DNA from: Sedimenticola sp.
GTDB taxonomy: Bacteria; Pseudomonadota; Gammaproteobacteria; Chromatiales; Chromatiaceae
Length of the DNA: 38,542 nucleotides
Assembly (NCBI GenBank): GCA_027024025.1
Contig: JALVTT010000067.1
Span: forward strand, 1 to 38,542
Direction: 5' to 3'
Shown: in pieces, positions 1 through 38,542 of the stretch
Layout of the letters: every line of letters begins with the position of its first letter
Position numbering within the stretch: position 1 is the stretch's first letter
The notes under the pieces: model-generated
The model's database searches: none
The model's input: only the letters and a program-made list of their open reading frames with translations
Told to the model about the DNA's origin: nothing
Program-made: the position numbers and the translations under genes

Positions 1-23
1 TGATCGTGATGTGGTTCTCGCGC
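1..23. repeat. 23-bp inverted copy of an htpX segment at the window edge
   Basis: Bases 1-23 are the exact reverse complement of 274-296, which lies inside htpX. In both places the bases read in frame as IVMWFSR, here followed on the plus strand by MADR and a stop at 36-38. The match runs to the first base of the window and ends abruptly at base 24. It may be a duplicated htpX fragment, a true inverted repeat, or an assembly artefact at a contig end; the sequence alone cannot decide. Confidence 0.7.
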
Positions 24-60
24 ATGGCGGATCGTTGAGCGGGTTCCGAAGCCGGATGCC

Positions 61-930
61 TCAGGCCGCCTGCCGCAGGGCGGCGATGCGGTCCTCCAGC
101 GGCGGGTGACTGGCGAACAGGGCCGCGACCCTGCCGCCGGTGATGCCGAAGGCCGCCATCTCGTCCGGCAGGGGCTCGACCGCATGGCCCTGCTGCAGGC
201 GCTGCAGGGCGGCGATCATCTTCTGCCGCCCGGCCAGGGCCGCGCCCCCGGCATCGGCGCGGTATTCGCGCCAGCGCGAGAACCACATCACGATCATGGA
301 GGCGAGGATGCCCAGCACCACCTGCGCCACCATCGAGGCCAGGAAGAAGCCGATGCCGTGTCCGCGCTCGTTCTTCAGGATCACCCGGTCCACGATGTGA
401 CCGACGATGCGCGACAGGAACACCACGAAGGTGTTCACCACGCCCTGGATCAGGGTCATGGTGACCATGTCGCCGTTGGCGACGTGGCTGATCTCGTGCC
501 CCAGCACGGCCTCGATCTCGTCCTGGTTCATGTCCTGCAGCAGGCCGGTGGATACCGCGACCAGGGCGCTGTCGCGGTTCCAGCCGGTGGCGAAGGCGTT
601 GGGCGGACCCTGGAAGATGCCGACCTCGGGCATGCCGATGCCGGCCTTTTGCGCCAGCCGGGCGACGGTGTCCACCAGCCATTGTTCGGTGCTGTTGGCG
701 GGCTGTTCGATGACCTGCACGCCCATGCTGCGCTTGGCCATGAACTTGGACATGAACAGCGAGATGATCGAGCCCGAGAAGCCGATGATGGCCGAGTAGA
801 TCAGCAAGGCGTTGAGATTGAGATCCACCCCGTTGGCGGCCAGCAGGTTGTCGATGCCGAGCAGGCGGAACACCACGCTGATGACCACCAGTATGGCGAT
901 GTTGGTACCGAAAAAGAGTAGAAGTCGCAC
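61..930 (-). CDS. htpX: HtpX, membrane zinc metalloprotease
   Basis: HtpX is an inner-membrane M48B endopeptidase that helps degrade damaged membrane proteins. The frame shows two N-terminal hydrophobic segments, the zinc motif HEISH inside [17 protein letters not shown], then two more membrane segments and the downstream EYRAD motif carrying the third zinc ligand. The length (289 residues) matches the family (293 in E. coli), and the C-terminal [11 protein letters not shown] is typical. The frame opens at a GTG at 943-945, but I prefer the GTG at 928-930. It gives the family-like N-terminus (M)RLLLFFGTN, and a GGAG lies nine bases upstream. The next gene on this strand, greB, ends 84 bases upstream of this start. 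Identification is secure; the start is less so. Confidence 0.93.
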
Positions 931-1014
931 GTTCCCGTTCTCCACTTGTGTGTCAGCCTTTCCGCGCCCCTCCCGGGCGCCGGGTCCCGGGCAAATGTGC
1001 GTCTGCGGAGAGAA

Positions 1015-1521
1015 TTATTCAAGTCCCGCGTCGTAGCGGATGTCCACGATCTCGAAGGTCGCCTCGCCCTCGGGCAGGCGCACCCGCACCCGGTCGTCCA
1101 GGGCGCGCTTCAGCAGGGCGCGCGCCAGAGGGGCGTCGATGCTGATCCAGTCCCTGGCCGGGTCGAACTCGTCGGCGCCCACGATCCGGTAGCAGCGGGT
1201 CTCGCCCCGCGCATCGGCGAGGGTGACCCAGGCGCCGAAGAAGACCCGGTCCTGCTGTTCCGGTATCCGGTCCACGACCTTCAGGACCGGCAGGCGTTTC
1301 TGCAGATATCGGATGCGCCGGTCCAGCTCGCGCAGCTGCTTCTTGCGGTAGATGTATTCGGCGTTTTCGGAGCGGTCGCCCTCGGCCGCGGCGGCCGAGA
1401 GGTGTGCGACCACCTCGCGCCGGCGCGCCCACAGTGATTGCTGCTCGGCCTTCAGGCGCTCGAAGCCCTCGCGCGTGACATAGGGGGAGCGGGGCGGGGC
1501 CGGGGGGCGGTAGCGTCCCAC
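1015..1521 (-). CDS. greB: Transcription elongation factor GreB
   Basis: GreB binds the secondary channel of RNA polymerase and stimulates cleavage of backtracked RNA. The 168-residue protein has the N-terminal coiled-coil hairpin (about residues 14-85), with the acidic tip motif [10 protein letters not shown]49 and E52 there are the residues that coordinate the catalytic magnesium in the family. The C-terminal FKBP-like domain carries VFFGAWV and the GreB-type [13 protein letters not shown]. The start is GTG at 1519-1521, with a proline-rich 14-residue lead before the usual [10 protein letters not shown]. The upstream CoA-binding gene on the same strand ends four bases before this start, so the two are probably cotranscribed. 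GreB is preferred over GreA because of the RYL-K and FFGAWV signatures. Confidence 0.95.
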
Positions 1522-1525
1522 GGTC

Positions 1526-1900
1526 TCAGAACTGATGCGTGCGCAGCAGGACCAGGGTGCAGGCCTCGAACCATTCGATACCGGCCTGGTCCAGGGCCTG
1601 CTGGAATTCGGGGCATTCCGTGCCCGGGTTGAAGATCACCCGGCCCGGCCTCAGCGCCAGCAGGGCCGGGATCTGGGCCATGAGGCGCTCCGGCCCGACG
1701 TACAGGGTCAGGGTGTCCACCGGTTGGGGGACGTCTTCGAGGCGGTTGGCCACGCGCAGGCCCTCGATCTCCTCGAAGCGCGGATGCACCGGGGTGACGC
1801 GGTAGCCGTGTTCCAGCAACAGGCGAACCGCCTGGTTGGCGTAGCGTGCGGGCTTGGGGCTAGCGCCCAGGACCACGACGTGGTGATGCTCAGTGTCCAT
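1526..1900 (-). CDS. CoA-binding (Rossmann) domain protein, YccU-like
   Basis: This 124-residue protein is a stand-alone CoA_binding_2 domain. The N-terminal nucleotide-binding strand-loop is [19 protein letters not shown], then VTPVHP, LTLYVGP and [10 protein letters not shown]. The family binds CoA in vitro, but its role in the cell is not settled. ATG is at 1898-1900. The gene ends four bases before greB, so it leads a two-gene transcript. No promoter stands out in the AT-richer DNA upstream. Confidence 0.88.
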
Positions 1901-2169
1901 TGCGAGTTTGAATAATGGTCTGTGGTGTTGATTCTATTAGGATATTTTATGCGTTCTGAGTGCGCCGTATGGTATGAGGTGAGTCGCTTTACGAACGTGC
2001 CGCGCTCGTGGATTCCTGAGACTCCAGAGTATATAGACTTTGAAGTATGTCGATACGTTCTCTTGTTTCCGGAGAAGCCTCATCTCGAAGCGGGAGACCC
2101 GTATATGATCAGGCGGACAGGTTATACTTCCCCAATTGTAGTAATACACCGCAAAACCAGGATTCAGCG
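1901..2169. other. Low-GC intergenic region upstream of murJ, no convincing gene
   Basis: This 269-base gap is clearly lower in GC than its neighbours (roughly 45-48%). Open frames exist on both strands (1922-2374 plus, 1937-2188 minus), but their translations show no family features and run into or oppose real genes. In many gammaproteobacteria rpsT, encoding ribosomal protein S20, sits divergently at this spot beside murJ. I see no S20-like sequence here. Confidence 0.6.
2123..2128 (+). promoter_or_regulatory. Possible -10 element for murJ operon
   Basis: TATACT matches the sigma-70 -10 consensus at five of six positions. No good -35 lies 17 bases upstream. A start site near 2135 would leave a leader of about 35 bases before the CTG codon proposed for murJ, and would lie downstream of the ATG at 2047. 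If real, this element argues against the long N-terminal extension. Confidence 0.3.
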
Positions 2170-3717
2170 CTGTCTCTCTTTCGCTCACTATCGACGGTCG
2201 GGGTGTTCACCCTGTCTTCGCGCCTGCTCGGTTTCGTGCGCGATCTGGTGCTGGCCCACGTGTTCGGGGCCAATGCGCTCACCGACGCCTTTTTCGTGGC
2301 CTTCAAGATCCCCAATTTCCTGCGCCGCCTGTTCGCCGAGGGGGCCTTCGCCACCGCCTTCGTGCCGGTGCTGACCGAGTACAAGGAGCAGCGCGACCAC
2401 GCCGAGCTGCGTGGCTTCATCGACCATGTGGCGGGCAGCCTGGGCCTGGTGTTGTTGCTGGTCGCCGGCCTGGGCATGCTGGCCTCGCCCCTGGTGGTTG
2501 GCCTGTTCGCCTTCGGCTGGGTCATGGACGGGCAGGACGAGAAACTGGCCCTGGCCGCGCACATGCTGCGCCTGACCTTTCCCTATCTGTTCTTCATCTC
2601 GCTGACCGCCTTCGCGGGCGGCATCATGAACGCCTGGAACCGCTTTGCGGTGCCGGCCTTCACGCCGGTGCTGCTGAATCTGTCGCTGATCGCCTGCGCC
2701 CTGTGGCTGAGCCCGCTGATGCAGCAGCCGGTGGTGGCCCTGGCCTGGGGGGTGCTGATCGCCGGGGTCACCCAGTTCGTGTTTCAGTTGCCCTTCCTGG
2801 CGCGCCTGGAGCTGCTGCCCCGGCCGCGCCTGGGCTTTTCCGACCCCGGGGTGCGGCGCATCCTCGGGCTGATGGTGCCGGCCCTGTTCGCGGTCTCGGT
2901 GACCCAGATCAACCTGCTGCTGGATACGGTGCTGGCCTCGACCCTGGTCACCGGCAGCATCTCCTGGCTGTACTATTCGGATCGCCTGATGGAGTTCCCG
3001 CTGGGTGTGCTGGGGGTGGGGCTGGGCACGGTGCTGCTGCCGCGGCTGTCGCGCGAGCGCGCGGCCGAGTCGCCGGAGGACTTCCAGGCCAGCCTGGACT
3101 GGGGCCTGCGCATGGCCCTGTTGTTCGGTCTGCCCGCCGCGGTGGGGCTGGCGGTGCTGGCGCGGCCGATGATCAGCACCCTGTTCCTGTCGGACGTGTT
3201 CAGCGCCGACGATGTGCTGATGTCGCAGCGCAGCCTGGTGGCCTATGCCGTGGGGCTGCTGGCCTTCATCGGCATCAAGGTGCTGGCGCCGGGCTATTAC
3301 GCGCGCCAGGACACGCGCACGCCGGTGCGGATCGCGGTGATCGCCATGCTGGCCAATATGGTGTTCAACATCATCCTGATCTTTCCGCTGCGGCACGCGG
3401 GGCTGGCGCTGGCCACCAGCCTGTCGGCCTATCTCAACGCCTATCTGCTGTGGCGCGGCCTGCGCCGCGGCGGCGTGTACCGGCCGCACCCGGGCTGGGC
3501 GCGCCTGCTGCTGCAGGTCGGCCTGGCCTGCGCGGTGATGGCGCTGGTGCTGTGGCAGGGGGCCCTTGAGCGGGTGTCCTGGTTCGATCTCGACGGTCTG
3601 CACCGCGCCCTCTATCTGTCGGGCTGGATCCTGGCCGGTGCCGGGGCCTATTTTGCCGTGCTGTGGCTGAGCGGGGTCCGCCTGGCCGCTCTGCTTCGTT
3701 CTGCGAGGAGGGAATGA
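2170..3717 (+). CDS. murJ: Lipid II flippase MurJ (MviN), probable CTG start
   Basis: MurJ is the inner-membrane MOP-superfamily flippase that moves lipid II to the periplasm for peptidoglycan synthesis. The family signature begins at once: SLFRSLSTVGVFTLSSRLLG, then FVRD, TDAFFVAFKIPNFLRRLFAEGAF and AFVPVLTEY, followed by about 14 hydrophobic segments. The frame is open from an ATG at 2047, but that would add 41 residues unlike any MurJ. No ATG, GTG or TTG lies in frame between it and the conserved N-terminus. CTG at 2170-2172 gives (M)SLFRSLSTV, is preceded by AGGA with a seven-base spacer, and yields 515 residues, close to the usual 511. The stop overlaps the lspA start (TGATG), so the genes are translationally coupled. 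Confidence 0.93.
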   Translation: MSLFRSLSTVGVFTLSSRLLGFVRDLVLAHVFGANALTDAFFVAFKIPNFLRRLFAEGAFATAFVPVLTEYKEQRDHAELRGFIDHVAGSLGLVLLLVAGLGMLASPLVVGLFAFGWVMDGQDEKLALAAHMLRLTFPYLFFISLTAFAGGIMNAWNRFAVPAFTPVLLNLSLIACALWLSPLMQQPVVALAWGVLIAGVTQFVFQLPFLARLELLPRPRLGFSDPGVRRILGLMVPALFAVSVTQINLLLDTVLASTLVTGSISWLYYSDRLMEFPLGVLGVGLGTVLLPRLSRERAAESPEDFQASLDWGLRMALLFGLPAAVGLAVLARPMISTLFLSDVFSADDVLMSQRSLVAYAVGLLAFIGIKVLAPGYYARQDTRTPVRIAVIAMLANMVFNIILIFPLRHAGLALATSLSAYLNAYLLWRGLRRGGVYRPHPGWARLLLQVGLACAVMALVLWQGALERVSWFDLDGLHRALYLSGWILAGAGAYFAVLWLSGVRLAALLRSARRE

Positions 3718-4187
3718 TGCCGCGTTTGATCCTTTTCAGTCTGCTGGTGGTCCTGCTGGATCAGGCGAGCAAGTCCTGGATCGTGGGGCATCTGCGCGAG
3801 CACCAGGTGATCGAGGTCTGGCCGGTGTTCAACCTGACCCTGGCCTACAACGAGGGCGCGGCCTTCAGCTTTCTGGCCGGCGCCGGGGGCTGGCAGCAAT
3901 GGCTGTTCATCGGCCTGGGCGGGGTGATCTCGCTGGGCATCCTGGTCTGGCTGTGGCGTCTCGGCCCGGGACAGCGCCTGGAGGGCTGGGCCCTGTCGCT
4001 GATCCTGGGCGGGGCCCTGGGCAATCTGATCGACCGGGTGAGCGCGGGCCGGGTGGTGGATTTTCTGCAGTGGCACTGGAACGGGCACTATTTCCCCTCG
4101 TTCAACCTGGCAGACAGCGCCATCACCTTGGGCGTGATCCTGCTGCTGCTCGACGGCCTGCGCGGTCGTCCGAATACCACGGATTGA
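3717..4187 (+). CDS. lspA: Lipoprotein signal peptidase LspA
   Basis: LspA is the inner-membrane aspartyl protease (signal peptidase II) that removes signal peptides from diacylated prolipoproteins. The protein has 156 residues and four hydrophobic segments. The catalytic aspartates are D115 in GRVVDF and D133 in FNLADSAI; NEGAAFSF and GGALGNLIDR are also family hallmarks. ATG at 3717 shares one base with the murJ stop and has AGGAGG at good spacing. The ATG at 3714 is too close to that ribosome binding site. The gene lies between murJ and ribF here, whereas in E. coli and many relatives lspA follows ileS. Confidence 0.95.
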   Translation: MPRLILFSLLVVLLDQASKSWIVGHLREHQVIEVWPVFNLTLAYNEGAAFSFLAGAGGWQQWLFIGLGGVISLGILVWLWRLGPGQRLEGWALSLILGGALGNLIDRVSAGRVVDFLQWHWNGHYFPSFNLADSAITLGVILLLLDGLRGRPNTTD

Positions 4188-4217
4188 GCGATGCCGCCAC
4201 GGCGCGCCTGCTTTTAT

Positions 4218-4226
4218 TGGTAAACT
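4218..4226 (+). promoter_or_regulatory. Possible extended -10 promoter before ribF
   Basis: TGGTAAACT fits an extended -10 (TGn followed by TAAACT, four of six). It sits in a short AT-rich patch between lspA and ribF, where nothing is coded for 96 bases. It could give ribF-ileS a promoter independent of murJ. This is weak evidence based on a motif alone. Confidence 0.25.
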
Positions 4227-4283
4227 TTCACGTTTCAGGCCAGGGCCGGATGGCGCCGGCCGATGGATTCATGTGGGGACGGC

Positions 4284-5222
4284 GTGTTACTCATCCGCGG
4301 ACAGCACAATCTGCGCCCGGATCACCGGGGCTGCGTGGCCACCATCGGCAATTTCGATGGTGTGCACCTGGGGCACCAGGCGGTGTTTGCCGCGCTGCGC
4401 GCGCGTGCCCGCGAGCTGGGTCTGCCCTCGTTGGTGATCACCTTCGAGCCGCAGCCGCTGGAATACTTCCAGCCGGAGGCCGCTCCGCCGCGCCTGACCC
4501 GGGCGCGCGAGAAGCTGCATCTGATCCGCGAGGCGGGTATCGAGCGGGTGCTGTTGCTGCGTTTCGACCAGGACCTGGCGATGCAGCCGGCGCCCGAGTT
4601 CGTGCGCCAGCTGCTGGTCGACGCCCTGGGCATCCGGCATCTGTATGTGGGTGACGATTTCCGTTTCGGTTTCCGGCGCCAGGGGGATTTCGCGCTGCTG
4701 TGCCAGGCTGGCCGCGAGCATGGCTTTTCGGTCGAGAGCCTGGCCACGGTCAGCGATGCCTGCGGGCGCATCAGCAGCACGCGCATCCGCGAGGCCCTGG
4801 CCGCCGGCGACCTGGCCACCGCGCGCTGCTGCCTGGGCCGCGACTACTCGGTCAGCGGCCGCGTGGGTCATGGCCACAAGCGCGGCCGCAGCATCGGCTT
4901 TCCGACCATGAACGTCGGTCTGCTGCGGCGCAAGAGCCCGGTGCGCGGGGTCTTCGCGGTGCGCGTCGACGGCCTGGACGCGCGTCCGCTGGACGGTGTG
5001 GCCAATGTGGGCAACCGCCCGACCCTGGAGGGCGACGACCGTTTTCTGCTCGAGGTACACCTGTTCGATTTCGACCGCGAGGTGTACGGCGAGCAGGTCA
5101 CGGTGCGCTTCATCGAGCGTATCCGTGACGAGAAAAGATTCGATTCATTCGATGAACTGCGACAGCAGATCCTGCGCGATGCCGAGCTTGCGCGTGAACG
5201 TCTGTCCAGCGCATCGCCCTAG
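4284..5222 (+). CDS. ribF: Bifunctional riboflavin kinase / FAD synthetase RibF
   Basis: RibF phosphorylates riboflavin to FMN and adenylylates FMN to FAD. The N-terminal nucleotidyltransferase half has [27 protein letters not shown] and [10 protein letters not shown]. The C-terminal kinase half has [16 protein letters not shown]-type [17 protein letters not shown] and [18 protein letters not shown] at 4284 gives (M)LLIRGQHNL, which matches the start of E. coli RibF and gives 312 residues (E. coli 313), with GGGGA a few bases upstream. An in-frame ATG at 4263 would add seven residues. The gene ends 16 bases before ileS. Confidence 0.94.
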
Positions 5223-5238
5223 GAAATCAGGACTGACC

Positions 5239-8043
5239 GTGAGCAACTACAAAGAAACCCTGAACCTGCCGAAAACCGCCTTCCCCATGAAGGCCAATCT
5301 CGCCCAACGCGAGCCCGAGATGCTCAGGCGCTGGGAGGAGAACGGGCTCTACCGGAAGATCCGCGAGCGCTTTGCCGGACGCGACAAGTTCGTGCTGCAC
5401 GATGGTCCGCCCTATGCCAACGGCGACATCCACATCGGGCACGCGGTCAACAAGCTGCTCAAGGACATGATCATCAAGGGCCGCACCCTGGAGGGCTACG
5501 ACGCCCCTTATGTGCCCGGCTGGGACTGCCACGGCCTGCCCATCGAGCTGCAGGTGGAAAAGAAGGTCGGCAAGCCCGGGCACAAGGTCAGCGCGGCCGA
5601 GTTCCGCCAGGCCTGCCGGGACTACGCCTTCAAGCAGGTCGAGCGCCAGCGCAGCGACTTCCGCAGGCTCGGGGTGCTGGGCGACTGGGACAATCCCTAT
5701 CTGACCATGAACTACGCCCAGGAGGCGGACATCGTGCGCGCCCTGGGGCGCATCGCGGCCAACGGACACATCGTCAAGGGCGCCAAGCCGGTGCACTGGT
5801 GCACCGATTGCGGCTCGGCCCTGGCCGAGGCCGAGGTGGAGTACAAGGACAAGGCGTCCTGGGCCATCGATGTGCGTTTCGCGGCCGTCGATCCCGGATC
5901 GCTGGCGGAGGCCTTTTCCGGCGGGCCGGGCGAGGGCCCGCTCTCGGTCGTGATCTGGACCACCACCCCCTGGACCCTGCCGGCCAACCGCGCGGTGGCC
6001 CTGAACGCCGAGCTGGACTATGTCCTGGTGCAGGCCGGCAAGGAGCGCCTGGTGCTGGCCGATGGCATGCGGGAGGCGGCCATGCAGCGCTGGGGGATGA
6101 GCGACTGGGAGATCCTGGGCAGCGCCAAGGGCGCCGCGCTGGAGGGGCAGATGCTGCAGCATCCCTTCTATGACCGTCAGGTGCCCATCATCCTGGGCGA
6201 GCACGTCACCCTGGACGCGGGCACCGGGGCGGTGCACACCGCCCCGGGCCACGGCCAGGAGGACTTCGTGGTTGGACAGCGCTACGGCATCCCGGTGGAC
6301 AACCCGGTGGCCGGCAACGGGGTCTTCGTCGAGGGCACGGAGCTGTTCGCCGGTGAGCATGTGTTCAAGGCCAACGACCACGTGATCGAGGTGCTGCGCG
6401 AGCGCGGGGCCCTGGTACATGCCGAGAAACTGACCCACAGCTATCCCTGCTGCTGGCGCCACAAGACGCCGATCATCTTCCGCGCCACCCCGCAGTGGTT
6501 CATCGGCATGGAGCAGAACGGCCTGCGCGAGGCCGCGATGCGCGAGATCGAACAGGTGGACTGGATCCCCGACTGGGGACAGGCGCGCATCCAGGGCATG
6601 GTGGAGAACCGGCCCGACTGGTGCATCTCGCGTCAGCGGACCTGGGGCGTGCCCATCACCTTCTTCGTGCATCGCGAGACCGGCGAGCTGCACCCGGATA
6701 CCGAACGCCTGGTGGAGGCGGTCGCGCAGCGCATCGAGCAGTCGGGCATCCAGGCCTGGTTCGATCTCGATCCGGCCGAGTTGCTGGGCGCGGAGGCGGA
6801 CCAGTACGAGAAGGCCGGCGACACCCTGGACGTGTGGTTCGATTCCGGGGTCACCCATGCCTGCGTGCTGGACCGGCGCGAGGAACTGGCGCGCCCGGCC
6901 GATCTGTATCTGGAAGGTTCCGACCAGCACCGTGGCTGGTTCCAGTCCTCGCTGCTGACCTCGGTGGCGATGCAGGGTCAGGCCCCCTACCGGGCCTGCC
7001 TGACCCACGGCTTCACCGTGGACGCCCAGGGCCGCAAGATGTCCAAGTCCCTGGGCAATGTGGTCAGTCCGCAGCAGGTGCTCAAGACCCTGGGCGCGGA
7101 CATCATCCGCCTGTGGGTGGCGGCCACCGACTACCGCTCGGAGATGACCGTCTCCGACGAGATCCTCAAGCGCACCGCCGACGCCTACCGGCGCATGCGC
7201 AACACCCTGCGCTTCCTGCTGGCCAATCTCAACGGCTTCGACCCGGCGCTCAACCAGGTGCCGCACAGCGACATGCTGGCCCTGGACCAGTGGATCGTGG
7301 ACCGCGCCCTGCAGCTGCAGGAAGAGATCCGCCAGGCCTATGCCGATTACAACTTCCACATCGTCTACCAGAAGGTGCTCAACTTCTGCGTGGCCGATCT
7401 GGGCGGCTTCTATCTGGATGTCATCAAGGACCGTCAGTACACCATGCCGGCCGACAGCCTGGGGCGGCGTTCCTGCCAGACCGCCATGCAGCACGTGGCC
7501 GAGGCCATGGTGCGCTGGCTGGCGCCGGTGATGAGCTTCACCGCGGACGAGGTCTGGGGCCATATGCCCGGCGAGCGCAGCGAGTCGGTGTTCCTGGAGA
7601 CCTGGTACACGGATCTGCAGCCGATGCCGGACGCGGAGCGGGCGCGCGGCTTCTGGACGCGCGTGATGCAGGTGCGCTCGGCCGTGGCGCGGCAGCTGGA
7701 GGGCATGCGCAAGGCGGGCGAGATCGGCGCCTCGCTGGATGCGGAGGTGACCCTGTATTGCGCGCCTGATCTGGCCGCCGAACTGGCGCGTCTGGACGGC
7801 GAGCTGCGCTTCGTCCTGATCACCTCCGAGGCCCGGGTGCGGCCGCTGGAGGCGCGCCCCGACAGCGCCCAGGCCTGCGACATCGAGGGGCTGTACATCG
7901 AGGCCGCCGCCAGCGCCCATCCCAAGTGCGTGCGCTGCTGGCACCACCGCGCCGACGTGGGCGCGGATCCCGATCACCCGGAACTGTGCGGCCGCTGCGT
8001 GGAGAACGTCGTGGGCGGGGGCGAGCCGCGGCGATTTGCTTGA
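5239..8043 (+). CDS. ileS: Isoleucyl-tRNA synthetase
   Basis: IleS charges tRNA-Ile and edits misactivated valine. The 934-residue length matches E. coli (938). The class I signatures are [13 protein letters not shown] near residue 58 and KMSKSLGN near residue 600. [12 protein letters not shown] and the [16 protein letters not shown] segment belong to the CP1 editing domain. The C-terminus keeps the zinc-binding cysteines of the bacterial type, CVRCWHHR and [11 protein letters not shown] at 5239 has AGGA six bases upstream and gives the typical [18 protein letters not shown]. The frame remains open upstream into ribF, but that part is not coding. Confidence 0.97.
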
Positions 8044-8118
8044 GTTGTGCTCGCTGATGCTTTTCGGTTCCACGTATGAGTGGCGAGAGGTTTTGCAATT
8101 ACTTAAGGGTATGAACTA

Positions 8119-8724
8119 ATGAAAAAATCTAGCAATGTGGTCTGGCACAAGCCTACCATCAGTCGTGAGGACCGGGAGCAGCGCAACGGTCACAAATCCC
8201 TGGTGCTGTGGTTCACCGGCCTTTCGGCCTCCGGCAAGTCGACCCTGGCGCACGCGGTGGAGGACCGCCTGCACCACATGGGCTGTCACACCTTCGTGAT
8301 GGACGGCGACAATGTGCGTCACGGCCTGTGCTCCGACCTGGGCTTTAGCCTGGAGGACCGGGAGGAGAACCTGCGCCGCGTCGGCGAGGTGGCCAAGCTC
8401 ATGATCGAGACCGGGGTTATGGTGCTGACCGCCTTCATCTCGCCCCTGCGGCGTGACCGCGAGCGGGTGCGCAGCCTGTTCCCGCATGGCGATTTCCTCG
8501 AGATCTATTGCGACGCCGATCTCTCGGTGTGCGAATCGCGCGACCCCAAGGGGCTGTACAAGCGCGCCCGCGCCGGCGAGATCCCGGACTTCACCGGCAT
8601 CTCCTCGCCCTACGAGGCGCCGATCAACCCCGAGCTACGCTGCCCCACCGGGACCGAGAGCGTGGAGGCCAATGTGGATCGGGTGGTCGCGATGCTGCGC
8701 GCGCGTGGTGTGATCGCCGAGTGA
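8119..8724 (+). CDS. cysC: Adenylylsulfate (APS) kinase CysC
   Basis: CysC phosphorylates adenosine 5'-phosphosulfate to PAPS in sulfate activation. The protein has 201 residues. The P-loop GLSASGKST is at residues 34-42, followed by [21 protein letters not shown], the FISP motif, and the lid region with [23 protein letters not shown] at 8119 has AAGGG about ten bases upstream. No cysD or cysN is adjacent. It stands alone after ileS with 75 bases between, and converges on the btuF-like gene 13 bases downstream. Confidence 0.95.
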
Positions 8725-8737
8725 GCGGCGGGCGGAT

Positions 8738-9502
8738 TCAGTAGCGGCCCGTCTCCCCGGCCGGGGCCGGGTGCAGGGACCGCCGCTGGCGGCAAAGCTG
8801 TTGCACCGCCCCCGCCACGGCCGGGCCCGGGCGTCCCAGGGCCCGGGCGCCCAGCGGCACCCCGTCGCGCAGTTGCAGCCGCGGCAGGGCGCCGCGCGCC
8901 ATCAGGGCCTCGCGCTCCACGCTGAAGACACCACGATCGACCTGCGCAAAGGTGTTGCGCAGGCCGGCGCGCGTCAGCGCGTCATTGAGCCAGTGACGCC
9001 CGCCCAGGCTCATGGCGGGGTGGTCCCAGATATCCACATAGACCTCGCGCGCGGGTGCGCGGGCACAGCCCCGCGCCAGGGTCGCGAGAAACCGCCGTGC
9101 CGCCTGCTCGGCCCGGGCCCGGGTGCCCATCAGCCGGCCCAGGGCGCGGATGTCCTCGGCGATCCGGGCCAGGTCGCGGGGCTCGCTGGCATAGACCGGG
9201 ATGCCCTGGCGGCGCAGCCAGGCCAGATCGGCCGGGCGGTTGCCCGAGGTCCAGGCCACCACCAGATCGGGGCGCAGGGCAAGGAGACGCTCGCGGTCCA
9301 GGCCGCCGATGGCCGACAGGCGCAGCACCCCGGACGGCAGCGGCGCGTCGGCGGGCACCGCGGCCACCAGACGCTCTTGCCCGCCCGCGGCCAGCACCAG
9401 CTCGGTGGTATGTGGCGCCAGGCTGACCACGCGCCGCGCGGGGCCGGCGTGGACGAGGGCGGTCAGCAGGCAGAGCAGGCTCAGCAGGGCGGGCAGGCGC
9501 AT
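8738..9502 (-). CDS. BtuF-like periplasmic cobalamin-binding protein, C-lobe shortened
   Basis: The protein resembles the periplasmic component of the vitamin B12 ABC transporter. It has a signal peptide (MRLPALLSLLCLLTALVHA), then RRVVSLAPHTTELVLAAGG, a cluster IGGLDRERLLALRPDLVVAW, a long helix rich in R and A, and EVYVDIWDHPAMSLGG. The N-lobe is full length. After FSVEREALMA the sequence jumps to RGALPRLQLRDGVPL and then RPGPAVAGAVQQLC, which resembles the usual C-terminal RPGPRL-type helix. The strand normally carrying a PDxIL-like motif seems absent, as if 20 or so residues were lost. No BtuC or BtuD is nearby. Function is inferred from family resemblance only, and the protein may be impaired. 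Confidence 0.75.
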   Translation of the reverse strand: MRLPALLSLLCLLTALVHAGPARRVVSLAPHTTELVLAAGGQERLVAAVPADAPLPSGVLRLSAIGGLDRERLLALRPDLVVAWTSGNRPADLAWLRRQGIPVYASEPRDLARIAEDIRALGRLMGTRARAEQAARRFLATLARGCARAPAREVYVDIWDHPAMSLGGRHWLNDALTRAGLRNTFAQVDRGVFSVEREALMARGALPRLQLRDGVPLGARALGRPGPAVAGAVQQLCRQRRSLHPAPAGETGRY

Positions 9503-9548
9503 GGTCTAGTGGGGTGATGTGGCCGGGGTATCGGCATGGTAGGCCGGC

Positions 9549-10103
9549 TCAGTCCAGGGCGTCCAGATAGCGGGCCCAGTCGAAGGCCGGTCCCGGGTCG
9601 GTCTTGCGCCCCGGGGCGATGTCGGCGTGGCCGGTGACGTGTTCCCGGTCGATGGCCGGGAAAAGGGTCTGTATCTGACGGGTCAGCGCCACCAGGCGCT
9701 GGTACTGGGCATCGGTGTAGGGCAGTTCGTCGGTGCCTTCGAGTTCGATCCCGATGGAGAAGTCGTTGCAGCGCCCGCGTCCGCGGAAGCAGGACACGCC
9801 CGCGTGCCAGGCGCGCCGGTCCAGGGCCACGAACTGCTGCGCCGCGCCGTCGCGGCGGATGAACAGATGCGCCGATACGCGCAGTCCCGCGATGTCATGG
9901 AAATAGGGGTGCGCTTCGGGGTCCAGGCGGTTCTGGAACAGGGCCTCGACCTGGTCGCCGCCGAATTCACCCGGCGGCAGGCTGATGTTGTGGATCACCA
10001 GCAGGTCCACCTTTCCGGGCCTGGGGCGAGCGTCGCAGTTGGGCGAGGGGGTATGAGGTATGCCCGGCAGCCAGATCTCTCCCGGCAGGTTTCCGTCAGT
10101 CAT
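9549..10103 (-). CDS. ampD: AmpD, 1,6-anhydro-N-acetylmuramyl-L-alanine amidase
   Basis: AmpD is the cytoplasmic zinc amidase that splits anhydro-muropeptides during cell wall recycling. The 184-residue Amidase_2 domain has all expected residues: zinc ligands H38 (LLVIHNISLPPGEFGG), H159 (VTGHADIAPGRKTDPG) and D169, plus E120 in SIGIELEG and K167. No signal peptide is present, which favours AmpD over the periplasmic AmiD. The start codon overlaps the end of a small upstream frame by ATGA. ampE is not next to it. Confidence 0.93.
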   Translation of the reverse strand: MTDGNLPGEIWLPGIPHTPSPNCDARPRPGKVDLLVIHNISLPPGEFGGDQVEALFQNRLDPEAHPYFHDIAGLRVSAHLFIRRDGAAQQFVALDRRAWHAGVSCFRGRGRCNDFSIGIELEGTDELPYTDAQYQRLVALTRQIQTLFPAIDREHVTGHADIAPGRKTDPGPAFDWARYLDALD

Positions 10104-10333
10104 GGGGCATCCTTCGGCGCCTGCCGGAGCGCCTCGATCACGGCCCTTTCGATGGTCTCCGGCCGGGCCTCGGCCGGATAATTCCCATATCCAACCAGAA
10201 ACAGCGTCGATAGGTCAAAGATCTCGAATTTTCTGGCCAAGCCGATCTTCCGCTGTGCGTCGATCTCGGAGGTTACCATTCGGGCCATCCCAGCCGCGGC
10301 AGAATCTGTCCGAGATGACGGTAGGGACCGCAT
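10100..10333 (-). pseudogene. Unrecognised ORF, possibly the tail of a frameshifted gene
   Basis: A 77-residue frame ends inside the ampD start (ATGA overlap). Its last 60 residues (from about MARMVTSEIDAQRKIG to EALRQAPKDAP) read like a real soluble protein end. The bases upstream on the same strand (about 10430-10280) read protein-like in a different frame, giving NFFTEDLASTLVFFAARG and then a stop near 10280. This suggests a gene broken by a frameshift. I do not recognise the family. GC is lower than in ampD. It could be simply non-coding. Confidence 0.3.
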
Positions 10334-10437
10334 CCCCTGGCGGCGAAAAAGACCAGAGTGGACGCCAGGTCTTCCGTGAAGAAATTCTGTCTGGTCCGGG
10401 GATTCTGAACGAGCTGGATTTTCTTTACCTTTGACGA

Positions 10438-10453
10438 TGTGAGATAGTTCACA
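10438..10453 (+). promoter_or_regulatory. CRP/Vfr-type operator 1
   Basis: TGTGAGATAGTTCACA is a perfect TGTGA-N6-TCACA palindrome, the consensus core for CRP and its relatives such as Vfr. Its centre is exactly 50 bases upstream of the second identical-type site, placing it near -91.5 of the putative start site for the DUF1631 gene. Confidence 0.6.
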
Positions 10454-10487
10454 CTGGATCCGAGCTACTGGTGGAGTTTTTACTGTA

Positions 10488-10503
10488 TGTGAGGGTAGTC
10501 ACA
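10488..10503 (+). promoter_or_regulatory. CRP/Vfr-type operator 2
   Basis: TGTGAGGGTAGTCACA is a second perfect TGTGA-N6-TCACA site. Its centre (10495.5) lies 41.5 bases before a start site predicted from the -10-like TAGATT at 10525-10530. That is the class II activator position, where the protein touches RNA polymerase. Two perfect sites within 66 bases are very unlikely by chance. Confidence 0.65.
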
Positions 10504-10584
10504 GTAGTTTGGTCTAGCAACTACTAGATTCCGGTCACATTACTGGCACAGTCGTAGTCAAGGACAAACCGGGGACTGAGTGGC

Positions 10585-12834
10585 ATGGCGAATAATATCA
10601 TCTCGATCGGTAACTCGACGGCACAGGTACAGAATCGAAAGACGCATAAGCTGATTGGTGGCATCCGAGAGCGTGTCCAACAGACTTTGCCGCATCTTAT
10701 GCAGGATTTGTTTGACGGCCTCGATGACGAGCTGTATGCGTTGGCGGACAAGGCGGGCAGCGATCAGCTCCAGAGCAGCTATTTCAAGGCCATGCGCGAA
10801 CTGCGCAAACTGCGTCAATCCATCGTGGATGGCTTCTTCGATAAAGTTGTGGCGCAATTCGACGCTTTTTGGGACCAGGGGAAGGTGGGCCAGATGGACG
10901 ATGCCCCTATTGACCTGGATGCCGATACCTTGTCTCTGGTCGATCAAGAAGATCTGGAAGAAAATCTTGCGGTCTCGACCATGGTCTCCAAGGCAGAGAA
11001 CCGATTCCACCGTGCCCTGTTTGCCCTCAATAAACGTCTAGCCAGTTTGGCGGGCATGGAATCTCTCGAATCCGCCGATAATCCGGTGGGCCCTCGGGTT
11101 TTGGCAGAGTCCTTTGCCCATGCGTTGCTGATGTGGGAAGGCGAGACCCTGGTCCGTTTGGTGGTATTCAAGTTGTTTGACCGGTATGTCATGGGTTATT
11201 CCGGCGGGCTCTATGACGAGTTAAATGACTACTTGGCGGACAATGGAATCTTGCCCAAGATCTCCCGTAAAGTTCGTCGCAACCCGGTTGCCCCTTCGGT
11301 GCAGAGGGCGCGGGATCCGCAGTATGAGCAGGAGATAGACGCGGACATTTTTCCGCTGGAAGACGATCTGCTGCGTCAGCTTGCAGCCTTGGTATTGGAG
11401 CAGCGCCAATCGTCAGGAGAAATTTCCTCTCATCATTGGTACGACCGGGTAGCTAGGGCATCGCATCTGCCACGGGTGCCTACCCGTGAACTGTTGGGTG
11501 CGTTAGCCAATATCCAGCGTAATGCCCTTAGTCAGGCCCCGGCCGATACCGAGGGTCTGCGCAGCATGCAGGCCGAGCTGATGGAGAGCTTAGGGCGAGA
11601 GTTGGATGTAGGTGCTCTGGATCGTCCCATGAAGCGATTGGGTGACGCGGATCGCAGCCTACTCGATGTAATGGAGATGCTGTTCGACTTCATCCTGGAT
11701 GATGATCGTCTGCCCGAGTCCATGAAGGCATTATTGGGTCGTCTGCAGATTCCGTTGCTCAAGGTGGGGTTACAAGATCGCCGTTTCTTTAGTGATAGCC
11801 GTCATCCAGCACGCCAATTGCTCAATACTCTGGCCCGTGCCGCCATCGCTTGGACCGACGATGGGGACCGCTCCGAATGTAGCGCCTATGGCCAGATCGA
11901 GTCCGCAGTCATGCGGATACTGAGCGATTACCAGGATGATATCGGCGTATTCGAACAGGTCAACGCCCAGTTCCAGGACTATTTAGCGCGTGAACAGCGG
12001 AATGCCGAGGTGGCTGAGCAGCGCTTAGCTCAGGCGCGCGAAGGGCAGGAGAGCTTGCAACAGGCTCGTCAACAAGTCGAACAGACTTTGGGGTCCATGT
12101 TCGATGAATGTGTTGCCCCTGATTGCCAGATTCCCGATGTTGTACGGCATCTGATTGAGGCCGGCTGGCGCGATGTGATGCTGCTGGCCCTGCTGCGCGA
12201 GGGCGAGGACAGCGAGGCCTGGAGACAGGCCGTGTCCCTGGCGCGCCAGCTGATCTGGAGCGTGCAGCCCAAGAGGGAGGCGGCCGAGCGCCAGCGCCTG
12301 CTCAAGGCCATCCCCGAGCTGCTCAAGCAGCTGCGCGAGGGCCTGAACAACATCTCCTTCGACCAGCACCGCTCGGCGATCCTGTTCAAGGAACTGCAGA
12401 TCTGCCACATCGCCGCCCTGCGCGGCAGCCGGATCGATCCGGTGGCCGAGAGCGAGCCGGCACCGCGGGCCGAGCCGGCGCCCGAGGCGCCGCCGCGGGT
12501 CTCCGAGGCACCCGAGGCCCCGGCCGAGCCCGACCCCTATCAGGATCAGGCGGCCGGCCTGGCCGTGGGCACCTGGCTGCAATGGACCACGGAGGACGGC
12601 AAGGCGGTGCGCGGCAAGCTGTCCTGGCGCAGCCAGTTGAACGGCAACTGCGTGTTCGTGGACCGACGCGGCATGAAGCTGGCCGAGATGGACCTGGACG
12701 AGCTGGCCGGACGCCTGCGCGACGGCGATGCGCGCCCGATCGAGGACGTCGACACCCCCCTGATGGACCGTGCCCTGAACGCCATGATGGAGGCCCTCAA
12801 GCGCACCGCGCCGGAGAACACCACGCGGCACTGA
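10585..12834 (+). CDS. DUF1631 family protein, mosaic base composition
   Basis: A 749-residue protein of the DUF1631 family, often mislabelled thymidine phosphorylase. It is mostly helical, with an N-terminal half ([26 protein letters not shown]) and middle segments typical of the family. It ends with a small beta-rich domain (about residues 650-720, [20 protein letters not shown]) that looks PilZ-like; the exact function is unknown. In Pseudomonas relatives it also neighbours nadC and ampD. Bases 10585 to about 12155 are near 50% GC with frequent TTG, TTA and CGT codons. From about residue 523 onward the gene switches to about 70% GC with CTG/GCC-rich usage. Two CRP-type sites lie upstream. 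Identity is good; the reason for the mosaic is inferred. Confidence 0.85.
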
Positions 12835-12858
12835 GCGGCGCAATGTTAGAATCCCCGA

Positions 12859-12882
12859 CGCCGGCGCCATGCCGGCGTTTTT
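12859..12882 (+). terminator. Rho-independent terminator after the DUF1631 gene
   Basis: A perfect seven-pair stem (CGCCGGC / GCCGGCG) with a five-base loop is followed by five T residues. It lies 25 bases after the DUF1631 stop and 15 bases before the FKBP start, and probably limits read-through into the isomerase gene. Confidence 0.75.
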
Positions 12883-12896
12883 CATGCGAGGATCCA

Positions 12897-13241
12897 ATGG
12901 CAGAGAAGATGACAGACTCCGGGCTCAAGTACGAGGACCTGGCAGAGGGTGAAGGCGCCACCGCGGAGGCCGGTCAGCGCGTGCGGGTGCACTACACCGG
13001 CTGGCTGGTCGATGGCAGCAAGTTCGACTCCAGCCTGGACCGCAACGAGCCCTTCGAGTTCGCCCTGGGCAAGGGCATGGTGATCCGTGGCTGGGACGAG
13101 GGCGTGGCCGGGATGAAGGTCGGCGGCCGGCGCAAGCTGACCATCCCGCCGCACCTGGGCTACGGGGCGCAGGGGGCCGGCGGGGTCATTCCGCCCAATG
13201 CCACCCTGGTGTTCGAGGTGGAACTGCTCGACATCCTGTGA
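12897..13241 (+). CDS. FKBP-type peptidyl-prolyl isomerase, cytoplasmic
   Basis: A 114-residue single FKBP domain that speeds cis-trans isomerisation of prolyl bonds. All core motifs are present: [42 protein letters not shown], the [13 protein letters not shown] loop, [16 protein letters not shown]. No signal peptide is present. ATG at 12897 has AGGA four bases upstream. The frame stays open upstream into the preceding gene, but family alignment supports this start. The stop overlaps the nadC start, so the two are coupled. Confidence 0.93.
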
Positions 13242-14068
13242 TGAGGCCGGATCCGCAACAGATCCGCGAGCAGGTGCGGGCCGCCCTGGCGGAGGACCTG
13301 GGCGCGGGCGATCTGACCGCGGCCCTGGTGCCTGAGGGAGCCCGGGCCCGGGCCGGCATCGTGGCGCGTGAACCGGCGGTGCTGTGCGGGGTGGACTGGG
13401 CCACGGCCGCCTTCGAGCAGGTCGATCCCGCCATCGAGGTGGACTGGCTGGCGGCGGATGGCGACCGGGTGACCGCGGATACGCGCCTGTGCGAGCTGCG
13501 CGGCCCGGCGCGCGGCCTGCTCAGCGCCGAGCGCGTGGCGCTCAACTTTCTCCAGACCCTGTCCGCCACCGCCACCCTGGCGGCGCGCTATGTCGCGGCG
13601 GTCGAGGGCACCGGCGCGCGTATCCTGGACACGCGCAAGACCATCCCCGGGCTGCGCCTGGCACAGAAATACGCGGTCCGCTGCGGCGGGGCCTCCAATC
13701 ACCGTATCGGCCTGTTCGACGCCATCCTGATCAAGGAAAACCACATCGCCGCGGCGGGCTCGGTCGGCGCCGCCCTGGCCGCCGCGCGCCGGGTGGCGGA
13801 TGTCGAGATCGAGATCGAGGTCGAGGACCTGGATCAGCTGGAGGAGGCCCTGGCGGCCGGCGCGCGCCGGGTGCTGCTGGACAACTTCGACCTGGACCGG
13901 CTGCGCGAGGCGGTGCGTCTGAACCGGGGCCGGGCGCGCCTGGAGGCCTCCGGCGGGGTCGATCTGGACACCGTGCGCGGCATCGCCGAGACCGGGGTGG
14001 ACGACATCTCGGTCGGCGCCCTGACCAAGGACATCCGCGCGGTGGACCTGTCGATGCGTTTCGACTGA
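13241..14068 (+). CDS. nadC: Nicotinate-nucleotide pyrophosphorylase (quinolinate phosphoribosyltransferase)
   Basis: NadC converts quinolinate and PRPP to nicotinate mononucleotide in de novo NAD synthesis. The 275-residue protein has the N-terminal AALAEDLGAGDLTAALV, the substrate-binding ILDTRKTIPGLRLAQKYAV, CGGASNHRIGLFDAILIKENH, the EIEIEVEDLDQ strand, LLDNFD, and EASGGVDLDTVRGIAETGVD. Its ATG overlaps the FKBP stop (TGATG); a GTG three bases upstream is an alternative. It converges with the EgtB-like gene 183 bases away. Confidence 0.95.
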   Translation: MRPDPQQIREQVRAALAEDLGAGDLTAALVPEGARARAGIVAREPAVLCGVDWATAAFEQVDPAIEVDWLAADGDRVTADTRLCELRGPARGLLSAERVALNFLQTLSATATLAARYVAAVEGTGARILDTRKTIPGLRLAQKYAVRCGGASNHRIGLFDAILIKENHIAAAGSVGAALAAARRVADVEIEIEVEDLDQLEEALAAGARRVLLDNFDLDRLREAVRLNRGRARLEASGGVDLDTVRGIAETGVDDISVGALTKDIRAVDLSMRFD

Positions 14069-14129
14069 AGCACCGGTTTCCGGGCATCCTGGCGCGGTCG
14101 ATGACGGATGGGATGAGACCCCTCGGAAT

Positions 14130-14146
14130 GCCGGCGAGACGCCGGC
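14130..14146. repeat. REP-like GCCGGCG hairpin
   Basis: GCCGGCG-aga-CGCCGGC forms a perfect seven-pair stem with a three-base loop in the gap between convergent genes. The surrounding string (GGAATGCCGGCGAGAC, then GCCGGCGCTCCCGACAT) resembles short palindromic repeats seen many times in some GC-rich proteobacterial genomes. There is no T tract, so it is not a standard terminator. Copy number cannot be judged from one window. The rest of the 183-base gap shows only a weaker TCTCCCC/GGGGAGA pairing. Confidence 0.5.
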
Positions 14147-14251
14147 GCTCCCGACATAAGCAGGGTGCTTGGCCCACGGCAAAAGTCTTGTTCATTCTCC
14201 CCGGACAACAGTGCCGCAGACGGGGGAGAGGGTTATCGCACCGGGTCCCGG

Positions 14252-15451
14252 TTATTCCCAGGCCGCCTTGCCGGGCGGCAGCACCAGGCGGGTGCCGCTG
14301 AAGAGGTGACGCGCGGCGGGGTCGGCGCCGCGGCGGAAGCTGGCGCGGCGCAGCGCAGGCTGGGTGTGCAGACAGGCGCCCTTGAGCGCGGCCTGTCCGC
14401 TGTCGAATGCGGGGGTGCGGAACTCGGCCTCCACCGGGGCCTCGTAGCCGTCGTAGGCCTCGAAGGTGTTGGCACACCATTCCCAGACCCGCCCCGTGCC
14501 TTCGATCATGCCCAGCCGGGCCGCGGTCTCCCACTGGAACTCGTGCTGCACCACGGCCCCGCTCAGGCCCTCGCCGCGGGCCGCGGCCCAGGCGGCGAAG
14601 GCGTTGGCCTCGTGCTGGCTCAGTCCGCTGACGGCCGCCTCGGGCACCAGCTGCATGGCCCCGTTCATGCCGATGGCATACCAGGCGCCCTGGGCGTCGC
14701 GCCGCCAGTGCCAGGGAGCCTGGGCGCCGGACTGGCGCAGCCAGGCCTGACCGGCCGGTGTCCACCAGCCGTCGTCGCGATAGCCGCCGTCCTCGATGAA
14801 GGCCAGGTATTCGGCATTGCTCACCGGCTGCTTCTGGATGCGGAAGGAATGCAGCTCGACCACCTGCACCGGTTCCTCATTGTCCATCACCACGCCCTCG
14901 CGCGCGCCGATGCGGTAGTGTCCCTGGTCGATGCGCACCGCGTCGGCGGCCGGCAGGCGGGACTGCAGGGGCTCGGCCACCAGGAAGGTTCCATCGTCGC
15001 GCTGCTGCGCCAGGGCGCTCAGGCTCGAGAGCATGCGTTCATAGGCCAGGGCGTGGGACTGCACCAGCCAGGCCGCCAGCCAGCCGTTCCGCAGCCAGGG
15101 ATGCTCGGGCAGTTGGCCCGGGTTGGCGAGCAGGGTCAGGTGGTGGTCGAAGATCTCCAGCGCCCAGTTGAGCAGGTGGTCGCGCGGGGGCAGGGCGGCG
15201 TCCAGGGCGTTGCTGTAGGGTACATCGCGCCCGAACAGGTGACGCACCCGCCGGGTCAGGTCGTCGTCCTCGAACAGGCGCTCGCGCAGCAGATAGGTCT
15301 CGAGATAGACCGCGCGCCCCAGGAGCCAGCCCAGCGAGGGCAGCTCCGGGGCTGGCGGGCGGTTGCAGTCGGGGCCACGCGACTGCTCGACCAGCTGGGT
15401 CAGCAGTTCGTGGATGTTGGCCAGCTGGCTCAGCGTCTGGGCTGGGATCAT
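14252..15451 (-). CDS. EgtB/SUMF1-like protein with altered iron ligands
   Basis: A 399-residue protein with an N-terminal DinB_2-type helical domain (about 1-145) and a C-terminal formylglycine-generating-enzyme-like domain (about 175-395; LHSFRIQKQPVSNAEYLAF, FQWETAARLG, GRVWEWCANTFEAYDGYE). This is the architecture of the EgtB/SenA sulfoxide or selenoxide synthases. Those enzymes bind iron through one His in a GHxxxxE-like motif and two in HxxxH. Here the first motif reads GWLLGRAVYLET, with R46 in place of His. The second reads HALAY, with H133 kept and Y137 in place of the second His. It is either inactive as a classic EgtB or uses different chemistry. No egtD-like methyltransferase is near. 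Confidence 0.75.
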   Translation of the reverse strand: MIPAQTLSQLANIHELLTQLVEQSRGPDCNRPPAPELPSLGWLLGRAVYLETYLLRERLFEDDDLTRRVRHLFGRDVPYSNALDAALPPRDHLLNWALEIFDHHLTLLANPGQLPEHPWLRNGWLAAWLVQSHALAYERMLSSLSALAQQRDDGTFLVAEPLQSRLPAADAVRIDQGHYRIGAREGVVMDNEEPVQVVELHSFRIQKQPVSNAEYLAFIEDGGYRDDGWWTPAGQAWLRQSGAQAPWHWRRDAQGAWYAIGMNGAMQLVPEAAVSGLSQHEANAFAAWAAARGEGLSGAVVQHEFQWETAARLGMIEGTGRVWEWCANTFEAYDGYEAPVEAEFRTPAFDSGQAALKGACLHTQPALRRASFRRGADPAARHLFSGTRLVLPPGKAAWE

Positions 15452-15522
15452 GGTACTTCACGGCTGATAAGGGGCCGCAAAGTCTACCGCCAAACCCGTC
15501 CGCCTGGAAATGCCGCCCGGCC

Positions 15523-17547
15523 TCAGGTCCGGAAGCGCGAGGTGGCCTCGATCAGGCGCTGGGCGTTGCGGCTCAGGGTCTCGCTGGCGCTGGCCGCCTG
15601 GCTGGACAGCTCATAGGTGGCCCGCGAGGAGTCGTTGATCGCCACCACGCTCTGGTTGATCTCCTCGGTGGCGGTGCTCTGTTCCTCGGCGGCCGCGGCG
15701 ATCTGGCTGCTCATGTCGGCGATGCGGTTGATCGCATCGGTGATCGCGGCCAGGGCCTCGTTGGTCTTGCGCGCCTCTTCCACGCCGTTGCGCGCCTTTT
15801 CCTGGCTGGCGTGCATGACGCTGACCGCCTGTCGGGTGCCGTTCTGCAGGCGTTCGATCATGCCCTGGATCTCCTCGGTGGACTGCTGGGTGCGTGCCGC
15901 CAGGGTCCGCACCTCGTCGGCCACCACCGCGAAGCCGCGCCCCTGTTCACCGGCGCGCGCGGCCTCGATGGCGGCGTTCAGCGCCAGCAGGTTGGTCTGT
16001 TCGGCGATCGAGCGGATCACGTCCAGCACGGTGCCGATCTCGACGCTGTCGGACTCCACCGTGGCGACCACCGAGGCGGCATGTTCCACCTCGTCGGCCA
16101 GGGCGCCGATGGCGGCGGCGTTGTCGTCCACCGTGGACTGGCTCTCGGCCACCAGCCGGGTGGCCTCGGTGGTGGCCTCGGCGGTGTGGGCCGCGCTGCG
16201 CGCCACCTCCTGCACCGTGGCCGCCATCTCGTTGACCGCGGTGGCGACCTGGCTGACCTGCATCTGCTGCTCGTCCATGGCGGCGCGGGTCTGCTCGGTG
16301 CTCTGCGCGATCTGGGCCGATTCGCCGGCCACCGAGTGAGCGGCCTCGATGACATTGGCGATGAGCTGGCGCACCGTCTCGATCATGTGGTTGAGACTGC
16401 CCTGGATCTGCGACATCTCGTCACGCGTGGGCACCTGCACCAGGGTGTCCAGCCGGCCCTGGGCGACCTGCTCGGCGCCTTGGTCGATGGCGCCGATGCT
16501 GGCCATGATGGTGCGGTAGAAGCCCACGCCCAGGTAGCCCATGAGCAACAGGGCCAGGCCGCTGATCGCCAGGGCCGAGACCTGATAGCTGCGCAGCTGG
16601 GCGACGCGCCGGTCGATGTCCCGGCGCATGGCCCCGGCGCTGCGGTCGAACAGGGTCATGACATGGGTGATGGCCTCGGTGCCCTTGTCGAACAACCGGG
16701 CCGGGTCGGTATCGATCCGCTCCGCGGCGAGCAGTTGTCGCTGCACGAAGTCCGCAAAGCCGCCGAGGGCCTTGAGGGTGGCGTCTATGTCGCTGTCGAG
16801 CGCCTGCAGCAGACCGGCGCGCTTGATGCGGATGTGCCGGATCTTGGCCGCCAGCGCGGAGCCGCGGTCCTTGAGCGTGGTGACGTTGTGGCTGAGCTTG
16901 GTGAAGGTCTGCGGAGTGAAGGCGCCCTTGGCGGCGACGCCGGTGCCCAGGCCGCGGGTGCGGCCGGCATATTCGGCGGCCATCAGCATGTCATCGATCA
17001 TGGCGCGGGCGGTCAGGGCCGTGGCCAGGTCCGGGTCCACGCTGAGACCGGATTCGTCGGCCACATAGCCGATCAGGGCGTACAGGTCCATGATGGCGCG
17101 GGTGTGGCGGGTGAACGACTCGGCCGCGTTCAGCGACAGGCCGTTGCGCATCAGTTCGCGGACCTGCCGGGTGACCTGGCCGGCCTGTTCCCGGGCGCCG
17201 AGGGCGCCGCCGATGTCCTGGTTGACGGCCTCCCAGTCCTTCAGGGCGGCGCGCAGCTCCTGCTCCACCGCCTGGAGTTTCGGCCTGAGCGCGTCCTTGC
17301 CGTTGAGCACGCCCTGGGAGAGGCCGCGGTGCTGTGGCACCAGTTCGAACACCCGCTTGGCGGTTTCCACATAACGCAGGCCCAGCCGCTCCTCGCGCAG
17401 TTGCCCGATCAGGGACTGGGTGTGCGCATAATCCAGCCAGATCAGGTAACTGACCGGCGCCACGAAAAGCAGCGCCGTCAGAAGCATTTTGTATGTATAG
17501 GAAAGACGGCCGATAATGGCTTCGGCTGGCGCGAAAAGACTGCCCAT
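15523..17547 (-). CDS. Methyl-accepting chemotaxis protein
   Basis: A 674-residue chemoreceptor. The order is: membrane segment near residues 20-40 ([18 protein letters not shown]); a long helical periplasmic domain of about 280 residues; a second membrane segment ([19 protein letters not shown]); a HAMP domain ([12 protein letters not shown]); and a cytoplasmic signalling domain with the hairpin tip [37 protein letters not shown]. The sensor domain begins [13 protein letters not shown], which resembles the RGLS motif of NIT (nitrate/nitrite-sensing-like) domains; this is tentative. The C-terminus lacks an obvious CheR-docking pentapeptide. The start at 17545-17547 has AGGAG eight bases upstream; an upstream ATG-like start at 17568 is less likely. 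The ligand is unknown. Confidence 0.9.
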
Positions 17548-17764
17548 CGGTAATTCTCCTGAAACCATTGGATTCTGCTGATATAGCGGCCTTGTGGCAC
17601 CAATCTTTAGCGTAGTGGGAATCCCCGGGAAAGCCCCGGGTATTCAGTGGCCTATGGACGGGTCTTCAGGATCGCGGGCGGGTATGCTGCCTGTGTTCTC
17701 ACCGGCTTCCGGCGCGCCGGGATGGATGTGCGCGGAGCCTTCTGCAAGAAAGAGGAATCTGTTT

Positions 17765-18250
17765 GTGAATATCGAAAAGAATACCGTGGTCTCGGCCGAG
17801 TTCCGCCTGTTCGACCGCAATGGGCAGCTGATCGACTCGTCCGAGACCAACGGGCCGCTGGTGTATCTGCATGGGGCCGAACAGCTGTTGCCGGCCCTGG
17901 AGGCGGCGCTGGACGGCCATGCGGTGGGCGATGAGCTGAGCGTGGAGCTGACCCCGGAGCAGGCCTTCGGCGAGCGGGTCGAGGCCCTGGTGGACCGCGC
18001 GCCGCGCGCCAACTTCCCGGGTGTCGAGCAGATCGAGCCGGGGATGCGCTTCCAGACCCAGCTGGAGGACGGGCAGCAGATTGTGGTCACGGTCACCGAT
18101 GTGGACGATGAATGGGTCACCGTGGACGGCAACCATGAGCTGGCCGGCATGGACCTGCGTTTCGAGCTGAAGGTGGCCGATGTGCGCGCGGCTAGCGAGG
18201 AGGAGATTGCGCACGGCCATGTGCACGGCCCGGACGGGCACGGGCACTGA
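17765..18250 (+). CDS. slyD: SlyD-type FKBP peptidyl-prolyl isomerase
   Basis: A 161-residue cytoplasmic FKBP with an inserted IF chaperone flap, as in SlyD. It begins MNIEKNTVVSAEFRLFD and has YLHGAEQLLPALEAALDGH, then VELTPEQAFGER, the flap FPGVEQIEPGMRFQTQ, and DGNHELAGMDLRFELKV. It ends with a short histidine-rich tail (HGHVHGPDGHGH), which in SlyD binds nickel and other metals; here it is shorter than in E. coli. GTG at 17765 has AGAGGA eight bases upstream. It converges with the next gene with only seven bases between stops. Confidence 0.9.
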   Translation: MNIEKNTVVSAEFRLFDRNGQLIDSSETNGPLVYLHGAEQLLPALEAALDGHAVGDELSVELTPEQAFGERVEALVDRAPRANFPGVEQIEPGMRFQTQLEDGQQIVVTVTDVDDEWVTVDGNHELAGMDLRFELKVADVRAASEEEIAHGHVHGPDGHGH

Positions 18251-18257
18251 GTGACGG

Positions 18258-18824
18258 TTAGTCCTTCGGTTCCAGTGACAGGGATGATGTGTCGGGGATG
18301 GGCCGTGGCTCGCGCGCCGGCACACAGTCCTCCAGCGAGTAGTCCGGCCCGCTCATGCTCAGCCCGCTGGTGTCGATCCGGGCGGGCGGCGGGGCCGGCG
18401 TGTCATCCAGGTCGATCCCCGGGGCGGCCAGTGTGATGCCGCTGACATCGGGCAGGGGCGCGGGCTCGACGCGCGGCGCGCAGTCCTCCAGGCTGCCGGT
18501 GCGCGGGGGCAACAGCTGCATCTCTGATCCGGACGGGGCGCCGCTGTCGCGCGCGTCCTCGTTCGTGGTTTCAGCCTGTGGCGCCGGTGGCGGCGCGCCC
18601 TGGGGCACGATGTCGATCAGGGCGCCGGCGTCGCGGAAGGCGGCGCGGTAGCGGCTCGCCAGGTCCACGTCCACGCCGGTCTTGATGCGCACCGCCTCGC
18701 CGCTGAACAGGCGGTCCAGCGCCGCGCCCTGCAGCTTGAACATTCTGCCGATGGCCGCGCGCGCCTGTGTCTCCGAGGCGCCGGCCAGCAGTTTGCCCGA
18801 GAAGTAGATATCGAAGACCGCCAT
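18258..18824 (-). CDS. Uncharacterised protein with C-terminal SLEDC repeats
   Basis: A 188-residue protein with no family I can name. Residues 1-75 form a compact domain (MAVFDIYFSGKLLAGASE, RAAIGRMFKLQGAALDRLFSG, VRIKTGVDVDLASRYRAAF) of a kind found in other gammaproteobacteria. The rest is proline-rich, probably disordered, and holds two copies of a motif: GSLEDCAPRVEPAPLPDVSG near residue 110 and YSLEDCVPAREPRPIPDTSS near 162. Both fit SLEDCxPxxEPxPxPDxS. A related DxSGLxLxxPxxxLxD pattern recurs between them. No signal peptide is present. It lies 12 bases after the lipase gene, so likely the last gene of that transcript. Confidence 0.7.
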   Translation of the reverse strand: MAVFDIYFSGKLLAGASETQARAAIGRMFKLQGAALDRLFSGEAVRIKTGVDVDLASRYRAAFRDAGALIDIVPQGAPPPAPQAETTNEDARDSGAPSGSEMQLLPPRTGSLEDCAPRVEPAPLPDVSGITLAAPGIDLDDTPAPPPARIDTSGLSMSGPDYSLEDCVPAREPRPIPDTSSLSLEPKD

Positions 18825-18836
18825 GTCCCAAGTCTG

Positions 18837-19712
18837 TCACTTTATGGCCGGATCGGCCAGTGCACCGGTCGCGCTTTCAGGGGCATCGTGAGCGAGCAGG
18901 CGGGCGATCAGCCAGCCGTCCGCCGGTCTGAGCGGATGCCCGCCGGGCGTGGTGTAGGCCTGTGCGCGGCGGCCGATCGCCGGTACCCGGCGCATGTCCT
19001 GGCTGAAGGGCGGCACCAGACGGTCGCCGGGCGGGTAGGGCCCGCCGCGGATGATGCCGATATAGGCGATGTCGGGGTGCGGCTGCGCGTTCAGCCAGAA
19101 CAGCAGGTTGCCCGGACGCGGTGGCGCCAGGTCACGCAGCAGGCCGCGGCTGGCCTTCAGGGTGTGGTAGAGGTGGCTGCCGATACGCCGCTTGACCTCC
19201 CAGCGCCGCACCATGCCGAAGAAGCCGCCGTCATCGACCGCGTCCAGCGCCTGCAGGGCCCGCCAGGTCCCGAGATGGGGCGTGGCGATGGTGATCAGGC
19301 GGGTGACGCCGGCCGGGTGGTCGCGCACCAGGCTCATGCGCGCCACCAGTCCCCCGGCGGAGTGCCCGACCAGGGTGATGCGGTCGGCCCCGCGCCGGTG
19401 CAGATCCCGCAGACAGGCGCTCAGCCATCCGGCCTGCAGGGCCACCGGCGCCAGGGAGGGCAGGTCGACCAGGTAGATGTCGCGCTCAGCCGAGCGAGGC
19501 CGCAGGGCCTGCCAGGCCGGATGCCCATCCGCGCCGGGGCGGCACAGTCCGGTCAACTGGTAGCCGTTGCGCTGCAGGGCGGCGACCACGCCGCTCTCGA
19601 TCCAGGAACGGCTGCTGCCCAGATAGCCGTGCACCAGCACCAGGCTGTCGGCCCAGGCCGCCGGGGCCAGGGCCAGCAGCCACATGACGAGGGCGAACAG
19701 ACGGAAGCTCAT
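18837..19712 (-). CDS. Exported alpha/beta-hydrolase, lipase-like
   Basis: A 291-residue protein with a signal peptide (MSFRLFALVMWLLALAPAAWA) followed by an alpha/beta-hydrolase fold. It shows the oxyanion motif LVLVHGYLGSS, the nucleophile elbow VGHSAGGLVAR, and TIATPHLGTWRALQ, as in triacylglycerol lipases and PGAP1-like esterases. The catalytic Ser is in GHSAG; the acid is probably in the PGDRLVPP region, and the His near GGHPLRPAD. ATG at 19710-19712 is chosen because the signal peptide begins there; longer frames upstream are not credible. The acyltransferase gene lies upstream on the same strand, with an 86-base gap. The substrate is unknown. Confidence 0.82.
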   Translation of the reverse strand: MSFRLFALVMWLLALAPAAWADSLVLVHGYLGSSRSWIESGVVAALQRNGYQLTGLCRPGADGHPAWQALRPRSAERDIYLVDLPSLAPVALQAGWLSACLRDLHRRGADRITLVGHSAGGLVARMSLVRDHPAGVTRLITIATPHLGTWRALQALDAVDDGGFFGMVRRWEVKRRIGSHLYHTLKASRGLLRDLAPPRPGNLLFWLNAQPHPDIAYIGIIRGGPYPPGDRLVPPFSQDMRRVPAIGRRAQAYTTPGGHPLRPADGWLIARLLAHDAPESATGALADPAIK

Positions 19713-19798
19713 TGGCGTGTCCCTCACAGAGCGCATGCCGAGAGCATGGTGTCTGGGCAGGGGATAATCAAGCCCGGCGGCCCGCTGTGAGGGTCCGG

Positions 19799-20536
19799 TC
19801 AGTCCAGGAAACGCCGCTGCCATTCCAGATAACGGGCCTGCACGGCCTCGCAATAGGCCTCGCGGGAGTCGAAGTCGGCGGGCTGGAAGGCGTCGAACAC
19901 ATGGTAGTTGGCCACCGGGTTGCGGGTGCGCATGATCTGCCACAGCTTCAGCGGCAGCGGCTCGTGGTGCCAGAAGAAGTCCCGCTGTGCCTCGTAATGG
20001 ATGAAGACCGGGACGATGGGGATGCCGGTCTGCAGCGAGATGCCGAAGGCGCCATAGCGAAAGGGATGCACCCGCATGCCCTTCACTCCGCCCTCGGGGT
20101 AAAGGGCCACGCTGCGTCCCTCCCGCAGGGCCTGGGCGATGCGCGCCGCCGCCTGCTGGCGCGACTCGCGCGATTCGCGCTGTACGAACAGGGTGCCCGC
20201 GGCGGCGCTGATGCGGCCCAGCAGAAACCAGTCGCGGACCTCCTGCTTGGCCAGGCTGTCCACATCGAACAGCGCCGGTATGCCGGTATCCTCGAATGCC
20301 GAGGGATGGTTGGCGATCAGCAGAAAGGTTCCGGGCAGGGGCTGCAGATTGTGCTGGTGCAGACGCAGTTCCACCCCCAGGGCATGTACCCAGACCCGGG
20401 TCCAGTAGCGGAACAGACGGCGGTAGGGGGTGCGTGGCAGGGAGGTGAAGGAGAGCAGGTAGAGCAGCAGGGTGAGCGGTATCAGCTCGGCCCAGGCCAG
20501 GAGCATGCCCAGGGCGCGGCCGAGGGCGTGGGCCAC
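19799..20536 (-). CDS. 1-acyl-sn-glycerol-3-phosphate acyltransferase-like protein
   Basis: A 245-residue membrane-associated acyltransferase of the PlsC/LPLAT family. A hydrophobic helix (residues 8-32) precedes the catalytic motif NHPSAFEDTGIP, then GTLFVQRESRES, and YPEGGVKGM in place of the usual FPEGTR. The HX4D block is changed: from H77, E82 sits at the usual acid position and D83 one residue later. LFVQRE resembles block II. It lies four bases downstream of the thioredoxin-like gene, hence probably an operon. The acyl acceptor may be a lysophospholipid, but that is inference. Confidence 0.8.
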   Translation of the reverse strand: MAHALGRALGMLLAWAELIPLTLLLYLLSFTSLPRTPYRRLFRYWTRVWVHALGVELRLHQHNLQPLPGTFLLIANHPSAFEDTGIPALFDVDSLAKQEVRDWFLLGRISAAAGTLFVQRESRESRQQAAARIAQALREGRSVALYPEGGVKGMRVHPFRYGAFGISLQTGIPIVPVFIHYEAQRDFFWHHEPLPLKLWQIMRTRNPVANYHVFDAFQPADFDSREAYCEAVQARYLEWQRRFLD

Positions 20537-20540
20537 CGGT

Positions 20541-20933
20541 TCAGGCTTCCAGCAGCTGCAGGATCTGCTGACGCGAGCGTGCGCCGATGCTCACCCGCTC
20601 GATCCGGCCCTGCTTGACCAGCAGCAGGGTGGGCGTGGCCTTGATCCCCAGCTCATGCGCCAGCTCCAGGTGTTGCGGCAGATCCAGCTTGACGATGGGC
20701 AGGCCCTCCTCGCGCAGGGCGTCCACGATGGGGGTCATGGTCTTGCAGGGGCCGCAGGGCGGGCTGTAGCAATAGATCAGGGCACGGTCGGTGTGCCCGG
20801 CCAGTTCCGGCAGACTGCGTTGCAGGGCGCCGACCTCCAGGCCCTTGATCGACTGGCTGGAGAACCACATGTAGGCAAGGTACAGGCCCCAGCTCAGGAC
20901 CACGCCTGCCACGATATAGATCGCCAGATGCAT
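20541..20933 (-). CDS. Membrane-anchored thioredoxin-like protein
   Basis: A 130-residue protein with an N-terminal membrane anchor (LAIYIVAGVVLSWGLYLAY) and a thioredoxin domain. The active site is CGPC in YSPPCGPCKTMTPIV; the cis-proline loop is IKATPTLLLV. The anchor implies a periplasm-facing or membrane-associated redox role, but orientation cannot be told. ATG at 20931-20933 follows AAGGAGAG. Four bases separate it from the acyltransferase gene. Confidence 0.85.
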   Translation of the reverse strand: MHLAIYIVAGVVLSWGLYLAYMWFSSQSIKGLEVGALQRSLPELAGHTDRALIYCYSPPCGPCKTMTPIVDALREEGLPIVKLDLPQHLELAHELGIKATPTLLLVKQGRIERVSIGARSRQQILQLLEA

Positions 20934-21054
20934 CGCCTCTCTCCTTCGGGAATTTCTTCTTGTTTCAACCCCCATGATAGTAGAGGTCCGGCGGACCTGG
21001 GTATCCGGTAAAACCCGGTCAAGCGCCTGAAAGGGGGAGGGCTCTGGAGGCGGG

Positions 21055-21303
21055 CTATTTCAGACCCCGTATTTTCAGGTATGCGGCGCGTGGATCGAGG
21101 ATCGGCAGACCGGCCACCGCGTCGAGGGCCAGCAGCGCCTTGTCGCCGGTGACGAGCAGATCGGACCCGGCGGTAACGGCCGCGGCGATGATCCAGGCAT
21201 CATCGGGGTCGGGAATGTCCGCAAGCGGTTCGTCCGCAGCCGGGACGATCCGGGCATGTTTCCGGAATAAGCGCTCCGCCTGTCGGCGCAGCATCTCTCG
21301 CAC
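21055..21303 (-). pseudogene. Truncated PIN-domain protein (C-terminal part)
   Basis: This 82-residue frame matches the C-terminal half of a PIN nuclease domain: IPDPDDAWIIAAAVTAGSDLLVTGDKALLAL and then GLPILDPRAAYL. The conserved acids DPDD and TGD are present. The N-terminal half with the first catalytic Asp (a DTNVL-like motif) is missing. In-frame sequence upstream runs only 15 codons before a stop at 21346-21348. A full domain is about 130-140 residues, so this is probably a decayed toxin gene. No antitoxin is next to it. The GTG start is uncertain. Confidence 0.65.
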
Positions 21304-21404
21304 AAGATCGCGCTTGGACCGGTGTTGGGCCTGCCCCGCCCTGGCTCAAGAAAATCCCCCGGCGGCCGCTATCCTGGATCATCGGCGGACAAGAGAGGTA
21401 TGGC

Positions 21405-22148
21405 ATGCAGATCCCGCTGGCGTGGCAGATGCCGGTCTCGGTGCTGGGCCTGGTGCTCGCGTTGCTGTTTGCCGCGGGCCTGGTCCGGCGTTATCAGGAA
21501 TACAAGGCCTATCAGCGGGCCCGGCTGCGGGCGCTGCTGCAGCATATCGCCGCTCTGGAACAGGCACTGGACCGGCTGGAGGCGATACCGCTTTCGATGG
21601 GCCTGCGCCAGGCCCTGTTCGATTATCTGCACCGCGAGTATCAGGCCGTGCAGCGGCTCAATCCCGCCTATCCCGGCATCGCGGCGCGGCTCGAGCGCAT
21701 GGCGCAGCAGGCCGGCGCGCCGCCCGGGGCGACCAGCGGCAAGGTGCCGGCGATCGAGGATCCGGCGCATTATCAGTGCCTGCTGGAGGCCCTGGACACG
21801 CTGGCCGGACTGCTCGCCCAGGGCGGCCGCCGGCTGAGACAGGCCGCCGCCCATCTGGATGACTGGCGGCGCGAGGTGGGTGAGCGGCGGGCCGAGGTGA
21901 CGGCGCGCTTCTTCATCGTGCGGGCCAACCGCCAACAGTCGGCGGGGCAGGCCGGAGAGGCCCGCACCCTGCTGCATACCCTGCTGGAGCAGTTGCACCG
22001 GCATGGCCCGGATACGCCTTTTGTGCGCGAGCTGTACCAGGAGGCCGAGGCGCTGTATCAGCGCGCGGTGCGTGGCTTGCCGCTGTCGGAAGAGGAAGAT
22101 GAGGCGGCGCAGCCGGCCCTGCGGGCCGGGGCGGCGGGCGCCGCGTAG
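21405..22148 (+). CDS. Uncharacterised membrane-anchored helical protein
   Basis: A 247-residue protein I do not recognise. A single hydrophobic helix at residues 10-28 (VSVLGLVLALLFAAGLV) is followed by charged, mainly helical sequence with coiled-coil-like stretches (ALLQHIAALEQALDRLEAIP; RRLRQAAAHLDDWRREVGER). The acidic end is SEEEDEAAQ. ATG at 21405 has GAGAGG upstream. It is followed by another uncharacterised gene starting 18 bases later, so the pair is likely an operon. A role at the inner membrane is possible. Confidence 0.75.
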   Translation: MQIPLAWQMPVSVLGLVLALLFAAGLVRRYQEYKAYQRARLRALLQHIAALEQALDRLEAIPLSMGLRQALFDYLHREYQAVQRLNPAYPGIAARLERMAQQAGAPPGATSGKVPAIEDPAHYQCLLEALDTLAGLLAQGGRRLRQAAAHLDDWRREVGERRAEVTARFFIVRANRQQSAGQAGEARTLLHTLLEQLHRHGPDTPFVRELYQEAEALYQRAVRGLPLSEEEDEAAQPALRAGAAGAA

Positions 22149-22165
22149 TGAATGGAGAACAGCCA

Positions 22166-22924
22166 GTGAGCGATACCCTGGAGATCAATCTGGCCGGCCG
22201 CATCATGCTCGGCGCCTCGCGCCACGGGCTGACCGACCCGGCGCGGGTGCATGTGTACGTGCGTGCCATCGTCGCGGTGATCGATCATCGGTATCCCGAT
22301 GGAAGGCCGGGGCTCAAGGCCCTGGAGCCGTTGATCACCGAGCAGCTGCAGCTGCTGGAGGCGGCCCTGGTGGATGCGCGGCTGCGTCGACAGTTGGCGG
22401 CGGGCACGGTGCCGCCCGTGGCGCCGGTCGCCGCGGCGGAGGCCGATCCTGAACCTGCGGCGGAGGGCAGGCCCAGAACGCGCCAGCGTGTGCTCAAGGG
22501 CAAGGGTCATACGGTGGTGGCCAAGGCCATGGAGGAGAAACTGCGGGACGAGCGGGCGCCGGTGCAACAGCTGTTGCTGGAGGACTGCGTGCACCTGGGT
22601 CTGCTGGACAAGAAGCAGGCCCAGCGCCTGGTGCGCGGCATGGTGGGCAGGTCGCCCGGGGAGGGCGAGCGGCAGGTGGTGGAGCAGTTGCGTCAGATTC
22701 TGCAGGACCAGGTCAAGGGCATCATCCGCCGTCTCAAGGGCGGTCCCTGGGCCACGCCCCAGCAACAGGAGGAGATGCGTCAGGACATCCACAACGCCCG
22801 TTCGGTGCGCAGCATCCTGATGCTGGCGCGCCAGATCATCAAGGAGCGGCGCGAGTGGGAGAAGCGCAACGGCGAGGGCGGCATGTTCGGCAGCTGGTTC
22901 GGCGCGCGCAAGGGCCTGGCCTGA
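22166..22924 (+). CDS. Uncharacterised soluble protein, partner of upstream gene
   Basis: A 252-residue protein with no family I can name. It begins MSDTLEINLAGRIMLGASRHG and has a proline/alanine-rich linker (about residues 90-108). The C-terminal helical region includes QILQDQVKGIIRRLKGG and HNARSVRSILMLARQIIKER, and ends WFGARKGLA. GTG at 22166 has GGAG eight bases upstream; an earlier GTG at 22148 overlaps the previous stop. No signal peptide or membrane segment. Its tight linkage suggests it works with the membrane-anchored protein before it. It converges with the GIY-YIG gene. Confidence 0.75.
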   Translation: MSDTLEINLAGRIMLGASRHGLTDPARVHVYVRAIVAVIDHRYPDGRPGLKALEPLITEQLQLLEAALVDARLRRQLAAGTVPPVAPVAAAEADPEPAAEGRPRTRQRVLKGKGHTVVAKAMEEKLRDERAPVQQLLLEDCVHLGLLDKKQAQRLVRGMVGRSPGEGERQVVEQLRQILQDQVKGIIRRLKGGPWATPQQQEEMRQDIHNARSVRSILMLARQIIKERREWEKRNGEGGMFGSWFGARKGLA

Positions 22925-22937
22925 GGCCGGAAGCGCC

Positions 22938-23207
22938 TCAGGGCAGGGGACGCAGGCCGGCGATCAGGGCCTCTTTCTGCTCGCGGCGCAGCTGCTTGAC
23001 CCGGTATTCGATGCGTTGCGCATTGGCGCGGTCGCCCACCCTCTGGCTGAACACCAGTTCCAGCGGCCCCTGGCCGCGCAGGCGGCGCGCGCCGCGGTTG
23101 TTGCGGTGCTCGCGCAGGCGGCGTTCCACGTCGGTGCTGATGCCGGTGTACAGGCTGCCGTCGGCGCAGCGGATCAGGTAGAGGTACCACTCCGGTTCTT
23201 CGGGCAT
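22938..23207 (-). CDS. GIY-YIG nuclease superfamily protein (UPF0213-like)
   Basis: An 89-residue single GIY-YIG domain. [18 protein letters not shown] holds the two signature strands; DVERRLREH supplies the conserved Arg, and [11 protein letters not shown] the metal-binding Glu (near residue 67). It resembles YhbQ/UPF0213 proteins, which have been linked to DNA repair but without a firm role. ATG is at 23205-23207, three bases after the stop of the preceding minus-strand gene. Confidence 0.87.
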
Positions 23208-23210
23208 GGC

Positions 23211-23531
23211 TCAGGGTTCATGGCTGACATCCAGATAGCCGCGCTGGATGGCGGTCTCCAGGGCCTGCGCGGCGGCGACCAGCTCATCATAGCGCAGCCG
23301 GTGGTGGTGCAGGGCCTTGATCCGGGTGTCATCGGGTAGCTGGCCGTCGGCCTCGGCGGCCATCTCCAGAAAGGCCTTCAGGTAACGGCCACGCGCCTCG
23401 GCCACCATGCGCTGCATGGGCTCGAGGTCATCCAGTGACAGCTCCTCGATCATGGGATTGAGGATGTCCCGGTTGATGGTCCGCATATGCTGCTCGAAGG
23501 CCAGCAGCAGGCGGTTGTGTTCGTTGCTCAT
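23211..23531 (-). CDS. Small uncharacterised helical protein
   Basis: A 106-residue, highly charged and probably all-helical protein (MSNEHNRLLLAFEQHMRTIN; LEPMQRMVAEARGRYLKAFL). I know no family. The start at 23529-23531 begins the clearly coding part; the frame is open further upstream, but that sequence is proline-rich and unlike a protein start. It lies three bases before the GIY-YIG gene, so it is cotranscribed. Confidence 0.68.
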   Translation of the reverse strand: MSNEHNRLLLAFEQHMRTINRDILNPMIEELSLDDLEPMQRMVAEARGRYLKAFLEMAAEADGQLPDDTRIKALHHHRLRYDELVAAAQALETAIQRGYLDVSHEP

Positions 23532-23602
23532 GTCCGTTCCGTCATTGGCTTGGGGGATTCCGCTTGCTGTATCGGCACGGCCAGGCGGAACTTGAGCTGG
23601 GT

Positions 23603-23980
23603 TCATCCGCCGCCGAGCAGCGCGCGCAGGCGTTCCCGGTCGAGCGGCAGGGGCAGCACGGCATGGATGTCGAACAGTTCGGTCAGGCGTTCGATATGCG
23701 GCATCTCGTTGGGGCCGGCGAGCACGATCACCCGCGCCTGCGGAGCGTATTTGCGCTGGCTGTGCAGAAACACGTCCAGGTTGCTGACGTTGACCCCGGC
23801 GTAGTTGTTGCCGTAGCCGTAGAAGAATTCCGCGACCACCCAGTCGGGCGGGGTCTTTCTGAGCTGGGAGATGGCCTTGCGCTGCGAGCCCAGGCGGATC
23901 TCGCGTATGCCGAGTTCCCGGTACAGGGACGACAGGTCGGGATGGGCGGGGGATTCTATGATCGAAAACAGCAGGCTCAT
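23603..23980 (-). CDS. Receiver-like (CheY-fold) protein without clear phosphosite
   Basis: A 125-residue protein whose strand-helix order recalls a response-regulator receiver. PDWVVAEFF falls where strand 3 and the phosphoacceptor would be; ARVIVLAGPNE resembles strand 4, and IHAVLPLPLDRERLRALL resembles strand 5 and helix 5. The expected acidic pair near the N-terminus and the phosphoacceptor Asp are not evident. It may be a pseudo-receiver or just a Rossmann-like fold. Its upstream neighbour on the strand is the small membrane protein 19 bases away. Confidence 0.6.
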   Translation of the reverse strand: MSLLFSIIESPAHPDLSSLYRELGIREIRLGSQRKAISQLRKTPPDWVVAEFFYGYGNNYAGVNVSNLDVFLHSQRKYAPQARVIVLAGPNEMPHIERLTELFDIHAVLPLPLDRERLRALLGGG

Positions 23981-23999
23981 GCGCGCCGGGTTCCGGTGT

Positions 24000-24299
24000 T
24001 CATACGAACAGCCAGGATACCAGCAACAGCACGCCGATAACGCCCATCACGATGGCGGAATTGCGCCAGTTGGCGAAGTTGAGGAAGGCGGCGTTGGTGC
24101 GCGGGATCACGACCGCGAGCAGGGCCCCGAGCAGAAAACCGCCGCCACCGGCCAGCAGCCCGGTCTGCACGAACTCGCGCTTGAGGCGGAAGGAGCCATT
24201 GACGCCTCCGCTGATGGTCTCGAACTTGTTGGCCAGGGCCGGCTCGACCAGCAGGGCCAGGCCGGCCAGCAGGAGCAGGATGGGAAGTGGCAGTTTCAT
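24000..24299 (-). CDS. Small exported or membrane protein, uncharacterised
   Basis: A 99-residue protein with a signal-like N-terminus (MKLPLPILLLLAGLALLVEP, then ALA) and two further hydrophobic segments (GLLAGGGGFLLGALLAVVIP and IVMGVIGVLLLVSWLFV). No family is recognised. ATG at 24297-24299 gives the cleanest signal peptide; the upstream in-frame extension is unlikely. It lies between the zinc-ribbon gene and the receiver-like gene, all on the minus strand. Confidence 0.65.
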   Translation of the reverse strand: MKLPLPILLLLAGLALLVEPALANKFETISGGVNGSFRLKREFVQTGLLAGGGGFLLGALLAVVIPRTNAAFLNFANWRNSAIVMGVIGVLLLVSWLFV

Positions 24300-24353
24300 G
24301 GTGCTCGATACAATGGTTGCCTTGCCCCTGTATCGGCGACCCATGGCGGTTCT

Positions 24354-24548
24354 TTAGGTGTGGAGGCCGCGTGCCTGGGCGCTGAAGCGGTAGGCGTTGC
24401 CGATGCGTTGCGCGGCTTCCTCGTCGCTGCGCTCGCTGATGGTATGGACCGATCCGCAGGCCGTGCACTCGTACCAGGTCTGGCGGGTGTGGAGTTCGAC
24501 GATCTCCTCGGTCTTGGTCATGGGGTGGTCACACTGCGGGCAATGCAT
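24354..24548 (-). CDS. Small zinc-ribbon protein linked to the RNR genes
   Basis: A 64-residue protein with two CxxC knuckles, C3/C6 (MHCPQCDHPM) and C28/C31 (YECTACGSVHTISER), 21 residues apart, a rubredoxin/zinc-ribbon-like arrangement. The C-terminus is a short helix-forming tail. ATG is at 24546-24548 with GAGGAAAA upstream. The start lies only 29 bases after the stop of the second NrdB-like gene, so the two are almost certainly cotranscribed. A metal or redox role with that protein is plausible but unproven. Confidence 0.75.
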   Translation of the reverse strand: MHCPQCDHPMTKTEEIVELHTRQTWYECTACGSVHTISERSDEEAAQRIGNAYRFSAQARGLHT

Positions 24549-24577
24549 GGTGTTTTCCTCGTGGCTCGGGTGGCGGT

Positions 24578-25642
24578 TCAGTCCCAGCGCAGGCGCCTGC
24601 GGGTGGTGGGGCCGTGGCTGTCCGGTGGCGGCTCGTCCGGCTGGCTGGCCAGCTCGTTGATCCAGGGAAAGGGGTTGCTGGCGCCCCGGTAGGGGCTGGC
24701 CAGGCCGATCTGGGCACAGCGGTAGTTGGCGGTGAAGCGCAGATACTCCTCGAACATGGGGGCGTTCAGGCCCAGGATGCCGCGTGGCATGCTGTCATAG
24801 GCGTACTGGGTGGCGATGTCCACCGCCTCCTCGATCATGTGGCGGGCGGACTGTTTGAAGGTGTCGCCCCACAACTGCGGATTCTCCAGCTTGACCTGGT
24901 TGATCAGATCCACGCCGAAGGCCGCGTGCTGCATCTGGTTGCGCAGGATGTGCTCCAGCAGGCGGGCGGTGCCGCGCATCTTGGCGCGCCGGCCCATGCT
25001 CAGGATCTGGCTGAAGCCCGCGTGCACCATGATGCCGCCGAACACCACATAGAAGGCGATCAGTTCGCGCAGCATGAGCTGGTCGTTGCCCGGGGTGCCG
25101 GTACGGAACTGGGGATCGGCGAGGTGGCGGGTGAAGGGCCGGGCCCAGGCGATCTTGCGTTCGATGGCGGGGACTTCGCGCTGCAGGGAGGCCAGGGTCT
25201 CCGGATCCAGTCCCAGGGCCTCGACGATGTGCCGGTAGGCCAGTTGGTGCAGGCTGTTGTCGAAGGCCTGACGCAGCAGGTACTGACGGCAGTCGCGGTT
25301 GCCGATGTGGCGGTAGATGGCCAGCACCAGGTTGTCCGCGATCAGGGTCTCGGCGACCAGAAAGAAGGCCAGGCTGCGCTGGAAGATGCCGCGTTCGTCC
25401 CGGCTCAGGGCGTGCGGGTCCTGCCAGCTGCGGACGTCCTCGGACAGGTCGGTGTCCAGTGGGTTCCACTGGCTGCGCACCGCGATGTGCAGGCGTTCGC
25501 GGGCCCAGGCGTGGTCGGCGGGGCCGAGCAGCGTGTCCCGCCCGGGCTCGCCGTGTGTCTGATAGGGGTCCTGCGGTTCCGCGATCCGTGTGTGCGCGGT
25601 ACGGGCGGCGTGAAGTCCCGTGCTTGTGCGGTGGTTCAGCAT
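24578..25642 (-). CDS. NrdB-like (R2) paralog lacking most metal ligands
   Basis: A 354-residue protein clearly homologous to the canonical NrdB encoded next to it: WNPLDTDLSEDV, SQILSMGRR.KMRGTA and AFGVDLINQV all align without gaps around the active site. E. coli R2 binds its di-iron centre with D84, E115, H118, E204, E238 and H241. The aligned residues here are E98, N129, H132, G202, Q236 and H239, so three of four carboxylates are gone. The Asp before the fifth ligand, part of the radical-transfer chain, is N235. The radical tyrosine position keeps Tyr (Y136). The C-terminus ends LRWD, like LKWD of the partner, but no tyrosine occurs in the last 30 residues. It probably cannot build a normal cofactor. 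ATG at 25640-25642 has AAGGGGG upstream. Confidence 0.88.
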   Translation of the reverse strand: MLNHRTSTGLHAARTAHTRIAEPQDPYQTHGEPGRDTLLGPADHAWARERLHIAVRSQWNPLDTDLSEDVRSWQDPHALSRDERGIFQRSLAFFLVAETLIADNLVLAIYRHIGNRDCRQYLLRQAFDNSLHQLAYRHIVEALGLDPETLASLQREVPAIERKIAWARPFTRHLADPQFRTGTPGNDQLMLRELIAFYVVFGGIMVHAGFSQILSMGRRAKMRGTARLLEHILRNQMQHAAFGVDLINQVKLENPQLWGDTFKQSARHMIEEAVDIATQYAYDSMPRGILGLNAPMFEEYLRFTANYRCAQIGLASPYRGASNPFPWINELASQPDEPPPDSHGPTTRRRLRWD

Positions 25643-25802
25643 GGTGTTCCCCCTTGTGGGCCCGTCCTTCAGCCCTTGTGTGTCTGGTGCCGGAGTGACC
25701 CCGATCCCCCTGGGTGGTGGTCTATGGACATCTGATAATGTCTGGCGAGAGTTCCCGGGGCCCCTCCGGCATTGATCGTTGCCGGTCAGCGTGTGCCGGC
25801 CG

Positions 25803-27002
25803 TCAGTCCCATTTCAGCGCGCCGCCGGTCTGGTATTCGGTGACGCGGGTCTCGAAGAAGTTCTTCTCCTTGCGCAGGTTGGCCTGCTCGTCCAGCCAGG
25901 GCAGGGTGGGCTCGGCGCCCGGGAAGGGCTCGTCCAGGCCCAGGCTGCGCGCGCGGCGGTTGGCGATGAAGCGGAACTGGCCGATGTGGTCTTCCTTGCT
26001 GTAGCCCAGGATGGGGTCGCGCAGGATGTAGCCGGCGTAGTCGGCCTCGGCCGCCTCGCACTCCTCCCACATCAGGGCCAGCGCCTTGGGCTCGGGGCGG
26101 ATGTCCTCCTCGAACATGATCTGCTTGGCCACGCGGATGCCGAAGGAGGCATGCAGCACCTCGTCGCGCATGATGTACTGCAGCTGTTCGGCGGTGCCCT
26201 TCATCAGGCCACGGCGCTGCAGGGCGAAGATGGGCGAGAAGCCGTTGTAGAACCAGCAGCCCTCGAACACGCCCGCGAAGAAGATGTAGGCCATCAGGAA
26301 GTTGTGCAGCTCGTCGCGGTCGTTGAGGTCGATGTCGGCGCGCAGCACCGAGGCCAGGCGCCGGTTGGCGAGCTGGATCTTGCCGTTGATCTCGGGCACC
26401 ACGCGGTAGCGGTTGTAGATCTCGCCCTGGTCCAGGCCGATGGACTCGATGCAGTGCTGGTAGGTCCAGGTGTGCAGGGATTCCTCGTACACCTGGCGCG
26501 CCTGGTAGATCTGCAGCTCGGGGGCGGACATTTTCTCCATCACCGCCAGGCCGATGTTGCGCATCGCCAGGATGTCGGAGGTGGTGAGGTAGGACAGCAC
26601 GTTCTCATACACGTGGCGCTCTTCCAGCGTCAGCTTGTGGTGATAGTCGTGCACGTCCTGGTTCATGTTGATGTCCAGGGGCGTCCAGTGGTTGCGGTTG
26701 GCGTTGAGGAAATACTCCCAGGCCCAGGGATATTTGAACGGCGCCAGCTGGTTGATGTCGGTCAGGCCGTTGACCACGCGCTTGTCTTCCGGGTTGACCG
26801 GCTTGTGGTCCAGATCCGGGGTGTGCAGCGGCTGGCCGTGCATCTCCGCCTCGATGCCGGACAGCGCGGTGGGCGGCGTCTGCGGCGCGGCGCCCTGTCC
26901 GTCCTGCAGGGGATTGGCCTGGGGCGGCAGTTCGCGTTCGGCCGGCTGGGCCGGCTCGGCGGCCGGTTGGATGGGGCTCAGTGGATCGTCCCAGTTCAGC
27001 AT
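25803..27002 (-). CDS. nrdB: Ribonucleotide reductase class I beta subunit NrdB
   Basis: NrdB (R2) holds the metal centre and the radical that starts ribonucleotide reduction by NrdA. The 399-residue protein has every ligand: D143 (TTSDILAMRN), E174 and H177 (YEESLHTWTY), E247 (GVFEGCWFYNGF), E281 and H284 (MRDEVLHASFG). Y181 is the radical tyrosine. D280 is kept for radical transfer. The C-terminal tail TEYQTGGALKWD has the tyrosine used in long-range radical transfer and the R1-docking end. The N-terminus has a proline/glutamine-rich lead of about 70 residues. ATG at 27000-27002 follows AAGGAG. Downstream of nrdA by 146 bases holding an inverted-repeat element. Confidence 0.96.
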   Translation of the reverse strand: MLNWDDPLSPIQPAAEPAQPAERELPPQANPLQDGQGAAPQTPPTALSGIEAEMHGQPLHTPDLDHKPVNPEDKRVVNGLTDINQLAPFKYPWAWEYFLNANRNHWTPLDINMNQDVHDYHHKLTLEERHVYENVLSYLTTSDILAMRNIGLAVMEKMSAPELQIYQARQVYEESLHTWTYQHCIESIGLDQGEIYNRYRVVPEINGKIQLANRRLASVLRADIDLNDRDELHNFLMAYIFFAGVFEGCWFYNGFSPIFALQRRGLMKGTAEQLQYIMRDEVLHASFGIRVAKQIMFEEDIRPEPKALALMWEECEAAEADYAGYILRDPILGYSKEDHIGQFRFIANRRARSLGLDEPFPGAEPTLPWLDEQANLRKEKNFFETRVTEYQTGGALKWD

Positions 27003-27055
27003 GTTTGTTCTCCTTCAGCGTGGGATGGTGCGGCCATCCCGAAATCTCTTTTGTC

Positions 27056-27146
27056 AACCGCGAAGAGCGCAAAGGGCGCCAAGGTTTGGTGCTGCATGCG
27101 GACCTGGGCGTTTCAGACTTTGCGTTCTTCGCGTCCTTTTCGGTTT
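27056..27146. repeat. CACGAAG-type inverted-repeat element, copy A
   Basis: Left arm 27056-27084 (AACCGCGAAGAGCGC, then AAAGGGCGCCAAGG) and right arm 27118-27146 (CTTTGCGTTCTTCGCG, then TCCTTTTCGGTTT) are imperfect inverted copies around a 33-base spacer. It fills the gap between nrdA and nrdB and begins right after the nrdA stop. The same arms occur at three other intergenic places in the window. This copy is GC-enriched. Confidence 0.7.
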
Positions 27147-27148
27147 GT

Positions 27149-30049
27149 TTACTGACAGGCCTCGCAGTCCGGATCGAGGATGCTGCACGCCTTGGGCGCG
27201 GCGCTGCCGGTGTCGGCCTTGAGTCCGAAGCCGCCCGCGGCCTGTGCGCGCCCCTGGCCGCCCGCGGTGGATTTCTCCATGTGGGTGGCGCCCATGGAAC
27301 GCAGGTAGTAGGTGGTCTTGAGACCGCGCACCCAGGCCAGCTTGTAGAGGTTGTCGAGCTTCTTGCCCGAGGGCTCGGACATGTAGAGGTTGAGGCTCTG
27401 CGCCTGGTCGATCCATTTCTGGCGCCGGGCCCCGGCCTCGACCAGCCAGCGCGGGTCGATCTCGAAGGCGGTGGCGTAGAGCTGCTTGAGATCGTCCGGC
27501 ACCCGGTCGATGGACTGCAGCGAGCCGTCGAAATACTTGAGGTCGTTGACCATCACCTCGTCCCACAGGCCGCGTTCCTTGAGGTCGCGCACCAGGTAGG
27601 GGTTGACCACGGTGAACTCGCCCGAGAGGTTGGATTTGACGAACAGGTTCTGGTAGGTCGGCTCGATGGACTGGCTGACCCCGCAGATGTTGGAGATGGT
27701 CGCGGTCGGTGCGATCGCCATGGTGTTGGAGTTGCGCATGCCCACGGTCCTGACCCGCTCGCGCAGGCTGTCCCAGTCCAGGGTATGGCTCAGGTCGGCC
27801 TGCAGATAGGGGCCGCGCTCGGCGGCCAGCAGCTTGAGCGAGTCGATCGGCAGGATGCCCTGGCTCCACAGCGAGCCCTCGAAGCTGGAGTATTTGCCGC
27901 GTTCCTCGGCCAGGTCGGTGGAGGCCTTGATGGTGTAGTAGCTGACCGCCTCCATGGTGCGGTCGGCGAAGTCCACGGCCTCGGTGCTGGCATAGGGCAG
28001 GCGCATCTTGTACAGCGCGTCCTGGAAGCCCATGATGCCCAGTCCCACCGGGCGGTGGCGCAGGTTGGAATTGCGCGCCTGCGGCACCGAGTAGTAGTTG
28101 TACTCGATCACGTTGTCGAGCATGCGCATGGCGGTGTCGATGGTCTTTTCCAGCTTGGCCATGTCCAGGCCCTGGCCCTCGATCACGTGCGCGGCGATGT
28201 TGACCGAGCCCAGGTTGCACACCGCGATCTCGTGGTCGTTGGTGTGCAGGGTGATCTCGGTGCACAGGTTGGAGGAGTGCACCACGCCGACGTGCTGGTT
28301 GGTGTAGCGGATGTTGCACGGGTCCTTGAAGGTGATCCAGGGATGCCCGGTCTCGAACAGCATGCCCAGCATCTTGCGCCACAGATCGACCGCCTTGACC
28401 TTTTTGTGCACGCCCAGCTCGCCGCGCTCGGCCATGGCCTCGTAGCGCTCGTAGGCCTCGCGGAAGGCGCTGCCGGTCAGGTCGTGCAGTTCCGGGGTCT
28501 CGTTGGGCGAGAACAGGGTCCAGTCGCCATCCTCGGCCACGCGCTGCATGAACAGGTCCGGGATCCAGTTGGCGGTGTTCATGTCGTGGGTGCGGCGGCG
28601 TTCGTCGCCGGTGTTCTTGCGCAGGTCGAGGAATTCCTCGATATCGATGTGCCAGGTCTCCAGATAGGCGCACACCGCGCCCTTGCGCTTGCCGCCCTGG
28701 TTGACCGCCACCGCGGTGTCGTTGGCCACCTTGAGGAAGGGCACCACGCCCTGGCTCTTGCCGTTGGTGCCCTTGATGTGCGAGCCGAGGCCGCGCACCC
28801 GGGTCCAGTCGTTGCCCAGGCCGCCGGCGAACTTGGACAGCAGGGCGTTGTCGCGGATCGCGCTGTAGATGCCGTCCAGGTCGTCCGGCACCGTGGTCAG
28901 GTAGCAGGACGAGAGCTGCGGACGCAGGGTGCCGGAGTTGAACAGGGTCGGCGTGCTGCTCATGAAGTCGAAGCTCGAGAGCAGCTCGTAGAACTCGATG
29001 GCGCGGCCTTCGCGGTCGATCTCGTTGATCGCCAGGCCCATGGCCACGCGCATGAAGAAGGCCTGCGGCAGCTCGAAGCGCACATCGTCGGCGGAGTGGA
29101 TGAAGTAGCGGTCGTACAGGGTCTGCAGGCCGAGATAGGTGAACTGCAGGTCGCGCTCGGGACGGAAGGCGCGGCTGAGGCGCGCCAGGTCATACTGGCC
29201 GAGGCGCGGGTCGAGCAGTTCCAGCTCGATGGCGCGCTTGATATAGGCCTCGAAGTATTCGCCATAGACCTCGCCCATCTCGGCCTGGGTGGCGACCTCG
29301 CTGCCCAGGTCGAGGAAGCCCAGGGCCTCGCGGCGCAGATTGTCCATGAGCAGGCGCGCCGCGGCATAGGAATAGTTGGGCTCCTGGTCGATCAGGGTGC
29401 GCGCGCTCATCACCAGGGCCTTGGAGACATCCTCTTCCTTGACCCCGTCGAACAGGTTGCGGCAGGTGTCGTCCAGGATGGTCTGGGCGGACACGGCCTC
29501 CAGGCCCTCGCAGGCCTCCTCCACCAGGCGGCGCAGGCGCGCGATGTCCAGCGGACGGCTGCTGCCGTCGGCCAGGGTGACGTTGACGATATGGGCCTCT
29601 TCCTGCCCGCCCTGGGCGGCGGCCTCCTCGGCGCGCTTGCGGGCCTGCTCCTCGCGATACAGGACATAGGCTCGCGCCACCTTGTGTTCGCCGTTGCGCA
29701 TCAGGGCCAGTTCGACCTGGTCCTGCACATCCTCGATATGGACGGTGCCGCCGGCCGGGTTGCGCCGCCGCAGGGCCTCGACCACCTGCCGGGTCAGTTC
29801 GGCCACGGTGTCGTGGACCCGCGCCGAGGCCGCGGCGCTGCCGCCCTCGACCGCCAGGAAGGCCTTGGTCATGGCCACGGCGATCTTGTTGCCGTCGAAG
29901 GCGGTGACCTTGCCGTTGCGGCGGATGATGCGCATCTCGCCCGGCGTGCTGGCCTGGATCTCGGCGGGCGCGCCGCGCGAGTCGGCGGTGGGGGGGATGG
30001 CGATGTCTTCGGCTGAAAGGTCCGGTGACCCGGTCACGTCAATGCCCAT
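27149..30049 (-). CDS. nrdA: Ribonucleotide reductase class I alpha subunit NrdA
   Basis: NrdA (R1) reduces ribonucleoside diphosphates. The 966-residue protein has an N-terminal ATP-cone (MRIIRRNGKVTAFDGNKI near residue 39), a second cone-like region (about 150-235), and the ten-stranded barrel. The active-site cysteine pair begins at C382 (SSCYLTT); the catalytic loop N594-L-C596-T-E598 fits the N-x-C-x-E pattern. TPTLFNSG is also typical. The C-terminal CEAC is the redox pair re-reduced by thioredoxin. Length and dual cones match the Pseudomonas type. ATG at 30047-30049 has AGGAGG six bases upstream; the frame is open further upstream but that part is the leader. It heads the operon. Confidence 0.96.
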   Translation of the reverse strand: MGIDVTGSPDLSAEDIAIPPTADSRGAPAEIQASTPGEMRIIRRNGKVTAFDGNKIAVAMTKAFLAVEGGSAAASARVHDTVAELTRQVVEALRRRNPAGGTVHIEDVQDQVELALMRNGEHKVARAYVLYREEQARKRAEEAAAQGGQEEAHIVNVTLADGSSRPLDIARLRRLVEEACEGLEAVSAQTILDDTCRNLFDGVKEEDVSKALVMSARTLIDQEPNYSYAAARLLMDNLRREALGFLDLGSEVATQAEMGEVYGEYFEAYIKRAIELELLDPRLGQYDLARLSRAFRPERDLQFTYLGLQTLYDRYFIHSADDVRFELPQAFFMRVAMGLAINEIDREGRAIEFYELLSSFDFMSSTPTLFNSGTLRPQLSSCYLTTVPDDLDGIYSAIRDNALLSKFAGGLGNDWTRVRGLGSHIKGTNGKSQGVVPFLKVANDTAVAVNQGGKRKGAVCAYLETWHIDIEEFLDLRKNTGDERRRTHDMNTANWIPDLFMQRVAEDGDWTLFSPNETPELHDLTGSAFREAYERYEAMAERGELGVHKKVKAVDLWRKMLGMLFETGHPWITFKDPCNIRYTNQHVGVVHSSNLCTEITLHTNDHEIAVCNLGSVNIAAHVIEGQGLDMAKLEKTIDTAMRMLDNVIEYNYYSVPQARNSNLRHRPVGLGIMGFQDALYKMRLPYASTEAVDFADRTMEAVSYYTIKASTDLAEERGKYSSFEGSLWSQGILPIDSLKLLAAERGPYLQADLSHTLDWDSLRERVRTVGMRNSNTMAIAPTATISNICGVSQSIEPTYQNLFVKSNLSGEFTVVNPYLVRDLKERGLWDEVMVNDLKYFDGSLQSIDRVPDDLKQLYATAFEIDPRWLVEAGARRQKWIDQAQSLNLYMSEPSGKKLDNLYKLAWVRGLKTTYYLRSMGATHMEKSTAGGQGRAQAAGGFGLKADTGSAAPKACSILDPDCEACQ

Positions 30050-30204
30050 GGGGCTCCTCCTGAATCCTGATGTTCTGATCGTGGGGACGGCCGTTTTGCA
30101 CGACCTCGATGGGTTCCCCTGGTGACGCTGTCTGCCGGCCCGGGAAGGGGCCGGTCCTGTGCCTGGCGCCGGCTGGGGGTGGATGCTGCTCAATGTCCCG
30201 TGAA

Positions 30205-30220
30205 ACGCAATATATACGCT
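30205..30220 (-). promoter_or_regulatory. NrdR box 1, over the -10 of the nrdA promoter
   Basis: ACGCAATATATACGCT has the AATATAT core and near-palindromic ends of NrdR boxes. It overlaps the -10 hexamer. Its core is 32 bases from that of box 2, three turns of helix, as expected for paired NrdR operators. NrdR represses RNR operons when ATP/dATP is high. Confidence 0.65.
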
Positions 30221-30236
30221 ATCTGGCCGTTGTCAA
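30209..30236 (-). promoter_or_regulatory. Sigma-70 promoter of the nrdA operon
   Basis: On the minus strand, a perfect -35 TTGACA (30231-30236) is followed after 16 bases by TATATT (30209-30214), five of six matches to the -10. The predicted start site is near 30202, giving a leader of about 150 bases before nrdA. Confidence 0.7.
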
Positions 30237-30252
30237 CCACAATATGTTGTGT
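30237..30252 (-). promoter_or_regulatory. NrdR box 2, just upstream of the -35
   Basis: CCACAATATGTTGTGT (plus-strand reading) is a near-perfect palindrome with the ACAATAT core. It abuts the -35 hexamer. Together with box 1 it brackets the promoter, so bound NrdR would block polymerase. Confidence 0.68.
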
Positions 30253-30290
30253 ATAAAAGCTGTGGAAAACTGTTGAGGAAGTGTGCATAA
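30248..30290 (-). promoter_or_regulatory. Three DnaA-type boxes upstream of nrdA
   Basis: Read on the minus strand, TTATACACA (30248-30256) and TTATGCACA (30282-30290) match the DnaA box TTATNCACA exactly; TTTTCCACA (30261-30269) differs at one base. All three share the orientation of nrdA. In E. coli, DnaA controls nrdAB, so a link to replication start is plausible. The first overlaps NrdR box 2. Confidence 0.5.
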
Positions 30291-30360
30291 AACCTGGATA
30301 AGCCGGAAAAGCGTGGCCTGTTCAAGGACTTGCGAGGGGCGCTCCGGGTGTATCAGAAAA

Positions 30361-30376
30361 ACACAATATATTGTGG
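30361..30376. promoter_or_regulatory. Third NrdR-like box, single
   Basis: ACACAATATATTGTGG is the best NrdR-box match in the window, palindromic over almost its full length. It has no partner 32 bases to either side. It lies 134 bases before the plus-strand repeat-protein gene and 124 bases from box 2, so it could serve either gene. Confidence 0.5.
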
Positions 30377-30510
30377 TTCTTGTGGTTCCGCATCACAAGA
30401 GGCGGCGCGGTGATCCCTGTCCGCCGAAAGCGGTGTCAACCGATGCGGTGGCCGGGCGTTGTCCTGGATAACCCGGGCCAAACCACACCACACATGACTG
30501 GAGACACACA

Positions 30511-31023
30511 ATGAACAGACTGCAACGCAACACGTTTCTGGGGGCCGCGCTGGCGCTGATGGCGAGCCTGCCGGCACAGGCCGATTTCGGGGACCGGGTG
30601 GAAGACCGTCTGGACCAGCGGGGCGACCGTATCGAGCAGCGTCTCGATCAGCGCGGCGACCGCATCGAGGAGCGCCTGGACCAGCGCGGTGACCGCATCG
30701 ACGCGCATCTGGATGCGAAGGGCGAGCGTATCAACGATGCCCTGGACGCCAGGGCGCAGAAGCTGGAGGAAAGCGGGCACTACAAGGCGGCCCGACATCT
30801 GGACCGCAAGGGCGACCGCATCGAGCAGGCCCTGGACCGCCGTGGTGACCGCATCAATGCCCGCCTGGACCGCCGGGGCGAGCGGATCAATCACCGTCTG
30901 GACCGCCGGGGCGAGCGCATCGACCGCCGTCTGGACCGTCGTGGTCAGCGCTTCGACCGGCGCTGGGACCGCCGTCATCCTCACGGGCCCGGCCGCCGCG
31001 TCATGATGCGCCGCGGGCGCTGA
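30511..31023 (+). CDS. Exported protein of 11-residue helical repeats
   Basis: A 170-residue protein with a signal peptide (cleavage likely after MASLPAQA). The mature part is almost entirely 11-residue repeats of the form xLDxRGxRIxx: three copies near residue 33, more to about residue 85, a break with SGHYKAAR, then five copies to residue 150 and an Arg-rich tail (GRRVMMRRGR). Eleven-residue periodicity fits a long amphipathic helix, as in LEA-like or apolipoprotein-like proteins. The first half is mixed charge, and the second is strongly basic, which could bind nucleic acid, anionic lipid or cell wall. I know no function. ATG has GGAG upstream and a terminator follows. Confidence 0.75.
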   Translation: MNRLQRNTFLGAALALMASLPAQADFGDRVEDRLDQRGDRIEQRLDQRGDRIEERLDQRGDRIDAHLDAKGERINDALDARAQKLEESGHYKAARHLDRKGDRIEQALDRRGDRINARLDRRGERINHRLDRRGERIDRRLDRRGQRFDRRWDRRHPHGPGRRVMMRRGR

Positions 31024-31049
31024 ATCCTCTCCCGGTCCTGCGTCGGTTT

Positions 31050-31073
31050 GCCGCGACCCCGGTCGCGGCTTTT

Positions 31074-31074
<1 letters not shown>
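31050..31074 (+). terminator. Rho-independent terminator
   Basis: A nine-pair stem GCCGCGACC / GGTCGCGGC with a two-base loop is followed by five T. It ends the repeat-protein transcript. The last T of the tract is also the first base of the stop codon complement of the convergent kinase gene, so the two genes almost touch. Confidence 0.85.
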
Positions 31075-32780
<1,706 letters not shown>

Positions 32781-32793
32781 GGGATCGGGTTTT

Positions 32794-32925
32794 ACCACAA
32801 AGGGCGCGAAGGGCACGAAGATGGGTGGCGTGTCGTCGTTCGCATCTCCACTCCGGATTTGCCCGCGGGCGGGAGGAAGGGGCGACCAGATCGTCCCTTC
32901 GTGTTTTTCGCGCCCCTTGCGGTTA
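32794..32925. repeat. CACGAAG-type inverted-repeat element, copy B
   Basis: Left arm 32794-32820 (ACCACAAAGGGCGCG, then AAGGGCACGAAG) and right arm 32895-32925 (CCCTTCGTGTTTTTCGCG, then CCCCTTGCGGTTA) are inverted copies around a 74-base spacer. It fills the gap between narK and the kinase gene on the minus strand. No promoter stands out inside. Confidence 0.7.
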
Positions 32926-32935
32926 CCGCTATCGT

Positions 32936-34405
32936 TTATTTGACATCGATCATCTGCACGCTGCCGTCGGGCATGATCTCGGCCATGGCGCCCTCGGGTT
33001 CTTCGAGCACGAACAGGATCAGCAGGAGCACGCAGCCGGAGACGGCGCCGATGAACAGGAAGAACTGGTCGTAGTCGAGCAGCGAGTTGACGGTTAGGAA
33101 CAGCACCGCGCCCACGTTGCCGAAGGCGCCGGCCATGCCGGCGATCTGGCCCGTCATGCGGCGCTGGATCAACGGCACCATGGCATAGACCGCGCCGGAG
33201 CCGGCCTTGGAGAAGATGCCGCCGACCAGGGTCATGCCCACCACCATCCAGACCGGCCAGCCCTTGTCCACCATGCCCAGCACCAGGAAGGCGCCGGTGA
33301 TGCCCGCGAACACGATGATCAGCGTCAGCTTGCGCCCGATGCGGTCGCTCAGCCAGCCGCCGCCGGGGCGGGCGAACAGGTTGAGGAAGGGGTAGACGCC
33401 GGCGAGCAGGGCGGCGGTCACCTTGGACAGACCGAACCAGTCCACATAGAACATGGCGAGCATGGAGACCACCGCCAGCTCGGTGCCGAAGGTGACCAGA
33501 TAGGCCCAGTCCAGCACCGCCACCTGCTTGAACTTGTAGCGGTGCAGTTCGGGCACCGGCTCCTTCAGCACATGGGCGTTGATGTGCCACACCTTCCAGC
33601 TCTGGGCCAGGAACAGCGCCGCCAGCGCCAGGTAGACGATGTCGGTCACCGCCCAGTCGATGAGTCCCATCCTGGCCGGCGACAGCTTCCAGGTGAGCAG
33701 CGCCAGGGCCAGGTAGAGGGGCACGTTCATCAGGATGTAGAGGGCCAGGTCGCCGGGGCTGGTGACCTCCATGGCGCCGGTCTTCTTGGGCTTGAAGTAG
33801 GTCGAGCCCTTGGGCGTGTTGCGCACCGAGAAGTAGTACAGCGCGCCGTAGGCGATGGCCACCAGGCTGGCCGCGGTGAAGGCCCAGCGCCAGCCGTCGG
33901 GGCCGCCGATCCAGGCCGCGACAAAGGGCAGGGTCATGGCCGCGCCGGCCGACCCGAAGTTGCCCCAGCCGGCGTAGATGCCCTGGGCGATGCCGGTCTG
34001 GCGCGCCGGGAACCATTCGCTGATCATGCGGATGCCCACCACGAAGCCGGCGCCGATGAAGCCGGAGAGAAAGCGCGCCAGGGCCAGGGTCTGGTAGCTG
34101 TCGGCCCAGGCGAAGGCGATGCTGATGGCGCCGCCCAGGATCAGGATGGCGCTGAACAGGATCCGCGGCCCGTATTTGTCCACCAGCATGCCGACGACGA
34201 TACGCGCCGGGATGGTCATGGCCACGTTGAGAATGAGCAGTACCTTGGCCTGCTGGCCGCTGAGCGCCAGCGCCTCCTTGATGAAGGGCATCATGGGGCC
34301 GAGCCCCAGCCATACCACAAAGGTGAGGAAGAAGGCCATCCAGGTCAGGTGCAGGATGCGGGTCTTGCCGGAAAAGGAGAACAGCTCGATCTTTTGCGCG
34401 GACAT
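32936..34405 (-). CDS. narK: Nitrate/nitrite transporter, NarK/NNP family
   Basis: A 489-residue major-facilitator permease with 12 hydrophobic segments. Both nitrate signature motifs are seen: GWGNFGSAGAAMTLP in the first half and GMAGAFGNVGAVLFL in the second. The substrate-binding arginines of the family are matched by TIPARIVVG and LFARPGGGW. In this locus it most likely imports nitrate for assimilation. ATG at 34403-34405 is chosen because the start site of the sigma-54-like promoter would fall near 34436, leaving GGAG and a short leader. An ATG at 34433 would be at the start site itself. Confidence 0.93.
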   Translation of the reverse strand: MSAQKIELFSFSGKTRILHLTWMAFFLTFVVWLGLGPMMPFIKEALALSGQQAKVLLILNVAMTIPARIVVGMLVDKYGPRILFSAILILGGAISIAFAWADSYQTLALARFLSGFIGAGFVVGIRMISEWFPARQTGIAQGIYAGWGNFGSAGAAMTLPFVAAWIGGPDGWRWAFTAASLVAIAYGALYYFSVRNTPKGSTYFKPKKTGAMEVTSPGDLALYILMNVPLYLALALLTWKLSPARMGLIDWAVTDIVYLALAALFLAQSWKVWHINAHVLKEPVPELHRYKFKQVAVLDWAYLVTFGTELAVVSMLAMFYVDWFGLSKVTAALLAGVYPFLNLFARPGGGWLSDRIGRKLTLIIVFAGITGAFLVLGMVDKGWPVWMVVGMTLVGGIFSKAGSGAVYAMVPLIQRRMTGQIAGMAGAFGNVGAVLFLTVNSLLDYDQFFLFIGAVSGCVLLLILFVLEEPEGAMAEIMPDGSVQMIDVK

Positions 34406-34446
34406 CTGGGTACGACTCCATGACTTCGGTTTCATTGCCCCTTTCC

Positions 34447-34462
34447 AGCAGTTTCTGTGCCA
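34447..34462 (-). promoter_or_regulatory. Sigma-54-type promoter of narK
   Basis: On the minus strand TGGCACAGAAACTGCT keeps the two invariant pairs, GG and GC, at the required ten-base separation (TGGCAC at -24, CTGCT at -12). It predicts a start near 34436. It needs an activator such as NtrC. Confidence 0.5.
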
Positions 34463-34593
34463 GCGCCCCGGGCAGGGCCCGGCAGGCGCCGCCAGCCCGT
34501 TGAAAACCGGCATATCCGCATGAAATCCGGGGCTTTGACTCTGGCCTGCCGGTAATCAAGAACATCCGAATATGCGAATGCGCCGCTCGTTAT

Positions 34594-34610
34594 TGGTGCG
34601 CTGTGCACCA
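34594..34610. promoter_or_regulatory. 17-bp palindrome, possible regulator site
   Basis: TGGTGC-gctgt-GCACCA is a perfect six-base inverted repeat. Its half-sites are those of NtrC (GCACCA / TGGTGC), but in the opposite order. An overlapping sequence from 34604, TGCACCATCTTGTCGCG, is a partial NtrC-like site about 109 bases before the nirB start, where such sites usually lie. Confidence 0.4.
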
Positions 34611-34694
34611 TCTTGTCGCGCCATTCCCGGGGACGGTGGGGCCTGTCGCGGGCCGTTGCCCGCAAACGCCTGAATTTATGGGGAGGAAGCGGGC

Positions 34695-34710
34695 TGGCAC
34701 GGAAATCGCA
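34695..34710 (+). promoter_or_regulatory. Sigma-54-type promoter of nirB
   Basis: TGGCACGGAAATCGCA matches TGGCACG-N4-TTGCA at all but one position, with GG and GC ten bases apart. The predicted start is near 34721, about 53 bases before nirB. It suggests nitrogen-limited expression under an NtrC-type activator. Confidence 0.6.
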
Positions 34711-34725
34711 GACAAGGGGTCATCA

Positions 34726-34748
34726 GCCCGAAAGGTGGTTTTTCGGGC
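34726..34748 (+). promoter_or_regulatory. Hairpin in the nirB leader
   Basis: GCCCGAAA (34726-34733) pairs with TTTCGGGC (34741-34748) across a seven-base loop GGTGGTT. It lies at the very 5' end of the predicted transcript. No T run follows, so it is not a terminator; it may protect the mRNA or bind an antiterminator. Confidence 0.45.
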
Positions 34749-34773
34749 AGGTCCAATTCGAGGTTTGAAAGGT

Positions 34774-37212
34774 ATGAAAGAGAAACTGGTGTTGGTCGGT
34801 AATGGCATGGCGGGGGTGCGCACCCTTGAGGAGCTGCTCAAGCTGGATCCCGAACGCTACGAGATCACGGTGTTCGGCGCCGAGCCCTGGCCCAACTACA
34901 ACCGCATCATGCTCTCGCCGGTGCTGGCGGGCGAGAAGACCGTCGACGACATCATTCTGAACGACCGCGCCTGGTACGAGGAGAACGGCATCGCCCTGCA
35001 TACCGGCGATGCGGTGGTGCGTATCGACCGGGCGGGGCGCAAGGTGCTCACCGGGCAGGGCGAGGAAGTGCCCTACGACCGCCTGCTGCTCGCCACCGGC
35101 TCCAATCCCTTCATCATTCCGGTGCCCGGGCACGACAAGAAGGGGGTGATCGGCTTCCGCGACATCGCCGACGTGGAGACCATGCTGGAGGCGGCGAAGA
35201 AGTACGAGAAGGCGGTGGTCATCGGCGGCGGCCTGCTGGGCCTGGAGGCCGCCAATGGCCTGATGAAGAACGGCATGGACGTCACCGTGGTGCACCTGAT
35301 GGACATCCTGATGGAGCGCCAGCTGGACGCCCCGGCGGCCAATCTGCTCAAGGCCTCGCTGGAGGCGCAGGGCATGAAGTTTCTGATGGAGACCCAGACC
35401 AGCGAGATCCTGGGCGACGGTCGGGCGCAGGGGGTCAAGTTTGCGGATGGCTCCGAGATCGAGGCCGACCTGGTGGTGATGGCGGTGGGCATCCGCCCCA
35501 ACATCGGGCTGGCCCAGGCCGCCGGCATCCACTGCGAGCGCGGCATCGTGGTCAACGACACCATGCAGACCTACGACCCGCGCATCTACGCCGTGGGCGA
35601 GTGCGTGCAGCACCGGGGGCAGACCTACGGGCTGGTGGCGCCCCTGTTCGAGCAGGCCAAGGTGGCGGCCAACCACCTGGCGCAGATCGGCATCGCGCGC
35701 TACGAGGGCTCGGTCACCTCCACCAAGCTCAAGGTGACCGGCATCGATCTGTTCTCCGCCGGCGAGTTCAACGAGCAGGAAGGCGACGAGACCCTGGTGC
35801 TGCAGGATCCGGGCATGGGCAGCTACAAGAAGCTGGTGGTGCGCGACAACCGCATCAAGGGCGCGGTGCTCTATGGCGACACCATCGACGGCACCTGGTA
35901 CTTCCAGTTGCTGCGCGACGGCACCGACATCTCCGCCTTTCGCAACACCATCCTGTTCGGCCAGCACGACCTGGGCGACGCCGGCCACGGCGACGAGACG
36001 CGGGTCGCGGCGCTGCCCGACGACGCCGAGATCTGCGGCTGCAACGGCGTGTGCAAGGGCGAGATCGTGGACGCCATCGTCACCAAGGGCCTGTTCACCC
36101 TGGACGACGTCAAGGCGCACACCAAGGCGGCCAGCTCCTGCGGCTCCTGTACCGGCCTGGTAGAGTCCATCCTCGCCAGCACCGTGGGCGAGGGCTATGA
36201 CGCCACTCCCAGCAAGAAGCCCCTGTGCGGCTGCACCGAATACAGCCACGACGAGATCATCGCCGGCATCAAGGAGCACGAGCTCAAGACCATGGACGCG
36301 GTGCGCGGCTTCTTCGAATGGAAGAACCCGGACGGCTGCGCCGCCTGCCGCCCCGCGCTCAACTACTACCTGCTGGCCAACTGGCCCGGCGAGTACCACG
36401 ACGACCCGCAGTCGCGCTTCATCAACGAGCGTGCCCACGGCAACATCCAGAAGGACGGCACCTATTCGGTGGTGCCGCGCCTGTTCGGCGGCCTCTGCAC
36501 CCCGGAGCAGCTGCGCGCCATCGCCGACGTGGCCGACAAGTACCAGGTGCCGGAGATGAAGGTCACCGGCGGCCAGCGCATCGACCTGTTCGGGGTCAGG
36601 AAGGAGGACCTGCCGCTTATGTGGAAGGACCTCTCCGAGGCCGGCTTCGTCTCCGGCCACGCCTACGGCAAGGCGCTGCGCACGGTCAAGACCTGCGCCG
36701 GCAAGAACTGGTGCCGTTTCGGCACCCAGGACTCCACCGGCCTGGGCGTCAGGCTGGAGGAACTCACCTGGGGCTCCTGGATGCCGCACAAGTTCAAGCT
36801 CGCCGTCTCCGGCTGCCCGCGCAACTGCGCCGAGGCCACCATCAAGGACTTCGGCGTGGTGTGCGTGGACTCCGGCTACGAGCTGCACATCGGCGGCAAC
36901 GGCGGCATCAAGGTGCGGGTCACCGACCTGCTGTGCAAGGTGGGGACCGAGGAAGCGGTGCTGGAGTACTGCGGCGCCTTCATCCAGAAATACCGCGAGG
37001 AGGCCCACTACCTCGAGCGTACCGCTCCCTGGGTGGAGCGGGTCGGCTTCGACTATGTCAAGCAGGCCATCGTGGACGACGAGGCGCAGCGCAAGGCCCT
37101 GTACGAACGCTTCAAGTACAGCCAGCAGTTCGCCCAGATCGATCCCTGGAAGGCCGTGGCCGAGGGCAAGGACCAGCACGAGTTCCAGCCCATCGAGATC
37201 ACTGCGGCTTGA
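34774..37212 (+). CDS. nirB: NAD(P)H nitrite reductase large subunit NirB
   Basis: NirB reduces nitrite to ammonium in the cytoplasm using NAD(P)H. The 812-residue protein begins with an FAD-binding domain (VLVGNGMAGVRTLEELL), a second nucleotide domain (AVVIGGGLLGLEAANGL), and the FAD loop AVGECVQHRG. BFD-like [2Fe-2S] domains follow: CGCNGVC ... CGSC and a second CGC ... CAAC. The C-terminal sulfite/nitrite reductase domain carries the [4Fe-4S]-siroheme cysteines C641 and C647 (CAGKNWCRFG) and C681 and C685 (CPRNC). Length fits the family (about 850). ATG at 34774 gives MKEKLVLVGNGMAG; the frame is open upstream across the promoter. It is followed by nirD after 176 bases. Confidence 0.96.
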   Translation: MKEKLVLVGNGMAGVRTLEELLKLDPERYEITVFGAEPWPNYNRIMLSPVLAGEKTVDDIILNDRAWYEENGIALHTGDAVVRIDRAGRKVLTGQGEEVPYDRLLLATGSNPFIIPVPGHDKKGVIGFRDIADVETMLEAAKKYEKAVVIGGGLLGLEAANGLMKNGMDVTVVHLMDILMERQLDAPAANLLKASLEAQGMKFLMETQTSEILGDGRAQGVKFADGSEIEADLVVMAVGIRPNIGLAQAAGIHCERGIVVNDTMQTYDPRIYAVGECVQHRGQTYGLVAPLFEQAKVAANHLAQIGIARYEGSVTSTKLKVTGIDLFSAGEFNEQEGDETLVLQDPGMGSYKKLVVRDNRIKGAVLYGDTIDGTWYFQLLRDGTDISAFRNTILFGQHDLGDAGHGDETRVAALPDDAEICGCNGVCKGEIVDAIVTKGLFTLDDVKAHTKAASSCGSCTGLVESILASTVGEGYDATPSKKPLCGCTEYSHDEIIAGIKEHELKTMDAVRGFFEWKNPDGCAACRPALNYYLLANWPGEYHDDPQSRFINERAHGNIQKDGTYSVVPRLFGGLCTPEQLRAIADVADKYQVPEMKVTGGQRIDLFGVRKEDLPLMWKDLSEAGFVSGHAYGKALRTVKTCAGKNWCRFGTQDSTGLGVRLEELTWGSWMPHKFKLAVSGCPRNCAEATIKDFGVVCVDSGYELHIGGNGGIKVRVTDLLCKVGTEEAVLEYCGAFIQKYREEAHYLERTAPWVERVGFDYVKQAIVDDEAQRKALYERFKYSQQFAQIDPWKAVAEGKDQHEFQPIEITAA

Positions 37213-37225
37213 GTTCGTAGGGGGT

Positions 37226-37353
37226 AACCACGAAGAACACAAAGGGCACAAAGGTATTTGTGCAGGATTTTTCAGGTTCTCTGCCTTCAATCGTAGAACC
37301 CTGGAAAGAGATACATGGAGCTTCTTTGTGTTCTTCGTGCCCTTCGTGGTGAA
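37226..37353. repeat. CACGAAG-type inverted-repeat element, copy C
   Basis: Left arm 37226-37254 (AACCACGAAGAACACAAA, then GGGCACAAAGG) and right arm 37324-37353 (CTTTGTGTTCTTCGTG, then CCCTTCGTGGTGAA) pair almost fully around a 69-base spacer. It occupies the nirB-nirD gap. The arms could fold into a long stem in the shared mRNA. Confidence 0.8.
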
Positions 37354-37388
37354 CAACTGAACTTCGCACTAGATCAGGATTAGAACCA

Positions 37389-37697
37389 ATGAATAACTGG
37401 ATAGAGATCGCGGCGCTGGAGGACATTCCCCGGCTGGGTTCCCGCGTGGTCAAGACCGATACGATGAACGTGGCGGTGTTCCGCACCCGTGACGATCAGG
37501 TGTTCGCGCTGAAGGACGAATGCCCGCACAAGCAGGGCCCGCTGTCCCAGGGCATCGTCAGCGGCACCACCGTCACCTGCCCGCTGCACAACTGGAAGAT
37601 CGACCTGGACAGCGGCTGCGCCACCGGGCCGGACGAGGGCTGCACCAACGCCTTCCGGACCAAGGTCGAGAACGGCAAGGTCTATTTGTCTATTTGA
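37389..37697 (+). CDS. nirD: Nitrite reductase small subunit NirD
   Basis: NirD is the Rieske-type small subunit of the assimilatory NADH nitrite reductase. The 102-residue protein has the Rieske fold. The paired motifs are ECPHKQGPLSQG and CPLHNWKIDL, supplying two Cys and two His. Some NirD proteins lack an iron-sulfur cluster, but this one keeps all four ligands. Its ATG has AGGA about ten bases upstream. It is flanked on both sides by inverted-repeat elements. Confidence 0.94.
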   Translation: MNNWIEIAALEDIPRLGSRVVKTDTMNVAVFRTRDDQVFALKDECPHKQGPLSQGIVSGTTVTCPLHNWKIDLDSGCATGPDEGCTNAFRTKVENGKVYLSI

Positions 37698-37702
37698 ATA
37701 GG

Positions 37703-37873
37703 TAACCACGAAGAACACAAAGAACACGAAGATCGATTGATCCCTCCCCCGCTTGCGGGGGTGGTTATGAGGGAGGCAGGGCGTTGCTCCGCTTTTCCCC
37801 ACAAGTGGGGAAGTGAGGAAAGGAATGGTCCATATCTTTGAGACCCTTGTGTTCTTCGTGCCCTTCGTGGTGA
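37703..37873. repeat. CACGAAG-type inverted-repeat element, copy D
   Basis: Left arm 37703-37731 (TAACCACGAAGAACACAA, then AGAACACGAAG) and right arm 37844-37873 (CCCTTGTGTTCTTCGTG, then CCCTTCGTGGTGA) flank a 112-base spacer. Inside are two tight hairpins listed separately. It fills the nirD-nasA gap of 203 bases. This is the longest of four copies. Confidence 0.8.
37746..37812. repeat. Two short hairpins nested in repeat copy D
   Basis: CCCCCGC-tt-GCGGGGG (37746-37761) and TTCCCCAC-aa-GTGGGGAA (37795-37812) are perfect stems with two-base loops. The first is also enclosed by TCCCTC (37741) and GAGGGA (37769-37774). No T tract follows, so terminator function is unlikely; they look like a separate repeat inserted in the element. 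Confidence 0.55.
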
Positions 37874-37900
37874 AAAATCAATTCAGGAATTAACGTAGAA

Positions 37901-38542
37901 ATGCTCTTCGGACGTGGAAAGAAAAACCCCATCAAGCTCCCCGGCAAGGCCGTGGTGGAGTGGAAGTACGCCGCCTGCGGCTATTGCTCCACCGGCTGCT
38001 CCATCGAGGTGGGGCTCAATGCCGAGGGGCGTCCGGTGGCCTCGCGCGGGGTGGCGGATGCCGACGTCAACCGCGGCAAGCTCTGTCTGAAGGGCATCTT
38101 CGAGCACGAGCTGTTCGACTCCGCCGGGCGCGGCACCGAGCCGCTGATGCGCGATCACTACCGCGACGCGTGGCGGCCCACCGACTGGGATACGGCGCTG
38201 GACAGGCTGCATGACGAGATCCGCCGCATCCAGGCGAAATACGGTCGCGACAGCTTCGCCGTGATCTCCACCGGGCAGATGCTCACCGAGGAGTTCTACA
38301 CCCTGGGCAAGCTCACCCGCGGGCTGATCGGCACCAACAATTATGACGGCAACACCACCCTGTGCATGGCGTCGGCGGTGTCCGGTTACAAGCGCAGCTT
38401 CGGCTCCGACGGCCCGCCCGGCTGCTACGAGGACTTCGAGCACACCGACTGCCTGATCGCCTGGGGCTCCAACCTGCCGGAGCAACACCCCATCATCTAC
38501 TGGCGTCTCAAGGAGGCCCAGGAGAAGCGCAACTTCCCGCTG
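37901..38542 (+). CDS. nasA: Assimilatory nitrate reductase catalytic subunit (5' part)
   Basis: The gene runs off the window after 214 codons with no stop. The product is a molybdopterin oxidoreductase that reduces nitrate to nitrite. The [4Fe-4S] motif is C-x2-C-x3-C ... C (CGYCSTGC, then KLCLKG), followed by the start of the bis-MGD domain (DWDTALDRLHDEIRRI, ISTGQMLTEEFYTLGKL, GTNNYDGNTTLCMASAVSGY). Homologs are called nasA or nasC. ATG at 37901 follows AGGA at a longish spacing. It is third in the nirB-nirD run. The missing rest (roughly 500 or more residues) cannot be assessed. Confidence 0.93.
   Translation, partial: MLFGRGKKNPIKLPGKAVVEWKYAACGYCSTGCSIEVGLNAEGRPVASRGVADADVNRGKLCLKGIFEHELFDSAGRGTEPLMRDHYRDAWRPTDWDTALDRLHDEIRRIQAKYGRDSFAVISTGQMLTEEFYTLGKLTRGLIGTNNYDGNTTLCMASAVSGYKRSFGSDGPPGCYEDFEHTDCLIAWGSNLPEQHPIIYWRLKEAQEKRNFPL

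Follow-up and report, generated by a model that had tools for sequence, protein, structure and literature searches.

Why would a bacterium keep, behind the genes of a class I ribonucleotide reductase (RNR), a second small-subunit gene whose product has lost most of its metal-binding carboxylates? We addressed this question in a 38,542-nt contig of Sedimenticola sp. (GenBank assembly GCA_027024025.1, contig JALVTT010000067.1; hereafter the window, meaning this whole stretch), in which the minus strand reads nrdA, nrdB, an RNA element, the gene for the second small subunit (second R2) and a Zn-ribbon-like ORF (Table 1). The window NrdA is the sole large-subunit match in its genome. A pattern scan, whose totals lie close to those of shuffled sequence (2 versus 0.8 and 4 versus 3.8), revealed one strong promoter-like site (11 of 12 matches) upstream of nrdA; terminator-like sites were absent from the minus strand between nrdA and the second R2. 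The codon-position GC of the second R2 is gene-like (0.678, 0.449 and 0.910). The Zn-ribbon-like ORF carries a CxxC...CxxC pattern and has no Pfam match above cut-off; similar ORFs occur near the nrd operon in both the window genus and the sister genus g77. Upstream of nrdA, a 1163-aa ORF on the minus strand (31074-34565) contains PP2C-like and protein kinase domains.

Table 1. Positions of the features discussed, in window coordinates
Feature	Coordinates	Strand	Remarks
NrdA ORF	27149..30193	-	two ATP-cone stretches; 1014 aa counted from TTG, start tentative
Canonical NrdB (A lineage)	25803..27002	-	399 aa, all metal ligands, tail EYQTGGALKWD
Cloverleaf-like RNA element, conserved, between nrdB and second R2	25685..25775	-	91 nt
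GGGGG, ribosome-binding-site-like, 6 bases 5' of second-R2 ATG	25649..25653	-	inferred from sequence
Second R2 (metal-dead R2 homologue, B lineage)	24578..25642	-	354 aa + stop
Codons 285-311 of second R2: MPRGILGLN loop and next helix	24710..24790	-	best kept in degenerate R2s
Codons 351-354 of second R2: C-terminal LRWD, candidate NrdA-docking end	24581..24592	-	
Zn-ribbon-like ORF, 64 aa, 3' of second R2	24354..24548	-	

The second R2 matches Pfam Ribonuc_red_sm (1.7e-55), and its best NCBIfam model is PRK07209 (370 bits, cut-off 309); the NrdF model TIGR04171 gave 29.7 bits (cut-off 355). Alignment with E. coli K-12 NrdB places E98, N129, H132, G202, Q236 and H239 at D84, E115, H118, E204, E238 and H241, and Y136, N235 and W59 at Y122, D237 and W48, respectively. 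Three of the four metal carboxylates are lost (E115N, E204G, E238Q), D84 is replaced by Glu, and both His ligands and the radical-site Tyr are kept; the protein thus lacks the six-ligand set of a catalytic class I R2. The radical relay is also incomplete, since W48 is kept but D237 is replaced by Asn and the tail, RRLRWD, has no Tyr. The initial annotation had the coordinates and these residues right, including the lost carboxylates and radical-chain Asp, the retained Y136, the LRWD end and the missing tail Tyr. It had also described the two window R2s as aligning without gaps around every motif, but BLASTP places a 4-residue gap beside G202 of the second R2 and E247 of NrdB. The pairing of G202 with E204 is safe because intact R2s of the B lineage, to which we assign the protein below, align there without gaps.

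AF2 predicted an R2 fold for the second R2 (pLDDT 79.7; all other sequences in its input alignment were intact R2 homologues), with Z 40.5 to Chlamydia NrdB (4d8f). Together with the Ribonuc_red_sm domain, this predicted fold identifies the protein as a class I R2 homologue. Among the matches listed, the solved structures closest in fold and sequence are those of Chlamydia trachomatis NrdB and the R2 of 6y2n, although several such entries are metal-loaded catalytic R2s. The sequence match to 1jk0_B (yeast small chain 2), which we take to be Rnr4, is weak (E 7.2e-06), and the absence of Rnr4 from the best 50 structure matches of the model excludes nothing.

The second R2 had been regarded as a paralog of the neighbouring NrdB, and our data indicate a different origin. 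BLASTP gave only 31% identity over 302 positions between the two window R2s, whereas intact B-type R2s from other genera of the same family match the second R2 over its full length with 53-57% identity. These identities and the trees rule out a recent duplication of the neighbouring nrdB and place the second R2 in another R2 lineage (B). Five of the eight genomes of the sister genus g77 with a match (G207, G208, G210, G212 and G215; further g77 genomes may be among the 41 genomes without a match) carry nrdA-nrdB(A)-nrdB(B), with all ligands present in both R2s, and the RNA element stands between nrdB(A) and nrdB(B) in these intact operons. Of the remaining three, G213 has a degenerate B-type R2, and the B-type R2s of G211 and G214 are cut by contig ends; in G211, nrdA is followed by the RNA element and the B gene, and the A gene is missing between them.

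Phylogenetic analyses recovered the A-type R2s of g77 and the window genus as sisters (100/98), and their NrdAs join with an SH-aLRT of 90. The five second R2s of the window genus form one clade (100/99) after three tree rows were dropped (G045_A, a duplicate of G013_A, and the G082 protein), but the five-protein fork reached only 86/40 with these rows, including the very long G082 row, in place; both R2 trees comprise bacterial R2s only and had long branches flagged. Because of the g77 synteny, the sister A-type R2s, the joined NrdAs and the five-protein clade, the tandem of nrdA and two R2s of different lineages most likely existed before the two genera separated; the window second R2 is then the degenerate descendant of an R2 whose relatives keep the full metal site.

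The B lineage was also followed beyond these genera. An alignment query against a contig collection yielded 115 loci, of which 80 were kept, and 79 of the 80 B-type R2s read DEHYEDEH at positions 98/129/132/136/202/235/236/239 (numbering of the second R2, used for all strings below). A same-strand nrdA is present in 53 of the kept loci, the B-type frame starts less than 600 bases behind nrdA in 37, and an A-type R2 is also present in 4. A single-protein query found no relative in this collection, which may omit records close to the window genome. Two loci have unusual frames: in L074 (3474-4781), a B-type NrdB downstream of nrdA consists of two in-frame pieces split by one stop codon, and in L022 (187-2526; G029), a B-type NrdB lies in a 780-aa open frame with its matching halves about 0.95 kb apart, suggesting an intein.

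Within the window genus, a second R2 lies behind nrdB in five of the eight genomes (G000, G003-G006); in the other three (G001, G002 and G007) a second R2 was not found and the A-type R2 was the only one detected. The window string is ENHYGNQH, and those of its genus relatives are DERAKDEH, TERVKDEH, DERCGDAH and DERCEDAH, so the set of lost ligands differs in each of the five genomes. All four relatives have lost H118, Y122 and the C-terminal tail, whereas the window protein keeps H118, Y122 and the LRWD end. Conservation of the Asn/Gly/Gln set had been proposed as a check; the set is absent from all other positional homologues, including the degenerate B-type R2 of G213 (DSHCADLH), and is also unlike the VPK or QSK sets of class Ie. 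Despite these losses, frames of at least 382 aa, upstream extension counted, are open in all five genomes; G003 and G004 each show a single stop at the C-terminus, the profile match there extending beyond the frame by 1 and 4 codons, respectively.

Degenerate R2s are not confined to the window genus and G213. A match was present in 149 genomes, with ligands read only for the loci compared. Inspection of eight genomes of the order with at least two matches outside the window genus (G214 of g77 among them) identified additional degenerate R2s, in genus g62 (G082 and G083) and genus g64 (G086), and full, intact second R2s in G095, G098 and G219. The degenerate R2s of G082 and G083 are on contigs other than those of nrdAB, and the G082 string depends on the alignment (AQH-EHNF versus AKELEHNF). 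In G086, the degenerate R2 adjoins the only large-subunit gene found in the genome, and an intact R2 is on another contig.

Several side observations concern the large subunit and its surroundings. The NrdA beside the degenerate R2 of G086 contains a Hint/LAGLIDADG intein-like insert (L227, 10282-14064), and the intact R2 of that genome adjoins soxB on its separate contig. A lower-scoring RNR large-subunit match is present in G001, G002, G004, G005, G006, G211 and G215, being in two pieces in G005 and G211 and cut by a contig end in G006; in G004 it is the only one, as the nrdA of that genome lies beyond the contig end. No such match was found in G003, G007, G082, G083, G212, G213 or the window genome.

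Taken together, these comparisons lead us to favour, tentatively and at somewhat less than an even chance, the reading that the second R2 is a catalytically dead beta-prime, retained by the adjoining class I RNR as a subunit without a radical role. The comparisons show an ancestral operon that held nrdA and two R2 genes, each from its own lineage; the downstream R2 of the window genus then lost its metal site, its radical relay and most of its tail, but in the one testable species pair purifying selection on the protein persisted. The protein would keep the R2 fold and dock on the NrdA ATP-cones, either by itself or paired with NrdB in a mixed dimer. As expected of a beta-prime, the degenerate metal site is accompanied by an intact R2 within the cell: all eight genomes with a degenerate B-kind R2 (G000, G003-G006, G213, G082 and G083) also encode an intact A-type R2. 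That the subunit is dead and under selection is better supported than the rest of this reading, and docking on the cones is its weakest step. Two points weigh against a dead subunit, namely that the gene was not found in three of the eight window-genus genomes and that the sign of selection presented below comes from one species pair that excludes the window copy.

The main rival to a regulatory subunit is an assembly partner of the kind known from yeast Rnr4, in which the dead R2 would pair with NrdB and help to load or hold the metal-radical cofactor. Rnr4 helps to assemble the cofactor of Rnr2 (PMC11941123, available portion), and the accessible part of PMC3824934 describes PfR2, PfR4 and R1 as interacting in an alpha2-beta-beta' complex. 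The constant presence of an intact A-type R2 and the R2 fold predicted for the second R2 would suit such a heterodimer. However, the two window R2s are just 31% identical, the A-type R2 alone was found in G001, G002 and G007, and the patch best kept among degenerate R2s has no known place in the dimer interface. We consider an assembly role possible but unlikely.

Alternatively, the second R2 may be a redundant protein in slow decay, with residual constraint only against misfolding or toxicity. The loss of different ligands in different lineages and the three genomes in which the gene was not found fit this explanation, as does the rate of ligand loss. Ligands were lost no more than other positions invariant in 106 intact B-type R2s, rows that were picked by having all ligands, so that ligand invariance holds by construction. 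Fisher tests gave p 0.11-1 in seven of the eight proteins and 0.039 in G003, toward better keeping, and preferential ligand loss, as a mark of adaptive removal, was rejected on this basis. Random decay at these sites had been named in advance as a possible refutation; what we found does tell against a new cofactor, but not against a functional dead subunit.

The substitutions equivalent to H118R, Y122C and E238A are common to G003 and G005 and therefore most likely predate the split of these species, which makes the pair suitable for following the gene after metal-site loss. Omega for the G003-G005 second R2 was 0.25 over 326 codons without gaps (2dlnL versus 1: 44.3; range about 0.17-0.37, interpolated), which indicates selection after loss in this pair, not in the window's own copy. 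When time and kappa were kept at their joint-fit values, block-wise omega was 0.64 for the N-terminus, 0.19 for the core, 0.058 for a 38-codon block around the loop and 0.38 for the rest. For the G004-G006 second R2, omega was 0.09, but the synonymous distance of 4.4 is saturated. The value of 0.25 exceeds the 0.035 of nrdB in the same G003-G005 pair, in line with relaxed constraint under slow decay, but an omega of 0.25 after the loss, the long frames open in all five window-genus genomes, one block kept better than the rest and the degenerate R2 that stays beside nrdA in G086 do not agree with it. Plain decay therefore does not fit a protein under purifying selection after metal-site loss in the one testable species pair, and we regard it as doubtful.

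The better-kept block points to where a dead subunit might act. Block 273-330 is better kept than the rest (p<0.05, uncorrected) in six of the eight degenerate proteins, whose rows are related to one another; the exceptions are G213 (0.3) and G083 (0.061). Within this block, loop 285-293 is the best-kept segment (26 of 32 cells over 4 invariant positions, mean 0.81; other segments 0.21-0.61), followed by helix 294-311. L290 of the second R2 aligns in this loop with I297 of E. coli R2, which packs into an ATP-cone pocket of NrdA in the dATP-inhibited alpha4-beta4 complex (PMC11447812, available part). The two ATP-cone stretches of the window NrdA would suit docking of this sort. Since docking of this kind would need the loop and not the metal site, the relay or the tail, a cofactor-free regulatory beta is conceivable. 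Such docking would set the share of enzyme held in an inactive assembly, with no need for a cofactor.

Docking of the second R2 on the NrdA ATP-cones is nevertheless rather unlikely. Intact B-type R2s conserve the loop too, so that it may be kept for folding; GLNAP is missing from the degenerate R2 of G086; and G213 and G083 miss p<0.05 for the block. In addition, NrdB of the A type carries a loop variant of its own (DPILGYS), which makes a second cone-binder unnecessary. A more specific proposal, that the second R2 is a dedicated inhibitory beta, cofactor-free, whose loop plugs the dATP-loaded ATP-cone and whose dose the RNA element may set, is less probable still. If it were true, the dose of this inhibitory beta would tune the strength of the dATP shut-off of RNR.

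The C-terminal end suggests a different way of acting on NrdA, in which the second R2 would be a decoy that docks its LRWD tail on NrdA and blocks NrdB. The window protein ends in LRWD and the degenerate R2 of G213 in LNWD, both without a tail Tyr, and that of G086 ends in LDWK. However, of 17 tail positions that do not vary among intact B-type R2s, the window second R2 (P0002) keeps only 3, and the four genus relatives, G082 and G083 have no such end. Because the four genus relatives lack the tail, LRWD docking cannot be a family-wide function and was rejected as such; a decoy seems improbable for the window protein as well.

A metal-free radical R2 resembling class Ie with a new Asn/Gly/Gln set, one of the possibilities raised by the initial annotation, is barely credible: three Glu ligands are indeed substituted as in class Ie (PMC11846895, available part) and Y136 is kept, but D237 is replaced by Asn, the tail Tyr is missing, no homologue found shares the set, all four genus relatives have lost the radical Tyr, the best NCBIfam model is PRK07209 with NrdF far below its cut-off, ligands were not lost beyond other invariant positions, and NrdI was not found in the genome (0 PF07972 matches, with the control positive in 3 of 14 genomes), so that we reject a new cofactor site.

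The RNA element between the two R2 genes is a candidate for a new regulatory or processing RNA. Its proposed fold resembles a cloverleaf, with a closing stem of 8 bp, and a 3' ACCA is present. In an alignment fitted to this structure, eight pairs spread over several stems have changes on both sides, a number reached by 0 of 500 shuffles; RNAalifold on a plain alignment gave a simpler 19-pair stem, not the cloverleaf, and single-sequence folding z-scores of eight copies ranged from -0.4 to -4.6. A single copy of the element occurs in each of 15 genomes, from three genera, among the 210 of the order (seven of the eight of the window genus, seven of g77, and G220) and in 1 of 369 genomes of a class-wide sample, which is the window's own genome; the filters behind these counts are strict enough to lose weak matches. 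It persists in G001, G002 and G220, where a second R2 was not found, and in G001 a Zn-ribbon ORF lies directly 3' of it. No Rfam family matched the element (weak Rfam matches lie elsewhere), ARAGORN called a tRNA neither in the window nor in five element-bearing loci, and no fitting element was found among the best-ranked literature matches.

Dead R2 partners are already known from yeast and apicomplexans, as far as the available parts of the sources describe them. Yeast Rnr4 is likewise an R2-fold paralogue without a radical cofactor beside a working R2, Rnr2 (PMC11941123, available portion). Unlike Rnr4, which is eukaryotic, the second R2 is bacterial, lies in the same operon as NrdB, belongs to another R2 lineage and has losses that are species-specific; the likeness is drawn from sequence comparison alone. 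The apicomplexan R2_e2 (PfR4) seems to lack the residues for radical formation and interacts with R2 and R1, and it resembles the proteins described here as a second R2 with long branches, an open frame, missing radical residues and one orthodox R2 alongside (PMC3824934, accessible part). By the same account, R2_e2 keeps its C-terminal docking end, which is absent in six of the eight degenerate proteins here.

Among bacteria, no full-length metal-dead R2 was found in the best-ranked open-access matches, and one nearby case is nrdB-S of 'Candidatus Liberibacter asiaticus', an extra nrdB without an active site for which the authors propose a regulatory heterodimer (PMC5154197, available text). 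Its 125-aa copies share over 99% identity with the 3' portion of the long nrdB, whereas the second R2 is full-length, old and diverged, with a ruined metal site; the end of the protein that nrdB-S matches is also the one best kept in degenerate R2s. Class Ie R2s share with the second R2 the substitution of three Glu ligands, but they carry QSK or VPK, derive from class Ib R2s, work with NrdI and convert Tyr to DOPA (PMC11846895, available part), and neither an NrdI partner nor NrdF descent fits the second R2. The second R2 keeps the active-site Tyr that is the DOPA site in class Ie; this Tyr is missing in the four genus relatives.

Our best reading from these sequences is a dead R2 beta-prime that would be comparable in kind to yeast Rnr4, although found in bacteria and probably of repeated origin. 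The metal site was lost in the window genus, again in G213 and in two further genera (g62 and g64), and intact tandems persist. These genomes may thus offer a natural series for learning what use an R2 has without radical-making, and which R2 surface regulates NrdA.
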